64,000 bases of DNA from a virus, in the IMG/VR virus record IMGVR_UViG_3300025418_001265, positions 1-64,000 of that record. One strand, written 5' to 3'. A program made the position numbers and the translations under genes. A model generated the notes under the pieces. The model was given only the letters and a program-made list of their open reading frames with translations. It was not told where the DNA came from and made no database searches. How positions within the stretch are numbered: position 1 is the stretch's first letter; the number at the start of each line of letters is the position of its first letter. Of this stretch, positions 1-64,000 are shown in pieces.

Positions 1-1053
1 ATCCTAAATGGTTTATTAATCACAGCATTCTTATGTGTACCTTATTTTATTGGATTACGCTTATTTGCTAATTACGGATATCTTACGGATTATACCTGGC
101 CTACTTTAGCGGTATTGTTACCCTGGGTAGGAGCTTTGTTCTTTAGATTTGTAATGGAATTTAAGTTAAAGCAGCAAATCAAGAAGCAATTTGGAACGTA
201 CTTAAGTGCAGCTTTAGTAGAAAAATTACAAAAGAACCCAGGACTGTTAAAGCTTGGTGGAGATGAAAGAGAGTTATCTATTATGTTTACTGATGTAAGA
301 GGCTTCACAACTATATCAGAGCATTATGGTAAAGACGTACAAGGTCTGACAATGATAATGAATCGTTATATGACTGCTATGACCCAAGCCATATTAGATA
401 ACGACGGAACCCTCGACAAATATATTGGTGATGCGCAAATGGCTTTCTGGAATGCTCCTTTAGATGATCCCGACCACGCTCGGAATGCTGTAAAAACAGC
501 TATGCAAATGCTAAAGAGACTTGATACATTTAATGAAGAAATAGCTAAAGAAGGTATACCAGCATTTGGTATGGGCTTAGGTATTAATACAGCTTCGGTA
601 GTAGTGGGTAATATGGGTAGCACTCAGCGATTTGATTACACTTGCTTAGGTGATGGTGTTAACCTAGCTTCTCGTTTAGAAGGACAATCTAAACCTTACG
701 GAGTACGTATTATTATTGGACCTTTAACTAAGAAGTATATTGAAATGTCTTATCAATGCTTTGAACTAGATTGTATTGCAGTTAAAGGTAAAAAAGAAGG
801 TGTAAAGATATACACAGTGCTTGAAAACAAGCTAAGAGAAAACGGCTTAGAAGTTATAAGAATGCACGAAGCGTTTCTTATAAACTACAGAAAACAAAAC
901 TGGGAAGAAGCAAAACTTTTAATAAACGCTTTAAAGAAATATAACCCTGAACTTAAAAAGTATTACGAAGCAATGGAAGAGAGAATAAAAGAGCTCCAAG
1001 GAGCTAACCTTGGAGCTGATTGGGACGGAGTTTATAGAGCTACGTCGAAATAA
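1..1053 (+). CDS. CHASE2-type class III adenylate cyclase (5' end outside window)
   Basis: Makes cAMP from ATP at the inner membrane, judging by family. The frame is open from base 1 and the catalytic domain is complete, so the start lies upstream. Codons 1-58 encode two hydrophobic segments and the short linker seen at the end of CHASE2-cyclase proteins. The cyclase core follows: first metal Asp in FTDVRGF (about 286-306), the adenine-binding Lys in TLDKYIGD with the second metal Asp (about 409-432), and DYTCLGD then VNLASRLE (about 634-681), which carries the transition-state Asn and Arg. All catalytic residues are present and the Lys favours ATP over GTP. A helical tail follows. It faces the phage fibre genes convergently with a one-base gap. 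The upstream sensor domain is inferred, not seen. A phage-borne cyclase of this class is unusual. Confidence 0.9.
   Translation: MLNGLLITAFLCVPYFIGLRLFANYGYLTDYTWPTLAVLLPWVGALFFRFVMEFKLKQQIKKQFGTYLSAALVEKLQKNPGLLKLGGDERELSIMFTDVRGFTTISEHYGKDVQGLTMIMNRYMTAMTQAILDNDGTLDKYIGDAQMAFWNAPLDDPDHARNAVKTAMQMLKRLDTFNEEIAKEGIPAFGMGLGINTASVVVGNMGSTQRFDYTCLGDGVNLASRLEGQSKPYGVRIIIGPLTKKYIEMSYQCFELDCIAVKGKKEGVKIYTVLENKLRENGLEVIRMHEAFLINYRKQNWEEAKLLINALKKYNPELKKYYEAMEERIKELQGANLGADWDGVYRATSK
992..1017. other. Perfect 10-bp inverted repeat at 3' end of cyclase gene
   Basis: AGCTCCAAGG, a six-base loop AGCTAA, and CCTTGGAGCT form a perfect hairpin inside the last codons of the cyclase gene. No T-run follows on either strand, so it is not a classical terminator. 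It sits at a convergent gene junction with only one spare base and may pause transcription or protect mRNA ends. Confidence 0.6.
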
Positions 1054-1054
1054 C

Positions 1055-1753
1055 TTAGTAACCTAAAAGGTACTTGCGGCGCTTTGTGGGGCCTTCTACT
1101 TTATAACCTACTGGTGTTAAAGCAACAGCCTGTGCACCACCACCACGGCTACCTGTAGCAGGTACTGTAAATTCAAAGCAAGTATAATCGTGCTTTTGTA
1201 AATACATTTTGTGAGCTACTGGAACTGAGAATGTTACTGTTGCAGTACCTGGGTTAGCATAACCTGAACCCGTGTTAGTGATCTGTACACCAATAATGTT
1301 ACCATTACCCAAAATAGGTACACCAGTTGTAACATTTGAGCCAGAATCTGGAGCTGAGAATGTACAAGTTACTGCGCCATCATTGCCTGGACCCCAATAA
1401 CCTAAGCCACCATTTGTTATTACTACACCGCTAATGCTTTGTGTGTAGGTACCGCCAGCTAGATATGATACTGTACCTGTTGCACGAATGCATTGATAAG
1501 CACCGTCAATATAAATAGTACCTGTTCCAGAAGATTGACTCTCTACACCGCTAATATTAGCTGTATTCGTGTATGTTAACGCGAAATTAGCTTGAGCACT
1601 ACCTGTGCCGGACAGACTATTTGCGTAGCTAGGTATTACGTTAAATAATATAGCAGCTCTAGGATCGCTGATATTACAATCAACACCTTGATAGGTGGAT
1701 GGATTGTTACCAATTTGGTTTTGTGTAACTTGAGAATTAAAATAAGTAGCCAT
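1055..1753 (-). CDS. Putative virion surface protein with GGxGY repeats
   Basis: I do not recognise a named family. The 232-residue protein is rich in Gly, Thr, Ser and Asn and looks like beta-structured virion material. Two similar segments, ITNGGLGYWGP and ITNTGSGYANPG, followed by short beta-like stretches, resemble the GGxGY repeats of phage tail-fibre proteins. The last 35 residues (TPVGYKV then RRKYLLGY) match the C-terminus of the next gene upstream, so the two are partial paralogues sharing a C-terminal module. The gene is the last of the minus-strand series and meets the cyclase gene tail to tail. Role in the virion is inferred from composition and neighbours. Confidence 0.6.
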   Translation of the reverse strand: MATYFNSQVTQNQIGNNPSTYQGVDCNISDPRAAILFNVIPSYANSLSGTGSAQANFALTYTNTANISGVESQSSGTGTIYIDGAYQCIRATGTVSYLAGGTYTQSISGVVITNGGLGYWGPGNDGAVTCTFSAPDSGSNVTTGVPILGNGNIIGVQITNTGSGYANPGTATVTFSVPVAHKMYLQKHDYTCFEFTVPATGSRGGGAQAVALTPVGYKVEGPTKRRKYLLGY

Positions 1754-1765
1754 AGTGTTTAAAAA

Positions 1766-2134
1766 TTAATATCCTAAGAGATGTTTTCTTAAGTCGTTCA
1801 TACTTGAAACTGTACGACCTACAGGTGTTAAAGTAACTTTCTGTGTAGTAAATGCAGCATCTGCAGATACGGAGAACGAAAACGATTGTTTATCTGCTGT
1901 ATGTAGATATAAGGTATTGTTTAACTGTTTACCGTCTACTACTCCAGTACCAGATAGAGTATGAACTCCATTCAAGCCAACTGTATCATTCCAAAAAATG
2001 TTGATCCAGGAACCAGAAAGAGCTGTAGTTGGAGCATTATAAACTAATGTTTGACCGTTATTTGCTTTAGCGGTTTGAAAACCAACACCGGTGTTATTGT
2101 TTTCACCTACTTTTAATTCTTGATTGAAGTACAT
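1766..2134 (-). CDS. Small putative virion protein, paralogue of 1055-1753
   Basis: A 122-residue protein with no recognised domain. Its C-terminus (VTLTPVGRTV then RKHLLGY) matches that of the following gene. The N-terminal part is predicted beta-rich, with alternating polar and hydrophobic residues. The start is ATG at 2134, with a late-promoter-like box ACTAAATA ending six bases upstream and no Shine-Dalgarno sequence. It is probably a virion component expressed late. Its own function is unknown. Confidence 0.6.
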   Translation of the reverse strand: MYFNQELKVGENNNTGVGFQTAKANNGQTLVYNAPTTALSGSWINIFWNDTVGLNGVHTLSGTGVVDGKQLNNTLYLHTADKQSFSFSVSADAAFTTQKVTLTPVGRTVSSMNDLRKHLLGY

Positions 2135-2140
2135 ATGTAT

Positions 2141-2148
2141 TATTTAGT
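2141..2148 (-). promoter_or_regulatory. Late-promoter-like box ACTAAATA
   Basis: Minus-strand ACTAAATA with six bases to the ATG at 2134. It matches the NNTAARTA pattern found before many starts in this window. Confidence 0.45.
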
Positions 2149-2159
2149 AATAATACGAC

Positions 2160-2477
2160 TTAAAATCCTACACCACTACTATCTGTTTCTCTATTTGGAT
2201 CGGCACTATCACCGTTAGGTGTAACTAAGAATTCATCTTCTTCTTTAGCTACCTGTGTTTGGGTGTTTAACGAACTATTAGCAGCCTGTTTAACATTCTC
2301 ATCAGTGGAGTTAAGCAATGCTAATAATAACTCGTTAAAAGATGCTGTTAATTCTCTATTTGCACTCTGCTGAATTAAATTCTTAACATTAGCTAATTTT
2401 GTTGAGAAATCCTCTACAGCGGATTCTTTAATTACTTGTAGGTACTTCTCCGCTAATATTTTGTGTGTCATTATCAT
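2160..2477 (-). CDS. Hypothetical 105-residue helical protein
   Basis: No family recognised. The sequence is mostly predicted helix, with leucine- and lysine-rich stretches in the first 70 residues and a polar, acidic tail ending near RETDSSGVGF. Starts are possible at 2477 or, two codons later, at 2471. Either overlaps the end of the upstream gene (2428-3087), so the two are likely translationally coupled. It could be a small assembly factor, but nothing in the sequence proves it. Confidence 0.55.
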   Translation of the reverse strand: MIMTHKILAEKYLQVIKESAVEDFSTKLANVKNLIQQSANRELTASFNELLLALLNSTDENVKQAANSSLNTQTQVAKEEDEFLVTPNGDSADPNRETDSSGVGF

Positions 2478-3087
2478 ACTTAGGAGGTTGGAAGTTTTCT
2501 TCTAGTATAAATTCACCGGAAACGTGCGTAAGTTCATCCTTTAAACGTATTTTAAAAGGTACTTCAGCATCTGTCCAGATCTTTTGCAGTATTCTTTCAT
2601 CTATCTTAAACGTTTCAAACTTATAGAAATCCGCAAATGCTTCTTTAATATATTCGTTAACAATCTTTAAGGTAACAGCCTCGTCTTCATTAAGAGTTTT
2701 TGCAAAGCCTATATATTTTGTATCGAAAAAGTAAAACTTAATTTCAACTGGTTCCCCTGGGTTAGCGCTATAACTGCAGGTTCTAAAAGCACGACCTGGA
2801 GTAACATAGTACGGTCTCCATTGTCTTTCAAGACTCTTTACAAAAAGGTCTTTACCCACTTCTCCAGCTGTTAAGCTTATTGTTGTACCACAATCTCTCT
2901 CAACTATTACAAAACAAGTATCAAACCAAGGGTTGATGGTGTGCAATATACGGTAGTCTGATTTGTTTCTTAAATTTTGAGAAGGGTGTATAATGCCCAT
3001 TGCTGGTCCACGATACTCCTCAGACATAGGGTTTTGTCTACCGTCTAGAAAAGATTGACTTTTATATAGTATAGGTGTTTTAGCCAT
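2428..3087 (-). CDS. Hypothetical 219-residue phage protein
   Basis: No family recognised. A soluble protein of mixed composition without membrane segments; the N-terminus begins MAKTPILYKSQSFLDG. The middle part is beta-rich with several aromatic residues, followed by a helical stretch (about residues 130-180). It ends 50 bases inside the next gene and begins three bases after the radical SAM gene stops, so it belongs to the same transcription unit. The tight packing suggests a structural or accessory role, but the function is unknown. Confidence 0.6.
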   Translation of the reverse strand: MAKTPILYKSQSFLDGRQNPMSEEYRGPAMGIIHPSQNLRNKSDYRILHTINPWFDTCFVIVERDCGTTISLTAGEVGKDLFVKSLERQWRPYYVTPGRAFRTCSYSANPGEPVEIKFYFFDTKYIGFAKTLNEDEAVTLKIVNEYIKEAFADFYKFETFKIDERILQKIWTDAEVPFKIRLKDELTHVSGEFILEENFQPPKYDNDTQNISGEVPTSN

Positions 3088-3090
3088 ATA

Positions 3091-4620
3091 TTATGCGCAT
3101 TCGGTTTTACAGAAGTGATAGAATTCTGCCATTTCAGGGAACGTACCTAAGAAACTTGCGCCTCTACGGCGGTCGTGCTCATCAATAAACATATGGAAGC
3201 CTCGACGATCTACTAGTACATCGTTGTTACGACCAATATTGTTTACAATTGCGTTCTTCATTACCCCGTATACCCGTCGCATATCGTGTGCATTATAAGC
3301 TGCAAACCCGGTCTTAACCATTTTTCTGAGACCATCTTCTCCTACTTTAAATACTGCTAAGTTTTGCTCAATAAACTTTATAGTTTCATCCATATAGTCT
3401 AAATAATCTTCTGTAAGAATCCAAGCGCTTAAGAACTGAGGGTGTCTTAGATATGGCATATCTAAATTAATAGGAAACCAATTTGCACGGCCATATACAC
3501 CGTCCATTTCACCATACACCGTATGTTTATGGTATAGAGGTAGTAAGTCTTTTAAGAACCCGGTAAACGAGGTAACACTTAGTGCATTATAAGTGCACAT
3601 AATTGAAATCTGTATATATGGGCATTCGGTAAGAATGCGGTCGAGATTGCTAAGCCAATATTTATAATTTAAACCATTACGAATGTACTCAGCACGAGCA
3701 CCTTGTGCTTCACAACTTGTAAAAATTGTTATGTTGCTTGCAGCCTTAGCATTATGTATTCTTTTGATACCTTCAATAAGTTTATCAATATATTGTTTAG
3801 GTGCACCTAGATTCGAATTAATATCAAATTGGCATTCAGGTTGTGGGTGTTCGACTAGGTAATCGATTAGTTTAAAAGTATTTTTACTTAGAAGCGGTTC
3901 TCCACCGGTAACTCGTAATGTACGTAAATTACCTATAATATCTGGCAACCATTTCCAGAATGCTTGAATGTATGGATTATCGTCTTCGTCAACTTCTAGA
4001 GGCATACCACCATCTTCAGCAATAGCTTTAGTAGAATTAAAAACACTAGCTCCTACGTTATAAGGACCGTGCTCTCTAATCTCTTTAGCCCAGGTAGTAG
4101 AATAAGACGGAGAACAATATATACACTTAAAATTGCAGGAACTAGAAAAGTCTAGCTCAACATATTTTGGTGCTATATTAGTATCCCAGGGCATTTGCGG
4201 GATAGTATTAATGGTTTGATCGTTCCATTTATTAGAACTCTTCTTAACTCTATCACTATACAGACCAGGCTCGTTTAAATCTTCTACTCGCCAACAGAAA
4301 TTACACTCAGATGGTCTTTCCCCGTTTAGCATCATTTTACGGGTATTTTTCTTTTCTTTAGTATTATGTAATGCAGAAGGATTGTCCTTTAATTCTTCTA
4401 AAGGTATTTTATGTACTCTGCAGTGATGGCAGCTATGTGTAGTTCCATTAGCTAAATGAATAGTGACTTGATTCCATTTAGCTAAACAGAAGCTAGTACT
4501 AGTTCTATCGAGTTGGTCTTTAGTTTTTTTCAACCAAGGCAAATCTTTAGCGTTATTTTTTAACGTCCAGTGCTCATCTGGCTTATCAATGGAAGGTGTT
4601 ATTTCTTCATTTTCTGTCAT
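3091..4620 (-). CDS. Radical SAM protein with N-terminal cysteine pairs (twitch/SPASM-like)
   Basis: An iron-sulfur enzyme that should cleave S-adenosylmethionine to start radical chemistry; its substrate is unknown. The cluster motif CNFKCIYC (Cys162, Cys166, Cys169) is intact and is followed by RVTGGEPLLS, the GGE motif that binds SAM. Before the barrel lie two CxxC pairs (Cys64/Cys67 and Cys106/Cys109), which probably hold an auxiliary cluster, as in twitch or SPASM proteins, though here they are N-terminal. At 509 residues the protein is complete. It lies just downstream of a carbamoyltransferase, a methyltransferase and a glycosyltransferase on the same strand, which suggests a role in tailoring a sugar, peptide or base. 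Proteins of this type occur in other large phages. Confidence 0.88.
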   Translation of the reverse strand: MTENEEITPSIDKPDEHWTLKNNAKDLPWLKKTKDQLDRTSTSFCLAKWNQVTIHLANGTTHSCHHCRVHKIPLEELKDNPSALHNTKEKKNTRKMMLNGERPSECNFCWRVEDLNEPGLYSDRVKKSSNKWNDQTINTIPQMPWDTNIAPKYVELDFSSSCNFKCIYCSPSYSTTWAKEIREHGPYNVGASVFNSTKAIAEDGGMPLEVDEDDNPYIQAFWKWLPDIIGNLRTLRVTGGEPLLSKNTFKLIDYLVEHPQPECQFDINSNLGAPKQYIDKLIEGIKRIHNAKAASNITIFTSCEAQGARAEYIRNGLNYKYWLSNLDRILTECPYIQISIMCTYNALSVTSFTGFLKDLLPLYHKHTVYGEMDGVYGRANWFPINLDMPYLRHPQFLSAWILTEDYLDYMDETIKFIEQNLAVFKVGEDGLRKMVKTGFAAYNAHDMRRVYGVMKNAIVNNIGRNNDVLVDRRGFHMFIDEHDRRRGASFLGTFPEMAEFYHFCKTECA

Positions 4621-4655
4621 ACTATGAATTACGTGTTTTAATTGAGAAAGCTACT

Positions 4656-6128
4656 TTAACAAAATATTTTTAAGTTGGTATGGCTAAATTCTTTTGCCTG
4701 TACTTTACTATTAATCAAGGGTTTACCTTTTACATTTAAACTAGTATTAAGAAGTATTGGGCAACCGGTCTTTGCGTACCACTTTGTGAGTAATTGATGG
4801 GCAAACGGAGTATCAACATCCACAGTCTGTATTCTAGAACTACCATCAACGTGCACTATACCTGGATATAGGTCAGGACGTTTACAGATATGTGTAAATT
4901 GCATATAAGGATATGAATCTGTCTTGCCCTTATTAAAGAAGTTATCATTAAAATGCTCTTTTAATATCATTGGAGCAAACGGTCTAAACTTTTCCCGGCC
5001 TTTTACTTCGTTAACAATATCTTTAATATTGTGTACTCTAGGGTCAGCTAAAATAGAACGATGACCTAATGCTCTAGGTCCGAATTCAGCTTTACCAAAT
5101 ATAACTCCTGCCATTTTATTAGTATCTAAATAGTTTACTAACTCATCAATATCGATGTTTGTTTCAGCATCGTGCCCTAAATAAAGGTTTCTAAATTCTA
5201 CAGATTCATTAAGATAAGCTAATGCAGCACCTACTGCAGAACCTGAATCGCCTGGATTAGGAAATATATGCATTTCATCTACTAGTTCTAAAAGAAAACT
5301 ATTAGCTGTGCAATTAAGTGCGCATCCACCTGAAAATACTAATTTCTTATAGCCAGTTTTATTAAGATACTCTGTTGCTATATCAACAACAATATCTTCG
5401 TATATTTTTTGAGCTGCCAAGGCAATATCAAATTTATTAGCTTCAATCTCATCCTGCGGTATCAAACCTCTACAACCTCTACGAAGATCTAGTACTAGAT
5501 TACAATCTTCGTCGAATAAATTTTCTAGAAAAAACTTATAATATTTCTGCCAATTCGAAGTACCAAAAGCAGCCATACCCATCATAATATACTCTTCTTC
5601 TTGAGGTTTAAGCCCAAGTAGCTGGGTTATAGATGAATAGAACAAACCTAGTGAATTAGGGTAGTTACGAGAGTGTATACATTTATATTTTCCGTTATCT
5701 ATGTCCCACACCGATAGAGTTTTAAATTCTCCTACTGAATCTACTACTAATCCTAATGTTTTATCCGTGTTGAATGGTGCTGTATATAGAGATGCACATA
5801 AGTGAGATACGTGATGATCTACGTACTGGATTGGTGCTTTAACTCCGTACATTTCAAATGTACGCGCCACGCTATACGGTTCCCATAATTTATCTACTAC
5901 TAGACGTCTTACGAATTTCTTGAAAGGCTTTTCGTACCAAACAATAACATCAGGTTCCCCGTACTGTAGTGCATCAGCAATTAACTCTATATTAAAATTA
6001 GGGTCGTTCTTTATCCGGGAATAACGTTCAGAAGAAGAAGCAAATACAAGCTTACCATTGCTTATAACAGCAAGAGCAGCGTCGTGAGATAATCCGGATG
6101 CACCCCAAATTACTTGTTGTTTTCTCAT
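4656..6128 (-). CDS. Carbamoyltransferase (NodU/CmcH/TobZ family)
   Basis: Transfers a carbamoyl group from carbamoyl phosphate through a carbamoyl-adenylate intermediate to a hydroxyl acceptor. Family marks are the N-terminal GLSHDAALAV, SSERYSRIK, the metal-binding YVDHHVSHL (His105, His106, His109), and the C-terminal FGPRALGHRSILADPR with NTSLNVKGKPL. The C-terminus ends sooner than in most relatives (NLKIFC), a mild truncation after the last conserved strand. The start ATG overlaps the stop of the upstream methyltransferase gene's downstream neighbour order as ATGA, implying translational coupling with 6125-6742. Acceptors known for the family are sugars and antibiotics. A phage member has been linked to carbamoylation of 5-hydroxymethylcytosine, so DNA is a possible acceptor here too. 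The nearby glycosyltransferases favour a glycan, by inference. Confidence 0.9.
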   Translation of the reverse strand: MRKQQVIWGASGLSHDAALAVISNGKLVFASSSERYSRIKNDPNFNIELIADALQYGEPDVIVWYEKPFKKFVRRLVVDKLWEPYSVARTFEMYGVKAPIQYVDHHVSHLCASLYTAPFNTDKTLGLVVDSVGEFKTLSVWDIDNGKYKCIHSRNYPNSLGLFYSSITQLLGLKPQEEEYIMMGMAAFGTSNWQKYYKFFLENLFDEDCNLVLDLRRGCRGLIPQDEIEANKFDIALAAQKIYEDIVVDIATEYLNKTGYKKLVFSGGCALNCTANSFLLELVDEMHIFPNPGDSGSAVGAALAYLNESVEFRNLYLGHDAETNIDIDELVNYLDTNKMAGVIFGKAEFGPRALGHRSILADPRVHNIKDIVNEVKGREKFRPFAPMILKEHFNDNFFNKGKTDSYPYMQFTHICKRPDLYPGIVHVDGSSRIQTVDVDTPFAHQLLTKWYAKTGCPILLNTSLNVKGKPLINSKVQAKEFSHTNLKIFC

Positions 6129-6742
6129 TGAATCTGTGAAGCAGTAAGTTTCTTAATTATTAACTGTTCGGCTTCAAATAATATTTCATAACGACCGGCT
6201 TCAGTTCTACGAAACACTTCAACCATTTCTCTATAATGTGTACTCTGTTTACCTAAAGCAGTTACTTTAGCCTTAGCATCATAATTACCAATTATCATTA
6301 TACCTTTATCTTTTAATAAAGTAAAAGCTGTAAGAAATTGTCTTAATGCATCTCTACTAACAGTAGTACCGTGTATATAAATTAAATCAAATTTGCTATT
6401 TGCTAAGACAGGCCCTAGTAATGCAAGCTCGTACATTTTATACTCTACATTACCTTTTACTTTTACTATTTTATATGATTCGTCAGTACCAGTTACATTT
6501 CTATCAAATGTCTTTTCTGTTTCCCGTTGTATCCAGGTATCACAGCAATAGACTCTATCTCCGGTGCCTGTTGTTACGTGTTTTTGCATCCATAAAGACG
6601 CCATACCTTCACCTGCACCTATATCTAAAGCATAAATTAAATCTGGTCGTTTCTGAGAAGCTTTAATATCCTCATCATTGAGAATACAGTCTTCCCAAAC
6701 AGGAATAAATTTAGTGAAATTGTCGTATGTAAATTTAGGCAT
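6125..6742 (-). CDS. Class I SAM-dependent methyltransferase-like protein
   Basis: A Rossmann-fold protein of 205 residues. The SAM-binding motif I is visible as YALDIGAGEG (residues 38-46), followed by an acidic strand end (CCDTW) in the motif II place and KFDLIYIHG as motif IV. The overall shape is like methyltransferases of the type found in glycan clusters (Methyltransf_24-like). The catalytic acceptor cannot be told. It lies four bases after the glycosyltransferase gene 6747-8621 and overlaps the carbamoyltransferase gene by four bases, so the three are one translational unit and probably serve one pathway. Confidence 0.72.
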   Translation of the reverse strand: MPKFTYDNFTKFIPVWEDCILNDEDIKASQKRPDLIYALDIGAGEGMASLWMQKHVTTGTGDRVYCCDTWIQRETEKTFDRNVTGTDESYKIVKVKGNVEYKMYELALLGPVLANSKFDLIYIHGTTVSRDALRQFLTAFTLLKDKGIMIIGNYDAKAKVTALGKQSTHYREMVEVFRRTEAGRYEILFEAEQLIIKKLTASQIQ

Positions 6743-6746
6743 ATTG

Positions 6747-8621
6747 TTACTGTATTGTTCCGTCTAGTAGTGAACCGTCTTCTCTTCTATCCATAAAGTA
6801 TTTTTGAATCATTTTTAACCAGGTGTCAGGTACATTGTGTAATTCTAGTATACCTTGTTCATTAATATAGATATGTTTTTCAGGGTTATACCAGGTCATA
6901 AGGAATGCCCGGTCTACGTAGCTACGGTTAAATATGTCGCCGTGCCATTCGTGAAAGCAATTACCTTTAACATATGATACTAACTTCTTTTGACCTGCAC
7001 CTTCACCTGAACCTGGTAATTTACCCGCAGCCCAATCTATAATATGTTTTTTCCAAGAGTGGAAAGGTGCATATTCAGGGTTATTATTTAAACCAATACC
7101 TATATTAGTATTTTCTTGGAATGGAGTTTCAAATATAGTATATAAGAAAGTAGTGTCGCCGTGACCTAATGGACAGTATGGGTATAAACCACCAATGTTA
7201 GGTGCCCACATTGATCGGTTTGCGGCTATACCGAAACCAGGATGTCCTGACCAGGAATCAGGTACTGGTGGGTATTTGCACATTGCAGGTGCTTCTTTAG
7301 CAACTGTACCTGTCTCAGTAGTCCAATATGCATTTTCGAATACCTGTACCAATTGATGATTATCTAAAGCAAATGAGGTTTCATCATACCAGGTATCGTT
7401 ATCTAAAAATACATCACAATCAAACCAGGCGATCTTAGTATATTCATCCGGTACTAACTTTTCAGCTAAATTAAGAAGGCATTCCTTTTGGAATAAAATG
7501 TTATTGTCTGTGCATTTAATACGTAACCAATTTTCATTACCCTCTGTTACGAAGTTACCGTGTAATGAAAGTTCAACGCCATATACTGGAATCTGCTTAG
7601 ACTCCATATAACGAATAAATCTATTTAAGTTAGCAATCGGTCTCTTATAGCCAGGCCAATTAAAATGACAGGTAATTACTGCCATATCGTTACGATGACG
7701 TAATAAAGGTTTCTTTTTACGCCAATCTGTTAAAAACTTTACGTCTATCGTCTCTAATGCTGTTGCTTGTATATGGAATTTAGTTTGTAACTTTACATTA
7801 TGTAAGTGACGAACTCTATTTGCTACTTCTTCATCTATCTTTTCAGAATGTATTATAACAGCTTGACTATTAATTGTCTGTATATCAACGCTGTTTAACA
7901 ATAGTTTACGATAAAGATCTAAACCTTCATAACAGCTACCGATAAAGTTTTCATCGAAACCTCCATCCTTAAGAAACTTCTCTCTCTTATAAATAAATGA
8001 AATATCACCGTATAAGCTTAAATACGCACCTTGTTGATCAGTGTAGTCGATCTCAACTTTTTCATTATTGAGAATCTTAATTGTTTCTTCTTCAGTAGTT
8101 CTTTTTGCTATCTTATACGGTTGAACATAGTTATAAACAGAATCAATCCAATCAAAGATTGATTGCCAGTTCATTACTGTATTAGCTTCATTAACCCATA
8201 TCCATTCTGTATCTACGTGATACTTTGTTATATAATTCAGTAATGCAGTTCTATGTATTACCTTATCTTCACTACTCTCAAATTTTCTTGGCCACATTAC
8301 GTACTTTGTATTAGGTGCGTTTTCGACTAATTGCTTAACTGGCGTAATTACTGGCTCGTCTACCTGCTCAGCAACAATAATTTTACACCCTGTTGCAGCA
8401 AGTCGTGGTAGAATATAAAGAAGTCCTTTTAACTTATACCCCTTTATCTTGTATACTGGGATAACAAAAGTGAATTCTTTTTTATTAACCCGAGTTATCT
8501 CTTTAATAGGCTCAGGTGTTGTTAGTTCAAATTCTAAACTTGTATTAGCCGCTTCAAATTTTTCTCTAGCATATTTTGAATACAGCGGTAGTTTATCTGA
8601 AGGTATAGATGTTTCGGACAT
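6747..8621 (-). CDS. Two-domain GT-A glycosyltransferase
   Basis: A 624-residue protein with two nucleotide-sugar transferase-like halves. The N-terminal half (about residues 48-260) begins KEFTFVIPVYK, a typical GT-A first strand, and contains GGFDENF and YEGLDLYRKL, like the acceptor-side motif of GT2/GT7 enzymes. At the DxD position it has NEA (residues 144-146), so this half may be inactive or metal-independent. The C-terminal half (about 310-600) begins MAVITCHFNWPGY and has a proper metal motif, WFDCDVF (DCD, 401-403). It is a cytosolic enzyme with no membrane segment. The neighbours (methyltransferase, carbamoyltransferase, radical SAM) suggest it builds the acceptor that they modify. 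A short inverted repeat sits directly before its ATG. Confidence 0.82.
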   Translation of the reverse strand: MSETSIPSDKLPLYSKYAREKFEAANTSLEFELTTPEPIKEITRVNKKEFTFVIPVYKIKGYKLKGLLYILPRLAATGCKIIVAEQVDEPVITPVKQLVENAPNTKYVMWPRKFESSEDKVIHRTALLNYITKYHVDTEWIWVNEANTVMNWQSIFDWIDSVYNYVQPYKIAKRTTEEETIKILNNEKVEIDYTDQQGAYLSLYGDISFIYKREKFLKDGGFDENFIGSCYEGLDLYRKLLLNSVDIQTINSQAVIIHSEKIDEEVANRVRHLHNVKLQTKFHIQATALETIDVKFLTDWRKKKPLLRHRNDMAVITCHFNWPGYKRPIANLNRFIRYMESKQIPVYGVELSLHGNFVTEGNENWLRIKCTDNNILFQKECLLNLAEKLVPDEYTKIAWFDCDVFLDNDTWYDETSFALDNHQLVQVFENAYWTTETGTVAKEAPAMCKYPPVPDSWSGHPGFGIAANRSMWAPNIGGLYPYCPLGHGDTTFLYTIFETPFQENTNIGIGLNNNPEYAPFHSWKKHIIDWAAGKLPGSGEGAGQKKLVSYVKGNCFHEWHGDIFNRSYVDRAFLMTWYNPEKHIYINEQGILELHNVPDTWLKMIQKYFMDRREDGSLLDGTIQ

Positions 8622-8644
8622 ACAGGTATAATAATTTAACCTGT
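8622..8644 (-). promoter_or_regulatory. Inverted repeat abutting the start codon of 6747-8621
   Basis: ACAGGT and ACCTGT, six bases each with an AT-only 11-base loop, end exactly at the ATG at 8621. It could be an operator over a -10 region or an mRNA hairpin that limits initiation. It resembles in position the palindromes before 11594 and 18080. Confidence 0.4.
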
Positions 8645-8674
8645 TTTCTTAAAATATCAATACCTAAAATAGTA

Positions 8675-8926
8675 TTAATAACCGTAATATGCAAATATGT
8701 AGCGCAGATCTCCGTTAGGAGCACCAGACCCTTTATTAATCGACTTATAATTAGTATTATAACTAATTTGATCGAAGCCTTGGTAGTTACTGGATTGAAA
8801 CAATGTAGCTAAGTCAACACCACTAACTTTATAGCCTGTGTTTGAAGGGTGCGTACCGCTTACGTAAGCTTTAAATATACCGCTTAGATCGCCGTGTCCA
8901 GATACTTTGTAAGGATAACCTGCCAT
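8675..8926 (-). CDS. Small repeat protein with GYxxxGxDLxxxF motifs
   Basis: An 83-residue protein made of two or three copies of a short motif: GYPYKVSGHGDLSGIF, then TGYKVSGVDLATLF, then a degenerate copy. The same motif builds the N-terminal part of the protein at 28095-28400, so the two are paralogues. I do not recognise a named family. Size, late-promoter-like box (TATAAGTA) and the relationship to a fibre-cluster gene suggest a small virion or fibre-associated protein. The copy here is separated by about 19 kb from its relative. Confidence 0.6.
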   Translation of the reverse strand: MAGYPYKVSGHGDLSGIFKAYVSGTHPSNTGYKVSGVDLATLFQSSNYQGFDQISYNTNYKSINKGSGAPNGDLRYIFAYYGY

Positions 8927-8935
8927 AGTTCAATA

Positions 8936-8943
8936 TACTTATA
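8936..8943 (-). promoter_or_regulatory. Late-promoter-like box TATAAGTA
   Basis: Minus-strand TATAAGTA, nine bases upstream of the ATG at 8926. It has the G variant of the TATAAATA late box. Confidence 0.5.
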
Positions 8944-9264
8944 TTAACCTAGGTAATTTCCTGGCGGTAAAGATGAAATACCAGGCGCTGTAGTAACGAC
9001 CTGGGCATATGGTACATAACGTTGACCGTAACCACCTACCTGGTTACCAGCTGACAACGTTCCTGTTGTTAAAATTACTGATGCACTAACTCCAGCTACA
9101 ATCGTATAAACTGCATTAGGTGTACCACCTGTATTGCGAACAGTCATAGGGGTATAATCCCCTGCATTTAAATATGTGGCGTTAATATTACCACTACTAT
9201 CATTTATAAATGCTAAATAGGAACTGTTTAAATTATTTACAAAATTGACGTCTGGATTAGCCAT
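8944..9264 (-). CDS. Small putative virion protein
   Basis: A 106-residue, beta-rich, Asn/Gly/Thr-rich protein with no recognised domain. It begins MANPDVNFVNNLNSSYL and ends SSLPPGNYLG. Composition matches small head or tail decoration proteins more than enzymes. The leader carries an eight-base inverted repeat (9276-9300) with a late-type box in its loop. The function is unknown. Confidence 0.55.
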   Translation of the reverse strand: MANPDVNFVNNLNSSYLAFINDSSGNINATYLNAGDYTPMTVRNTGGTPNAVYTIVAGVSASVILTTGTLSAGNQVGGYGQRYVPYAQVVTTAPGISSLPPGNYLG

Positions 9265-9275
9265 ATAGGGTAGTA

Positions 9276-9300
9276 CAGTTAATACTTACATAATTAACTG
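9276..9300 (-). promoter_or_regulatory. 8-bp inverted repeat with a late-type box in its loop
   Basis: CAGTTAAT and ATTAACTG form a perfect stem around a nine-base loop. Minus-strand TGTAAGTA (9283-9290) spans one arm edge and the loop, 18 bases before the ATG at 9264. No T-run follows, so this looks like an operator over a promoter rather than a terminator. Confidence 0.4.
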
Positions 9301-9310
9301 GTAAACTACG

Positions 9311-9583
9311 TTAGCTTTGTTTATTATTTTGTAGCTTTTTACCCTCTGCAGAAATATATGTCTTTTTTACTTCTTCTATAGTGCCGTGCTTGGCAATAAG
9401 CTTACGAATATATGCTAAAGATGTATATTTGTTAGTTTTATTCGTTACAGGGCAAGTGAGATATAAAGGTAGAGGAAATCCGCGAGATTGTTCTTTTTGT
9501 GCCTTAGTAGCAGCTCTCTTAGCTGAAGGTGCGCGACGTTTTTTAACTGGTTGTACAGTGGATTGAGTATTAGTATCTTCCAT
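9311..9583 (-). CDS. Small basic hypothetical protein
   Basis: A 90-residue protein whose first 35 residues are polar and strongly basic (KKRRAPSAKRAATK), suited to binding nucleic acid. A compact C-terminal part includes TCPVTNKTNKYTSLAYI and a helix with IAKHGTIEEVKKTY. The pattern recalls small phage proteins with a mini-domain reading a peptide or DNA groove, but I cannot assign a family. It stands alone, with gaps of about 32-46 bases to its neighbours. A nucleic-acid-binding role is inferred only from charge. Confidence 0.55.
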   Translation of the reverse strand: MEDTNTQSTVQPVKKRRAPSAKRAATKAQKEQSRGFPLPLYLTCPVTNKTNKYTSLAYIRKLIAKHGTIEEVKKTYISAEGKKLQNNKQS

Positions 9584-9615
9584 AGTATAATGACTTAAGT
9601 TAAAGTATTAATAAA

Positions 9616-9915
9616 TCAACGGTGATTTAAACGGAACACTATATGTGCTCTTTGAGATTCGGAAGTAACTTCTGCAGCTGGATAATAACGATAAACTGCA
9701 TTTCTAATATTCTCTACAATCTTCATATTCTCTCCCCAAATTTCAAGCCCTTGACCTGGTCTTGGACGTGTTAATGCACCGTAATTGCACCAGAGTAATA
9801 AATCCGGACCGTCTTTTCTACTGAAAACCTTAATATTATTTAAAACTAACTCTTTAACTAAATCTGGATGTGGTTGATTTGGGTTGTGCTGTTGTTTTTG
9901 TTGTTTACGGTTCAT
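9616..9915 (-). CDS. Hypothetical 99-residue protein
   Basis: No family recognised. The N-terminus is Gln/Asn/His-rich and polar (MNRKQQKQQHNPNQPHPD) and the rest could form a small alpha/beta domain, with GPDLLLWCNYG, GQGLEIWGENMKIV and a final strand AHIVFRLNHR. No membrane segment. It lies 20 bases downstream of the GT2 gene and may be transcribed with it. Confidence 0.5.
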   Translation of the reverse strand: MNRKQQKQQHNPNQPHPDLVKELVLNNIKVFSRKDGPDLLLWCNYGALTRPRPGQGLEIWGENMKIVENIRNAVYRYYPAAEVTSESQRAHIVFRLNHR

Positions 9916-9935
9916 ACAAGCACTTACTTAATGTA

Positions 9936-10553
9936 TTAATCAAATCCAGCTGCTTTAAGCATTTTTAAACCTTTATTTTTATCAATTATATCCATTCTTA
10001 CTGATTGAGAATTATTAGGTCTATAATCATACCAATACAAATAACCATCTGCTAAAACTTCAGTTTTAATAAAAGGTTTTATGCCTTCTGAATAAAACTT
10101 ATCTTCCCCGTAATATAAGTCAGGAAAAGCACTCTTTAAAGCTATTTCTCTTTTGATAGGGTTAATATGGTTAATAGGTTTACATACAACACCATTCTTT
10201 AATTCACACCATTTCTTATGATTTGAAGAACATTCAAAATACTTAAACTCTTTTAAGTCAGTTGTTTGAAACCCTTTTAAACCCACTACATCAGGATTAC
10301 TCTGTAAAGCTTCTAATACATTACGTACATAATAACAACTGATCTTATCATCATCGTCTATATAAACAATATAATCACTAGTAGCTGCTTTTTTAAGTGC
10401 CTCTCTCTTTGCTCCAATTGTTATTTCTCCATTATCACAATAATTTAAGAACTGTACATCTGGAGTAATCTGCCTACTAAGCTTTTTGTACAAAGCATCA
10501 AAGAAATGCTTTCTTGAGTTAATAGTGCAAACCAATATAGAGAGCTTAGGCAT
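9936..10553 (-). CDS. Family 2 glycosyltransferase
   Basis: An inverting GT-A enzyme that would pass a sugar from a nucleotide donor to an acceptor in the cytosol. The 205-residue protein begins LSILVCTINSR, the usual GT2 first strand, and has the metal-binding run YIDDDDK (Asp66-Asp69). GLKGFQ and KREIALKSAFPDLYYGEDKFYSE follow, the latter carrying the ED pair that usually serves as catalytic base region. It is short, limited to the catalytic domain, with no membrane anchor. It overlaps the upstream phosphatase gene by a few bases, and with it, the SGNH esterase and the dehydrogenase fusion, forms the second half of the sugar cassette. Confidence 0.85.
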   Translation of the reverse strand: MPKLSILVCTINSRKHFFDALYKKLSRQITPDVQFLNYCDNGEITIGAKREALKKAATSDYIVYIDDDDKISCYYVRNVLEALQSNPDVVGLKGFQTTDLKEFKYFECSSNHKKWCELKNGVVCKPINHINPIKREIALKSAFPDLYYGEDKFYSEGIKPFIKTEVLADGYLYWYDYRPNNSQSVRMDIIDKNKGLKMLKAAGFD

Positions 10554-11067
10554 TTGATTTAATATCGTCTATAATATCGCTTATTAAACTATGTGTTATA
10601 CCTTCTTCTTTATTGCCGTAAAAAGCAGGTATCTGAATATAACCACTTCTACCGAATCTTTTAATAAAAGCAACTTTTTCGTAATTATCTCTAACGTCTA
10701 AATCGTCAATAAGAAAGTTTTTACCTTGCGATATATTTTTTGGTATTTTGTACTTTTGAAAATTCCTATCAAATATTTTATCTTCATCAAACCCAAAGTT
10801 AAAAGCCTTGTTCATTGCTATAGCATAGTCTTTAGTAGCTCTTGTAAGCATATAAACCTTACCAAAGTCTCTTAAAGCAAATAACAAGTAGTTAGCACCA
10901 GGCCTTAATACTGTTACGTATTGTTCTTTCTTGCTTAAAGCAACAGTTACAGGTGTATCGCAAAGATTAGATTCATCACCAAGATCTCCTGCGATGGTTT
11001 TCATACCAAGAGTATGAATTAGAGTTTCGTCTAAATCGACGAATATGTTTATTGTTTCAGAGGGCAT
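10546..11067 (-). CDS. HAD-family phosphatase, FCP1/NLI-like
   Basis: A phosphatase of the haloacid dehalogenase fold with the nucleophile motif VDLDETL (Asp11 and Asp13 counting from the ATG at 11067), the same DxDxT form used by FCP1-type phosphatases. LRPGANYLL matches the RPG signature after the insertion, LTRATKDYA carries the motif II Thr and FLIDDLDVRD the acidic motif. A TTG start at 11073 is possible but ATG at 11067 is more likely. It may dephosphorylate a sugar phosphate in the cassette or a protein; the sequence does not decide. Confidence 0.8.
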   Translation of the reverse strand: MPSETINIFVDLDETLIHTLGMKTIAGDLGDESNLCDTPVTVALSKKEQYVTVLRPGANYLLFALRDFGKVYMLTRATKDYAIAMNKAFNFGFDEDKIFDRNFQKYKIPKNISQGKNFLIDDLDVRDNYEKVAFIKRFGRSGYIQIPAFYGNKEEGITHSLISDIIDDIKSNA

Positions 11068-11594
11068 TGGCAAATTTCGTAATACTTACAACCGTTACAT
11101 TCATCATCAAGATAGATATGAGGCATTAAACAAGCTTCAGCAGTAGTAGCTGCTAAATCTGTATACGCTGGTTCGCTTCTAAAATAATCTGGGTTACCAG
11201 TCCAAGGATAAATCCTTACTTTTTCTATTTCTCCGTCACTATTGATAGTAGTGGTGGTAGATTCTGCGTGTGAAGCTAAACGTTTACGCCTTTCTTTCTT
11301 AGGCATATTAGGGTGCTTCTTAAGCTTAACATTGATCTTAGGTAATTTGTTGTTCTTACATTTAGAAGCTAAGTCTCTAATTTGCTCTGGTGTATAGCCT
11401 GCTGCTAGATACTTTTTAGTTTCTCTTGTAATGTACTCTTTAACGAACCTTTCAACACTGCCACCGTATTTCTCGGTGACAGTCTTTTTGAAGTAATCGA
11501 TAGGAGCAAACGTCTTATGACCAGAGATATGATCTACTGGATAAACGTATGCTCCATCTTTAGAGATGGCTATAAGTTTAGGATCAATGTTCAT
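11049..11594 (-). CDS. Hypothetical protein with C-terminal cysteine motif
   Basis: A 181-residue protein of unknown family. The N-terminal part is compact and charged, the middle is strongly basic (VKLKKHPNMPKKERRKRL), and the C-terminus ends with DECNGCKYYEICQCPLKQ, where four cysteines in CxxC and CxC order could hold zinc or an iron-sulfur cluster. The start ATG directly follows a palindrome over a sigma70-like promoter (11595-11629), which suggests early expression. It overlaps the phosphatase gene by about 20 bases, so this promoter may also drive the phosphatase and the GT2 gene. Confidence 0.6.
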   Translation of the reverse strand: MNIDPKLIAISKDGAYVYPVDHISGHKTFAPIDYFKKTVTEKYGGSVERFVKEYITRETKKYLAAGYTPEQIRDLASKCKNNKLPKINVKLKKHPNMPKKERRKRLASHAESTTTTINSDGEIEKVRIYPWTGNPDYFRSEPAYTDLAATTAEACLMPHIYLDDECNGCKYYEICQCPLKQ

Positions 11595-11629
11595 AGGTAC
11601 ATTATGGTACCTTACTTGTTGTTATGCAA
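11595..11629 (-). promoter_or_regulatory. Sigma70-like promoter with GGTACC-type palindrome
   Basis: On the minus strand TTGCAT (11624-11629), a 17-base spacer and CATAAT (11601-11606) form a host-type promoter. The -10 box is the loop of the perfect palindrome AGGTAC/GTACCT (11595-11612), which touches the ATG at 11594. Spacing predicts transcription starting at or near the A of the ATG. The same design recurs at 18081-18115. Confidence 0.6.
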
Positions 11630-11631
11630 GC

Positions 11632-11934
11632 TTATTGTATAGGTGTTTGTGGTCTTGCCAGTCTACGCTCTTGACCTGGATCGTTAGGTTGAGCAAAGTA
11701 ATGCAAACACTCTTTATCTAACTTAATAGCATTCTTCTTATTAAAATCTTGCAGTTCCTTATCGGTTGGGTTACTCTTATTGAGTTTGACACGATTAGGC
11801 ACCTTCTTACCAATGATATTATGAAAAGTCTTTGCAGTTTCAACAATACGTTTAATCTTCCTACGGTATATAGGTGAACCATATAACTTTAGAACTTCAG
11901 GGTGTAGTTTAGATGGATTGTTTTTAGTTGCCAT
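11632..11934 (-). CDS. Hypothetical basic 100-residue protein
   Basis: No family recognised. It is Lys/Asn-rich with a predicted helical core (YRRKIKRIVETAKTFHNII) and a C-terminus ending ERRLARPQTPIQ. Basic charge would suit nucleic-acid or ribosome contact, but this is not proof. Its own promoter, TTGATT and TATAAT, lies directly upstream, so it may be a stand-alone early gene. Confidence 0.55.
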   Translation of the reverse strand: MATKNNPSKLHPEVLKLYGSPIYRRKIKRIVETAKTFHNIIGKKVPNRVKLNKSNPTDKELQDFNKKNAIKLDKECLHYFAQPNDPGQERRLARPQTPIQ

Positions 11935-11941
11935 ATGTAGT

Positions 11942-11969
11942 ATTATAAGAACAGTTACTATTAAATCAA
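11942..11969 (-). promoter_or_regulatory. Sigma70-like promoter for 11632-11934
   Basis: Minus-strand TTGATT (11964-11969), 16-base spacer, TATAAT (11942-11947), then seven bases to the ATG. The -35 box overlaps the last codons of the SGNH gene. Confidence 0.6.
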
Positions 11970-12719
11970 GTTATGTTTAGTAATATATTCCTGCACTAAT
12001 TTACTGTATTCTTCGTGTCCTTTTGCGCTAGCGTGATAATCAGCTTCGGTAGCACTATACTCATTAGAAAGTATAAAATCATCAAAACCATTGTCTTGAA
12101 AGAGAAATTTAGTATAATCCAAACTACTTAAAGCATAACAAAACTCTTCTTTATGTGGAACACTTTCCTTAAGTAAGTTTTTATTGTTTAGTACAAACAC
12201 ATATTTGTAGTTTCTATTATTTAAATAATCTTGTACAGATAATAAAGTATCTAATGTATCGCCGTATGATTCTATTAGAGAAAAATACGTATGATAATAA
12301 ACATCAAAATAGTAATTACCGAATACATTCTTATGATCGTTTAGCGTTACAGCGGACTTTGCCCCTTTTTTACAGCTAAGTTTACCTTTAGATCGGTACC
12401 AACCCTTATTATCTTCCCCTGTAAAGCTTGGATACCATATATGATTATCCTTTTCGATAGGTTTATCTTCATCAAACCAGAATAATTTTCTTGTAAACGG
12501 TGCGGTATGAAACACGACGAATGTTTCTTCCGGTTTAAACTTAACTATATTTGAAAGCAAACTACGCTTAATAAACGTATTATCTACACCTGGTTTACTG
12601 TAATTAAATAATTGTAAATTATTGTATTCAGCTAACCACTGACCGTAGCTTTTAACTGTACCACACTCCATTGTGTAACCAGCAGATTGACTGTCACCAA
12701 CTACAATTATATTTTTCAT
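11961..12719 (-). CDS. SGNH/GDSL-type hydrolase
   Basis: A 252-residue protein beginning NIIVVGDSQSAGYTMECG. The GDSQS block has the nucleophile Ser10 of the SGNH family. The C-terminal DYHASAKGHEEY gives a candidate catalytic His, although its acidic partner sits two rather than three residues before it. The Gly and Asn blocks are degenerate (HTAPFTR in place of GxND), so the fold is more certain than the activity. It would be an esterase or acyl hydrolase acting on a modified sugar or polysaccharide. No signal peptide is seen, so it should act in the cytosol or be carried in the virion. It overlaps the next small gene by four bases. Confidence 0.7.
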   Translation of the reverse strand: MKNIIVVGDSQSAGYTMECGTVKSYGQWLAEYNNLQLFNYSKPGVDNTFIKRSLLSNIVKFKPEETFVVFHTAPFTRKLFWFDEDKPIEKDNHIWYPSFTGEDNKGWYRSKGKLSCKKGAKSAVTLNDHKNVFGNYYFDVYYHTYFSLIESYGDTLDTLLSVQDYLNNRNYKYVFVLNNKNLLKESVPHKEEFCYALSSLDYTKFLFQDNGFDDFILSNEYSATEADYHASAKGHEEYSKLVQEYITKHNLI

Positions 12720-12937
12720 TTTTTATCTTTATTATAGGTAGGTATACTTTGTAGTATTTTCCAGTCTTTATCACTGAAATCATTTTCAATACCCTCGTAA
12801 AACTTATCTTGTTTAAAGATCTCAAGTATACGGTTATGCTCATAGTTAGAGGTAAGGATCCATTTAGGTTCTTCTCCTTTTAACATAATAACTGTATAAT
12901 CTCTACCACCTTTAGAAGCTCTACGTATTAAGATCAC
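12716..12937 (-). CDS. Hypothetical 73-residue protein
   Basis: No family recognised. It has a small alpha/beta look (DYTVIMLKGEEPKWIL, then helix and a charged tail). The GTG start overlaps the stop of the large fusion gene as GTGA, and its stop overlaps the ATG of the SGNH gene, so it is coupled to both. Position in the sugar cassette suggests an accessory role. Confidence 0.5.
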   Translation of the reverse strand: MILIRRASKGGRDYTVIMLKGEEPKWILTSNYEHNRILEIFKQDKFYEGIENDFSDKDWKILQSIPTYNKDKK

Positions 12938-15354
12938 CTTGTTTTACCGTAATGTATTACTTTTATAGTAGTGTTATCTGTTTTAAATTTTCTCCAAGGA
13001 TCTATTACTGTACAGTTATCTGGCCATTTAATCTTCTCTACCCAATCTTCCCAATAACCGATAAGGTAAATATCCGCTTTATCATTGAATACATTATCTC
13101 CTGTATTAGGATCAAAATACGTTACAGTGCCGCCGTCATTATGTTCAATGAACCACCCGATCAATAAACTATAGGAACCGTTTGTGTAAGGTACACCTGG
13201 TTTATAAGCTTTACCCACAATACAAACATTACTACCGACTTGAACACAGCGTAGAGCCAGGTTTTCAGCCTGTACTTCTCTACTCTTCATTATACCGTCA
13301 AATAAGTCGTAACCTAAATTTAAGCGCTGCGCCATATACCGCAAAGCAATATTATCTCTAGGGTGGCACGCACCACCATCTCCCATACCTGCAGTCATAT
13401 AGGCAGGACCCATAATACGGTATGTACTATCTTTAAGAGCATTAGTGACAACATCTACGTCTATGTTGCCGTTCTTTTCAGCAACATCTTGTACCATATT
13501 AACTAAGGCTAATTTAGCCGATATAAACGTGTTATAAAATATTTTAATACATTCAGCTTCATCCCAGGTACCTTGTACGATTCTGGTTTTTTCATTAACT
13601 ATTGACTTGTAGAAATTAATAAGCTCCTCACTATCTGCATTAGAATTACCATCTTTAGTACCTATAATAATCATTTCCGGGTTTATCATATCATTCTTAA
13701 TGGTACCCATAGCTATTAAATAAGGATTGTATACAAATCTTCTATCCTGTAAAATTTGAATGAATTGATTACGTACTGTACCAGGTAGCACCGTACTAAT
13801 GAGTACGATTAATTGATCTGAAGTGGTTGCGTCGTGTACCTTACTGATAACGTCTTTTAATATCGTATAGTCAAAGTCTTTAGGCTCTAAATGACTTGTA
13901 GGTCCTTCTCCACCATAAGCAGAATCGTGAGGTGTGGGTACAGCTATAAAAATAATATCTCTACCTCTGACAGCGTCTTCTAACGTGGTAGCTATTTTTA
14001 CAGTATCCGATTGTACAGGTCTGATATCGTAACCTGTAACGAAGTGTTTAGTAGCCATTACTTCAGCACAATCTTTACCGAGCTTACCCATACCTACCAT
14101 ACAAATATTTTTTGTACCGTTGTTCTTCCAGTCTTGAGCTATTGCATTGATAATATCTCCGTAACCAGTATTCTCTTTGCTTCTTTGTTGATATAAGTTA
14201 TAATTGTATTGTAATGTAGGTAAAAGGTTAACTAGTAAATCTTTTACTTCATCTTCAGTAAGACTACTTAAACGTTTAATTTCTTTATAAATTAAATCAA
14301 GTCTTGTTTCAGGGTTTACTTCATCATCATAAGACTCATCTATGTAAGGTGCAAAGGTTTTATAGCCTAGAGCTCTTAATTGCTTTAAAGAATGAGGTAC
14401 ATTTACAGCTATGAATGGCTGTAAACAAGCAATAGGTTTAAATGTTTTTTCACTTAAATATAAATTAGGACAATCGGGGTTTACGTAATAGAACGTTTCT
14501 GTTACTATACATATATAGGCATCAAGTTGTGCCTGTATGTTTAAGTCTGTTGGGTTGTTATTATAGTAATCGGTAATATCATACGTAATAGGCGCCCGTG
14601 CCATTACATTAGGTATACGTTCCGCTATGTGTTTAAATCTGTTTTGAGTTAAATGTTGTTCTTCTAACTCCGGTGATAATGTTGGCCATCCGTAACTCGA
14701 GTTGCCAAGAGTTAAGATCATATCTTTATCAAGACCATCTGCTAGTACTTTTTCAACTAAAAGCACTCTATGCATATGAGCACGTCTATTGAAGAAAACA
14801 AAGCGTTTTTTACGGCTAGCCCTACTTGTAATACTAGCTACTGTAGAATCGTAGTTATTACTGAAATAACCAGCGTGCACGCTCTCAAAAGAATTATAAT
14901 AATATGCAGGTATTGTCTTATATATGTAAGGTGTTAAGAAGTTAGCATCTGCATAAGCCATAGAAGACAGTTTAATATTGAGTAACTGAGCCTGTATAGC
15001 AAAAACTTCTTCTCTTTTTTCTGTATTTGGTTGACCTTCGGTACTGTAGTCAAAAATAATCCTACATAAGCCATTTCTAACATCTTGTAATACTTTTTCT
15101 GACAAGTATAAAGCTCGTTCTCGGAAAGGTGAACCCTGTACGAAAAACTTACTTGATGTAATCTTTATAGGGTAAAAATATTTTGTATTAGCTGGTACCT
15201 GTTCAGTTGGTAGATATTGAACAAGCTCGCTAGGAAAATTCATAATCGCGGTCAGTAGTGGCTCACCTGTATCCATATCAAGAGGCAAACCGTTAGGCTT
15301 GTCTTGGTAACCACTTCCACTCCAATTATCTAGAGCAATTATTAACTTATCCAT
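12934..15354 (-). CDS. Glycosyltransferase-like domain fused to UDP-sugar 6-dehydrogenase
   Basis: An 806-residue bifunctional protein. Residues 1 to about 405 form a GT-B-like half; LYLSEKTFKPIACLQPFI (298-315) matches the donor-binding Glu-Lys segment of exostosin and fucosyltransferase-like enzymes. Residues about 415-806 are a complete UDP-glucose/GDP-mannose dehydrogenase: NICMVGMGKLG for NAD binding (416-426), AVPTPH, IKIFYNTFISAKLA with Lys604 and Asn608, and the catalytic Cys663 in GDGGACHPRDN. KAYKPG (715-720) closes the sugar-binding site. The second half would oxidise a UDP- or GDP-sugar to its uronic acid using NAD, and the first half could transfer a sugar. The two halves are in one reading frame with no internal stop. 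It is the first gene of the cassette, behind a late-type box. Confidence 0.88.
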   Translation of the reverse strand: MDKLIIALDNWSGSGYQDKPNGLPLDMDTGEPLLTAIMNFPSELVQYLPTEQVPANTKYFYPIKITSSKFFVQGSPFRERALYLSEKVLQDVRNGLCRIIFDYSTEGQPNTEKREEVFAIQAQLLNIKLSSMAYADANFLTPYIYKTIPAYYYNSFESVHAGYFSNNYDSTVASITSRASRKKRFVFFNRRAHMHRVLLVEKVLADGLDKDMILTLGNSSYGWPTLSPELEEQHLTQNRFKHIAERIPNVMARAPITYDITDYYNNNPTDLNIQAQLDAYICIVTETFYYVNPDCPNLYLSEKTFKPIACLQPFIAVNVPHSLKQLRALGYKTFAPYIDESYDDEVNPETRLDLIYKEIKRLSSLTEDEVKDLLVNLLPTLQYNYNLYQQRSKENTGYGDIINAIAQDWKNNGTKNICMVGMGKLGKDCAEVMATKHFVTGYDIRPVQSDTVKIATTLEDAVRGRDIIFIAVPTPHDSAYGGEGPTSHLEPKDFDYTILKDVISKVHDATTSDQLIVLISTVLPGTVRNQFIQILQDRRFVYNPYLIAMGTIKNDMINPEMIIIGTKDGNSNADSEELINFYKSIVNEKTRIVQGTWDEAECIKIFYNTFISAKLALVNMVQDVAEKNGNIDVDVVTNALKDSTYRIMGPAYMTAGMGDGGACHPRDNIALRYMAQRLNLGYDLFDGIMKSREVQAENLALRCVQVGSNVCIVGKAYKPGVPYTNGSYSLLIGWFIEHNDGGTVTYFDPNTGDNVFNDKADIYLIGYWEDWVEKIKWPDNCTVIDPWRKFKTDNTTIKVIHYGKTR

Positions 15355-15360
15355 AAACTT

Positions 15361-15368
15361 TACTTACT
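15361..15368 (-). promoter_or_regulatory. Late-promoter-like box AGTAAGTA
   Basis: Minus-strand AGTAAGTA, six bases before the ATG at 15354. A weaker match than TATAAATA but in the same place. Confidence 0.4.
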
Positions 15369-15393
15369 CTGTAAAGCTTTATCTTCAATATCT

Positions 15394-16338
15394 TTAGTGA
15401 TGTTTTTTAGCTTTTCCTCTACGCATATTTGCCTGCCAATGAGCTAGTTGTTTTTTGCGTGGGCTTGCTGTTTTAGAGTGTACTATTTTGTCTAAAGACG
15501 ATAAACTGGAATGCTTCTTAATGCCGTGGCGGTTACTATCACCTGGTTTACCTGGACCTTTATGATCGATAAAATTCTCACCTACTGCACCACCCAATAC
15601 ATCTGGATTAACAGTAGGATTGTCTCCAGGCGAATCTTCGTCTTCAATCAAGGATTGAGCCTTAATGTCCATTAAGTCCTGTAAAGCGCCCTTGCCCGGA
15701 TTACCTGGCGAAGAAGGCCCACGAATCAAATATTGTTTAGCCATATTAGGCTGCTTAATTGTAGCAATTATATCTACCGGTTCAATACTAATCTTGTCTA
15801 AATCATCTGCCAAATGTTTAAGATCTTTTAAGAACTTATCTAGTTCCTTACCTGTATTAGGTAAAGGCTCGTCAACGTACTTGTTGAGGTAGTTAATAGC
15901 TTTATCTAAAGTATCAATACGGCTCTTCTTAGCTTCATATTCTATTGGTGTAGCTGGCCCGCCAGGCAAAGTATCATACCCATTTGGTTCAGGTACTTCA
16001 TCTTGACCAGGCATATACATACTCTCTGCGGTAGCACTATCAGTATTACGTATATTACCATCAACACCTGTTACATCTTCGTAATAATCTTTAAACGATT
16101 TAAATCTTCTTCTATCGTAACTCTTCTTACTTTTGTGAGAAGTCGTTGGTGGTGGCATAGATTTACGCACACCGGACATTACGTCTTTTTGAGTAATTTT
16201 GCTAGGTGTTTTAGATTCTTCGTGACCGGTATTAATATGTAAAGCAGCAAGATATTTTTTTACAGGGCCAGTTGTACAGCCTACCTTTTTACCAGTATCT
16301 TTTCTATAAACACATTTTCCACGAGCTGTATATGGCAT
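15394..16338 (-). CDS. Hypothetical 314-residue phage protein, VYKKDTGKKVGC type
   Basis: The N-terminus MPYTARGKCVYRKDTGKKVG with CTTGPVKKYLAAL after it is a short block I associate with marine T4-like phages, of unknown function. The rest is low in hydrophobics and rich in Lys, Asp, Pro and Gly, with one helical stretch (about residues 135-190) and a basic C-terminus RKKQLAHWQANMRRGKAKKHH. It looks largely disordered, as in scaffold or internal head proteins. It stands behind a terminator and directly behind a perfect TATAAATA box, so it is probably a late gene; a structural role is inferred. Confidence 0.6.
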   Translation of the reverse strand: MPYTARGKCVYRKDTGKKVGCTTGPVKKYLAALHINTGHEESKTPSKITQKDVMSGVRKSMPPPTTSHKSKKSYDRRRFKSFKDYYEDVTGVDGNIRNTDSATAESMYMPGQDEVPEPNGYDTLPGGPATPIEYEAKKSRIDTLDKAINYLNKYVDEPLPNTGKELDKFLKDLKHLADDLDKISIEPVDIIATIKQPNMAKQYLIRGPSSPGNPGKGALQDLMDIKAQSLIEDEDSPGDNPTVNPDVLGGAVGENFIDHKGPGKPGDSNRHGIKKHSSLSSLDKIVHSKTASPRKKQLAHWQANMRRGKAKKHH

Positions 16339-16343
16339 ATTAA

Positions 16344-16351
16344 TATTTATA
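16344..16351 (-). promoter_or_regulatory. Late promoter box TATAAATA, leaderless spacing
   Basis: Perfect T4 late box, five bases from the ATG at 16338. If initiation follows the T4 rule the transcript starts at the A of the ATG. Confidence 0.7.
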
Positions 16352-16361
16352 TTTAAACATT

Positions 16362-16417
16362 AAAAAAGCCGGCAGCTATAAACACCTATTTCACACCCAT
16401 TAAAAATAGCTACCGGC
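16362..16417 (-). terminator. Rho-independent terminator
   Basis: On the minus strand GCCGGTAGCTAT and ATAGCTGCCGGC pair over 12 bases with one G-T wobble around a 26-base loop, and six Ts follow. It ends the transcript of the genes at 16456-17113 just before the late promoter of 15394-16338. Confidence 0.85.
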
Positions 16418-16455
16418 CACTTAATAATTACTACAGGTTTTATAGAGGCAACTAG

Positions 16456-16683
16456 TTATCCTCTAAAACCGAACTTTTTTATACCAGATCTATGGCCTGG
16501 TTGCGCCATATATTGCTTAGCCTGTTTAAAGCTATCACCAGTCATAACTTGGCAAGTTCCAGCAGTTTTATGATCCCATACCATCACACCGAACCTGTTA
16601 GCTACTTTTTCCCTTGGAACGTAGTTTGGATCGGGAAGTATTCCCATTTCGATTAGTTTTTTCACCTTTTGGTCTGTATTCAT
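16456..16683 (-). CDS. Hypothetical 75-residue protein
   Basis: No family recognised. The small protein contains PDPNYVPREKVANRFGVMVWD and a basic C-terminal end (GHRSGIKKFGFRG). Its first 29 codons overlap the end of the metalloprotein gene 16598-17113 in another frame; a later start at 16647 would shorten the overlap. The terminator at 16362 follows closely. The function is unknown. Confidence 0.5.
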   Translation of the reverse strand: MNTDQKVKKLIEMGILPDPNYVPREKVANRFGVMVWDHKTAGTCQVMTGDSFKQAKQYMAQPGHRSGIKKFGFRG

Positions 16684-17113
16684 TTAGTATAGCAAATATT
16701 TTTTTCTGTTTCTCAATACGATTATATAACCTTCTAGCGAAGTGCAAACCTTTATTTTCAAAATATCTGGCATCTATTTCTATTGGATGGCGATAGTATA
16801 GTTTTTCGTAATCAGAAGTTATACGTATATGTAGTATCTTATCCTGAATGAAATGTCTAAATTCGTGTATTATAACTCTATGAAATTGACCGATTCTTAA
16901 GTCTGATACAATAACAAAATAGCCTCCTTTAGAGTCGGAATTATACCAATTCCAACGGCCATTTTTTATCCCTCTAATTCTTATAACAAAGTTTCTTTTC
17001 TTTTTAGCTTTGTATACAGGGTCAAGTATTGCTGAATAAACAAGAGAAAGCGTATCCCAGTTAATCATAGGATATGCTTTTTTAATGAATTTATTTGGTT
17101 TAAATATAACCAT
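16598..17113 (-). CDS. HExxH zinc metallopeptidase-like protein
   Basis: A 171-residue protein with HEFRH (His83, Glu84, His87), the zinc and catalytic motif of gluzincin-type peptidases, followed 21 residues later by HPIEIDARYFEN, in which Glu112 is a good third ligand; this two-part arrangement resembles the ImmA/IrrE type. The basic, flexible C-terminus (RNGNTSRSKLRSKGKSS) lies in the region overlapping the next gene. It is small enough to be a stand-alone peptidase that cleaves a host regulator or a phage protein. The target is unknown. Upstream lies a 208-base region without a gene. Confidence 0.7.
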   Translation of the reverse strand: MVIFKPNKFIKKAYPMINWDTLSLVYSAILDPVYKAKKKRNFVIRIRGIKNGRWNWYNSDSKGGYFVIVSDLRIGQFHRVIIHEFRHFIQDKILHIRITSDYEKLYYRHPIEIDARYFENKGLHFARRLYNRIEKQKKIFAILNEYRPKGEKTNRNGNTSRSKLRSKGKSS

Positions 17114-17321
17114 ATAAAATGAAGGCCTTTATGAAATTCTACAGCCCCGTATTTTTGCTATAGTTGCATCGCGAAGGTATACGTTATTGCGCGGGGATCA
17201 GGCTCTGACAAAGCCTCGTGCTCTGTTGAGAAGAATCTTTGTTAATGTAAGCGATTAAACTTACAAAGTGTTTAAAGAACAAAAATGATTATAGTACCTA
17301 ATCAATTAAGATCAAGCACTA
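17114..17321. other. Gene-free stretch, possible leader or small RNA
   Basis: These 208 bases have no convincing reading frame on either strand. They are richer in G+C than the neighbours around 17150-17215, with short self-complementary pieces (AGGCT and AGCCT around seven bases; CATAAA and TTTATG near the start). No tRNA T-loop and no terminator T-run is visible. The stretch could be a structured leader of 16598-17113 or a small RNA. Confidence 0.35.
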
Positions 17322-17774
17322 TTATTTACTTGTTAAAACCTGGAAGATATCGGGATTGCTCGAAGGCCAGATATACTCTAATCCCTCTGGTGCATCCGGA
17401 AACTCTTGTTTATAATGATCCGGATATTTCTTTATTAGCATTGATTGGTGTGATAAATGTATATCTAACATACCTAACCACCAAGGAAACGTTGTAGGTT
17501 TGGATTCATCGTAGTAAGCACGTATTTTCTCATAACAGGTATCTTTATAACCACGCTCTTTCCATACCTCGCATATAACCATACCGTATAACGCTAATGC
17601 ATTTTCGTGGCCACGCCACATTTCCCGGCAAGGATGGTTTTTCCAACCTTTATAGTTAGGTCTATGAAATGAGTTAAGTAGCTGTAGTACTTCTACACGC
17701 TGCTTACCGAGTCTTTTCATATCAAGACTTTTAGCTGATTCTCTAAAGTTAGCGTATGGTAAGAACGTTTGTAT
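17322..17774 (-). CDS. MSMEG_6728 / pyrimidine-dimer glycosylase-like protein with AUA start
   Basis: Belongs to a small family related in sequence to T4 endonuclease V-type proteins. Family blocks are TFLPYANFRESAKSLD, KRLGKQRVEVLQLL, WKNHPCREMWRGHENAL, WWLGMLDIHLSHQ and a final YIWPSSNPD. The first ATG (17720) would delete the conserved TFLPY block. The frame is open upstream only to the stop of the preceding gene and contains no ATG, GTG or TTG. AGGAG lies nine bases before an ATA codon at 17774-17772, exactly where relatives have their Met (M-x-TFLPY). I therefore place the start at this ATA. A DNA repair or DNA-binding role is inferred from the family; the mechanism of this subgroup is not settled. 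Confidence 0.75.
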   Translation of the reverse strand: MQTFLPYANFRESAKSLDMKRLGKQRVEVLQLLNSFHRPNYKGWKNHPCREMWRGHENALALYGMVICEVWKERGYKDTCYEKIRAYYDESKPTTFPWWLGMLDIHLSHQSMLIKKYPDHYKQEFPDAPEGLEYIWPSSNPDIFQVLTSK

Positions 17775-17786
17775 GGCGAGGGTCTC

Positions 17787-18080
17787 CTATTTGCGGTTTT
17801 CTATTATTTGTTTATCCCATACTTCACGAATATAGGCAACATATTTGTGTAAAAAGTTTTTAGCTTCATCTAAAGTATTAAGTTGATGGTAACCTTCAGG
17901 TGGCAAATCAGCGCCAGGCATACTTAAATCAGCCATAGCACCAATCATTGGCTTGAATTTACCATTATCAAGTTGACGTATGACAAGATAGCAGCAACGA
18001 TAGTCCCATCGTTCCCAAATACCGCATTGTAAGTCTTTCCACTTAGATGCGGCTTGTCTACGTAAGAATGCTTTATTCAT
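17787..18080 (-). CDS. Hypothetical 97-residue protein
   Basis: No family recognised. A soluble, aromatic-rich protein (WKDLQCGIWERWDYRCCYLVIRQ in two pieces) with a C-terminal helix. Its stop codon TAG is part of the TAGGAG that serves as ribosome site for the next gene, so the two are coupled. It starts directly behind the palindrome promoter 18081-18115, which suggests early expression. Confidence 0.6.
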   Translation of the reverse strand: MNKAFLRRQAASKWKDLQCGIWERWDYRCCYLVIRQLDNGKFKPMIGAMADLSMPGADLPPEGYHQLNTLDEAKNFLHKYVAYIREVWDKQIIENRK

Positions 18081-18115
18081 AGTACCTATTATGGTACTTT
18101 ATTAGACTAGTGCAA
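18081..18115 (-). promoter_or_regulatory. Sigma70-like promoter with AGTACC palindrome
   Basis: Minus-strand TTGCAC (18110-18115), 16-base spacer, CATAAT (18088-18093). The -10 box lies in and beside the loop of AGTACC/GGTACT (18081-18098), which touches the ATG at 18080. Same plan and similar flanks as 11595-11629, including the AGCTTGCA around the -35. Confidence 0.6.
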
Positions 18116-18118
18116 GCT

Positions 18119-18370
18119 TTAAGCTGAAGCTGAACCAAACGCTACTTTATTACCACGGAAATTCGTGATAATCCAGTTAACGCTGGCAGAAGCAGACAAA
18201 CTACGTAAAGCAGGTAAATTAGGTAGTACCTCTTTACCTTGACTCACGAAGTCTTTTGCATCTGCAACAAGGTAATATATACCTGTTGTAATATCAGCAC
18301 CGTCATTATAAAGAGCTTTTTGCTCTACAGCAGTTAGCTCGTTAACATTACCAATTATGGTTATTTGCAT
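18119..18370 (-). CDS. Hypothetical 83-residue protein
   Basis: No family recognised. A compact alpha/beta sequence (MQITIIGNVNELTAVEQKAL, then VLPNLPALRSLSASASVNWIITNF and a final strand). It follows 18380-18625 by nine bases and is probably cotranscribed. The function is unknown; position suggests an early accessory gene. Confidence 0.55.
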   Translation of the reverse strand: MQITIIGNVNELTAVEQKALYNDGADITTGIYYLVADAKDFVSQGKEVLPNLPALRSLSASASVNWIITNFRGNKVAFGSASA

Positions 18371-18379
18371 ATTTCTATA

Positions 18380-18625
18380 TTAAATAAAATCTCTATATTC
18401 TGTATTATCGTATACTTTTTTAGGAGGTCCACTGAAAAATATCGCATCAGGATTATTTATGTGCAACCACTCTCTAAAACTACGTGGAAAATCAGCTGCA
18501 AACAATTTAACTGTTTTAATATCTATTGTTACGTCTTTTTCAATACAGAGTAAGGCTCTTACTGCATCTTGTTGGAAAGATGCCAGATTGCATTCAAATG
18601 CAATATCAAGAAAATTAACCGTCAT
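18380..18625 (-). CDS. Hypothetical 81-residue protein
   Basis: No family recognised. It contains a helical N-terminal half (FLDIAFECNLASFQQDAVRALL) and REWLHINNPDAIFFSGPPKK. The ATG lies six bases after the T-run of a strong terminator hairpin, so there is no room for an ordinary promoter between them. Expression must come from read-through or from a promoter inside the hairpin, for example TATACT in its descending arm. Confidence 0.55.
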   Translation of the reverse strand: MTVNFLDIAFECNLASFQQDAVRALLCIEKDVTIDIKTVKLFAADFPRSFREWLHINNPDAIFFSGPPKKVYDNTEYRDFI

Positions 18626-18630
18626 AGTAG

Positions 18631-18674
18631 AAAAAAAAGAGGCATAGTATATATTAGAAATACTATGCCTCTTT
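18631..18674 (-). terminator. Strong rho-independent terminator
   Basis: AAAGAGGCATAGTAT and ATACTATGCCTCTTT pair perfectly over 15 bases with a nine-base loop; on the minus strand eight Ts follow. It ends the 18686-18916 transcript and sits directly before the next gene, so it may act as an attenuator. Confidence 0.9.
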
Positions 18675-18685
18675 GCGATTACATA

Positions 18686-18916
18686 TTATCGTGTCTGACG
18701 AATCTTTGCCCAACGACCTTTTGAGTCGCGAACATTGTAAAAACGAGGTTGTAAAACAACTTGACTCGAACGATTAATAAAACCAAGCACGTTGTACTTA
18801 GTTGGATTAAAACGACGAGTTACTGCATTCATACGTTGCTCAACACTCTCGTCACCAAGAGTGCGGGTATAGATATCTTTAACGATAATATTTTCACTAA
18901 TTGTTGTAGCGTTCAT
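18686..18916 (-). CDS. Hypothetical 76-residue basic protein
   Basis: No family recognised. Starts at the ATG 18916, nine bases behind GGAG, one of the few good Shine-Dalgarno sites in the window; a TTG five codons upstream overlaps that site and is unlikely. The protein is basic, with RMNAVTRRFNPTKYNVLGFINR and a C-terminal RDSKGRWAKIRQTR. Minus-strand TATACT at 18933-18938 is a candidate -10 box. A single-gene unit bounded by a strong terminator suggests high expression. A DNA- or RNA-binding role is possible. Confidence 0.6.
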   Translation of the reverse strand: MNATTISENIIVKDIYTRTLGDESVEQRMNAVTRRFNPTKYNVLGFINRSSQVVLQPRFYNVRDSKGRWAKIRQTR

Positions 18917-18969
18917 ATTTAATTTCTCCAATAGTATAACATAGTTTTTTAAAAGTTCTACTAGATATA

Positions 18970-18998
18970 TTAAGATTTGTTATAAATAATTGTATAAT
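18970..18998 (+). promoter_or_regulatory. Possible overlapping early and late promoters for 19028-19243
   Basis: TTAAGA (18970-18975), 17 bases and TATAAT (18993-18998) make a host-type promoter. A perfect late box TATAAATA lies at 18981-18988 in the same stretch. The gene start is 29 bases after TATAAT. Both could serve the gene at different times. Confidence 0.5.
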
Positions 18999-19027
18999 CC
19001 AAAATAACACTTTTTAATGACTAAAAT

Positions 19028-19243
19028 ATGAACAAATATATTGCCGCTTTAGGCATCGTCGATGAATTCCTCGGGGAGGAAATTCCACTAAAAGAAATAA
19101 GTGTTACAGCAAAAGATCATTATGAAGCACATAAGACTGCTTTGTACAAATGCAATTTAGGCAATAAGGAAACTGTCTTTAAAATTAAAGAAGCTTCTAC
19201 CGGTATTGTAAGGTTTGATTATAAGACCGGTTTTAGTGCTTAA
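19028..19243 (+). CDS. Small hypothetical plus-strand protein
   Basis: A 71-residue protein, no family recognised. It contains MNKYIAALGIVDEFLGEEIP, a beta segment KETVFKIKEASTGIVRFDYK and no hydrophobic segment. It is the only plus-strand gene between 1053 and 58130. Its stop overlaps the stop of the giant adhesin gene by a few bases, so the two transcripts converge. Preceded by both a host-like and a late-like promoter. Confidence 0.65.
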   Translation: MNKYIAALGIVDEFLGEEIPLKEISVTAKDHYEAHKTALYKCNLGNKETVFKIKEASTGIVRFDYKTGFSA

Positions 19244-22200
19244 CCGTGGAAGTAGACCTGTACGTTCTTATCACCGTCTACGTATATATTAAACTTAGCG
19301 CCTGAAGAGGTGCTACCTTGAACAGTGCCCTCTCCTACTGTATTGAGTGGAGACTCTCCAGCTGCAGTATAGCGGCCTGGATCAAATATACCAGCACCAG
19401 AAACAATAATTGGTGAATCGTGAGATTGACCTGGACCGTAATTAGCTACTGTGTTGATACCAACCCCGTGCATTACTCTTACTGTACCTGCCTTAAACAC
19501 CCCGCCACCAGTTACGTAGCCAGTACCCTTTGATACAGATCCTGTTGAAGTTGAGATCGTGTAGTAAGGTGTAGCAGGTTTTGGATAAAGCGTTCTACCC
19601 ATACTTAATACTACTTCAGTTTCACCTGGATCGGTTAAACGAGAAGCAGAAAGGGTAATAACATCAGTTGGGAATTGAGGTGTAAAGTTTACAATTGGGT
19701 TTTCTGTGGTTTGTACACCAGATAGGGACCAGGCGTGGCGAATATATGGATCAATACCAATATCTAACCAACCACCTATCGTATTATTAGCTACAGTAGC
19801 ATAAGGCATTGTACCGTATGTGCTTAATAACGACATTTGAGTTGTTCTATAAGTTTCTGAACTGTATAGGTTATTGGTAAAGTTAGCATTATACAGATAA
19901 CCTCCGTATTGTACACTAGCCACAATTGAAGGGTGGCTGTAAGCTGTACTTGTTGTTGTACCTAAAGATAACGAAACATCGATAGTACCTGCAAATGTAC
20001 CTGGGTAACCGTCTGCCCCAACCGAGCTACTATCTGTAACAAGGTACGCGCTTAATGGTATAGCGATATTAGCTGAAACTGAAGTTTGTAATACTGAAAG
20101 CGGTACGCTGTTTTGACTTATCGTAATAGTTACTAGGTTGTTAAATGACCAAGGTGTAGCACCATACGTTTCTTTTAACGTTAGCATTAGCACACTCTGC
20201 TCTGTAGCATTAATAATACTGAGATTTGCAGTGTAGTCGTTACCGTAACGAGTAGTTAACCATTCTGTAGATTCAAGTAACGGATCAGTAATGGTTGTCG
20301 GGAAGTAATTACTATAGAGATTACCAATGAACTGAGCTGATGCAAAAGCAAATAATGTACCAAGAGATACACCGAGATAAGCTGGGTTAGATACGACTGA
20401 ACCTACATTATCGGTTGCACTTAAGGTGTAGTAACCGATTGAACTTAATTCAGGTATAAATGTATAGTCCGTAGCAGAAGCACCGACAATAGCTGTATTT
20501 TCAAATAACCATTGATAGCTTAAGGCGTCTTGACCAGCTGCAGAGGAAACAGCAGCATAAATCGTAACCGGCTCACCTGCAATAATGTTTTGACTTGAAG
20601 GTTGAGTGGTTATTACTGGTAAAGGCTGGAAGTACTGGTTGACTACGTATGGTGTAGCAGCAGTTACTAGACCTAATTTATTAATTTGAGAGTTTGGTAA
20701 AGTTACAGTTACTTCAGGCTTGATAGCACTTAATATAGTTGTCTGTATATTGTAGATACTAGCTAGTACTCTATTAATAACAGCAGAACTTACTATCTCA
20801 TTACTATATACAAAGTTAGAGTCAGTAGTACCAAGTGAATTAATTAACTGATCGTTGTAACCTGAAACCTTACCGAATACTGCTTGACCGAAATTAACTA
20901 GATTATTAGTGTAGTCTACTGTTTCAGTGTACTTACCGTTAATGTTCTTTGCAAGCACTTCGTGATTGAAGATCATTTGACCGATGGCCTTATTATACAC
21001 CCAGTCCTGTATAAGTTCGTTTTCTTGAATCTTATAAGATGATAAAGGAGTGTAGTAACTGTTAACAGTATCAGTGTTAATTAAGTCAGCTGTAGTTGGT
21101 ATATCAATAAACTTAAACAGTCTCGATTTTGTAGCTATATAAAGATAAAATCTATCATCAATAAACGCATTAACAATATCTTCATTCAATAGTAACGGTG
21201 AACTACTTGGTCCGTTGAATCTATTAATGAATAGTCCAGTTACTGTGTACTTGTAAATAAAGTCACTTGTAATAATGTAGTAGAACGTACCTGTAGGATC
21301 TACTAATATTTTAAGTATGCTTGCTGTAGAAGGTATTTGAGGTGTAGTAAAGCGGTTGGTTAAACTGCCGTTATTATCAAATACAAACACTGTAAATGGA
21401 GATGGGAAAGAATCTGCATTAGGTACTACTGTACTTGAACTTGGTTGAGAGTTACCATCTGCACCTAGAGCTACTACTGAGAATGATGTATAATTGGTAC
21501 CAGAATGGAACACATATTGGGTTAATCTTGGTGGGTTAGGTGTTTGCTTCCAATTATAAATTGAATCATAAACTGAAGTTGTTAATGCTGGTATTTCCTG
21601 TGAAATTACTGGGTTAAGCGCGGTACCTATTAAAACGTAGTTGCTGCTACTCTCAGGTTTACCGTAAACCGCGAAATTAGCTGTAGCATCACGGTACACG
21701 CTAGCTAACCGATAACCATCGTGGTTCCAAGTAACTTTATACTGGGTTTCACCACTACTAATAGGAGCCGTTACAACTGAAGTAATTGCAGGTGCATTTG
21801 GCGCTTTAATTTTACCTACCATATACACATTACCTGTATTAGCATCAATATCAAACGGACTTACATTATAAGCACTTAAAGACTGATCTGTAATTTCAGT
21901 AATATAAGTTAATGCAGAGTTGTAAACCTTAATACGGTTATTTTTCTTATCCCCTACATAAACTTTATTGTTAAACGTCTTTATAGCAGTAGGTATATCA
22001 GCTATTGTCGCACCAGAACCAAATGCGTATTCATCGTCAGGGTTTTGACTTGCTAAACCACCTATTTGATTAACTAAGGTTAAAGAACCATCTCCGTAGT
22101 TAACATTATACCTATAAACACTTACAGGGTTAATAGAATCTACGTTTTGTGGGTTTGTTTCTGAAGCAAGTAAGTACAGGTTCGTACCGCTTACATCTAC

Positions 22201-24549
22201 TGAGTAAGCCTTAAAGTTGATTGAACCAGGTATAATAGAACTTAATACAGAGACCTTAGTGTTGTAGAAATCATTCTTTCTTACTTCTAAAATACTGTGA
22301 GCACTTAAAGAGGTATAGATAATGTAGTTATAGTAATTAGGGGCTGTAAATGGGGTTTTAAATGACTTGAACTCTACAATTGAACCCGGTGTAATACCAT
22401 AATTGTAGGTACCCCATATTGGATAAGCTCCGTAATACGTATCTGAACCTGAAATAAATGTGTTCCAGGTTGGGTAACCAATTAAATCGTACAACCACTC
22501 TATATATTCTGGGAAAGGTGTCTTTCTTATAGTACTTGCTATTGTTCTTAAATAATTGTAGTTAGATTCAAGTTTACCTAATGCTGCATTGATATTATCT
22601 GCAACTACCCATTCGTTAGAACCGATTTCTACCTGCTCTTTACTATAAGGTAAGGTTAAGTTGTTGTTTAACGATTTAGAATAGTCTTCAAGACTGATTT
22701 CAGGGAAAGTATCTTGTATATAAAAACGTGCACTTAAAGAATAAGATGCAACAAAGTTATTACTGTTAATATTAGTATTGTTATACGCGGAAACTGTTAC
22801 TGTGTATGGGGTATCGCTTGCGTTAGTATAAGAATGCGTAAAATAGAACGCATCTGTAGGTATTGGGTTTGGATAATTGTTTACAATTCCATCTCCCCAG
22901 TTAATTGAGAACGCAGCATAACCTGTAGGTGCATTTAAGTAAGGTGGTACGGTTTGTACCCAAACTGGCTGGTTAGTTAACGCAAAAGTATATGGCGTGT
23001 ATAACTTTAAAGGTGTAATGTCCTGAATTAATGAACTTGCTACATCAAAAGAAATTATTAAGTCTTTTGAATTATAACCATAAGGTGTGTTTAATGTGCT
23101 AGTAGATATCTCAGCAAAACCAACTTCAGTCGGATCTACATTAGTACTATTAGCTGGTAATAGTACCCCATAATCAGGATTCTGAAAACCTTGATTAGCT
23201 AATCTGTATATAAAGTTATTATTTGCTGCTCCTATCGGTACCATAGTACCGTTAGTTAATTCAGTTGTTTCAAATAAACTTACATCTCTAATATATGTAC
23301 CTGTAGAGTAACCACCAGCATATAATGCCATACCGTTACCAATAGGATAGTTACCTGCATTAGGGCCAAACACTATAGCACGGCTTGAACCTTGTAAAAT
23401 ACGAGCAGTACCGGTTGCGCTTAATGTAACGGTTGGAATCCACCCTGTACCGTTATTATCGGTCTGCACTAAACAGGTTACAACAGTTGTATTAGACGGA
23501 CACTTATAATATAGTGTCATACTCTTTTCTGTACCTGTACCTAAAGAATAACCATAAGCTAATTGGTTATTATTAGAATCATATAAACCAATTGTAGTGC
23601 CTTTAGGTATTACATTATTGTTATACTCTTTTACATTAGCTATAATGTAAGAATTTGTAGAGTTTATGAATTCAGCGCCGAGATCGTGAAAATTGTTAGT
23701 ACCAGGGGCAATATATGATATGCCTCTTATATATTTCGGTACTTTATTGTCTGCAGTAGGAGAAGGTACATCTCCAGGCGTGCTTGGTGGGGTCCAAGGT
23801 GTAGGGGCTGCTGCTTTTACCGAAAATGTATATGTAATGCTACCAGTATTGCCAAGGGAGTCAGTAGCTTCAACTGTAAATGTATAAGTTCCTACTACAG
23901 TAGGTGTACCAGCTAAGTGGCCACTTTGAGAAAGCGTAATACCTGGAGGTAAAAGATATTGACTAGATACATTAGAATTATCGAAGTTAGCTATAACAGT
24001 AACTCCGTTTGGTGGCATATAAAAATCTATCTGTAAGCCGTTTTGTTCAAAAGTAGGGGTATCTGAAGTGAATGGCGTACCATCCGCATTAATAATTGTC
24101 CAACCCTTAAACGTGTGACCGGTATTAGGAGTAGCAACTAATAGTACGGGGTCTCCTGCAAAGAAACCGCCTGCCTGTTTTGGTGCATAACCTGATTTGT
24201 AATTAACTGTGCCTGCAGTATTAGGTGCAGTTACAATATTAACAAAATATACATTTGTACCGTTAACCGAGGTAACTAAATTGCTACTATTTACAGCAAA
24301 CGTGTAAGGCCCTGTACCGCCTGTAGCGGTTATGGTTTGATTATAAGCTACAGTTAATTGGCCGTCAGGTATATTGGTAGGTGTTAAAGTTAGTTTAGTT
24401 GTAGGTGTTGCAACTGAAGCTACACTAGGGTCAATCGATAACTGTATTCTTGAACTACTATTAGGAATATAAGAATATGTAACAGTACTTTTATACCCGT
24501 TTTTGCCGGTATAACTAAAAGAAATAGGATTATCTGTAGTAGTAGCCAT
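19240..24549 (-). CDS. Giant multidomain tail adhesin (Ig, InlB-like, PKD, propeller-like)
   Basis: A 1769-residue protein rich in Ser, Thr, Asn and Tyr, probably a tail-fibre or baseplate adhesin. Residues 59-91 (ATGGTGPYTFAV) and 199-245 (LPPGITLSQSGHLAGTPT then GTYTFTVEATDSLGN) are two halves of one He_PIG-type Ig domain. Between them sits about residues 118-190 with GGFFAGDPVLLVATPNTGHTF, KGW and FYMPPNGVTVIANF, a divergent InlB B-repeat. A PKD-like domain (NWGDG, FTHSYTNASDTPYTVTV) lies near residues 525-605, NHL/propeller-like strands (VYVGDKKNNRIKVYN) near 730-910, and a second Ig domain (ITTQPSSQNIIAGEPVTIYA) near 1306-1400. The C-terminus is Gly-rich and ends in a short beta segment. 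Host-receptor binding is inferred from these domains. Confidence 0.8.
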   Translation of the reverse strand: MATTTDNPISFSYTGKNGYKSTVTYSYIPNSSSRIQLSIDPSVASVATPTTKLTLTPTNIPDGQLTVAYNQTITATGGTGPYTFAVNSSNLVTSVNGTNVYFVNIVTAPNTAGTVNYKSGYAPKQAGGFFAGDPVLLVATPNTGHTFKGWTIINADGTPFTSDTPTFEQNGLQIDFYMPPNGVTVIANFDNSNVSSQYLLPPGITLSQSGHLAGTPTVVGTYTFTVEATDSLGNTGSITYTFSVKAAAPTPWTPPSTPGDVPSPTADNKVPKYIRGISYIAPGTNNFHDLGAEFINSTNSYIIANVKEYNNNVIPKGTTIGLYDSNNNQLAYGYSLGTGTEKSMTLYYKCPSNTTVVTCLVQTDNNGTGWIPTVTLSATGTARILQGSSRAIVFGPNAGNYPIGNGMALYAGGYSTGTYIRDVSLFETTELTNGTMVPIGAANNNFIYRLANQGFQNPDYGVLLPANSTNVDPTEVGFAEISTSTLNTPYGYNSKDLIISFDVASSLIQDITPLKLYTPYTFALTNQPVWVQTVPPYLNAPTGYAAFSINWGDGIVNNYPNPIPTDAFYFTHSYTNASDTPYTVTVSAYNNTNINSNNFVASYSLSARFYIQDTFPEISLEDYSKSLNNNLTLPYSKEQVEIGSNEWVVADNINAALGKLESNYNYLRTIASTIRKTPFPEYIEWLYDLIGYPTWNTFISGSDTYYGAYPIWGTYNYGITPGSIVEFKSFKTPFTAPNYYNYIIYTSLSAHSILEVRKNDFYNTKVSVLSSIIPGSINFKAYSVDVSGTNLYLLASETNPQNVDSINPVSVYRYNVNYGDGSLTLVNQIGGLASQNPDDEYAFGSGATIADIPTAIKTFNNKVYVGDKKNNRIKVYNSALTYITEITDQSLSAYNVSPFDIDANTGNVYMVGKIKAPNAPAITSVVTAPISSGETQYKVTWNHDGYRLASVYRDATANFAVYGKPESSSNYVLIGTALNPVISQEIPALTTSVYDSIYNWKQTPNPPRLTQYVFHSGTNYTSFSVVALGADGNSQPSSSTVVPNADSFPSPFTVFVFDNNGSLTNRFTTPQIPSTASILKILVDPTGTFYYIITSDFIYKYTVTGLFINRFNGPSSSPLLLNEDIVNAFIDDRFYLYIATKSRLFKFIDIPTTADLINTDTVNSYYTPLSSYKIQENELIQDWVYNKAIGQMIFNHEVLAKNINGKYTETVDYTNNLVNFGQAVFGKVSGYNDQLINSLGTTDSNFVYSNEIVSSAVINRVLASIYNIQTTILSAIKPEVTVTLPNSQINKLGLVTAATPYVVNQYFQPLPVITTQPSSQNIIAGEPVTIYAAVSSAAGQDALSYQWLFENTAIVGASATDYTFIPELSSIGYYTLSATDNVGSVVSNPAYLGVSLGTLFAFASAQFIGNLYSNYFPTTITDPLLESTEWLTTRYGNDYTANLSIINATEQSVLMLTLKETYGATPWSFNNLVTITISQNSVPLSVLQTSVSANIAIPLSAYLVTDSSSVGADGYPGTFAGTIDVSLSLGTTTSTAYSHPSIVASVQYGGYLYNANFTNNLYSSETYRTTQMSLLSTYGTMPYATVANNTIGGWLDIGIDPYIRHAWSLSGVQTTENPIVNFTPQFPTDVITLSASRLTDPGETEVVLSMGRTLYPKPATPYYTISTSTGSVSKGTGYVTGGGVFKAGTVRVMHGVGINTVANYGPGQSHDSPIIVSGAGIFDPGRYTAAGESPLNTVGEGTVQGSTSSGAKFNIYVDGDKNVQVYFHG

Positions 24550-24800
24550 TATGGTAGTGCTGAAAAATTCGAAACAGGGTTACCTGGAGGCGGTAATACA
24601 CCTGTACTTGGAGGGGTTACCGGGGTACTAGTAGTAGTGCCTGTTTGCTGCTGCATACCTGGTGCAATTGTAGCTAATGCTTCAAGACAGTCATCTCTTT
24701 GAGCAGGGGATAAATCCGGACTAGCTTTTACAAAAGCTACAATATTATTGTAAGCATCGGTATAGTTATATTGTACTTGAGAGTCGAATGTTACTGTCAT
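24549..24800 (-). CDS. Small protein upstream of the giant adhesin
   Basis: 83 residues. The first 50 are helical (AYNNIVAFVKASPDLSPAQR) with two acidic stretches; the rest is Thr/Pro/Gly-rich and flexible (TTTSTPVTPPSTGVLPPPG). No family recognised. It overlaps the adhesin gene by one base and follows 24802-28059 by two, so it is translated with them. It could be a linker, capping or assembly protein of the fibre. Confidence 0.55.
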   Translation of the reverse strand: MTVTFDSQVQYNYTDAYNNIVAFVKASPDLSPAQRDDCLEALATIAPGMQQQTGTTTSTPVTPPSTGVLPPPGNPVSNFSALP

Positions 24801-24801
24801 A

Positions 24802-27800
24802 TTATTGCCAGATTATTTGGTTTAATTGAGTGTAAACAGGTGTTGTTTTACTTAATGAAGCTATTATGTTTTTCTCTATAATACTGCGTATTCCTGGATC
24901 AGTTATATTAGAGTTCTTTATCTTTATGTTGAATTTAGCGGATTTTGCACCGGGTAAACGATGTAAGAAGAACCGTTCAACCTGTTCTATATAGTAACGG
25001 GTACCTGCAGGAGCGGCCCAGGTTAAATCTGAAAAACTATTCAATAAAAAGCGCTTTTGTACAGCAACTATATCAGCTCTTTGTAGTGCTTGATTGTAGA
25101 AACGTACATCAGCTATATAACCGTTGAAACTATAAGGGTCTGTAGTTTGATTAGTAAATTGAGATAGCGTTTGATTTTTAAAACTTGTTGTACCAATAAC
25201 CAAGTTAGGATTATTACGAGAGTTGTACACTCTGTATATACCATTACTTAAATTACCTATTGATGTACTTGCAACAAGATCCCCATCTACATATAAATTG
25301 AGTTTATTATAAGGATCTACTGTAATTGCAAAATGATGCCAACCAGGTGTTAATGTGGATGCGTTAAAATCTAAAGTACTGACTTTTCTATCTGCATTTA
25401 ACGTAGAAACGTTTTCAACTAAAGCTTTAACTATTAAATCGCTTGGGTTACTATCGGCATAGTAGTAGTATTTGCGTTGATAGTCATAACCGGTAGCATC
25501 TCCTAAAGTCTGTAATAATAAAGCAGTTGTACTTAATGTATAGTACGTAGTAGTCGTTAATACATTACTTGTAACTACAGAACCGTCTACAGGATTAATT
25601 TTATATAATATTTGATTCTTGCCATCTAGTAATAAACCATAATAATTTGTACTACCGCCATTTAATTCAGCAACAAAGTTAAGAGTTCTAGTTGCACCAA
25701 ATAATTGATTACCCGGTAAGTTAACATCCCATACAACTCTACCGTAATTGTCTAATTTGCTTAAGTTGTTACCAGAGTACAGTACCCATATATTGTCTAA
25801 ATGATCACAGACAATGGATTCAGCTTGACGAGCAGATAATACAGCATTTACTGTACTTGTATTAATGCCTCTTACAATGGTGTCTCCATCTAAGGCCCAG
25901 ACAACGTTATTACTATCAACTACCGTACCGGTACCTTTACCATCGTGAGTGTTTATGTAATAATTGATCTGGTTGTTTAAATCAACATAGTACGTCGATA
26001 CATTGTTTTGAGAGCCACTATTAGTAGTATTAGGATCTAGTATCCCTGTTGTTAGGTATTTGCGCCAGTCAATAGTAGTACCTACTTTGAAGAATATAAG
26101 AAGCTTACGAACGCCACCTTCAAGTATTAAATTAGCACCAATAACAGTAGCATTAGATACCCCACTATCTTGAACAGCATTAAATTCAGATACTAATGCA
26201 CCGTCTTGATCGTATTCGTGTACAATTCGGTTACCGTCAATAATAAAATAACTTTCATCATAGTTACTCTTTACAATATAACTATTACCAGCCTGTATAG
26301 CTGGAGCATTAGGTGTATTGCTACTTAAGCTTACCAAGTTAGTATTAAACGTACGAATCTTATCCCCGATTATAGTAACAAATGGTGTTAATAAAGGATT
26401 GTTCTTAAATAAACCGATACCACCATTATAGTAGTTGCCTAAAATTTGTTCTCCTTGTATATTTAACCAATTTGTACTGTAAGCTTGAAACGCTATTGTA
26501 AACCCTGGTGTGTAAAAATCGTCATTGGTTAAGCTCAAAGTGGCATAACTTACTGCAGTGTTTAACGCAGGATCTCTAGTACCAGGAAATGTTTGTACTG
26601 AGTTAGAACTTAAACTGTAAACATCGCCAGTGGTTAAACCGTTGGCAGCATCAATTAACGGACTAGTCCAGTTTTCTACATAATGTGTTAAAGAGCCGGA
26701 AAGAGTATCAACAACGAGCATATTGTCGTTATCACCAATTTTGTGATACACATATAAGGACTCAGGGCTAAATACCTGTGTTGAAGGTACGTCCCAAATT
26801 AAGTTAGGATAATTGTTATTACTTGGTCCTGCTCCTGTAGAAGTTAGTACTTGAGTGAGATCAACAGCTGATGGTGCAAAATAACGATCCATCCATACTG
26901 GTTCAGATCCTATATCTGATGCAGATAACCAAGAACAGAAAAATACACCTGTTTGGTTACCGTTATAGTTGCCCCAAGGGCTGTACTTTCTATAGTCTGC
27001 TTTTTTAACAAATATACGATCGGATCTCCAAGGCGAAGAGCCTGGTTGTGCACCTGATTTAGCTAAAGTACTACCTGATAATGGTACGTTAACTGCACTT
27101 ACAGGATAATGAAAGTATGTGTCGATATCTTTTTTGAATGATTCAACTACTTCATTACCAAGATAACTTAAATAAATTTTTTCCGATCCTGCTTCTGTGT
27201 TTAACCCGGTATGCAATTTATTATATAATCTTGAACGAGCAGACAAAGCAGGGGTCTGTATGTACTCTGGAGAGTAATAATTCTTAAGTAGTGTTATACT
27301 GTAATCGAGAGTGTTCTGTACCGGGTCTACAGTGACGTAAGGTGTAGTTATTAAATAATTAAAATTAAGCGGGTTAGTTGCTTCGTCTACCTTTATACTG
27401 TTAGGAGTCTTTACATATTTTACATTACTTGATGTACCTACTTCTCCATATTCTGCATAACTAAAGCGGTCTATATTAATAATATTAAAATTACGGTCAA
27501 ATGAGCTAAAATTACCTATAGATAATGTACCAGAATTGTTATAAACAATGAGTCCTTGATCTCTCGTAAAGAGGGACATTACCTTTTCATATAAACTGTA
27601 ATAAAAGCTTTGATTTTGTAGTTGTCTAGGAGAAGAACTTAATAATAGTGTACCAGTACTGTCTTTACATATATTATTATTGCTATAAGAAATAAAAACT
27701 ATATTATTAGTAGTATCAAAATTTAACCCCCACACTGTTGCTTGGGTGTAGTCAGTAGTAAAACCAATATGACCACTATCTAAAGCCTGTAAGTAGTTAC

Positions 27801-28059
27801 CGCCAATATCTAAAGTAGAGCTTAAGGTAAAATTAACATCATAAGGATAATCCTTACTACTTAAACTATCTGCTAATGAAAAATTATTAGTTAATATATT
27901 AAGAGAATTTTGACTAAAAGTAGCATCTTTAACTCCTGAAAGTAAAGGGCTTAAAGCGTAATTAAATCCGTCTGAACTTATATATAAGTCATTGATAGTA
28001 CCTACGTTTTGACCGTTATTGTAGGTTAATTTTATAGGATAAGTACTAGCAATCGACAT
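24802..28059 (-). CDS. LamG-domain fibre or baseplate protein
   Basis: A 1085-residue protein, beta-rich, Asn/Ser/Tyr-rich. A C-terminal jelly-roll of LamG/concanavalin type is visible at about residues 880-995: STLTPGWHHFAITVD, KLNLYVDGDLVAS, NLVIGTTSF and YIADVRFYNQAL. Before it lies a stretch of propeller-like repeats (ESIVCDHLDNIWVLYSGN, YGLLLDGKNQILYKI) at about 700-830. LamG domains bind glycans, so this may be a receptor-binding protein. The start ATG at 28059 is behind ACTAAGTA. The last 60 residues (KFNIKIKNSNITDPGIRSII) look like an oligomerisation or baseplate-attachment segment. Confidence 0.72.
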   Translation of the reverse strand: MSIASTYPIKLTYNNGQNVGTINDLYISSDGFNYALSPLLSGVKDATFSQNSLNILTNNFSLADSLSSKDYPYDVNFTLSSTLDIGGNYLQALDSGHIGFTTDYTQATVWGLNFDTTNNIVFISYSNNNICKDSTGTLLLSSSPRQLQNQSFYYSLYEKVMSLFTRDQGLIVYNNSGTLSIGNFSSFDRNFNIINIDRFSYAEYGEVGTSSNVKYVKTPNSIKVDEATNPLNFNYLITTPYVTVDPVQNTLDYSITLLKNYYSPEYIQTPALSARSRLYNKLHTGLNTEAGSEKIYLSYLGNEVVESFKKDIDTYFHYPVSAVNVPLSGSTLAKSGAQPGSSPWRSDRIFVKKADYRKYSPWGNYNGNQTGVFFCSWLSASDIGSEPVWMDRYFAPSAVDLTQVLTSTGAGPSNNNYPNLIWDVPSTQVFSPESLYVYHKIGDNDNMLVVDTLSGSLTHYVENWTSPLIDAANGLTTGDVYSLSSNSVQTFPGTRDPALNTAVSYATLSLTNDDFYTPGFTIAFQAYSTNWLNIQGEQILGNYYNGGIGLFKNNPLLTPFVTIIGDKIRTFNTNLVSLSSNTPNAPAIQAGNSYIVKSNYDESYFIIDGNRIVHEYDQDGALVSEFNAVQDSGVSNATVIGANLILEGGVRKLLIFFKVGTTIDWRKYLTTGILDPNTTNSGSQNNVSTYYVDLNNQINYYINTHDGKGTGTVVDSNNVVWALDGDTIVRGINTSTVNAVLSARQAESIVCDHLDNIWVLYSGNNLSKLDNYGRVVWDVNLPGNQLFGATRTLNFVAELNGGSTNYYGLLLDGKNQILYKINPVDGSVVTSNVLTTTTYYTLSTTALLLQTLGDATGYDYQRKYYYYADSNPSDLIVKALVENVSTLNADRKVSTLDFNASTLTPGWHHFAITVDPYNKLNLYVDGDLVASTSIGNLSNGIYRVYNSRNNPNLVIGTTSFKNQTLSQFTNQTTDPYSFNGYIADVRFYNQALQRADIVAVQKRFLLNSFSDLTWAAPAGTRYYIEQVERFFLHRLPGAKSAKFNIKIKNSNITDPGIRSIIEKNIIASLSKTTPVYTQLNQIIWQ

Positions 28060-28065
28060 ATAAAA

Positions 28066-28073
28066 TACTTAGT
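28066..28073 (-). promoter_or_regulatory. Late-promoter-like box ACTAAGTA
   Basis: Six bases before the ATG at 28059, minus strand. Confidence 0.45.
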
Positions 28074-28094
28074 GAAGAAGATTGGTTTTACTAC

Positions 28095-28400
28095 TTAAGC
28101 CTGTTGACCACCACCGCCACCAGGAGGACCACTAGGGGGCCCGCCACCACCTCCTCCGCCACCACCAGTACCAGCACCGCTGTAACCTATTGATCTAAAA
28201 AGAGAACCTATATCTGTACCGTTTGCGCTATAACCTACATTATATCCGGGCGTGTCTCCACCTGTTGAAGAGTAATATCTATCGGCAAGATCTTGTGCTC
28301 CACCTATAGTATAACCAGTATTTGCCCTAGCTGCAGAATCTCCACGCGGTGCAAATATACTATCTAAATCAAGACCGTTATATTTGTAGTTAGATGCCAT
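28095..28400 (-). CDS. Small repeat protein with glycine-rich tail
   Basis: 101 residues. Motif copies [28 protein letters not shown] and [14 protein letters not shown] match those of 8675-8926. A tail of about 28 residues is almost all Gly and Pro (nine Gly in a row). The gene overlaps the start of the long fibre gene 28390-32268 by 11 bases on the same strand, downstream of it. It is probably a virion component; the Gly-rich tail recalls polyglycine-rich phage adhesins, but nothing more specific can be said. Confidence 0.6.
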
Positions 28401-31400
28401 TGTTAACTAGTAAAGCTTTAAGTAGAATTACTGAAAGTCTAGAGTAGTCAACAGTTAGTATTCCGTTAACTTCAGTTACTAGTTCTGGAAATAATTCTTT
28501 TACTTCTTCAGCTATTAAACCAAAATCTTTTTTACCGTTGTAAGGGGTGTTTTCATTCCAGGTAAAACTTACTGGTCTTAGCTGTTTTAATTTGTCCACT
28601 ACATTAACGTTTAAGTTTTGTATGTCATTCTTTAATAAACGAGATGACCTTGTATTGTAACTGTTAGCAGTAACTGCACCAGATGTTTCTAGCACCACAC
28701 CACCACCGCCGCCTACTGAGAAAGTAGATTCAAAATCCCCACCGCCGGAGCTTTGTAGACCACCACTACCTAATGTTACACGGTCAAACGTTACATCGTT
28801 ATATGTATTTAAATCTTGATTATAAGAGGAACCACCACCACTAGGACCTTGCGGGCCTGTTGGGCCAGTATTACCTTGAGCACCGGTAGGCCCTCTTTGA
28901 CCTTGTGCACCAGTAGGACCGATGTTACCTTGAGCACCGGTAGGACCGATGTTACCTTGTGCACCAGTAGGACCTGCAGGTCCTTGTGGACCAGTACCAC
29001 CTGTAGGCCAGGTTGTACGAGTTACACCGCCTAAAGTCATACTACCAGCACTCATATTACCGGTTATAGCTACATCATTATGAAATTCTGCATAACCAGT
29101 AGCGCTATCGATGTATGCTTTTTGATTACCACCGCTATCTAAAGCCTCAAAAGCACCGCCTCGAGCTACTACAGCATAGAATGTCGGGCTTGACGCACTA
29201 TCTATATTTTGTGGTAAACTTAAAGTGACATTACCAGTAGAAGCGGAAGCTATAACTTGTTCTGCAGTACCAGTAATACTAGTTACTCCACCACCGCCAC
29301 CTCCACCTGCTTGCCAAGTAACAGTACCGGAACCATTTGTGGTTAACACATAACCACTATAACCGTCTGAGTTTGGTAGAGTGTAGGAACCGATTTTCGC
29401 GGTTCCGCCTACAACTAAGTTATTATCTACTTTTAAATTGCCTGCATTTGCACCACCACCGTTATTGTAAACGTTAACTAGACCATCATAGTTTATCCAC
29501 ATTCTAACGTAGTTAGCATTAGTACCGTTAGAACCTGTACCAAATCGTATAGCTCCGTCATTTGGTGTTTGAGATTCTCCTCCAACCATTGAACCGGCGT
29601 TAAGACTTAATACACCTGCAATATGAGAACCTGATTGTACCGGTAATTGATTACCGACAAAGTCGATTTGTGCACCGTGGTCTACACCATTAGCTCCACC
29701 ACCGGTAATTGTAAACACACCGGTGTCGTCGGTATACCTCATACCTTGATTTGATGTAATAACAATGCCATCTACAGACTCAACGCCTTTTATCTTAAGA
29801 GAATCTGTAGTGGTATTCCACTGCATATACTTGTTAGATGTTGTACTACCAAAAGTAAACGTGTCAGTACCGTTATAAGAGAAACCAGAACTTAAGCTAA
29901 ATTTACCTTGATAATCTGCATAGAGTTTAGCGTTAGGATCGAGGTACGTACTACTACTACCTATGTACATTTTCTTATTAGTACCGTCTAATACTATAGG
30001 AGAACTACTACCAACGGTAAAGTTACCAGCAATATAACCACTTGCACCGGCTAAATAAGGTCCGAATATAGCATTACCTTGTATAAAGGACATACCCGCC
30101 CCGCTATAGCCACCGCTAGCTAATAAATTAACGTACCCGCTAACAGTACTCATACCGGCAGTAAGATCACTTGTTGTAGTTGTATTACTACCAGCTACTG
30201 CGTTAATTACACCATTTACTGTTAATGTTTGAGTTGAAGGGTTAAATGAAAGCTTGTTACCTAAGGAGAAGAACCCTCCAGTAGACCCACTATAACCGGT
30301 AAAGAAAGGAGTATCACTACTATTCCAGTTACCACTACCTATATAGATCTTTTTAGCATTACCATCAAGTACTATACTTGGAGATGAACCTACCTTAAAG
30401 GTACTTGCAAAGTAGCCATCTACACCAGTAATAACAGGGCTAAATATACTAGAACCGTTAATAAAGGTCGAAGGTGTGCCTGGATAGGTACCTGCAGCGA
30501 TTGAATTAGCTAATGCAGTTGCATCAGTATAAATTTGAGCAGAAGTAGAACGTACAAATGTTTGTGTAGCTGCATTACCACCGGTAACTGTAATATTACC
30601 GTTAATATAAAGGTTGCTACCATCCCATTGTAGGTAGTTACCTGTAGTACTCAACGAGTAGCTACTAGTCAATCCTGTTGCACCTAACAATAGATTAAAT
30701 GTAGGTGTAGATGTACCAGCTTTTTTATACCACTTAAATGAATCGCCTAGATATAATATAGCTGTGCTTACGTTAGATGTATCAACTGCACCAGGAGATG
30801 CATTTAAATAAAATGGAGTCGAAGCTGTACCTGCTGTGCCTGGGTTACCAGTGTATATATGAGCTGAATCAATACCAACCTGACCAATAGAACCGTAACT
30901 TGCAGTAATACCGCCAGATACGTTGAAATAGTTTGTACCGTTATGACGGTAGTATTTTAAAGAACTACCTAATGAAAAATACGAACGATCTGTCATACCG
31001 TCATCGTATGTCCCGTTAATATACAACGGAGTAGTGTCTTGACCTGCCGTAGAAGGATTACCTGTATAGATTTGTCCTTGTGCTACACCAACACCGCCAA
31101 TTGAACCATATAAAGCGGTGATACCACCAGATACGTTAAAATAATTTGTACCACTATAACGGTAATACTTTAAAGAATCTCCTAAAGAGAAGTATGAACG
31201 ATCTGTATGACCATCATCAGCTGTACCATTAATATAAACAGGTGTAGTAGATTGACCGGCAGTAGAAGGATTGCCTGTGTATAATTGGCCCTGTGCTATA
31301 CCTACTCCACCAATAGAACCAGCATTTGCAAATATAGTACCAGATAATTGTAATTGACCAGTATCTCCTCTATATAATAAACCATTGTTTGGATAGTTAC

Positions 31401-32268
31401 CAACAAAGAGGTAAGCGTTACCATCAGTGTAGTTACCTAACCATACTCCGTGAGAGCCAGATGTGCCTGGCCAATCTGCATTAGCTGTACGAATAAAACC
31501 AGCAGAAAGATCACCTACTGTACCTAACACAATACCTTGTGTAACTGATACGTCCTGTGCTAATAATAAATCAGTTGCTACACTAGCAAAAGTAGAACCA
31601 AACGAAGCCCAGTCATTTAAATCTGTACCGGGTACACCCCAACCTGTATAACCAGAATATGTAGAACTACTTAAAGTACTACTTCTTGCAATATAATACG
31701 CTAAACCACTTGTACCGGAATAACTTGCAACGTCAACACGATTAGGTGTGTCATAGTAAACATATGTAGGTCCTCTATAATAACCGGTATACACTAAACC
31801 TGGACCGGGGTTACCATTGTTAGCACCTGCAGGGCCTGAAAAACCAGAGGACCCGCTTACACCGCTAAAACCTGAACTACCAGACCAGCCAGACGCACCA
31901 GAATCTCCGCTAAAACCAGAATAACCAGGACTACCAGACCAACCAGAAGCGCCTGAATCTCCGCTAAAACCAGAATAACCTTGACTACCAGGTATACCTT
32001 GCACACCAACTGCACCCTGTGCACCTATACCACCCTGAGCTCCTTGGGAACCAGCGCCCATAGGCCCTGTTGCCCCAGAATAACCCGAAAAACCGGACTG
32101 ACCACCAATACCTGCACCAATGCCCTGGGTCTGTAACCAGGCTACTAATTGAGCGGTAGACATTTTATATGTCTTTGGATCGTTCTCAGTTTTCGCAACC
32201 GGTATAGTAATATCCTGAGTAATAATACTATTCGGTGCGAGTGGTAAATCTGTAATCTTAATAGACAT
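28390..32268 (-). CDS. Collagen-like tail fibre with S74 chaperone
   Basis: A 1292-residue trimeric fibre. A helical N-terminal part ([13 protein letters not shown], typical of phage fibre attachment) is followed by a Gly-X-Y stretch (about residues 56-155) and, from about 317, three tandem 71-residue repeats with YTGNPSTAG and [13 protein letters not shown] second Gly-X-Y stretch (about 1091-1139, [16 protein letters not shown]) leads to the S74 intramolecular chaperone. There RSSRLLKND has Ser and Lys five apart, the self-cleaving dyad, followed by [16 protein letters not shown] and [14 protein letters not shown]. The C-terminal part should be cut off after the trimer folds. Late-type box GATAAATA lies eight bases before the ATG. 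Confidence 0.9.
30780..31350 (-). repeat. Three tandem 213-bp (71-residue) repeats in fibre gene
   Basis: Anchors encoding YTGNP(S/G)TAG recur at 31254, 31041 and 30828, 213 bases apart. The copies differ at the DNA level but keep the protein frame. Each copy would give one beta module of the fibre shaft. Confidence 0.75.
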
Positions 32269-32276
32269 CTGTATTA

Positions 32277-32284
32277 TATTTATC
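32277..32284 (-). promoter_or_regulatory. Late-promoter-like box GATAAATA
   Basis: Eight bases before the ATG at 32268, minus strand. Confidence 0.5.
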
Positions 32285-32771
32285 CATTATAGTTAACTAA
32301 CAAATAGTTAGGGTTGTTAGTTTCCAATAAAAACACTTGATTGTTGTTGGTTCCCCAAGCACGAGACTTTAATAAATGTACTTCTCCAAATGCATAAGGC
32401 TGAGAGTAATCTAGAGGGGATTGAGTTAAATTAGTAGCCACTGTTTGTGCAGATAACGTGTAAGTTGTAGGTGTGCTATATAAATCCGGGCCTATGTATA
32501 CTGTTATGGTTATGATTTGTGAATTAACACTATAAGGTAATGTATAAACAAAGTCTACTCTACTATCTTCTGTCCAGTCATCATAATCATAGTAGTTAAA
32601 AGTGTAGATCTTAGTTTGTGTACTATCCGGAAAGTTGTATACAATCTTGCTTAAGAAACGAGGCGTACTCCCACCAGTTAAACTAATAAAGCTTGGTTTA
32701 AACGTAATAGTGGAAGGTGCATTAATTTGAAATGCTGAAAAAGTATTGGTAAATGTATAGTTAACGTTCAT
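32280..32771 (-). CDS. PKD-like small virion protein
   Basis: 163 residues of beta-type sequence. [20 protein letters not shown] and [20 protein letters not shown] match the strand pattern of PKD domains (Y-F-P-D in place of WDFGDG). No signal peptide or membrane segment. It follows 32773-34350 by one base and lies just before the long fibre gene, so it is likely part of a fibre or baseplate. The PKD assignment is a pattern judgement, not a certain match. Confidence 0.5.
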
Positions 32772-32772
32772 A

Positions 32773-34350
32773 TTATACAGCAGTTATAGTATTATCATCG
32801 CCTGTTACGATTGGATCGGATTGTTCGTCGGTTAATATTCTACCTAATACTGAAGCATTGGTTAAGTAGGTTATAATATTAAACTTTTGTTTATTAAACC
32901 CTACAAAGTTAATTACATAGCTTGTAATATCTTTATTGTATGTAATAACTGGTGGTTCCATATATGTAATGTACTCTTTATTAGGATCAATAGCCGATGC
33001 ACCCTGAGCATATAAGAACTGATTGTAGTCTGTAGTGTTGGTTGGAAAGATTCTCTTTCTCTTAGCTGGACTGTTAATATCGTACTGATACAATACCGGT
33101 ACAATTAGTCCCTGATTACTATAACCAGACAACACCCCTGTACTATTTGTTACATTAGCCGATAACAATAAACAGCTTGTAAATGTTTTGTTAGTCTCAT
33201 CGTACCAATTGCCACCGTAATATGGTTTAGCGAAATCTGCTACTGTAATACCTGTCAATGATAACGATGAAAGTAAACGAGTTGAAACATTTTGGTGATA
33301 ATCTAACTCAGTAAAGTCTACTTCAAAGTTATTAATATTAACAGTACTATAATCAAAAGTAATCTTTTCGAATAAAGTATAACCGTTCAGTTCTATTACT
33401 AAAGTATCAAAAAATACTTCAAAGTTTTTAATGCTGTTAGAAATTAACTGATTGTATATACTTGGCTCATTTATATGCTTATTAAAAATAGCAGATAATG
33501 CAGAAGTTGCAGGTGTTACAGTACCATCTACTGTTTTTACCCATAACTCTCCAGCCGTATTGTTCATATTATATACTGTACGACCACTACCAGGTACTGC
33601 CTTGTATAAAGCATATTGATTACCATACACATCGCTATGCCAGGAATAAAGCTCTTTACCATTAGAAATAAGCAAACTCTTTACCCTAGAATCAATATCA
33701 AAATACTTTAACCAATCTTCTTCTGTAAATTTATTTGTAGTTAACCAAATGTTTTTCTTGTCACCTGTCCAAAATTCGTAATCATTACCTACTGTTATAA
33801 CTCCGTTGTTATCAGTTTTAGTAGTTTCATAATTAGATTGATACGGGATAAATTTCTGATACGTACTGGTATCGATTACCTGTCCATCATAAGCTGTACC
33901 CGTGCTAGTGGCTTTTAACCAATTTAAATTCTGTAAATGAGTAATGACATCATCTTGATCATTCTTAGTTAAACCACGTCCTTTATTGAATATAGTAGGA
34001 TCTATGTACTTGTATATTGCACCAGGTGCAATTGCATTTATGTTTATATATGGTGTTAAGTTTTTAGCTAGATAAACTGAAGCACCTACATTGTTAGGTG
34101 TAAAATAGCCTAATTCTGCTTTTGTTAATATGTTATCACCGCTTTGCGGTATTGTTGCAACAGTTGGATAGTAACGATTAGCTAAATTACCCCAGGGTGC
34201 CAATGGAGATACTTCTGCCCCTACATAACCTGTATTTGTACCAGATAATACATATTCTTTATTACCAAGATACTTTTCAGTTAAAGTTACAAGCTGAGCG
34301 TTTATTTGTTCAGCAGTAGTATTAGCATCGACTTGATTTGCTGATAACAT
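32773..34350 (-). CDS. Hypothetical 525-residue baseplate or fibre protein
   Basis: No family recognised. Soluble, Asn/Thr/Tyr-rich, mixed alpha-beta. It has NANRYYPTVATIPQSGDNILTK-like text split over PWGNLANRYYPT and EEDWLKYFDIDSRVKSLLISN, the latter giving the look of phage baseplate proteins. The stop touches the next gene and the start touches the collagen fibre gene 34350-37232 by one base, so it is part of a tightly packed fibre operon. Structural role is inferred from neighbours. Confidence 0.55.
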   Translation of the reverse strand: MLSANQVDANTTAEQINAQLVTLTEKYLGNKEYVLSGTNTGYVGAEVSPLAPWGNLANRYYPTVATIPQSGDNILTKAELGYFTPNNVGASVYLAKNLTPYININAIAPGAIYKYIDPTIFNKGRGLTKNDQDDVITHLQNLNWLKATSTGTAYDGQVIDTSTYQKFIPYQSNYETTKTDNNGVITVGNDYEFWTGDKKNIWLTTNKFTEEDWLKYFDIDSRVKSLLISNGKELYSWHSDVYGNQYALYKAVPGSGRTVYNMNNTAGELWVKTVDGTVTPATSALSAIFNKHINEPSIYNQLISNSIKNFEVFFDTLVIELNGYTLFEKITFDYSTVNINNFEVDFTELDYHQNVSTRLLSSLSLTGITVADFAKPYYGGNWYDETNKTFTSCLLLSANVTNSTGVLSGYSNQGLIVPVLYQYDINSPAKRKRIFPTNTTDYNQFLYAQGASAIDPNKEYITYMEPPVITYNKDITSYVINFVGFNKQKFNIITYLTNASVLGRILTDEQSDPIVTGDDNTITAV

Positions 34351-37232
34351 TATAATATAGATGATAAGGATTGCTTCAATGTATATACTTCTGTTCTAAG
34401 TTCTTTTACAGCCTCAATAAGCACCGCTGTTAAGCGAGTATAATCAATACCTACGCATTCTTCTCCAACGCTTGTTGCACTAGTTGATACTACATAAGGT
34501 AATATAGGTAATACATCTTCTGCAATAAGACCGATTTGATTAGTAGCACTAGTATCTATTGTACTATCATATGCTACACCTGATAAAGAGTAAACCGTAT
34601 TTAAAGAATTACCAATTAAACTGTTTAATGGTCGTATATTAGTTTTATATTTTCTAGATGATGTTGTATTGTACGATACAGCTGTAACATTACCTGTACC
34701 GTCTACATAGAAGTTATTACCACCAGCATATACTGTGTGGCCGCCTATGCCTAGATAAACATCATTATAGAAACCTGCAACAGCATTAGCTATAAGCCCG
34801 CCATTTAATGTAAATGCACCACCACCAATAGTACCTGACGAACCATTTATATAACCACTACCATCAATACCGTATCCAGTAGATGCAATTGCAAAACCTC
34901 CAGGATTAGCGTTTACCCCTGCAAAGTTTACATATGAATTAGTGTTTAAGGTTTGATTAGCACCGGGGCCAGCAGATCCTTGAGCGCCTTGAGCACCTTG
35001 GCTACCAGTACCACCAGAACCACCTGAAGAACCTTGAGCGCCTTGTGCACCGGTACCAGTAGCACCTTGTGCGCCTTGTGCACCGGTTGAACCTTTTGCA
35101 CCTTGTGCTCCCTGAGCGCCAGATCCAGTAGCTCCTTGAGCGCCTTGTGGACCGGTACCACCAGTACCGCCTGTTGCACCTTGAGCACCTTGCGGTCCAA
35201 TACTACCGGTTGAACCTTTTGTACCTTGCGCACCTGTTGCACCTTGTGCGCCTTGCACTCCCGTAGAACCAGTTGCACCAGAGTAACCGGAATAACCTTG
35301 CGCTCCTGTGTTACCTGTTGAACCTTGAGCGCCGGTTGCACCTTGTGCACCGTTTATACCGGAATAACCGGATGGGCCTTGCGCTCCTGTGTTACCTGTT
35401 GAACCTTGAGCTCCAGTAGCTCCTTGCGCGCCTGTAGCTCCTTGTGCACCATTTACACCAGAATAACCGGAATAACCTTGTGAGCCTGCAGCACCCTGCG
35501 AACCCTGTGAACCTGTTGAACCTTGCGCTCCGGTAGCTCCTTGCGCGCCTGTCGAACCTTGACTACCGACCACTCCAGAGTAACCGGAATAACCTTGAGC
35601 GCCTTGTGCACCGGTAGAACCAGTTGCGCCTGTTGCTCCTTGAGAACCAGTAGCGCCTTGAGTACCGGCAGTACCTTGTGCGCCTTGAGGGCCTGTAAAA
35701 CCGCTTATACCAGAAAAACCAGAATAACCAGAAGTGCCTTGATTACCAGTAAACCCTTGGTTACCTATAGAACCTTGTGCTCCTTGAGCACCTTGAGTAC
35801 CAACAGTACCTGAGTAACCAGAATAGCCTTGAGAACCTGTAGCCCCTTGTGCGCCAGATGCACCTTGATAACCTATTACACCCTGAGCACCTAAACCACC
35901 CTGTGCACCGGTATTGCCTTGTGCACCAGTAGCGCCTTGAGCACCTTGAGCTCCTTGCGGGCCCGTGCCTTGCGGGCCGGTAGAGCCTTGAGCTCCTTGA
36001 GAACCTGTAGCTCCAGAATAACCAGAGTAACCTTGCGCGCCTTGTGGGCTGCCAGCTGCACCTTGCGGTCCTTGACCGCCTAAAATACCTTGTGCGCCTT
36101 GGGCGCCTTGAAAGCCTGAAAAACCAGATACGCCGCTGAAGCCGGTATAACCGCTTATACCGGTAGAGCCTTGAGCTCCCTGATTGCCTTGAAAACCATT
36201 AGAACCTTGTGCACCTTGTACGCCTGCAGAACCTGTAGAACCTTGTGCTCCTTGAGCACCCGTGGCCCCCTGAGCGCCTATGCTACCAATACTACCTTGT
36301 GCACCTACTGATCCACTAAAACCAGAATAACCAGAAATACCAGAAGTACCTTGAGTACCAATAGCTCCCTGTGCACCTTGGGGTCCAGATGGACTACCTG
36401 CAGGTCCTTGGGGTCCTGGAGAACCACTATAACCACTATAACCAGAAATACCACTAAAACCACTAAAGCTACTATAGCCGCTATAACCAGAGATACCAGA
36501 TTGACCGGATAAACCTATACCACTAAAACCTGATACACCACTAAAGCCCGATGCACCAGACAAGCCAGAATAACCTGAAGTACTAATACCACTATAACCG
36601 GATATACCACTAAAACCTGAACTACCGGTATCTCCTTTAATTTTACCTACATTAGTAAACCCATATAAACTACCAGGTGCAGATGAATTTGAATAAACCC
36701 ATAAATCACCTGTATCCTCTGCAACAATACCGTCTCCTAAAGTAGGTGTTGGATCGATACCTGAGAAACCAGAAACTGAAGCTGTAGCAACAGAACCGAT
36801 AATAGTTACTGATGTACCGTTTTTACCGGAAATACCAGACCAACCAGAAATACCGGACCAGCCTGAAGTACCTTGAGCGCCTTGCGCGCCATTTGAACCA
36901 CTAAAACCAGAAAAACCTTGAGCGCCTTGAGCACCTGTTGCGCCTTGTGCTCCAGTACCACCCTGAGCACCTTGTGCACCGTTAATACCATTGGTTCCGT
37001 TAGTACCATTAACCCCAGAGTAACCTGAATAACCTAAACCTTGAGGTCCTTGTGGTCCAGTAGCGCCACTATAGCCAGAATAGCCTGAATAACCAGAATA
37101 ACCTGACGTACCACCAGGAGCACCTTGTGAACCTGTAATACCTGGAAAACCAGAAAAACCACTAAAACCGGAATAACCTGAAGCAGCTGCTGCAGGTATC
37201 ATTTGAATTTGATTGACAGTAGTTAGTGCCAT
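34350..37232 (-). CDS. Long collagen-like fibre with S74 chaperone
   Basis: 960 residues. Gly-X-Y triplets occupy about residues 17-141 and 199-759, mostly GAQ, GAT and GYS types. Between them is a 55-residue module, GKNGTSVTIIGSVA then EDTGDLWVYSN and VGKIKGDTG, also found twice in 52956-57035. After the triplets comes a beta head and the S74 chaperone: TTSSRKYKTNI (Ser and Lys five apart), QIGLIAEDVLPILPYVV and VGIDYTRLTAVLIEAVKELR. It is a trimer-forming tail fibre, self-trimmed at the C-terminus. It overlaps the downstream gene by one base and follows 37234-38262 by one. Confidence 0.9.
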   Translation of the reverse strand: MALTTVNQIQMIPAAAASGYSGFSGFSGFPGITGSQGAPGGTSGYSGYSGYSGYSGATGPQGPQGLGYSGYSGVNGTNGTNGINGAQGAQGGTGAQGATGAQGAQGFSGFSGSNGAQGAQGTSGWSGISGWSGISGKNGTSVTIIGSVATASVSGFSGIDPTPTLGDGIVAEDTGDLWVYSNSSAPGSLYGFTNVGKIKGDTGSSGFSGISGYSGISTSGYSGLSGASGFSGVSGFSGIGLSGQSGISGYSGYSSFSGFSGISGYSGYSGSPGPQGPAGSPSGPQGAQGAIGTQGTSGISGYSGFSGSVGAQGSIGSIGAQGATGAQGAQGSTGSAGVQGAQGSNGFQGNQGAQGSTGISGYTGFSGVSGFSGFQGAQGAQGILGGQGPQGAAGSPQGAQGYSGYSGATGSQGAQGSTGPQGTGPQGAQGAQGATGAQGNTGAQGGLGAQGVIGYQGASGAQGATGSQGYSGYSGTVGTQGAQGAQGSIGNQGFTGNQGTSGYSGFSGISGFTGPQGAQGTAGTQGATGSQGATGATGSTGAQGAQGYSGYSGVVGSQGSTGAQGATGAQGSTGSQGSQGAAGSQGYSGYSGVNGAQGATGAQGATGAQGSTGNTGAQGPSGYSGINGAQGATGAQGSTGNTGAQGYSGYSGATGSTGVQGAQGATGAQGTKGSTGSIGPQGAQGATGGTGGTGPQGAQGATGSGAQGAQGAKGSTGAQGAQGATGTGAQGAQGSSGGSGGTGSQGAQGAQGSAGPGANQTLNTNSYVNFAGVNANPGGFAIASTGYGIDGSGYINGSSGTIGGGAFTLNGGLIANAVAGFYNDVYLGIGGHTVYAGGNNFYVDGTGNVTAVSYNTTSSRKYKTNIRPLNSLIGNSLNTVYSLSGVAYDSTIDTSATNQIGLIAEDVLPILPYVVSTSATSVGEECVGIDYTRLTAVLIEAVKELRTEVYTLKQSLSSIL
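34955..36635 (-). repeat. Long Gly-X-Y coding repeat
   Basis: About 560 codons with Gly at every third position, dominated by GAQ, GAT, GYS and GST triplets, inside 34350-37232. DNA copies are degenerate because Ala, Gly, Ser and Thr codons vary. Confidence 0.9.
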
Positions 37233-37233
37233 A

Positions 37234-38262
37234 TTATGAAGTTGGAGCTACAATGACTATTTCTGCACCAGCAGGCGGTATACCTGAAAATTGTATTTGA
37301 CTGTTTTGTACGCTAATTATATAAGCAGCTCCAGGTGTTTGTAACAAACCATCTATTGAAACTCTATACAAAGAGGCATCAGTTTTGGTAATACCAGTTA
37401 AGGTAAATGTGGAACTAGCTCCATCTCCGGTATATACATATACATTGCTCATTGCTGTGTTATTACTTATAGTTGTGCCTACGAAACCAGAAACTCCGTA
37501 GCAAGGATTTAAGGTGTTTGCAGATTGCAAAGCACTTAATATTAAACCTAACAAATACTCAGAAGGCACTGCATATAATGATGTTTCATAATCACTTGCA
37601 CTAAAGCCTTCCGAAAACGTTGTGTATTGGTTAATATCTACGCTAGGGTCCCGATCAAAGTAATTAGCTGTATCGTACAGTTCTTCAATTTCTACACTAA
37701 AAGTATCCGTTATATCACTTAGTTTAGGAAGATACTGTAATAGATTACCGTTTGTAACAATTAAACCGGTATTGCCGGAATCAGTTCTTTGGGTAAAAAC
37801 ACTGAGGATATAAGAGTAAAATAAACTCTCTAAATAACCATTAGTACCTAATAAGTTATATTTTAACTTGGAATAAACTATGTTGCTCCTACGTTCAGCT
37901 AGGTAACGTGATACGTCTTTTAGTTTACGGGCATAGTATGTAACAGCTGCCTGTAAGTCTAAGTCATCGCTATAATTGATAGCACTAAAAAATTGTTGTT
38001 CTTCAGGGTTACGAGTTGATAATCCAAGCTGTTTTAAGAAGTCTACATATAAACTCTTAACATACAAAAACATAGCGCCTGGAGTATTGGCCCTATTTTT
38101 ATACCATTCTTTTAAGTACTTGTTATACTGCTCAATTTGAGCTTTATTATCTATATTAGTATTATTAGCTTTCCATTCCTGAAAACTGTACGGATTTCCT
38201 GTATCTGTTTCAGTAGTAAGAGTGGTGGGTTTAGCTAAAGACTGTATGTTGATAACAGGCAT
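37234..38262 (-). CDS. Putative fibre-attachment or baseplate protein
   Basis: 342 residues. The N-terminal two thirds are helical and charged (NKAQIEQYNKYLKEWYKNR, YYARKLKDVSRYLAERR), unusual here, where most neighbours are beta-rich. The last 70 residues (YVYTGDGASSTFTL, YRVSIDGLLQTPGAAY, IQFSGIPPAGAEIVIVAP) form a small beta domain common at the ends of phage tail proteins. The ATG follows a TGTAAGTA box by six bases. It could join fibre to baseplate; this is inference. Confidence 0.6.
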   Translation of the reverse strand: MPVINIQSLAKPTTLTTETDTGNPYSFQEWKANNTNIDNKAQIEQYNKYLKEWYKNRANTPGAMFLYVKSLYVDFLKQLGLSTRNPEEQQFFSAINYSDDLDLQAAVTYYARKLKDVSRYLAERRSNIVYSKLKYNLLGTNGYLESLFYSYILSVFTQRTDSGNTGLIVTNGNLLQYLPKLSDITDTFSVEIEELYDTANYFDRDPSVDINQYTTFSEGFSASDYETSLYAVPSEYLLGLILSALQSANTLNPCYGVSGFVGTTISNNTAMSNVYVYTGDGASSTFTLTGITKTDASLYRVSIDGLLQTPGAAYIISVQNSQIQFSGIPPAGAEIVIVAPTS

Positions 38263-38268
38263 TAGTAA

Positions 38269-38276
38269 TACTTACA
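38269..38276 (-). promoter_or_regulatory. Late-promoter-like box TGTAAGTA
   Basis: Six bases before the ATG at 38262, minus strand. Confidence 0.45.
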
Positions 38277-38290
38277 GGCAGAGTATGATT

Positions 38291-38524
38291 TTACCATTTT
38301 CCTGCAGGGCATTTTGATGCTTCTAGTCTTACTTTTAGGTTCATCATACAACCGCATTTATTGCATATGCCGTGATCTGTAAGCTCTGGACAACCAGCAC
38401 ATATACCTATACGGCTTAATTGCTTGTTATCTTCAGCTAAAACAGCGCCTTGCTGTCTATACACTCTTACAGCATTGATAATAGTTTCGGTAAGATTAAA
38501 TGCGCTTGTTTTAAGTGTAGCCAC
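38291..38524 (-). CDS. Small zinc-ribbon-like protein
   Basis: 77 residues with the C-terminal cysteine set CAGCPEL, CNKCGCMMNLK and KCPAGKW. Six to seven cysteines in CxxC pairs suit a zinc ribbon. I know this pattern as a small conserved protein among fibre genes of marine T4-like phages, with unknown function. The start is GTG (38524); no ATG is nearby. Minus-strand AGTAAGTT lies at 38530-38537, five bases before the start. Confidence 0.65.
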   Translation of the reverse strand: MATLKTSAFNLTETIINAVRVYRQQGAVLAEDNKQLSRIGICAGCPELTDHGICNKCGCMMNLKVRLEASKCPAGKW

Positions 38525-38537
38525 ACTTTAACTTACT

Positions 38538-39611
38538 TTACAGTCCTAATTTTGCATTAAGAGCAGCAACCTGAGCCTGTAATGTCTTTACAGCTTCAAC
38601 AAGTACCACTACAACACGGCTGTAATCGATACTTCTTGGATTACCGTCTGCAATTTGTACAACTGAAGGTAATACTGGGTAAACGTCTTCAGCTAAGAAA
38701 CCAATTTCATTAGTTAAACTTGGATATGTAATGCTATCGTAGGTTACACCTGATAATTGTGAAATTACCAATGAAGCATTAATTGAATTGTTTAATGGCT
38801 GAATGTTGGTCTTAACTGCACGTGTTGAAGTCGAGTTAAACGATGTTGCGTCGAATTCACCGGCAGATGTTAAAAATGCTAATGTTGTACCAGGGACGTT
38901 AGCCTGGAAGAATGTAACAACAGCATTATTTGCTGTAGCACCACCTGTACCGCCCCAAACTACTAATGTATTAACTGCAGCTGAAAGAGCCTGTGTATTA
39001 GCAGTACCGTTCGGTCCTACCTGATGGCTTATTGCAGAAATGTTACCACCGTTAGTAATATTAACGTTACCAGCAACCTGTAAAGGAGCGTTAGAAGTAC
39101 CGCCAGTATTAATACCGATATAACCGGTTGTTGGGTTCTGGAAAATATTAGCAGCACTTAATGAACTTGCACCTATAAATACTGCTAAAGCTCCGGAAGT
39201 GCCTGTACCAGCAAATGCACCAGAGAAGCCTGAATAACCAGAAGCACCTTGCGCGCCTGTAGAACCAGTAGCACCTTGAGCGCCTGCTGTACCTGTTGCA
39301 CCTTGATTACCTTGAAAACCTTGAGCACCTTGTGCACCAGTTGCACCTGTAGCACCCTGAGCGCCGTTAGTACCGTTTGTACCTGAAAAACCTGAAGTAC
39401 CAGTTGCGCCTTGAGCGCCAGCTGCACCCTGCGCGCCTTGAGCACCATTTGAACCAGTAGATCCTTTAACACCAGAGTAACCAGAAATACCTTGAGCTCC
39501 TTGTGTTCCGGTAGCGCCTTGTGCGCCAGTTAAACCTGTAGCGCCTTGAGCTCCCTGAGCGCCGTAGCCTGAATATCCTGAATATGCGTTTGCTGGATTA
39601 AAATATGCCAT
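38538..39611 (-). CDS. Short collagen-like fibre with S74 chaperone
   Basis: 357 residues. Triplets [12 protein letters not shown] and similar run over about residues 14-137. A beta head ([18 protein letters not shown]) follows, with the S74 chaperone at the C-terminus: [10 protein letters not shown] (Ser then Lys five residues on), [17 protein letters not shown] and [19 protein letters not shown], ending in a short coiled coil. Shortest of the five S74 fibres in the window. It may be an appendage or whisker. Upstream box ACTAAATA lies 19 bases before the ATG. Confidence 0.9.
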
Positions 39612-39630
39612 AGTAGTATTGGTTGTTAAT

Positions 39631-39638
39631 TATTTAGT
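39631..39638 (-). promoter_or_regulatory. Late-promoter-like box ACTAAATA
   Basis: 19 bases before the ATG at 39611, minus strand; inside the loop of an imperfect GTAGTATT/AATACTAC repeat (39613-39650). Confidence 0.45.
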
Positions 39639-39694
39639 AAAAAATACTACAGTTTATATGGGTTTTGAGTTAAAAATAAACGGATATGTCAAAA

Positions 39695-39827
39695 CTAAAA
39701 AACAGAAGCAAATCCACCTTCAAAACCGTGAGAATGTTGTTGCGCTCCAAACTTTCTAATATAACGTAAACCAAATTCAGCTTTTTCTGTTAACTCATAT
39801 GCAAATCCAACTTTATAAGTTTTTCAT
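39695..39827 (-). pseudogene. Broken small frame resembling an outer-membrane hairpin
   Basis: Downstream of the membrane-protein gene the minus strand reads KTYKVGFAYELTEKAEFG then LRYIRKFGAQQHSHGFEG and GFASVF before a TAG stop, in the frame of the preceding stop codon. The pattern is that of paired outer-membrane beta strands ending in Phe. An ATG at 39827 overlaps the stop TGA of the transporter gene, but from it the frame ends after four codons. Removing one base from the A5 run (39820-39824) would join ATG AAA to this frame and give a 43-residue protein. It is either a decayed fragment or a homopolymer error. Confidence 0.45.
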
Positions 39828-40891
39828 TTAATAAAAGTAAAAATAGCTGCAGTTAATAAAAGTAAAAATGCCCAGGTACCTAATGCTTTATAATATGTGG
39901 ATAGAGGGGTACCAAAGTAACGTTTACCAATCATAACACATTCGTGCATTGGAGTTAAAAGATAACCACAATAATCTAATGCAAAAAACCATAGTAGATA
40001 CTGTCTACCGAATACTGTTGTAGCTAATACTGTTAGTGCAGCAAACTTACCGTCACTACCCATACTAAAGCTAGCAGCAAATAGTAACATACTAATAATG
40101 TACATACCACTAAACGTGTGCGGATTTAATCCCCAGCTTCTTATAGCGTATTCAATCCAGACTCTGTGCTCTTGCATATAACCAGAAGTAAAAAATATAA
40201 CACCGATTAATGCAATAGTAGTCCAGTTAACATAACTACTAATCTTTTTCCAACTATATGTCTTAGTAATATATAGATAATAAGCTAGTAGAGCACCGAA
40301 GATAGGAAACACTAACTCTGGGCCTTCTCCTCCAAGTAGCATATACGTAAGAACAGCAGCAATAAACGGTATTACGTTTTTGATAAAATTACCAGCGCCA
40401 AGATTTTCTTGAGGTGTAATCTCTATTTCGTCTTCTTTAATAACAAAGAATAAATAGTAAAAAATAAATGCAGCACTAACAGCTATCAACGGCCATAACA
40501 TTTTTAACCATACTGCATATGTAATACCAAACGCAGCCATTGGTAGTATTACTGGTTTCTCAATAGGAGACCACATATAATAGTGATGGGTGGTAAGGAA
40601 GTCGATAGGTCCAAGTTTTTGACGTGCTTTTACATCTTTCTCCTTTGAAGCTGTTGCTGTATCTAATATACCTGCACTAACTGTACTTCTACCTTCTAGG
40701 GGCAATATACCACTAATAAGACTAATAACAGCAATAACTAACTTGTTACTTTTAAGTTTAAATTTTAACCATCCATACGTACACCCGAATAGGTTATGCT
40801 CTTTGGCAATACCCGCTACTACCATAATAGTAAAGAGTACAAAGAGATAGATTTCGTCTCCGAGATAAAAACGGTCTAAAAAGACACTCAT
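39824..40891 (-). CDS. Polytopic membrane protein, IT-superfamily/DUF401-like
   Basis: A 355-residue inner-membrane protein with about ten hydrophobic segments. SLISGILPLEGRSTVSAGILD recalls the Pro-Gly hairpin segment of DUF401 and other anion transporters of the IT superfamily, and SMGSDGKFAALTVLATTVFG a matching motif in the second half. Exact substrate and family are uncertain. No signal peptide is seen. A multi-pass transporter inside a phage fibre cluster is odd. Together with the neighbouring U32-like/methyltransferase fusion it may form an accessory metabolic pair. It is separated by 14 bases from that gene. Confidence 0.6.
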   Translation of the reverse strand: MSVFLDRFYLGDEIYLFVLFTIMVVAGIAKEHNLFGCTYGWLKFKLKSNKLVIAVISLISGILPLEGRSTVSAGILDTATASKEKDVKARQKLGPIDFLTTHHYYMWSPIEKPVILPMAAFGITYAVWLKMLWPLIAVSAAFIFYYLFFVIKEDEIEITPQENLGAGNFIKNVIPFIAAVLTYMLLGGEGPELVFPIFGALLAYYLYITKTYSWKKISSYVNWTTIALIGVIFFTSGYMQEHRVWIEYAIRSWGLNPHTFSGMYIISMLLFAASFSMGSDGKFAALTVLATTVFGRQYLLWFFALDYCGYLLTPMHECVMIGKRYFGTPLSTYYKALGTWAFLLLLTAAIFTFIK

Positions 40892-40905
40892 AGCTATATT
40901 TTATA

Positions 40906-42540
40906 TTATTTCTTTACAATAGCCAGGTAAAAACCATTCCACCACATATCAGGATCTTCTAAATCATTTAATAATATCTTATCGTATATTACTTCTAAAC
41001 TAGCATCAGCAATACCGCGTTTAGCACCATTAACTACCCCATCAAAATTTGCATCATCAAATATAAGAACAGCTTCATCTACTAGCTTATCTGCAAAGTA
41101 CATTATAGCTTGATAGTTAGCTTCTTCACTATGATCTGCATCATAAAAGAAAAAGTCTATATTACCAATATCAGATTTTTCGACTTGTAAGAAGTGACTG
41201 TTAAATACCTTTAAAGTATTATTACCTTTATACTTTTTAGCATTCTCAATAAACTTTTCTTTCGAAGATTCAAGATCTACCTTACCATTAGCAGATTTGG
41301 TTTGTTCTTGCCAATGATCGACTGCATATGCCTTGAGATTATTATCTTTAATGGTAGCGCAAAATGTACCACCATTTAACACACCTACTTCGAGGTAACC
41401 TGTCGATATTTTACCAATACCGTTCAATAGCTGTTTCATTTTGTCTGAAGTAATACCCTCTACAGTATCACCTATCGGTTGGTTAACAGTGTCTATTAGT
41501 AACTGAGTTACCTTTTCAACTTTCTTATTGTTTTTATTACCCTTGGCTCTCCATACTTTTGTACAGTAATCACAATCCCAACAGTTAAACTTACACGTCT
41601 TAATCTTTTGACGCCAAGTGTTTATAGGTTTTTCTATTAAGTTCGTGTCTTCTATATAAGGCTCGAAACCACTGAACAGTATTTCTTCTTTATTGGCAAA
41701 CCTACGAATAATGTCCATTGTCTCATTAAGACGGTTACTATTCTCTCTACCGTGCATTTTAATCGTATCAATACCTAGCTCTAAAAACTCTAACCAATCT
41801 TCTCTCCAAGGTGGAAAGTTAGCATTAGTTAACTGTACAGCTGAATCTTGAGTCTGCCATTTAGGGCAACTAACTCTACTAATAGGATCTGTAAAGTACT
41901 GATTGCCTGTTGTTCTAGTATTATTAAAGTGGTAATGCTCATCCATTACAGGGCACCCGCCTACACAACCTTCATTAGCTAATAAAGATAGCTTGATACC
42001 GTATTTGTCTTTAACTCTTTTTATCTCTCTAAGTCTATCGTGATCTCTCATAAGAACACGATCAAGGTTAACATAGTTGAACCCGGCCTGAGCTAAAGCA
42101 GCTACTTCTCTTGGTTCTTTAACCGCTCTTAAAATAGTGTTCTTAACAAATAGTTCTGGAAAGTTATGTTTAACCTGTTTAGTTAACATCCAGTGTGTAT
42201 GGGGTAGGGTACAAGACCTTATACCAGCATCATATAAAGGTTTAAAGTTTTTTATCCAAGTCTCTAAGTTCTTTTGACTAGCTCGTACTGATATATTATT
42301 AAATGTAGCAGATACAGTTATACCTGTTTCTTTTTGTACATATAAAGCTGTTTCAATAGCAAACTGATGTGCATCTTTTTGTACAAACACATCACCCATT
42401 GCATCTTGCAAGAAAGGATCAATACGACAAGTAAAATATATGTCGTATATATAATCTTTATACTCTTTACAGAACTCTAAAAACGTGTAGAACTGTTGTT
42501 CTGTAAGCTTAGGGTTAAGAGGTATACTAAATATCTTCAC
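40906..42540 (-). CDS. U32-like iron-sulfur barrel fused to methyltransferase domain
   Basis: 544 residues. The first 330 have the shape of a TIM barrel of the peptidase U32/UbiU type. SLLANEGCVGGCPVMDEHYHF (Cys192, Cys196) and Cys225 would hold one cluster, and CKFNCWDCDYC (Cys316, 320, 323, 326) gives four more cysteines, with CxxxCxxC spacing. Residues about 345-544 are a class I methyltransferase-like domain: YLEVGVLNGGTF (382-393), KAYAVDHW, DFFFYDADHSEE and AVLIFDDANF. UbiU-type proteins perform oxygen-independent hydroxylation or similar chemistry; whether this one does is unknown. The fusion, in a phage, is unusual. It ends 14 bases before the membrane-protein gene and overlaps 42527-43237. 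Confidence 0.7.
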   Translation of the reverse strand: MKIFSIPLNPKLTEQQFYTFLEFCKEYKDYIYDIYFTCRIDPFLQDAMGDVFVQKDAHQFAIETALYVQKETGITVSATFNNISVRASQKNLETWIKNFKPLYDAGIRSCTLPHTHWMLTKQVKHNFPELFVKNTILRAVKEPREVAALAQAGFNYVNLDRVLMRDHDRLREIKRVKDKYGIKLSLLANEGCVGGCPVMDEHYHFNNTRTTGNQYFTDPISRVSCPKWQTQDSAVQLTNANFPPWREDWLEFLELGIDTIKMHGRENSNRLNETMDIIRRFANKEEILFSGFEPYIEDTNLIEKPINTWRQKIKTCKFNCWDCDYCTKVWRAKGNKNNKKVEKVTQLLIDTVNQPIGDTVEGITSDKMKQLLNGIGKISTGYLEVGVLNGGTFCATIKDNNLKAYAVDHWQEQTKSANGKVDLESSKEKFIENAKKYKGNNTLKVFNSHFLQVEKSDIGNIDFFFYDADHSEEANYQAIMYFADKLVDEAVLIFDDANFDGVVNGAKRGIADASLEVIYDKILLNDLEDPDMWWNGFYLAIVKK

Positions 42541-43237
42541 TCTTGGTCTTGGCTTCGATCTTTAACTGATCTTTAGCAACATCATCAATATAAGCTAAAT
42601 CGGTTCCTTTTGAACCTATTAACTGCTTCATTGTTGCTTGACCAATAGCATCGATACCTTTACCTAACACGCCGTTGTATTTAATAGCTAACTGAAGTGT
42701 TTCTTTAACATCTGTTAAAGGCATCATTAAAATCGAATCTAAGTTACCTTGACCGATACGACCGATAGTATTTAAGTCCATTGCAGCCTGTTTAGCCATT
42801 CTTGTAATCCAGTACTCGCGTTCTAGCTCTTCATTGTTGTCTTTATATTTCTCTAAACTCTGCATATCTGGACACATTGATCTTACCATATCAGAAAACA
42901 TATCAATTTCATTTTGACACATTTTCTCTTTCTTGTCATACATATGAATGTCCCAAACTGCTTGCTCTAAGTCTACCTGTAATATTTGTTTTTTAAGATC
43001 ATCAAACTCATTATCGATATCTCTTTGTAACATTTGTTTTTCGATAATACGCTTTTTACGCTGACGTTGAACCTGTTTTAACATACCGTTACGATTGTCA
43101 ATCTCTAATAAAGCTTGACGCACTCTGCGGTAATCTGTTACCTGAGAATTTACAACAAAATAACGAGCCTGAAAATCGGACATACCGATAGAGTTTTCGT
43201 TTTCATCGACAAATTTAATAATATCTTCGTTTTCCAT
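42527..43237 (-). CDS. Helical virion or assembly protein
   Basis: 236 residues, mostly helix and highly charged, with a coiled-coil-like middle (LKQVQRQRKKRIIEKQML, then RDIDNEFDDLKKQILQVDLEQA). No enzyme motif is seen. I recognise the general type as structural proteins of T4-like phages but cannot name it. The start is taken at ATG 43237, two bases behind the upstream stop; a TTG six codons earlier is possible. It overlaps the U32-like fusion gene by 14 bases at its end. Confidence 0.6.
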   Translation of the reverse strand: MENEDIIKFVDENENSIGMSDFQARYFVVNSQVTDYRRVRQALLEIDNRNGMLKQVQRQRKKRIIEKQMLQRDIDNEFDDLKKQILQVDLEQAVWDIHMYDKKEKMCQNEIDMFSDMVRSMCPDMQSLEKYKDNNEELEREYWITRMAKQAAMDLNTIGRIGQGNLDSILMMPLTDVKETLQLAIKYNGVLGKGIDAIGQATMKQLIGSKGTDLAYIDDVAKDQLKIEAKTKSEDI

Positions 43238-43238
43238 A

Positions 43239-43871
43239 TTAGAATTGGTATCCAAATTTTACTTTTTCTTTTCTAGCGTTTCTAGTATCATCCCAAAGTC
43301 CTTTTCTACTAGCAAGATCCTTTGTCATTTCGTGACCAAGTACCGTTTCTCGTGCTTCAACGTGATCATCAATAGAAGATAAACTATCTGCCTGTGTTAA
43401 CAATTCGGCGTGTTTATCTGCGTCATAAGCAGGTCTTTCAGTGCTATCAAGATTAGGTAAACCTAAACGTCTATCTTCCATTTCTTGATCAATGTGTAAC
43501 TTATGAGCTTTCTTCATTAGTGATATAGTAGCTGCTGTCATATCATCAGTCAAGTAAATTTTTGTTTTTCTGCTACCTTTTGCTAACTCATCAGCATCCG
43601 GTTCTAATCCTTCTAGATCGGAATATGCTTTACGGTAACCACGAGTTTCAGCATAAAACTTATGAGCAGACAGTGCTTCAACTTCAGTCAACTCTACCAT
43701 AGGTATTGTCTTTGGTATGCCTTCAAAAGGATGTGCTTCGTAAGCACTTAATGTTGCAATAGCAGTATCGGTTGCAAGGCTGACAATATTAAAATTATCA
43801 ATACCTGTTATAACGGTCATACCATCAATATTAGGTATGTATCGGAAAAATTTAGTAAGATAATAATTCAT
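43239..43871 (-). CDS. Hypothetical helical phage protein
   Basis: 210 residues from the ATG at 43871 (a GTG 13 codons earlier would overlap the next gene). It is soluble and helical in the second half (TAATISLMKKAHKLHIDQEM, EARETVLGHEMTKDL), with a beta N-terminal part. No family recognised. It lies between the coiled-coil protein and two surface-protein paralogues in one unit, so a structural or assembly role is likely. Confidence 0.55.
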   Translation of the reverse strand: MNYYLTKFFRYIPNIDGMTVITGIDNFNIVSLATDTAIATLSAYEAHPFEGIPKTIPMVELTEVEALSAHKFYAETRGYRKAYSDLEGLEPDADELAKGSRKTKIYLTDDMTAATISLMKKAHKLHIDQEMEDRRLGLPNLDSTERPAYDADKHAELLTQADSLSSIDDHVEARETVLGHEMTKDLASRKGLWDDTRNARKEKVKFGYQF

Positions 43872-43884
43872 ATTCGTTAAATAG

Positions 43885-44955
43885 TTACATTGATGTGCCT
43901 GGAAGTCCACCTAATAAAGAACAACTACCTGTACCGCAACCGCCAGAAGAAGCACCTCCGTGTCCTTTAGGTTGAGTAGTGGAACCCATTGATACACAAG
44001 AATCTGTTGTATAATATGTTTTAGTAGAGTTATTAGTTTGTGCACCACCGTTATAAGAACCTAACGTATAGCCCCAGTCTTGTCCTATTTCACAGTTTTC
44101 TTCCCCGCAAGATTCTGGACGGCTGAATGAGGAGATTTGAGATCTTGTTGTATCGTTAAATTTGTAATATGTTGAACTACCATTATACGTACCTGAAGAG
44201 TTATACCCGTAACCTACTTTACTTGATAGACCTTTCGGTTGTCCGTCAGTACTAGAAGCAAAAGACCAGGTACCAGTAGTCCAGGTTTCATTTGAAAAGT
44301 TTAAAGAAGCTGATGAACTGTTTGCTCCAACTGTACCGTAAAACTGACCGAAGAACCCGCTAAGACCGCCTGCAGTACCACCAGAACAACTTGATCCGCC
44401 AACATTACCGGAGTTAAGAGTTGTATCTGATACGGTATTAAGTTTATCAGTGCTAGAGTTACCACCACCGGTAATATATATGTAGGTTAATGTAGGGCTC
44501 ATAAGCGTTTTACAATCTGTCCTGCTTACAGTCATATTTGCATTACCTGTATATCCTATTAACGACTCTGTAGTCATATTCATTCTAGAAACAGTAGTTG
44601 AACTACCTTGAAATGAACCGCTATCGTTAAACACATAAGAATGATAATCACTAAACCCACAATCCATATAGTTTGCAACGTTATCCATCATATCACCGAG
44701 ATTGGTGGTAACGTCAGTACTATGTACAGTCCTGTTAGTGTTTCTCCAAAGTGAACTATTTTGATATCCACAGTGCATATACCCACGAGTGTAAAGTGTA
44801 CGGTATAAAAAGCTGGTAAACCAGGCTGATATAGCATTGGTAAACGTGTTTGGAGTCATTACCCATTCGTAGCCATCAAAAACATAAAGATAGCCATTGG
44901 CAAACCCTTCGTATATTGTACCTGCTGGATGTGTTGATGGAAAACTTAAAGGCAT
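43885..44955 (-). CDS. Virion surface protein, paralogue A
   Basis: 356 residues, Ser/Thr/Gly/Asn-rich, with repeated Tyr-Gly and short beta strands. It is a clear paralogue of the adjacent 44968-46029; blocks YRTLYTRGYMHCGYQ, RNTNRTVHSTDVTTNLGDMM, GQPKGLSSKVGYGYN and FSRPESCGEEN are nearly the same in both. The strands and conserved Cys-Gly pieces suggest a propeller-like or jelly-roll surface domain, with conserved cysteines. Function is unknown. The C-terminus is SGGCGTGSCSLLGGLPG. A late-type AATAAATA box sits five bases before the ATG. Confidence 0.65.
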   Translation of the reverse strand: MPLSFPSTHPAGTIYEGFANGYLYVFDGYEWVMTPNTFTNAISAWFTSFLYRTLYTRGYMHCGYQNSSLWRNTNRTVHSTDVTTNLGDMMDNVANYMDCGFSDYHSYVFNDSGSFQGSSTTVSRMNMTTESLIGYTGNANMTVSRTDCKTLMSPTLTYIYITGGGNSSTDKLNTVSDTTLNSGNVGGSSCSGGTAGGLSGFFGQFYGTVGANSSSASLNFSNETWTTGTWSFASSTDGQPKGLSSKVGYGYNSSGTYNGSSTYYKFNDTTRSQISSFSRPESCGEENCEIGQDWGYTLGSYNGGAQTNNSTKTYYTTDSCVSMGSTTQPKGHGGASSGGCGTGSCSLLGGLPGTSM

Positions 44956-44960
44956 AAAAA

Positions 44961-44968
44961 TATTTATT
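44961..44968 (-). promoter_or_regulatory. Late-promoter-like box AATAAATA, leaderless spacing
   Basis: Five bases from the ATG at 44955, overlapping the stop codon of the upstream gene. Confidence 0.45.
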
Positions 44969-46029
44969 TAACCACCTAATGAACCACCTAATAAAGTTAC
45001 ACTACCAGAACCGCAACTACCGGATGACATTCCACCGTGGCCTTTAGGTTGAGTAGTGGAACCCATACCTGAACAGGTATCTGTGGTGTAGTATATCTTT
45101 TGAGTGTTATTTGTTTGGTTACTACCGTTATAGGAACCAAGGGCATATCCCCAATCTTGCCCTACTTGCATATTTTCTTCTCCGCAAGATTCAGGACGAC
45201 TAAAACTTGATACTGAAGTACCGTTAGTATCGTTAAACTTATATAATGTTGACGAACCAGCATATGAACCGGTTGAGTTGTATCCAAATCCCCATTTACT
45301 AGATAAACCTTTCGGTTGACCGTCTGTATCTAAACTGTAGTTGATGACTGTTATATAAGTTTCAGTACTCCAAGCAAAACAACTAGTGCCAGAGTTATTA
45401 CTACTAACCCAGCCATAGTACTGACCCCAAAAACCGCTAAGACCACCTGCTGTTTGACCTGAGTTACCACCGCTAATAAGACTTAATGACAACATTGTAT
45501 CTGTAATAGTGCAAAATTTATCTGTATTAGAAGAGTTACCACCAGTAATATATATTGAAGTGAGTCCTGCGTTCATTAACGCTTTACAGTTTGCACGAGA
45601 CTGTTTTAAATCTCTATTACTATTATGAGTTCTTAAAGATTCAGTCGTCATACTCATTGATGACGTGTAAGAAGAAGTACCATTAACTGCACCAGAGTCA
45701 TTAAACACATACGTGTTATAATCACTAAACCCACCGTCAATGTATGATGCACCATTATCCATCATATCACCTAAGTTAGTGGTTGTATCGGTTAAATGTA
45801 TAGTTCTATTAGTATTACGCCAAGGACTACCACCTTGATAACCGCAATGTACATAACCACGAGTATACACGGTACGATATAAAAATGAGTTTTCAGCTGT
45901 AAACCCAGCCATACCTAACCTACCTGTTGTATTCCAGGTATAACCGTCATAAGTGTACACCCACCCTATAGGAGAAATGTACCTTTGTGCACTTGAAGGT
46001 GAAGTTGGAAAACTTAGCTGGTTTGCCAT
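44968..46029 (-). CDS. Virion surface protein, paralogue B
   Basis: 353 residues, tandem duplicate of 43885-44955 with most sequence blocks shared (YRTVYTRGYVHCGYQ, GLSGFWGQYYG, GQPKGLSSKWGFGYN, SRPESCGEENMQVGQDWGY). The variable parts are the middle beta segments. Two diverged copies in tandem are typical of receptor-binding proteins under selection; this is inference. It follows the collagen-like gene 46033-47214 by three bases. Confidence 0.65.
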   Translation of the reverse strand: MANQLSFPTSPSSAQRYISPIGWVYTYDGYTWNTTGRLGMAGFTAENSFLYRTVYTRGYVHCGYQGGSPWRNTNRTIHLTDTTTNLGDMMDNGASYIDGGFSDYNTYVFNDSGAVNGTSSYTSSMSMTTESLRTHNSNRDLKQSRANCKALMNAGLTSIYITGGNSSNTDKFCTITDTMLSLSLISGGNSGQTAGGLSGFWGQYYGWVSSNNSGTSCFAWSTETYITVINYSLDTDGQPKGLSSKWGFGYNSTGSYAGSSTLYKFNDTNGTSVSSFSRPESCGEENMQVGQDWGYALGSYNGSNQTNNTQKIYYTTDTCSGMGSTTQPKGHGGMSSGSCGSGSVTLLGGSLGG

Positions 46030-46032
46030 ACT

Positions 46033-47214
46033 TTAGGCCTTTGCTTTAATGAGTGCTTTAAGTTCCTCTATCTGAGCTTGCTGTTCTTTTATGGCCTCAA
46101 CAAGTAAAGGAATCATTCTTTCATATTGTATAGTTATATAGTTTTCACCGCTCTTAGAATATGTTGAACCATCTTCATTGGTTACAGTATCGAACGGTGC
46201 TAACTTAATAACTTCAGGTAAAACTACCTGTACTTCCTGAGCTATTAAACCTACTTCAGGAGTTTCAGATGAATAACCGTAACGTTGAGCAGTTTCATTA
46301 GCAGTGTAGTTCACACCATTAAGTAATAAAACTTTTGACAACGCATTTAAAATATTGCCTTTAATATCTTTAAGTCGTTTATCAGAATAATTAGCAGTAA
46401 TACTACTAGTAGCTGTAATAGCACCTGTTACGTTTAACGCTCCAGATATACCAACGTTACCAGTTATGTTACCACCAGAAGTTTTAAATATAGTAGAAGG
46501 ATCAACATATGGCACTGCAACTACCCAAGAACTAGAAGACGATATCCAAATGTTTAAGGCACCAGTATCTGTGTTCCACCAAAGATTACCATTACCCGCG
46601 GCTGTAGGTACACCACTTACTGAACCACTTTGTACATACACAGTAGTGTTAGCGCCAAGCTGGCCTGAAAAACCAGAAGTACCGGTTGCGCCTTGAGCGC
46701 CTGATCCTGTAGCACCTTGTGCGCCAGTGGAACCTGTAGCACCTTGTGCGCCATTTGAACCGTTTGTTCCAGCAGCGCCTTGAGCGCCGGTTTGACCGTT
46801 TTGGCCAGCTGAACCTTGCGCGCCTTGAGCACCAGTAACACCCTGTGCTCCGTTTGAACCAGCTGCTCCTTGAGCGCCAGCTGCACCCTGAGCACCATTA
46901 GATCCAGCTGCACCCTGAGCACCATTAGATCCAGCTGCACCCTGAGCACCGGTTGCACCTTGAGCACCGTTTATGCCTGAATATCCTGAAGCTCCTTGCG
47001 CACCATTAGATCCAACAATACCGTTAGTGCCTTGAGCACCGGTTGCACCTTGTGCACCGTTTATACCTGAATACCCTGAAGTTCCTTGTGCGCCAGTAGC
47101 GCCCTGTGCACCTAGAGTGCCGTTTGTACCTTGAGCTCCCTGAGCTCCTTGTGCACCTAGAGCCCCAGAAAATCCTGAAGCTCCTTGCATACTATATGTA
47201 AACGGTGTTGCCAT
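46033..47214 (-). CDS. Collagen-like fibre with S74 chaperone
   Basis: 393 residues. Gly-X-Y triplets ([23 protein letters not shown]) cover about residues 12-190, in blocks of 9 or 12 residues. Then comes a short beta domain (VYVQSGSVSGVPTAAG), and the S74 chaperone NYSDKRLKDIKG (Ser and Lys five apart), VGLIAQEVQVVLPEVI, IQYERMIPLLVEAIKEQQ. The C-terminus is a coiled coil (IEELKALIKAKA). TGTAAATA lies six bases before the ATG. Confidence 0.9.
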   Translation of the reverse strand: MATPFTYSMQGASGFSGALGAQGAQGAQGTNGTLGAQGATGAQGTSGYSGINGAQGATGAQGTNGIVGSNGAQGASGYSGINGAQGATGAQGAAGSNGAQGAAGSNGAQGAAGAQGAAGSNGAQGVTGAQGAQGSAGQNGQTGAQGAAGTNGSNGAQGATGSTGAQGATGSGAQGATGTSGFSGQLGANTTVYVQSGSVSGVPTAAGNGNLWWNTDTGALNIWISSSSSWVVAVPYVDPSTIFKTSGGNITGNVGISGALNVTGAITATSSITANYSDKRLKDIKGNILNALSKVLLLNGVNYTANETAQRYGYSSETPEVGLIAQEVQVVLPEVIKLAPFDTVTNEDGSTYSKSGENYITIQYERMIPLLVEAIKEQQAQIEELKALIKAKA

Positions 47215-47220
47215 TATTAA

Positions 47221-47228
47221 TATTTACA
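47221..47228 (-). promoter_or_regulatory. Late promoter box TGTAAATA, leaderless spacing
   Basis: Six bases from the ATG at 47214, minus strand. Confidence 0.55.
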
Positions 47229-47246
47229 ATGTTTACTTAAAAACTA

Positions 47247-47525
47247 CTATGTATTAGGTGGATAAAATACATTATTAACAGGGTCGTATGTACAACCAAC
47301 TCCACCCCAAGTACCACGAAATGGTACGCCTCCATCAGGTTTACCATCAATACCGTAATGCACGCTATTAGTTGTATAATAATCTGTCTTTATCCAGTTA
47401 CCGCTTAAATTAAGAGTATTGTTTATATAAGCTTGACCGGATAAATCTGACGTAGCATATTCATCCGGTATGGATATTAATCCAGTAACTACATTGTTTA
47501 AATCTATTTGAGAGTAGTATGTCAT
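47247..47525 (-). CDS. Small tail-associated protein
   Basis: 92 residues, beginning MTYYSQIDLNNVVTGLISIP, with a C-terminal GVGCTYDPVNNVFYPPNT that recalls a small protein found beside tail-fibre genes in many phages. It may cap or join fibre parts. It is placed between a collagen-like fibre and a LamG-type fibre, seven bases from the next. Function remains unknown. Confidence 0.6.
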   Translation of the reverse strand: MTYYSQIDLNNVVTGLISIPDEYATSDLSGQAYINNTLNLSGNWIKTDYYTTNSVHYGIDGKPDGGVPFRGTWGGVGCTYDPVNNVFYPPNT

Positions 47526-47532
47526 ATTGTTA

Positions 47533-48348
47533 CTATGCTATGAACGGTACAGTGGTAGATACAGAAATATTGCCATTGGTAGTTATAGTTATATTACCAC
47601 TTCCGTCGGTAGTAGCGCTTGGATATCTACAAGCTAAAAGTGTTGTACCACTTATATTTGTTAGTTCGCTTGAAGGTGGTGTAAAATTGCTTGTATAAAG
47701 AGCATTAGTGTTACATCTCAAGTTTGATGCGTAACCGTTCAAAGCATTCGACGAAATATAATTTTGAAAACTGCAATATGTTAAGTGCTGACTAGACTGT
47801 GTTATTGTATTACCACCGCCTGTAGATCTTTTTTGAGTACAAGCATTACCATTAATATACATTGTAATAGTGCCAGATTGAGCTACAAAAGCGACGTGTG
47901 TCCAGGTGTTTAAAGATACTGTTTCGTTAGATTCCCAATAATTATCACCACCTGCGTATGAAAACATAAACATTGAACCGTTCGGGCCAATAGCTAATGT
48001 CCAAGCTGTACCCGGTCCGGTTGGGTTTAAGTCTCCTACTACTGGCCAGTAGTCACCCCAAGTTTGATAACTGGTCATATAGATAAAACATTCTGCTGTG
48101 AACGTCGCCCCGGTCGTGTAAGATACTGGAGAATTATTATACGTAAGCCAACCACCGCCAGTAGAGCTAGTGTATATAGAGTAATTACGAGCCTTATTAT
48201 GACCGGAATTCATATCAATAGCTCCAGATTGTATACCGAATAGTTTACGCACATTGGCATCATTAAAACCGATCTGAGCAGTAGAGGTAAGAGACAGTTC
48301 AGTATTAACCTGACCCATATCAATTTGTCCTGATGCTGGTAAAGACAT
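47533..48348 (-). CDS. LamG-domain tail protein
   Basis: 271 residues. The N-terminal QIDMGQVNTELSLTSTAQIG then DANVRKLFG is a short domain found at the start of many phage tail proteins. A LamG jelly-roll follows at about residues 70-225: TAECFIYM, WTLAIGPNGSMFMFSYAGG, TWTHVAFVAQSGTITMYINGN and ALNGYASNLRCNTNALY. It is likely a glycan-binding tip protein. It abuts the collagen-like gene 48350-49639 with one base between. Confidence 0.8.
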   Translation of the reverse strand: MSLPASGQIDMGQVNTELSLTSTAQIGFNDANVRKLFGIQSGAIDMNSGHNKARNYSIYTSSTGGGWLTYNNSPVSYTTGATFTAECFIYMTSYQTWGDYWPVVGDLNPTGPGTAWTLAIGPNGSMFMFSYAGGDNYWESNETVSLNTWTHVAFVAQSGTITMYINGNACTQKRSTGGGNTITQSSQHLTYCSFQNYISSNALNGYASNLRCNTNALYTSNFTPPSSELTNISGTTLLACRYPSATTDGSGNITITTNGNISVSTTVPFIA

Positions 48349-48349
48349 A

Positions 48350-49639
48350 TTACTTTAAAGCTTTAATTTCAGCTCTCAGTTCTTTAATAGCTTCGATTAA
48401 TAATGGAGCTAATCTTTCGTAACGCACTGTTAAATACTTTTCGTCAATAGGAGCAGGAGCTACTATTTCTGGTAATACTTTTTGTGTAGCTTGTGCAGAA
48501 ATACCAACTTCTTTAACTGGTTTATAACCAAGAGCTTGTGCAGTTTCATTTGCTTCATAATAGAAGCCTTCTAGTGAACAGATCTTGTCTAAAGCGTTTT
48601 CGATTTTACCTAACTTAGTCTTTAACCGGTCATCAGAGTAGTAAGCTGTAATGTTATTGGTAGCTCTGATTTCACCAGCTGTACCGGATGCCGAGGTATT
48701 AACACCTAATGAATTTACTTGAGCGTTAGAGCTTGTTGTAAATCCACCAGCTGCACCTTGCGAGCCTGCAGGTCCTGTTGAACCTTGAGCACCATTAGAA
48801 CCGGTTGCACCTTGTGAACCAGTAGCGCCTTGAGCACCAGTAGCGCCTTGAGCTCCATTAGAACCAGCAGCTCCTTGTGCACCATTAGAACCGTTAGTAC
48901 CAGCGGCGCCTTGTGCGCCTGTCGAACCTTTAGCACCCTGCGCACCAGTAGCGCCTTGAGCTCCGTTAGAACCAGCTGCACCTTGTGCACCAGTAGCACC
49001 CTGCGCACCGTTAGAACCTACTGTACCGTTTGTACCTTGCGCACCAGCTGCACCTTGCGCGCCTGTAGAGCCATTCAATCCGGAATAACCAGATGCAGCT
49101 GTAGCGCCTTGAGCACCTGTAGATCCTTTTAACCCAGAATAACCAGAATAACCAGAATTTGAACCAGCTGGTAGTATTTGAGAACCAGGATATTCAACAA
49201 TTTGAGCTGCAGTGCTACCAATAGCAATTAAAACTGGTTTAATAATAGAACCAATTGCTGAAGGAGGTATTACCGTTAATGCCCCTGCTACTGTGTCTGA
49301 AAGATAATAATTAGCCGCGTCTACTAAACCAGTAAACCCAGTTGCATAACCGTTTGCTACGTATGTAAACGTTGTACCAGTAGATGCTGTAACAACACCA
49401 AGTATATCTGAAGCAGAAGCAGCATTTGCTAATGCTAGAGCATAACCACCGGTAGTTTTGTATATAGCTTGTCCAGCACTAAAGGAATTCGAGTATGTTA
49501 CCGATACAGTGGTAGCATTAGCACCACTTGCACCGGTAGAACCATTTGCGCCTTGTGCACCCTGTGCTCCTGCAGGCCCTGTAGAACCTGAAAATCCAGA
49601 AGCACCTCTAAGCGCGTTGTATACAAATGTATTGCTCAT
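48350..49639 (-). CDS. Collagen-like fibre with S74 chaperone and shared beta module
   Basis: 429 residues. After a short triplet stretch (about 14-36) comes a module of about 115 residues with [36 protein letters not shown] and [16 protein letters not shown], also present near the C-termini of 49668-52898 and 52956-57035. A second triplet block (about 160-310) leads to the S74 chaperone [12 protein letters not shown] (Ser and Lys five apart), [34 protein letters not shown]. Behind a TATAAATA box 16 bases before the ATG. Confidence 0.9.
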
Positions 49640-49655
49640 ATTTCATTAGCAATAA

Positions 49656-49663
49656 TATTTATA
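49656..49663 (-). promoter_or_regulatory. Late promoter box TATAAATA
   Basis: Perfect match, 16 bases before the ATG at 49639, minus strand. Confidence 0.65.
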
Positions 49664-49667
49664 TACA

Positions 49668-52600
49668 TTATATAATAAACCAGTTATTACTTGCGCTGTA
49701 TACTAATGTTACTGCTTCGTAGTTATAATTTAATACGTAAGTGGCTTGACCGTCGATTGTAACACCTGCACCGGATAGTGTAATGTTATTTGTCTTAGCT
49801 GCACCAGATTCGTCTTTAATTGTTACGAATAAGCCTGTTGAAGGTAGAGCTGGCAAGTAAATTGTAGCAGCACCGGCAACGTTAACACCAATGTATTCAT
49901 CTGTTGATTGTACTACATAAGGTGTAGTGCTTACTACTCTTGCACCTTGTACGTTTGGATATACAATTTGAGAGTTGTCAGAGTTTAAATAACCTCTTTC
50001 ATTGACTACTACAGCTGTTGTAGATGTAATAGCTCTCATAATTGGTTTCGATACCGTACCGAAAGCACTTGGAGGTGTTGAAGTAACTGCACCAGCTACC
50101 GTAGGTGATAGGAAGTAACATTCACCTGGTGTTAAGCTTTGTAGGCCTGTAATTAAGCCCATATATATGATTTGGAACGCAGCAGCTGAAGCTGATTGAA
50201 CAACGCCTGTTGCTTCTGCGTCAGTTACGTTATCAGCTATTGCTAAGAACCAACCACTTGAACCGTTATCAAGACGTACTACTTGACCAGCGCTAAAGCT
50301 GTTTGTGTATGTAATGACCTGGCTTGAAATATTTGTTGTAGCACCAGATGTACCAGAGAAACCTGTATAACCTGAAATACCACTGAAACCGCTAATACCA
50401 GTAAAGCCTGAGTAACCAGAAATACCTGTAAAGCCGCTATAACCTGAAATACCAGTGAAACCAGAGATACCTGTATAACCTGATATACCAGTAAAGCCTG
50501 AGTAACCACTAATACCAGTGAAACCAGATATACCAGTATAACCACTAATACCAGAGAAGCCGGTGTAACCACTAATACCGCTCCAGCCTGAAATACCGCT
50601 GAAACCGCTTATACCAGTGAAACCAGAAATACCTGTATAACCCGAAATACCAGTGAAACCAGATATACCAGTATAACCACTAATACCAGAGAAGCCGCTA
50701 TAACCAGATATACCGGTAAAGCCTGAGAAACCAGTGTAACCGCTAATACCTGTAAAACCAGATATACCAGTGTAGCCTGAGTAACCACTAATACCAGTGA
50801 AACCGGATATACCAGTATAGCCAGAATAGCCTGACCAACCACTAATACCTGTGAAACCAGAAATACCACTGAAGCCACTATAACCAGATATACCAGTGAA
50901 ACCAGAAATACCGCTAAAGCCGCTATAACCCGATATACCAGTGAAACCACTTATACCTGTAAAGCCACTATAGCCTGAAATACCGCTAAAGCCGCTATAA
51001 CCCGATATACCAGTGAAACCACTAATACCGGTGTAACCACTAATACCTGTAAAGCCTGAATAACCGCTAATACCAGTATAACCACTTATACCTGTAAAGC
51101 CTGAGTAACCTGAAATACCAGTGAAACCAGAGATACCTGTATAACCTGAAATACCTGTATAACCGCTATAACCGCTAATACCGGTGAAACCGCTAATACC
51201 ACTAAAGCCGGAATAACCGCTTATACCAGTGAAACCAGAAATACCGGAATAACCAGAGGCACCGTAACCAGAATAACCAGATGTACCACTAACACCTTGA
51301 CCGATTGGAGTACGTAAAGCGGAATATACTGAACTACCGTTATATTGGAAAGCAGCAGTAAGTGTTGTTGTACTTGTTGTGTAAGCTGCAACTTGTAATA
51401 AGATACGATCTGTTGCAGAAAGCTTTGTAATCGTGCTTGTAACGTAACCTAATTTTTGAAGAGTTGAAACTGTATCTGTGACAGGGCCTGAATCAGCACT
51501 TAAAATGAATGCGCTAGTAGCGCTCGTAGCCATTGAGTAGCTGTATACGCTAATAACAAAGTTTGCAGCGCTAGCAGAAACGTTGCGATAGAAATCGAAT
51601 TCCCACAAACCGGCTGGAATTTCAACTAGGCCTGGTTCACCGATTGGTGTTAAGTACCAACCGAAAGCACTTGGACTGCCTGGACCTGCTGTAGTAGAAT
51701 TAAGAGCTAGTTGGTCGTCATTAACTGTCGTACCACCACCGCCTGGTACTAACGACATTACTTCAAATACTGTTGGGTTTTGATCACTTGTTACTTCTTG
51801 TAGGTAGTACGTTCTACCGTAAATGGATGCACCAGTAGGACCAGATACACCAGAGTAACCTGTATAACCTGAAATACCAGAGAAACCACTAATACCTGTA
51901 AAACCAGATATACCAGTAAAGCCGGAATAACCGCTAATACCAGTAAAGCCTGAGAAACCTGTATAACCCGAAATACCTGTAAAGCCGGAATAACCTGATA
52001 TACCAGTATAACCACTTATACCTGTATAACCGCTAATACCTGTAAAGCCAGAGTAACCAGAAATACCTGTGAAACCGCTTATACCGGTAAAGCCTGAATA
52101 ACCACTAATACCTGTAAAACCTGAAATACCAGTGAAGCCGGAGTAACCTGAAATACCGGTAAAACCACTGATACCAGTATAACCTGAAATACCTGTAAAG
52201 CCTGAATAACCGCTTATACCAGTAAAGCCGCTAAAGCCTGAAATACCACTAAAGCCGCTATAACCAGAAATACCTGTAAAACCAGATATACCAGTAAAAC
52301 CTGAAATACCGGTGAAACCTGAAATACCGCTAAAGCCGGAATAACCAGAAATACCACTAAAGCCGGAATAACCAGATATACCTGTAAAGCCACTAAAACC
52401 GCTTATACCGGTATAACCTGAAATACCTGACCAACCACTAATACCAGTGAAACCTGAAATACCTGTGTAACCAGAAATACCTGTGAAACCGCTATAACCT
52501 GTAAAGCCGGAATAACCACTTATACCGCTAAAACCAGAATAACCTGAAATACCAGATGTACCAGAGTAACCAGAAATACCTGTAAAGCCGCTAAAACCAC

Positions 52601-52898
52601 TGATACCTGTAAAACCTGAAATACCAGTGTAACCAGAAATACCTGTAAAGCCGGAGTAGCCAGAAATACCACTGAAGCCACTATAACCACTAATACCTGT
52701 AAAACCTGAAATACCAGTGTAACCGCTAATACCTGTATAACCACTTATACCAGAGGCACCGGTAAAGCCTGAATAGCCGGATATACCGGTTGCGCCAGAA
52801 TAACCTGATATACCGGACGCACCGGAAAACCCGACGCCGCTATAACCAGAAAAACCTGATTGACCTCTTATTGCTTGGTAGACGAAGGAATTTGCCAT
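49668..52898 (-). CDS. Fibre with long Gly-aromatic/Ile-Ser/Thr triplet repeats
   Basis: 1076 residues. Two large blocks (about 14-356 and 536-851) follow Gly-X-Y strictly, but X is almost always Tyr, Phe or Ile and Y is Ser or Thr, as in GISGYTGISGFTGISGYSG. Classic collagen Pro is almost absent. Ile triplets often alternate with aromatic triplets, giving a six-residue period. Between the blocks lies a beta domain of about 180 residues (GRTYYLQEV, PAGLWEFDFYRNVSA, SVYSYS). The C-terminal part has the NSFSAGQ module and an ending domain IDGQATYVLNYNYEAVTLVYS. There is no S74 domain. It may form a triple helix or another glycine-based fold. It is a virion fibre, behind a perfect late box. Confidence 0.85.
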   Translation of the reverse strand: MANSFVYQAIRGQSGFSGYSGVGFSGASGISGYSGATGISGYSGFTGASGISGYTGISGYTGISGFTGISGYSGFSGISGYSGFTGISGYTGISGFTGISGFSGFTGISGYSGTSGISGYSGFSGISGYSGFTGYSGFTGISGYTGISGFTGISGWSGISGYTGISGFSGFTGISGYSGFSGISGYSGFSGISGFTGISGFTGISGFTGISGYSGFSGISGFSGFTGISGYSGFTGISGYTGISGFTGISGYSGFTGISGFTGISGYSGFTGISGFTGISGYSGFTGISGYTGISGYTGISGYSGFTGISGYTGFSGFTGISGYSGFTGISGFTGISGFSGISGYTGYSGVSGPTGASIYGRTYYLQEVTSDQNPTVFEVMSLVPGGGGTTVNDDQLALNSTTAGPGSPSAFGWYLTPIGEPGLVEIPAGLWEFDFYRNVSASAANFVISVYSYSMATSATSAFILSADSGPVTDTVSTLQKLGYVTSTITKLSATDRILLQVAAYTTSTTTLTAAFQYNGSSVYSALRTPIGQGVSGTSGYSGYGASGYSGISGFTGISGYSGFSGISGFTGISGYSGYTGISGYTGISGFTGISGYSGFTGISGYTGISGYSGFTGISGYTGISGFTGISGYSGFSGISGYSGFTGISGFTGISGYSGFSGISGFTGISGYSGFSGISGFTGISGWSGYSGYTGISGFTGISGYSGYTGISGFTGISGYTGFSGFTGISGYSGFSGISGYTGISGFTGISGYTGISGFTGISGFSGISGWSGISGYTGFSGISGYTGISGFTGISGYSGFTGISGYTGISGFTGISGYSGFTGISGYSGFTGISGFSGISGYTGFSGTSGATTNISSQVITYTNSFSAGQVVRLDNGSSGWFLAIADNVTDAEATGVVQSASAAAFQIIYMGLITGLQSLTPGECYFLSPTVAGAVTSTPPSAFGTVSKPIMRAITSTTAVVVNERGYLNSDNSQIVYPNVQGARVVSTTPYVVQSTDEYIGVNVAGAATIYLPALPSTGLFVTIKDESGAAKTNNITLSGAGVTIDGQATYVLNYNYEAVTLVYSASNNWFII
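50345..51290 (-). repeat. Second Gly-[YFI]-[ST] repeat block of 49668-52898
   Basis: About 315 codons with period three and often six codons. Ser codons switch between TCN and AGY within short distance, so DNA copies are far less alike than the protein copies. Confidence 0.85.
51830..52855 (-). repeat. First Gly-[YFI]-[ST] repeat block of 49668-52898
   Basis: About 340 codons, same triplet pattern as the second block; separated from it by a beta domain. Confidence 0.85.
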
Positions 52899-52920
52899 AG
52901 TAGTATTTCTTTATTGTTAA

Positions 52921-52928
52921 TATTTATA
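52921..52928 (-). promoter_or_regulatory. Late promoter box TATAAATA
   Basis: Perfect match, 22 bases before the ATG at 52898, minus strand. Confidence 0.6.
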
Positions 52929-52955
52929 TTTCTTTACGCATTTTTGAGTGTGTTA

Positions 52956-55900
52956 TTAAACTAAATTCCACACACCATTAATGTATATTACTGAAACCGT
53001 TTCAAACGGAGATGTAATTTGATCAAAAGTAGCACCGTCAATTAAATCCGGCGGGGTAGCGGATATTGTTATCGCAAACGTTGTATTATTAGCGTATCCA
53101 AGCATATCTTTAATTGTAAACGTCTTGCCTGGAGTACCGACTGGCAATACAACTGTTGAAGTACCACTATACCTTACACCAATAAAGTAATCTTGTGCAG
53201 AGGCAGCATAATAATTGTTTGTTATTTGAACTGCTGGCACTGTTGAGTTTAGAGCAGAATCGCTCGTGTTTAATATACCTCGTTCATTAACAACCACACC
53301 AACGTTTGAAGTAATGGCACGCATTACTGGTTTGGATACTGTTCCAAACGCACTTGGAGAATATGTCGCTAAGGCACCTGCAACAACTTCACTTAAGAAA
53401 TAACATTCGCCTGGATTTAATGTAACGGTATTATCAAATGTAATTAAACCATTATATACTACGTAAAAGTTGTAAGGTGTAGCAGATTGTACAATACCGG
53501 TTGCTTCGGCATTAACAACATTATTAGCCTGAGCTAAGAACCAGCCGCTTGAACCATTATCAAGTCTTACTACCTGGCCAGCACTAAAAGTATTGCTATA
53601 TGTTATTAGTTGACTGGAAATATTAACAGGTGAACCACTATAACCGCTAAAGCCAGAATAGCCTGACCAACCAGATTCACCGGAATAACCTACAGCACCG
53701 CTAAAGCCAGAATAGCCTGACCAACCGCTTATACCGCTGTAGCCATCTAAACCGCTATAACCAGAAATACCGGAAGCACCTGAAAAACCGCTATAGCCAG
53801 AATAACCTGTTATACCGCTAAAACCAGAAGTGCCTGAGGTACCACTAAAACCAGAGGTACCGGAGTCGCCTTTTACTTGGCCAACATTAGTCCAAACACC
53901 GCCTGCATATACCCATAAATCACCAGATGTTTCATCGATAACCCCGTTACCGTCAACTGCTAAAGGGAAAGCTGCACTTAATGTTACTTGTGGGTCGTTA
54001 GGCGGGTTAACATATGCATTAGGTACTGTACCAATAATAGTAACTGAGGAACCATTAACACCTGAATAACCAGATATACCTACGTCGCCTTGTGCACCTT
54101 GCGCGCCGACATCTCCCTGTGCGCCTTGAGCGCCCTGGAAGCCTTGATCTCCTTGCGCACCTTGTGGACCAATGTCACCTTGGAAGCCTTGTGGACCAAA
54201 ATCTCCCTGAGCGCCTTGTGGTCCGAAATCGCCTTGTGCACCTTGATAACCTTGAAAACCTTGAGGTCCTGTGTCACCTTGCGCGCCTTGAGGTCCTACA
54301 TCGCCTTGGGAACCTTGTGCACCTCGTGGACCGAAACCTGAATAACCAGATACACCGGAACCACTAAAACCACTATAACCAGATGTACCTGTAAAACCGC
54401 TATAACCAGAAATACCAGAATCTCCACTAAAGCCTGAAATGCCGCTAAAGCCGGAATAACCTGACTCACCGGAATAACCGCTTATACCAGAATAACCACT
54501 ATAGCCGGAAATGCCACTATTGCCAGACCAGCCCGATATACCAGAATAACCAGATACACCAGTATAACCGCTTATACCTGAAAAACCAGATATACCACTA
54601 TAACCAGAGTAACCAGAAATACCTGAATAACCGCTAGCGCCTGTATAACCGCTTATACCAGTATAACCGCTGTAGCCTGAAATACCAGACCAGCCAGATT
54701 CACCACTAAAGCCTGAATAACCGCTTAAACCAGAATAACCTGATATACCACTAAAGCCAGAGTAGCCCGATGTACCAGTAAAACCTGAATAGCCCGAAAT
54801 ACCGCTAAAGCCTGATATACCACTTGCACCACTGTAACCCGAGATACCAGAAAAACCGCTATAACCAGAAATACCTGTAAAGCCTGATACACCGCTAAAG
54901 CCAGAATAGCCCGATGTACCAGTAAAGCCTGAATAACCGCTTATACCTGTATAACCACTAATACCAGAGAAACCTGAAATACCGGTATAGCCGCTTATGC
55001 CGCTAGCACCGGAATAGCCTGAAGTACCTTGTGCACCAGACCAACCAGAGGTACCAGAGTCACCTTTTATTTGACCAACATCAGTCCAAGTTGTGCCGCT
55101 ATATACCCATAAATTACCAGTAGTTTCGTCTATAACACCATTACCAGCTACTGCACCAGGAAATGCTGCATTTAAAGTAGCTTGTGGGTTACCGCCAACA
55201 GTTGGTACCGTACCAATAATAGTAACTGAAGTACCGTTTTTACCAGAGTAACCTGATGTACCTACATAACCACTATAACCAGAAATACCTGTAAAACCAC
55301 TTATACCACTAAAACCAGATATACCGGTGTAGCCTGAAATACCACTAAAGCCGCTATAACCTGAAATACCAGTATAACCACTTATACCGCTGAAACCAGA
55401 TATACCTGTATAACCGCTAATGCCTGTAAAGCCTGAGTAACCAGATGTACCAGAATAACCTGATATACCAGTATAACCAGATGTACCCGTAAAGCCTGAA
55501 TAACCGCTTATACCAGTAAAACCGCTAATGCCACTAAAACCAGATATACCACTAAAGCCAGAGTAACCAGAAATACCACTAAAGCCAGATATACCACTAT
55601 AGCCGGTGTAACCACTAATACCGGTGTAACCGCTCGCACCAGAGTAACCGCTAATACCAGTGAAGCCGGAATAACCACTAAAGCCTGAATAACCTGAAGT
55701 ACCTGTAAAACCACTATAACCGGAAATACCAGAATCTCCACTAAAGCCGCTAATACCTGAGAAACCAGAATAGCTACTATAACCGGAATAACCACTTATA
55801 CCGCTAAAACCAGAAGCACCGGAATAGCCAGATACACCAGAACCACTAAAACCGGAATAACCTGAAATACCGCTATAACCTATATAACCAGAGTAACCAC

Positions 55901-57035
55901 TAAAACCTGTGAAACCGCTAATACCAGAATAACCAATTGGACCGCTATAACCTGAAATACCAGAGAAACCAGAATAACCAGAAGTACCTATACCACTGAA
56001 ACCAGAATAACCTGAAGTACCAGAAGCACCGTCTTTACCAAAAGGTAGGTTAGTTACTATTCTACTATAGTGCTCGGTACCGAGATAATAATATGCAACG
56101 TTTACACCACCACCAGCATTCGGATCAGACATATCAGTTGTCTGAGCATAAATGTCAATCTTAATTCTATCGTTAACATCTAATGGTATAGGTTCACTAA
56201 TATAATACTGTGTTCTACTAAACAGTATTTGTGCACCATAGGTTCTAGTTAATGGATCGCTAGTTACCGAAAATAATTGAGTAGCTGTAACATTATCAGC
56301 AGACAATTTGCTTACTACATATGTTAAATATGTATTTGCTGAAGCGCCTGGACCATAACAGCTATAATACGAATCAAAGTACCAACTACCTGAGTCAATT
56401 AATGACCTACCAGGAAAACCAGAAAGGGTAATTGTTTTGGTAATTGGTACTGGGTTTAATGGCTGATTAAAAAACCCTGAATCGTCTTCTGTTTCGTCTC
56501 CTATTTCTCCAGTAGGTTCAGAAAGTACTACATAACCAGGAAATTCAGAAGGTATATTAGTAGGGTAAAGAACTAAACCGATAACCGATTGACCAGAATA
56601 ACCAGACTCCCCACTATAACCAGATAAACCAGAATCCCCACTAAAACCGCTTATACCTGACGCGCCAGATGTACCGCTAAAACCAGAATAACCAGAAATA
56701 CCTGTATCGCCGGAATAACCACTAATGCCGCTAAAACCAGATTGACCATCAATACCAGAATAACCAGAATAACCTGAAGCAGCTGCAATACCAGGTAAAC
56801 CAGAGTAACCAGACATACCGGTTGCACCACTATAACCAGATTGTCCTTGAGGGCCTACATCACCTTGCGCACCTTGAGGTCCTTGAGCGGATACAGCAGA
56901 AACTGCAACTGAATACGTAGAAAATGTACCGTCTGGGTTTTGTTGTTCAAGAAACAGCAGATCCTGAGGAAGTATCACGCCTGCTGCTGACAGCTCGTGT
57001 GGATAGACTATTGACGGGTAACTAGTATCAGCCAT
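52956..57035 (-). CDS. Largest triplet-repeat fibre
   Basis: 1359 residues. Four Gly-X-Y blocks at about 52-148, 335-597, 655-995 and 1052-1133 alternate with other domains. Most are of the GYS/GFS/GIS type; a part near 920-990 changes to GPQGAQGDVGPQG, classical collagen-like. A 55-residue module (GTSVTIIGTVP, GVIDET, GNLWVY, VGQIKGDSG) occurs twice. A jelly-roll-like domain sits at about 150-330. The C-terminus has the NSFSAGQ module and a beta ending similar to 49668-52898, but no S74. It is a virion fibre. The N-terminus (SYPSIVYPHELSAAGVILPQDLLF) may attach to the baseplate. ACTAAGTA lies seven bases before the ATG. Confidence 0.85.
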   Translation of the reverse strand: MADTSYPSIVYPHELSAAGVILPQDLLFLEQQNPDGTFSTYSVAVSAVSAQGPQGAQGDVGPQGQSGYSGATGMSGYSGLPGIAAASGYSGYSGIDGQSGFSGISGYSGDTGISGYSGFSGTSGASGISGFSGDSGLSGYSGESGYSGQSVIGLVLYPTNIPSEFPGYVVLSEPTGEIGDETEDDSGFFNQPLNPVPITKTITLSGFPGRSLIDSGSWYFDSYYSCYGPGASANTYLTYVVSKLSADNVTATQLFSVTSDPLTRTYGAQILFSRTQYYISEPIPLDVNDRIKIDIYAQTTDMSDPNAGGGVNVAYYYLGTEHYSRIVTNLPFGKDGASGTSGYSGFSGIGTSGYSGFSGISGYSGPIGYSGISGFTGFSGYSGYIGYSGISGYSGFSGSGVSGYSGASGFSGISGYSGYSSYSGFSGISGFSGDSGISGYSGFTGTSGYSGFSGYSGFTGISGYSGASGYTGISGYTGYSGISGFSGISGYSGFSGISGFSGISGFTGISGYSGFTGTSGYTGISGYSGTSGYSGFTGISGYTGISGFSGISGYTGISGYSGFSGISGYTGISGFSGISGFTGISGYSGYVGTSGYSGKNGTSVTIIGTVPTVGGNPQATLNAAFPGAVAGNGVIDETTGNLWVYSGTTWTDVGQIKGDSGTSGWSGAQGTSGYSGASGISGYTGISGFSGISGYTGISGYSGFTGTSGYSGFSGVSGFTGISGYSGFSGISGYSGASGISGFSGISGYSGFTGTSGYSGFSGISGYSGLSGYSGFSGESGWSGISGYSGYTGISGYTGASGYSGISGYSGYSGISGFSGISGYTGVSGYSGISGWSGNSGISGYSGYSGISGYSGESGYSGFSGISGFSGDSGISGYSGFTGTSGYSGFSGSGVSGYSGFGPRGAQGSQGDVGPQGAQGDTGPQGFQGYQGAQGDFGPQGAQGDFGPQGFQGDIGPQGAQGDQGFQGAQGAQGDVGAQGAQGDVGISGYSGVNGSSVTIIGTVPNAYVNPPNDPQVTLSAAFPLAVDGNGVIDETSGDLWVYAGGVWTNVGQVKGDSGTSGFSGTSGTSGFSGITGYSGYSGFSGASGISGYSGLDGYSGISGWSGYSGFSGAVGYSGESGWSGYSGFSGYSGSPVNISSQLITYSNTFSAGQVVRLDNGSSGWFLAQANNVVNAEATGIVQSATPYNFYVVYNGLITFDNTVTLNPGECYFLSEVVAGALATYSPSAFGTVSKPVMRAITSNVGVVVNERGILNTSDSALNSTVPAVQITNNYYAASAQDYFIGVRYSGTSTVVLPVGTPGKTFTIKDMLGYANNTTFAITISATPPDLIDGATFDQITSPFETVSVIYINGVWNLV
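53635..56880 (-). repeat. Four Gly-X-Y repeat blocks of 52956-57035
   Basis: Blocks at about 53635-53880, 54050-55070, 55245-56030 and 56590-56880. The 54100-54330 part uses Gln/Ala/Pro triplets, the others aromatic/Ile plus Ser/Thr. Confidence 0.85.
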
Positions 57036-57042
57036 ATTCTAT

Positions 57043-57050
57043 TACTTAGT
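57043..57050 (-). promoter_or_regulatory. Late-promoter-like box ACTAAGTA
   Basis: Seven bases before the ATG at 57035; overlaps the end of the neck-protein gene, minus strand. Confidence 0.4.
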
Positions 57051-58074
57051 TGTTAGGGCTGCGAAGTCCGAAATAACCTAGATTTACTCCATTAGTTTCT
57101 GCAGCTAGTGCACTAGCGGTAGGTGTATGCATACCACCACCAGCATATAGATTTACTAAAGTTATATTGCTATCGTAAGCACCATATACTCCTGTGTCTG
57201 GGTTACCGGTTACCCCGCTGTAACCGCTATAACTTAAATATCCAGATAATGGTGCGTTATGATTAGCTGTATAATCGTAAACATTATTTCTAGTGTATTT
57301 GTCAACGTTCTGAAAATAATTCTTTTCGTTTCTATTTTCAATAACTCTAGCATTATTATTACCATTAATTGTAGCAGCAAGAGGTACTGGGCCGGCAACT
57401 TTATTGTCGAATACTTGTTGGCTGAGATTTTCTCTAGGAGATTGTGGTTCGTAGGTATAATCAAAGCGCTTACCTCTTACCATCCATATATAATGACCGA
57501 GTAATTGATTGTTTTGCCCTGAACCAGATTGATCTACACGTTCTGTTATTTCATATATCTGTCCAGATCTACCGTTTGGACGGGTAGTACCATATTCATA
57601 TAACTCTATAAGATCACCTGCTTTAGGTTCAAATGTATATCTACTTGCAACTGAACTTAATGCAGAACTTGACATAGTACTTGTAAATGTTTTAATAGCA
57701 ACAATAGCTGTAAGATCTGCTGTACCTTGTATACCGAATTTACTTAATATAATACTGTCATTATTAAGAGTTACTGCCATTACAATTGGTATGGGTGGTA
57801 AATACCCAGCTAAAGGCTGTTCACCATAGAAAAAGTCGTGACCGGAAAGAGTGTATTGATTAACGTAATAATTTACGTTCATTCCGTATTGGTTTATTTG
57901 TTCAGCCCACCAATTATTAAATAGTTGGATTTGACTAGCATTATTTGTAACATCTAAATAACGTATTGGTCCGATCGCGCACTCATAACCCCCGGGTACG
58001 TTTGTACCAACTGGATATGCTGTTCCTGGTGCAATATATGGACCGGTATCTACACAATACTGAGCTATTGACAT
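57046..58074 (-). CDS. T4 gp14-like neck (head completion) protein
   Basis: 342 residues from the ATG at 58074. The order of blocks follows T4 gp14: a Tyr-rich N-terminus, NQYGMNVNYYVNQYT then FFYGE (residue 85), SKFGIQ with a hydrophobic run AIVAIKTF, then FEPKAGDLIELYEYG and GQIYEITERV. In T4 this protein closes the filled head at the neck. The C-terminal third (SYSGYSGVTG, AAGGGM-like Gly-rich text) is less alike. An upstream start at 58176 would add a hydrophobic stretch (LFILLIVILFSIMLI) and run into the divergent gene; the TGTAAATA box five bases before 58074 supports the shorter form. Identification rests on motif order, without a search. Confidence 0.65.
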   Translation of the reverse strand: MSIAQYCVDTGPYIAPGTAYPVGTNVPGGYECAIGPIRYLDVTNNASQIQLFNNWWAEQINQYGMNVNYYVNQYTLSGHDFFYGEQPLAGYLPPIPIVMAVTLNNDSIILSKFGIQGTADLTAIVAIKTFTSTMSSSALSSVASRYTFEPKAGDLIELYEYGTTRPNGRSGQIYEITERVDQSGSGQNNQLLGHYIWMVRGKRFDYTYEPQSPRENLSQQVFDNKVAGPVPLAATINGNNNARVIENRNEKNYFQNVDKYTRNNVYDYTANHNAPLSGYLSYSGYSGVTGNPDTGVYGAYDSNITLVNLYAGGGMHTPTASALAAETNGVNLGYFGLRSPNN

Positions 58075-58079
58075 AAAAA

Positions 58080-58087
58080 TATTTACA
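58080..58087 (-). promoter_or_regulatory. Late promoter box TGTAAATA, leaderless spacing
   Basis: Five bases from the ATG at 58074, minus strand. Confidence 0.55.
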
Positions 58088-58113
58088 ATATCTATAGAAT
58101 TAATCAGCATTAT

Positions 58114-58121
58114 ACTAAATA
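58114..58121 (+). promoter_or_regulatory. Late-promoter-like box ACTAAATA
   Basis: Plus-strand ACTAAATA, eight bases before the ATG at 58130; back to back with 58080-58087. Confidence 0.5.
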
Positions 58122-58129
58122 ATATTACA

Positions 58130-59140
58130 ATGAGTAAGATAAAGAGTTTATCCGAGTTGGGTGATTTGTATGGCACGATTCAAGAATCTGCTGTCAACCA
58201 GCCTGCAATTGATATGGGCAATAATATGCCTGATATCCTTTTAACAGATGCTACACAATATGTACCAGCTGGAAAAGCCCCTAAAACAGGTTCTGCTTTC
58301 GGTAAAGAAGACGGTATTGAAGAAGTAGCTAAAGGCACGGGTCCAGAAGCTGCGGATAACTTTGATAAGAAACTTGCTAAAGAAGCTGATCTTACAAAAG
58401 CTGGTGAAGCTACAAAGGGTGTAGCTAAAGAAACTAAAAAGGAAACTAAAGAAAAGAGGGAAGCTCTTCCTGATAAAGAAGAAAAAGTAGAAGAGACTGT
58501 AGATTCTGCTTCGAAAACTCCTAAATATAAGAAACAACAATTTATTATGCCTAAATCAAAATTCCAACAATTGTATGAGGACGCAATGCAAAAAGGTCCT
58601 TTCGTTAAAGAAGAAGAAGAAATGGCTCCTATCGCCCCTGCAGCAGATGATACTAGTGCAGAGATCGATGCTGAACCAACTGGTACAGAAGAGAAGCCTT
58701 TGACCCACGAAGAGATTATCGAAATGCTTGAAAAAGCACTAGAAGCTCTTAAGAAGCACGCTGGTTATGAAGATACCCACGGTGGTAAAGACATCAGCGC
58801 TGGTGGAGAAGAAGAAACAGCTCATATGGAAGACTCTTCCGAAGAAGAAGAGGAAGAAGAAGAATCAGCAATGGAAGAAGCTGTTGATGCTGAAGATCTA
58901 GGTCACCCACTTGAAGGTGCTAAATCAGAAGAGCTCAAAGATGGTCACAAGATTCATAAAGTCGGTGGTTCAGGTGTAACTAAAGTTAAAGGCGCTGCTT
59001 CAGAGCAGGGCGCTAACTTTAAGAACGAGCCAGCTCCTAAGAAAGAAAAAGAATCAGCTCATCTTAAAGACGGACATAAACTTCACACAGTCGGTAGCTT
59101 AAAGCCAACTAAGGGTGAAGAAAATATGTTCACACAATAA
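58130..59140 (+). CDS. Acidic, low-complexity phage protein (possible prohead core component)
   Basis: 336 residues, extremely charged, with a run of eight Glu and many Lys/Glu stretches (KETKKETKEKREALPDKEEK). A helical centre (EEIIEMLEKALEALKKHAG) stands out. Near the C-terminus a motif occurs twice: LKDGHKIHKVGG and LKDGHKLHTVGS. No enzyme motif. Charge and disorder resemble internal head or prohead core proteins of T4-like phages, but its place beside the terminase gives only weak support. It is plus-strand, between two minus-strand genes, with its own late box and a strong terminator. Confidence 0.6.
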   Translation: MSKIKSLSELGDLYGTIQESAVNQPAIDMGNNMPDILLTDATQYVPAGKAPKTGSAFGKEDGIEEVAKGTGPEAADNFDKKLAKEADLTKAGEATKGVAKETKKETKEKREALPDKEEKVEETVDSASKTPKYKKQQFIMPKSKFQQLYEDAMQKGPFVKEEEEMAPIAPAADDTSAEIDAEPTGTEEKPLTHEEIIEMLEKALEALKKHAGYEDTHGGKDISAGGEEETAHMEDSSEEEEEEEESAMEEAVDAEDLGHPLEGAKSEELKDGHKIHKVGGSGVTKVKGAASEQGANFKNEPAPKKEKESAHLKDGHKLHTVGSLKPTKGEENMFTQ

Positions 59141-59178
59141 GTTTTTAGGCATAACTTAATTCGGAGTTAAATTCTCCT

Positions 59179-59205
59179 AAAACCCGCTGCAAAGCGGGTT
59201 TTTTT
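59179..59205 (+). terminator. Rho-independent terminator
   Basis: AACCCGCT, tetraloop GCAA, AGCGGGTT, then a T-run. Stem eight bases, extendable by two A-T pairs. It ends the 58130-59140 transcript at the convergent junction with the terminase gene. Confidence 0.9.
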
Positions 59206-60976
59206 ATCTTAGAAACCTGTTACCTAAGATACTTGGTACGGTTGTACCAGGATAACGCCATCCCTGTTCGTGTAATTCATCTAGGTCAGAGTTAACCTGA
59301 TCATTTGGTTTATTACCAATAAAGACAGGATTGTACGGTACTATGTTTTCTTCTTTTTCTGTACCAAACTTTCTATACATTTCAGATGGCTTTGGAAAAC
59401 TCACTACAAAAGGGTCCCAGTTGTTAGGTAACATTTTTAACGGTCTACCATTAGCATCTTGCTGAGTTACTTCATAGAATTGTTCTACTACTTTAGGTTC
59501 TAATATAAACATTGCCCATATAAGAGCTTCTACTCTATCGTCCAAATACTTATCTGATTGTTTCTTCCACACCCCGTTATCTTGACGTATGTATGTTTTA
59601 AATTCGTTTATAGTTTCCTTATCGTATAGTTTAACGCAGCGCAATACGTTCATCCAATAACGAAAATTGGACATTGAATTAAACTTACTATTAGTATGAG
59701 CGTAAACACCTAAGCGATTATCCTTTTCAGCTTTTTCAGTGAACGAACCCATACTTGGAGTATACTTTACTATATTAGGATATTGATGAGTATTAACTAA
59801 AGCATCTATAACAGATGCACCGCAATTATTGCGTTCAATTAGCAACGGTGGGTTACCCCATTGACCGGCTATTTCTAATAATTTCCCAGCAAAATTAAAC
59901 GGGTCTAGTTTATTATTAGCATATGTAGCGACCTGTTCTATGTTAGTTAAATCTGTTACATCTACTACCTGTATAACAGAGTTAGCTCTACCAATACCTT
60001 CTCCAACGTCAACACCTATACTATAGAAGTGTCCGTCGATATGATCTTTGTATATTTTAAATGTATTTTCATCATCTACAAACACAGGTTCCGGTGCATT
60101 AGCAGCGAGTTCATCTAACTGGTCTTTATCGAATATGTTTTCACCAGCCGCTCTAAACTCATTACCATATTCTTGATTAAAAGCTTCCACAGAACCTAGC
60201 GCTCTTGCAGTCATTTCTTTCCATTGTTCATCTCTACCAGGTACCTCCCACCAGTCTACTCTTTCACTATGCCAGCCGTTTTTATTTGCAACTGCATCTG
60301 TGTATGTGTTAAAAAATAAATTGCCTACACCGTTAGGGGTAGATAGCATAAAAATTTTTGATTTTTTAGAAGACGAAATAACAGGAAATACCGATTCCCA
60401 AAAGTCGTCCATAAACTCTGGTGGAATAAAGGCGGCTTCGTCTATGAGTAGACAATTAATAGACTCACCTCTGGCAGCATCAGATGTCGTAGTACTAATA
60501 CCAATTGAACTACCATTAGCTAGTACTAAGCCTGTTTTAGCATATTCTATTACACCAGGCTTCATATAATTGGGTAACATTTCATATGCTAAACGAATAC
60601 GTTTAAATATATTAATAGCAGTGCCTTCTTTATTAGCAATTAATAGTACTCGAAAATCGTCTTGGAAGCAAACCATCCACAAAGCAAATATAGTTAAAAT
60701 GGTAGTTTTACCAATTTGACGGCTTGCTAACACAACGTTAAATCTATTTTCTACTAGGGCTTTTAATATACGTTTTTGGTAAGGGTAAAGTTTAATTGGT
60801 TGTTTGCCTTCGTCTAGATTAACAATATAAAAGAAACGAGAGAAGTGTAATATAGATTTGCGAGCTCTTTCTAGATCTTCCACCATTTCTGGTGTCCAGT
60901 TAAATTGTGTTTCTGGAACAGGTAAGTTCTTATTACCTAAGTAGAACGTTGTCTGATCTTTTTTTGCCCGTGGCAT
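59204..60976 (-). CDS. Large terminase, T4 gp17 type
   Basis: 590 residues. The ATPase half has Walker A SRQIGKTT (85-92) and Walker B LLIDEAAF (176-183), with coupling motif STPNG (212-216). The C-terminal nuclease half has SIGVDVGEG (Asp323), a central LLIERNNCG (Glu381) and DDRVEALIWAMF near residue 493, an RNase H-type metal site. It pumps DNA into the prohead and cuts it. No separate small terminase subunit is visible in the window. The start ATG at 60976 lies five bases behind TATAAGTA. The gene runs away from the tail tube and sheath genes, unlike T4. Confidence 0.95.
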   Translation of the reverse strand: MPRAKKDQTTFYLGNKNLPVPETQFNWTPEMVEDLERARKSILHFSRFFYIVNLDEGKQPIKLYPYQKRILKALVENRFNVVLASRQIGKTTILTIFALWMVCFQDDFRVLLIANKEGTAINIFKRIRLAYEMLPNYMKPGVIEYAKTGLVLANGSSIGISTTTSDAARGESINCLLIDEAAFIPPEFMDDFWESVFPVISSSKKSKIFMLSTPNGVGNLFFNTYTDAVANKNGWHSERVDWWEVPGRDEQWKEMTARALGSVEAFNQEYGNEFRAAGENIFDKDQLDELAANAPEPVFVDDENTFKIYKDHIDGHFYSIGVDVGEGIGRANSVIQVVDVTDLTNIEQVATYANNKLDPFNFAGKLLEIAGQWGNPPLLIERNNCGASVIDALVNTHQYPNIVKYTPSMGSFTEKAEKDNRLGVYAHTNSKFNSMSNFRYWMNVLRCVKLYDKETINEFKTYIRQDNGVWKKQSDKYLDDRVEALIWAMFILEPKVVEQFYEVTQQDANGRPLKMLPNNWDPFVVSFPKPSEMYRKFGTEKEENIVPYNPVFIGNKPNDQVNSDLDELHEQGWRYPGTTVPSILGNRFLR

Positions 60977-60981
60977 ACTAA

Positions 60982-60989
60982 TACTTATA
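60982..60989 (-). promoter_or_regulatory. Late promoter box TATAAGTA, leaderless spacing
   Basis: Five bases before the terminase ATG at 60976, minus strand. Divergent with 61010-61017. Confidence 0.55.
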
Positions 60990-61009
60990 TGGATATTTTA
61001 TAAATCCAA

Positions 61010-61017
61010 TATAAATC
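61010..61017 (+). promoter_or_regulatory. Late-promoter-like box TATAAATC
   Basis: Plus strand, six bases before the ATG at 61024. Confidence 0.5.
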
Positions 61018-61023
61018 ACAGTG

Positions 61024-61719
61024 ATGAATGGCTTATCACTTACCGGAAACAAGTTTAACACTGAAGGTTATTGGCGTACGCCTTTATTAAATTATATTGA
61101 TATTAGGTTTACACACGGCCCTAATCCAGTTTATCCTGGGCCAGAGTTCTTAGAATTATTTGATCAAGAAGGGTACGTAATAACGAGACTAGAGCAAAAC
61201 TATGCGGAAGTTAATGGTACCCAGCTAGACTTACATTATAAAGATCAGCATTGTATAAAGAGAAAATGGATGGTACAGGATGAAGCGTATATTAAAAAAG
61301 AAGGCGTATTTACCGGGGCTTGTCTTAACCATAGTCTATTTCTTGAACGTAGAGGCTTTGCTGATAAAGCTTTAGAACAACTTAAAGAGTGGGCTGTATG
61401 GAACACTCAAATGTATAAGCTTATTAATTTAAAACCAAAATGGGGTATAGACTTTTCAATAGACTACACTGATAAAGAAGGTAACGCTATTGAAGTAATA
61501 CATTACGAGCACGATGAGTTTAGCCTTGATGCTATAGAAGAACGTAGAAATGAAGTAGAAGGTAAGTTTTTAAACACGGATTGGAATGATTTTGCTATTG
61601 AAATCTTAAAACGAAAAGACGAATGGATAAATCTAGATTTATTTGCACAAGGTGACTGGAAGTGTGCGTATTTAGGCATAAAAACAGACAGTCAGAAAAT
61701 GATATCCTGGGCAGTTTAA
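61024..61719 (+). CDS. Hypothetical 231-residue protein
   Basis: No family recognised. Soluble, aromatic-rich alpha/beta protein: GYWRTPLLNYIDIRFTHGP, NYAEVNGTQLDLHYKDQHC, then a helical middle (RRGFADKALEQLKEWAVWN) and a final GDWKCAYLGIKTDSQKM. GTG at 61021 and ATG at 61024 are both possible; ATG fits the spacing to the late box. It lies between the terminase and tail genes, so it may be a morphogenesis protein. The function is unknown. Confidence 0.6.
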   Translation: MNGLSLTGNKFNTEGYWRTPLLNYIDIRFTHGPNPVYPGPEFLELFDQEGYVITRLEQNYAEVNGTQLDLHYKDQHCIKRKWMVQDEAYIKKEGVFTGACLNHSLFLERRGFADKALEQLKEWAVWNTQMYKLINLKPKWGIDFSIDYTDKEGNAIEVIHYEHDEFSLDAIEERRNEVEGKFLNTDWNDFAIEILKRKDEWINLDLFAQGDWKCAYLGIKTDSQKMISWAV

Positions 61720-61730
61720 GTTGATTATTA

Positions 61731-61738
61731 TGTAAATA
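61731..61738 (+). promoter_or_regulatory. Late promoter box TGTAAATA
   Basis: Plus strand, ten bases before the ATG at 61749. Confidence 0.5.
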
Positions 61739-61748
61739 TCTACATAGT

Positions 61749-62816
61749 ATGTTACAAACCGATAGCAGTCTCACATTTCAGTATCACGACGAACTCAATC
61801 CGTTGATATGGGAACAGGGTGTACTTAAACCTGAAATAAAAGAAAAGCTGCTACAAACTGCAGAAGCATTTCTCGAAACTGTAGAAATACCAGTTGACGT
61901 AGAAGATATAACCTTGACTGGTTCTTTGGCTAATTACAATTACACTAATTACAGCGATTTTGACTTACATATTATAACAGATTGTAGAGAGTACAATATT
62001 AATAAAGATATACTCAAAGATTATTTTAAAGCTAAAAAAACAGTCTGGAACAGCTCTCACGAAATAAAAATCAAAGGCTACGATGTTGAGGTCTACATAC
62101 AAGACATTTTAGAGCCTCATCATTCTTCAGGTGTATATTCTATTAAAAACAATGAATGGCTAGTTAAACCGGTTAAAGCTGAACACGTTGATAAAAAAGC
62201 TATACTTAAAAAAGTAGAAGCTATGAAACAAATGATCGATCACGCATTAAGCGATGATTGTGACTTAGAGTGTGCAGAAATGGTGAAATCGAAGTTATTA
62301 AAAATGAGACAGGCCGGACTAGAAAAAGACGGAGAGTTCTCTGCGGAAAACTTAGCTTTTAAAGAGCTAAGAAGATCTAAAGATTTAGAAAGATTAATAT
62401 TAGGTGTAATTGCTAAAAAAGATAAAGAACTGTCCTTAAACCAGGAGAGTACATTTAAAAACTATTTTAGTATGCCTGGTATACAAAAAAGCGGTAAGGG
62501 TAGTCGCGGTCCTAGACACCAAGGGGTGACGGCTGGTTTAAGTAAGCTTGCAAAAGCTAATACAAAATCAGTCAATGTAGTCGCTAAAGTACATAGCGGA
62601 ATGGAGACGCCTTTTCACGAAATTGAGAATCTAAAAAAGAAACCTCAAGGTAAAACTTATATTACACCTCAACTAGCTCATACTATTACCGGTCATTACA
62701 ATATGAATATAGATAAGGTCAGTAACGGAGAACCACGCGGTTTAAGCACTAGTGGTATCAAGATCGGTTACGATCCTGTTGTAAAAAAATACTATTTAAT
62801 TAAAAATAAAAAATAA
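61749..62816 (+). CDS. Nucleotidyltransferase-fold protein
   Basis: 355 residues. TLTGSLANYNYTNYSDFDLH (residues 55-74) is the signature of the pol-beta nucleotidyltransferase fold: Gly58-Ser59, then Asp70 and Asp72, with a third acidic residue in YDVEVYIQD (Glu114 or nearby). All metal ligands seem intact, so it may transfer a nucleotide to a small molecule, RNA or protein. Residues about 150-240 are helical. The C-terminal part (residues 240-355) is basic, with SGKGSRGPRHQGVTAG and KIGYDPVVKKYYLIKNKK, and is of unknown role. It overlaps the tail tube gene by one base, so it is translated with it. Relatives occur near tail genes in other T4-like phages. Confidence 0.75.
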   Translation: MLQTDSSLTFQYHDELNPLIWEQGVLKPEIKEKLLQTAEAFLETVEIPVDVEDITLTGSLANYNYTNYSDFDLHIITDCREYNINKDILKDYFKAKKTVWNSSHEIKIKGYDVEVYIQDILEPHHSSGVYSIKNNEWLVKPVKAEHVDKKAILKKVEAMKQMIDHALSDDCDLECAEMVKSKLLKMRQAGLEKDGEFSAENLAFKELRRSKDLERLILGVIAKKDKELSLNQESTFKNYFSMPGIQKSGKGSRGPRHQGVTAGLSKLAKANTKSVNVVAKVHSGMETPFHEIENLKKKPQGKTYITPQLAHTITGHYNMNIDKVSNGEPRGLSTSGIKIGYDPVVKKYYLIKNKK

Positions 62817-63436
62817 TGAGCGAAACTCCAAATTACCAACAAGCTATACTCAATAAAAGTAGAAAAGATAAATTTCTATTAGTGTTGGATTTGCCTGATG
62901 TTCTTAAAAAAATTAACGCAGTAAGCCAGGAAGGTAGAGAAAGTAAGAGTGTGTTTCTAGATTCTTTACAATATTCAGTTTACGGTACTGTAGTGCCTCC
63001 AACTAATATTAACGCTGCAGCTCTATCATATGCAGGCCAAACTTTAAGTCTATCTACAGGTAAGAGAGAAAAATATGCAGATATAACAGTTAACTTTACA
63101 GTTGACAATGGATTCAATAACTGGTGGGTATTGTGGAAGTGGCTGGATTATATAAACGGAGCGCAAACCAGTATACAGGATTCTGATAACTTAAACCCGG
63201 CAGCTACTGATTTTCAAGGCAGGCCATTTTATGCAAGTACCGGTAATTTACAACCTTACCAAACCACCATTAATGTGTTTGGTTTGGATGAATACAACAA
63301 TAAGAAAATCCGTTGGACGTATTCAAAAGCATTTATTACCAATTTAACTGGAATAACTTATAGTTATAGAGATGCTGAACAACTTGAGTCCTCGTTTACG
63401 TTCTCATTTAGTCAGTTAAATGCAGAATTACTTTAA
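62816..63436 (+). CDS. Tail tube protein, T4 gp19-like
   Basis: 206 residues forming the inner tube of the contractile tail. FLLVLDLPDVLKKINA and FLDSLQYSVYGTVVPP at the N-terminus, VNFTVDNGFNNWWVLWKWLD in the middle, and PYQTTINVFGLDEYN then FITNLTGITYSYRD match the block order of T4-like tube proteins. The sheath gene follows. Overlaps the stop of the nucleotidyltransferase gene by one base. Confidence 0.88.
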   Translation: MSETPNYQQAILNKSRKDKFLLVLDLPDVLKKINAVSQEGRESKSVFLDSLQYSVYGTVVPPTNINAAALSYAGQTLSLSTGKREKYADITVNFTVDNGFNNWWVLWKWLDYINGAQTSIQDSDNLNPAATDFQGRPFYASTGNLQPYQTTINVFGLDEYNNKKIRWTYSKAFITNLTGITYSYRDAEQLESSFTFSFSQLNAELL

Positions 63437-63462
63437 ACTTACAGAGTTTCGTTTCGAAATAG

Positions 63463-63470
63463 CCTAAATA
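63463..63470 (+). promoter_or_regulatory. Late-promoter-like box CCTAAATA
   Basis: 16 bases before the ATG at 63487, plus strand. Confidence 0.4.
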
Positions 63471-63486
63471 ATAGTATATCACTACT

Positions 63487-64000
63487 ATGGCAACTTTACG
63501 TACTATACAATCTCCTGGTGTACAAATTAGAGAAGTAGATCTAAGCCAAACAGCGACTTCCCCAAACGGAACAAGCGTGTTTATCGCAGGTTTTGCAGCT
63601 CAAGGACCAACGTCCGAAATTGTAACACTTACATCTGTTTCTGATTTCGCTAATATATACGGTACACCAACAAATGCCGCTGAACGTTATTTTTATTATT
63701 CTGTACAACAACAGTTTACAGGCGGTACAAACGCTCAAGTACAGGTTGCTCGCTTACCATACGGTCCTGCGTTAGGAGATGGTTTTTCAGATAAATACAG
63801 TGCTTTAGTTTACCCAGTAGTACCTGTAACAAATTCAACCCCGCTTTCTGCTGCAGTACAAGCCGGATATACAGCATTATTAAGTAATGCAACATCATAT
63901 TATTTCGGTCAACCAACATTAATAACACTTTCAGAAACTGATTACATTAATTTAAAGCAAAATAACTTATTCTGGAGTGCAAGTGCAGGTGGTAATTATC
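63487..64000 (+). CDS. Tail sheath protein, T4 gp18-like (3' end outside window)
   Basis: The first 171 residues of the contractile sheath protein. TIQSPGVQIREVDLSQ is the hallmark N-terminus of phage sheath proteins, followed by TSVFIAGFAAQGPTSEIVTL, and TSVSDFANIYGTP, with the common acidic strand. The frame is open to the last base. In T4 the sheath gene precedes the tube gene; here it follows. Confidence 0.92.
   Translation, partial: MATLRTIQSPGVQIREVDLSQTATSPNGTSVFIAGFAAQGPTSEIVTLTSVSDFANIYGTPTNAAERYFYYSVQQQFTGGTNAQVQVARLPYGPALGDGFSDKYSALVYPVVPVTNSTPLSAAVQAGYTALLSNATSYYFGQPTLITLSETDYINLKQNNLFWSASAGGNY

Follow-up and report, generated by a model that had tools for sequence, protein, structure and literature searches.

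The first ORF of the viral DNA analyzed here probably codes for the output portion of a transmembrane receptor-cyclase carried by a phage. The receptor would take part in FecR/curlin-linked cAMP signalling, and catalytic cassettes are exchanged within its family. The DNA, hereafter called the window, is a stretch of 64,000 nucleotides (G000:C1:1-64000) from the very start of a viral record 96,979 bases long. Because the window starts at the contig edge, the ORF is open at its 5′ end.

The Cyclase Gene in the Window

The ORF matches profile PF00211 (E 8e-20; 71.6 bits, cut-off 21.9) and, at a best E of 4e-31, class III cyclases of solved structure. Both metal-binding Asp residues, the Lys/Thr pair, and the transition-state Asn and Arg align with those of Spirulina CyaC (PDB 1wc1); that is, the active site is intact, as the sequence-only reading had held. 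A Lys/Thr pair is the signature of class IIIb adenylate cyclases. These residues suggest that the substrate is ATP rather than a pyrimidine nucleotide. In nucleotide comparisons, dN/dS is ~0.09–0.10 against the two nearest collinear relatives and 0.05 against a third, more diverged one; therefore, the window gene is under purifying selection. The features are collected in Table 1, in which the transmembrane (TM) helices were read from residues 338–357 and 367–390 of the homologue L003, a window residue number being the L003 number minus 334.

Table 1. Features of the cyclase gene and its neighbors, in window coordinates except where a locus is named.
Feature	Position	Strand	Basis or remark
CHASE2-type class IIIb adenylate cyclase gene, 3′ half, 350 codons	1..1053	+	cut by contig edge
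Last two predicted TM helices	10..168 (~10-69, 97-168)	+	hydropathy of the L003 homologue
Conserved linker QIKKQFGTYL, last TM helix to cyclase	175..204	+	L003 residue 393; presumed sensor/catalytic exchange boundary
Class III cyclase catalytic domain	271..819	+	PF00211 and solved-cyclase matches
Metal-binding Asp98	292..294	+	alignment with Spirulina CyaC, PDB 1wc1
Purine-selecting Lys140	418..420	+	alignment with Spirulina CyaC, 1wc1
Metal-binding Asp144	430..432	+	alignment with Spirulina CyaC, 1wc1
Thr214, class IIIb partner of Lys	640..642	+	aligns with Thr of CyaC, PDB 1wc1
Transition-state Asn221 and Arg225	661..675 (661-663, 673-675)	+	CyaC 1wc1 alignment, family motif tally
C-terminal helical tail ending DWDGVYRATSK	820..1050	+	kept in nearly all phage homologues
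First downstream gene, convergent; phage structural-like, weak head-closure match	1055..1753	-	same position in L003
Free-standing tail homologue, five examples	L254:2395-2766, L233:2174-2581, L249:2681-3055, L267:1755-2162, L290:2100-2462		upstream of csgF

The Missing Sensor Half

Relatives 91–93% identical to the window ORF are 684 residues long, with CHASE2 at residues 16–324 (PF05226, E 4e-41) and the cyclase at residues 425–607. Their hydropathy profiles show a single TM helix at the N-terminus and several TM segments grouped at residues 308–390, and the full-length order is as follows: one TM helix, a periplasmic CHASE2, three TM helices, and a cytoplasmic class IIIb cyclase. The window begins at residue 335, past CHASE2, and no CHASE2 sequence is present in its 64,000 nucleotides; the domain, found between TM1 and TM2–4 in these L002-like relatives, would fall beyond the contig edge. 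The CHASE2-type layout assigned by the sequence-only reading was thus, for the window, a correct guess and not an observation.

The phage cyclases form one clade (SH-aLRT 100) that includes the window's 91–93% relatives, and at least 595 stretches in one viral collection match the gene family. Phage genes flank the cyclase on both sides in the relatives, and the gene is indeed phage-borne. A chimeric assembly or a bacterial flank was rejected, as identical junctions occur in independent metagenomes and in isolates.

Several independent contigs (L004, L006, L007, L013, L018, and L048) also end close to the sensor/catalytic junction, no more than ~75 bases from where the window begins. This shared end is plausibly an assembly break from co-occurring strains that carry one catalytic domain on different sensors. 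L081 has its cyclase gene in two pieces, a CHASE2-region ORF (8982-9989) and a TM-cyclase ORF (9911-11005) in overlapping frames, the result of either a natural split or a frameshift.

Two Catalytic Cassettes and Domain Swapping

The six-site catalytic motif is DKDTNR in 67 of the 69 full-length homologues that make up the sample around the window. When full-length homologues were sampled through FecR (n = 45), 27 had DKDTNR and 17 had DKDDSR, a type in which Ser takes the place of the transition-state Asn and to which the Melnitz isolate belongs. Loss of catalytic residues in related genomes, raised earlier as a point against the enzyme, does occur in the form of this Asn-to-Ser variant, which 18 of the 114 phage sequences carry; the window's clade is free of it. 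Because the Ser-type cassette could have low activity or none, cAMP output cannot be universal.

In a quick tree of the cyclase domain, the Ser-type cyclases are a single clade (SH-aLRT 99). On the tree of CHASE2 plus the TM segments, the Ser type needs eight changes, at least six of them forced by supported branches, and sensor trees on which one change would suffice make up 0% of 200 bootstrap trees. It follows that catalytic domains have been swapped between sensors. Individual pairs display the swaps directly: sensor and cyclase identities are, respectively, 81% and 43% for L287 with L263, 68% and 95% for L287 with L223, and 37% and 80% for Melnitz with L225. In the swapped pairs, identity falls sharply at the QIKKQFGTYL linker. 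Among 40 N-type proteins with sensors less than 45% identical to that of L003, the median cyclase identity is 79%; the Ser/Asn incongruence is the stronger evidence for swapping, since faster evolution of the sensor may add to the N-type contrast. The swaps are unlikely to be chimeric assemblies because separate metagenomes and the Melnitz isolate show identical junctions. Since the same sensor type is joined to either catalytic cassette, we infer from these sequence comparisons that phages exchange the receptor's output through recombination immediately after the final TM helix.

The FecR/Curli Operon

In relatives sampled through the cyclase, the cyclase is the last gene of a csgF-csgG-curlin repeat-FecR-cyclase operon. 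Eighty loci sampled through FecR, a set that overlaps the cyclase-sampled set in a few contigs, contain csgG in 79, csgF in 77, curlin in 80, and the cyclase in 59, counts limited by the many loci that end at contig ends. For the 58 FecR/curli operons with enough downstream sequence, the cyclase is on the same strand within 5 kb in 37; some operons have it on the other strand. In L002, L003, and most relatives, csgF, csgG, curlin repeat, and FecR genes adjoin the cyclase; the window starts downstream of where that region would lie. With the upstream half missing, we infer the window's own operon and its cNMP-binding partner from the relatives.

Curli-fibre/FecR operons are already on record from hundreds of aquatic phages. 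The arrangement is like that of the type VIII secretion (curli) module described for pelagiphages in 2022, which includes an adenylate cyclase (AC) in the order csgF-csgG-curlin-FecR-(curlin)-AC and shares the phage clade and the FecR partner (PMC9599517). Wittmers and colleagues reported FecR, a histidine kinase, and an adenylate cyclase alongside viral curli genes and gave their origin as alphaproteobacterial (PMC9599517). The HTVC008M and Melnitz records annotate this gene as an adenylate/guanylate cyclase. A phage adenylate cyclase is therefore not new, and the earlier statement that no phage enzyme with a CHASE2-like layout was known has to be withdrawn: Melnitz (MZ577098) gene 104 and HTVC008M AGE60353 are homologues with both the CHASE2 region and the cyclase, and they end the same operon. 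They are only 40–42% identical to L003, and they differ from the window gene in that Melnitz has the Ser-type cassette, whereas in HTVC008M the Thr position is occupied by Ser and the C-terminal tail is missing.

The CHASE2 layout, the two cassettes, the swapping, and the cNMP-binding partner are not described in the 2022 account, and the word CHASE2 is absent from that paper and from the Melnitz paper. The Melnitz and pelagimyophage papers both discuss curli genes without mention of the cyclase, and a literature search for phrases denoting a phage-encoded adenylate cyclase found nothing. Judged against the open-access literature, domain swapping and the cNMP-binding partner appear new. So does the finding that, in alphaproteobacterial relatives, the cyclase is accompanied by FecR adhesins, by type I secretion, and in some cases by cNMP-binding exporters.

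Two further observations concern the operon. In L252, L257, L258, and L296, the FecR-curli operon and the cyclase are carried by viral contigs 138 to 364 kb long, the largest in the size range of jumbo phages, with the cyclase opposite in strand in some. In 8 of the 80 FecR-sampled loci, a free-standing homologue, ~120–135 residues long, of the end of the cyclase domain plus the C-terminal tail is encoded upstream of csgF.

The cNMP-Binding Protein

In L003 and L002, a gene divergent from csgF encodes a protein of 213–219 residues that matches PF00027 (E ~5e-21). Its phosphate-binding cassette, GEGAL.SGAPRNAT, is invariant, and its C-terminal segment is hydrophobic; no DNA-binding domain or HTH was found in either protein. 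The gene is present on seven contigs, adjoining csgF in L003, L002, L096, L100, and L056 and lying away from the operon in L097 and L098. It was not found in the 2.4 kb before csgF in L024, which is 82% identical to the window, and 9 of the 12 records searched besides the window have no phage-encoded cNMP-binding protein. A structure prediction was set aside (mean pLDDT 59). This membrane protein is likely the cAMP receptor in the window's closest relatives.

Relatives in Bacteria

Among cellular proteins, the closest homologues are CHASE2 cyclases of Alphaproteobacteria, 33–37% identical, full-length, and collinear. Those of Bradyrhizobium, Afipia, and marine SAGs resemble the phage proteins in having a FecR partner and a C-terminal end like WDGVYVATSK, shared by bacterial homologues of the window cyclase. 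They differ in the exporter, which is type I secretion rather than curli, and in the purine pair, where 74 of 80 have Ser for Thr. A FecR-domain protein is encoded within 10 kb of the cyclase in 35 of 80 alphaproteobacterial loci, often immediately upstream, and HlyD is nearby in 26 of 80. Ten FecR-linked genomes of 3.6–9.4 Mb carry 2–11 FecR genes each, so by our estimate adjacency by chance would be expected in only a few per cent. In five marine loci (L117:3594-21257, L127, L134, L139, and L148), a protein that fuses a cNMP-binding domain to HlyD is encoded immediately ahead of the CHASE2 cyclase, and one or two more cNMP-binding proteins follow the cyclase; four of the five have a FecR-domain protein, which in L117, the one tested with Pfam, is an RTX protein. 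These loci possibly represent a cAMP-controlled adhesin export system.

No csgG match was found in 32 of 35 alphaproteobacterial genomes tested. A bacterial curli operon with FecR and cyclase was considered as the direct source and rejected: in a small sample of five alphaproteobacterial curli loci, none had FecR and none had a real cyclase match. Since most of the genomes tested have no csgG match and the five curli loci lack FecR and a real cyclase, the phage module appears to be a composite in which curli export has been combined with a FecR-CHASE2-cyclase unit, in line with the report that bacterial curli operons do not include FecR or a cyclase (PMC9599517).

Proposed Function and Alternatives

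The best reading of these gene associations is that cAMP signalling is tied to surface-fibre export. We propose that CHASE2 would read a periplasmic cue tied to the FecR/curlin fibre system, and that this signal would set the synthesis of cAMP from ATP inside the infected cell. Host CRP-type proteins would receive the cAMP in most phages; in the window's closest relatives, the phage cNMP-binding membrane protein beside the operon would do so. The conservation of DKDTNR in window-like homologues, together with the low dN/dS, points to an enzyme that is in use. In E. coli-type curli systems, cAMP acts upstream of CsgD. Curli-carrying phages lack CsgD (PMC9599517), and the cAMP-CsgD route is thus not directly applicable to them. 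Removal of CHASE2 from CyaD1 of S. meliloti results in constitutive cAMP production (PMC5498481). In Campylobacterota, a FecR-domain outer-membrane protein and a CHASE2 cyclase are likewise partners, in clusters with a phosphodiesterase and a TPR protein; these clusters differ from the phage operon in being bacterial, in having the phosphodiesterase, and in lacking curli (PMC9239204).

It is tempting to go further and propose, tentatively, that aquatic phages hold a complete modular cAMP circuit of their own, made of a CHASE2/FecR sensor of fibre state, a catalytic domain swapped at a fixed boundary between an active Asn and an altered Ser cassette, and the cNMP receptor of the window's clade. 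Virus-encoded second-messenger signalling is barely explored, and these natural chimeras allow direct comparison of a single sensor joined to two outputs and of a single output joined to many sensors. The FecR-CHASE2-cyclase-exporter logic common to phages and Alphaproteobacteria gives the unexplained phage curli operon a testable function; cAMP tied to fibre export would replace proposals of lysis timing or sibling capture.

The cyclase may raise host cAMP, as suggested in the sequence-only reading. It is unlikely, in our judgement, that it does only this, resetting catabolism through host CRP with the curli operon as a mechanistically unlinked neighbor. The intact class IIIb site and the nine records without a phage cNMP-binding protein would fit, but the cyclase is kept with FecR and curli in 59 of the 80 FecR-sampled loci, the bacterial homologues are likewise linked to FecR adhesins and exporters, and an unlinked metabolic switch needs no conserved periplasmic sensor. 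The Asn-to-Ser variant, conserved in 18 sequences including the Melnitz isolate, could mean that phages retain these proteins for the sensor, as scaffolds without catalytic activity; with all six catalytic residues retained in 67 of 69 window-like homologues and the cyclase domain the most conserved part of the protein, we give this very little weight.

Two other proposals draw on Pycsar (PycC with PycTM or PycTIR), which likewise combines a class III cyclase with a cNMP-binding protein, as in the close relatives. The present system differs in being encoded by phages and in its membrane CHASE2 receptor, its ATP-type residues, and its envelope operon, and the cNMP-binding protein with a hydrophobic tail, which adjoins the operon in five relatives, is absent in most. 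It seems improbable that the cyclase and a cNMP-gated membrane protein form a self-contained lethal or superinfection-exclusion circuit that shuts the cell to competing phages. The 213-residue protein beside csgF, with its hydrophobic C-terminal segment and no HTH, is what such a circuit would use; against it, the gene is on only seven contigs and in two of them away from the operon, the protein has only one convincing hydrophobic segment, and its structure model is poor. Least probable of all is an anti-defence device in which cAMP production or cNMP binding disturbs Pycsar-like immunity. The cyclase domain is matched by PADLOC profiles for PycC (E 6e-25), as is the cNMP-binding protein by those of PycTIR type (E 5e-11), but these matches reflect only the common class III cyclase and cNMP-binding folds, and a Pycsar assignment was rejected on that ground. 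Moreover, the Lys/Thr pair speaks for ATP, and the operon partners are envelope and fibre genes. The suggested role against cyclic-nucleotide defences is thus unsupported, the gene's partners being FecR and curli export.

Genome Surroundings

The cyclase had been described as lying next to T4-like virion genes. Such genes are present, with relatives of T4-like myophage sheath, tube, terminase, and baseplate identified (phrog_23, phrog_45, phrog_2, and phrog_150), but they are not adjacent: the terminase is at 59 kb, and the sheath and tail tube are just past the window's end, so that all three lie ~59–67 kb from the cyclase. What adjoins it downstream is a convergent island of glycan-modification and tail-fibre genes. 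The first 25 kb have no near-DNA match among named phages.

A search for the Gp23 major capsid protein (PF07068) gave no match in G000, the window's incomplete contig, or in G001, G002, and G421; the same search found it in Melnitz, HTVC008M, G003, and G004. The window's phage group thus has contractile-tail and T4-type terminase relatives without a detectable Gp23, even in the two closest relatives, which are 140-kb records, and in this it is unlike the phages of the pelagiphage curli module.

Cyclase matches labelled "Acinetobacter phage MD-2021a" were rejected as phage evidence. In that record (L084; CAKLQH020000011.1), bacterial housekeeping genes surround the cyclase, with mfd, iscS, and hscA on the contig, and it is probably a mislabelled bacterial contig. 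Within the window, very large collagen-like, repeat-rich tail-fibre genes, encoding up to 1769 residues, extend over positions 19243-57035 and take up much of the sequence.
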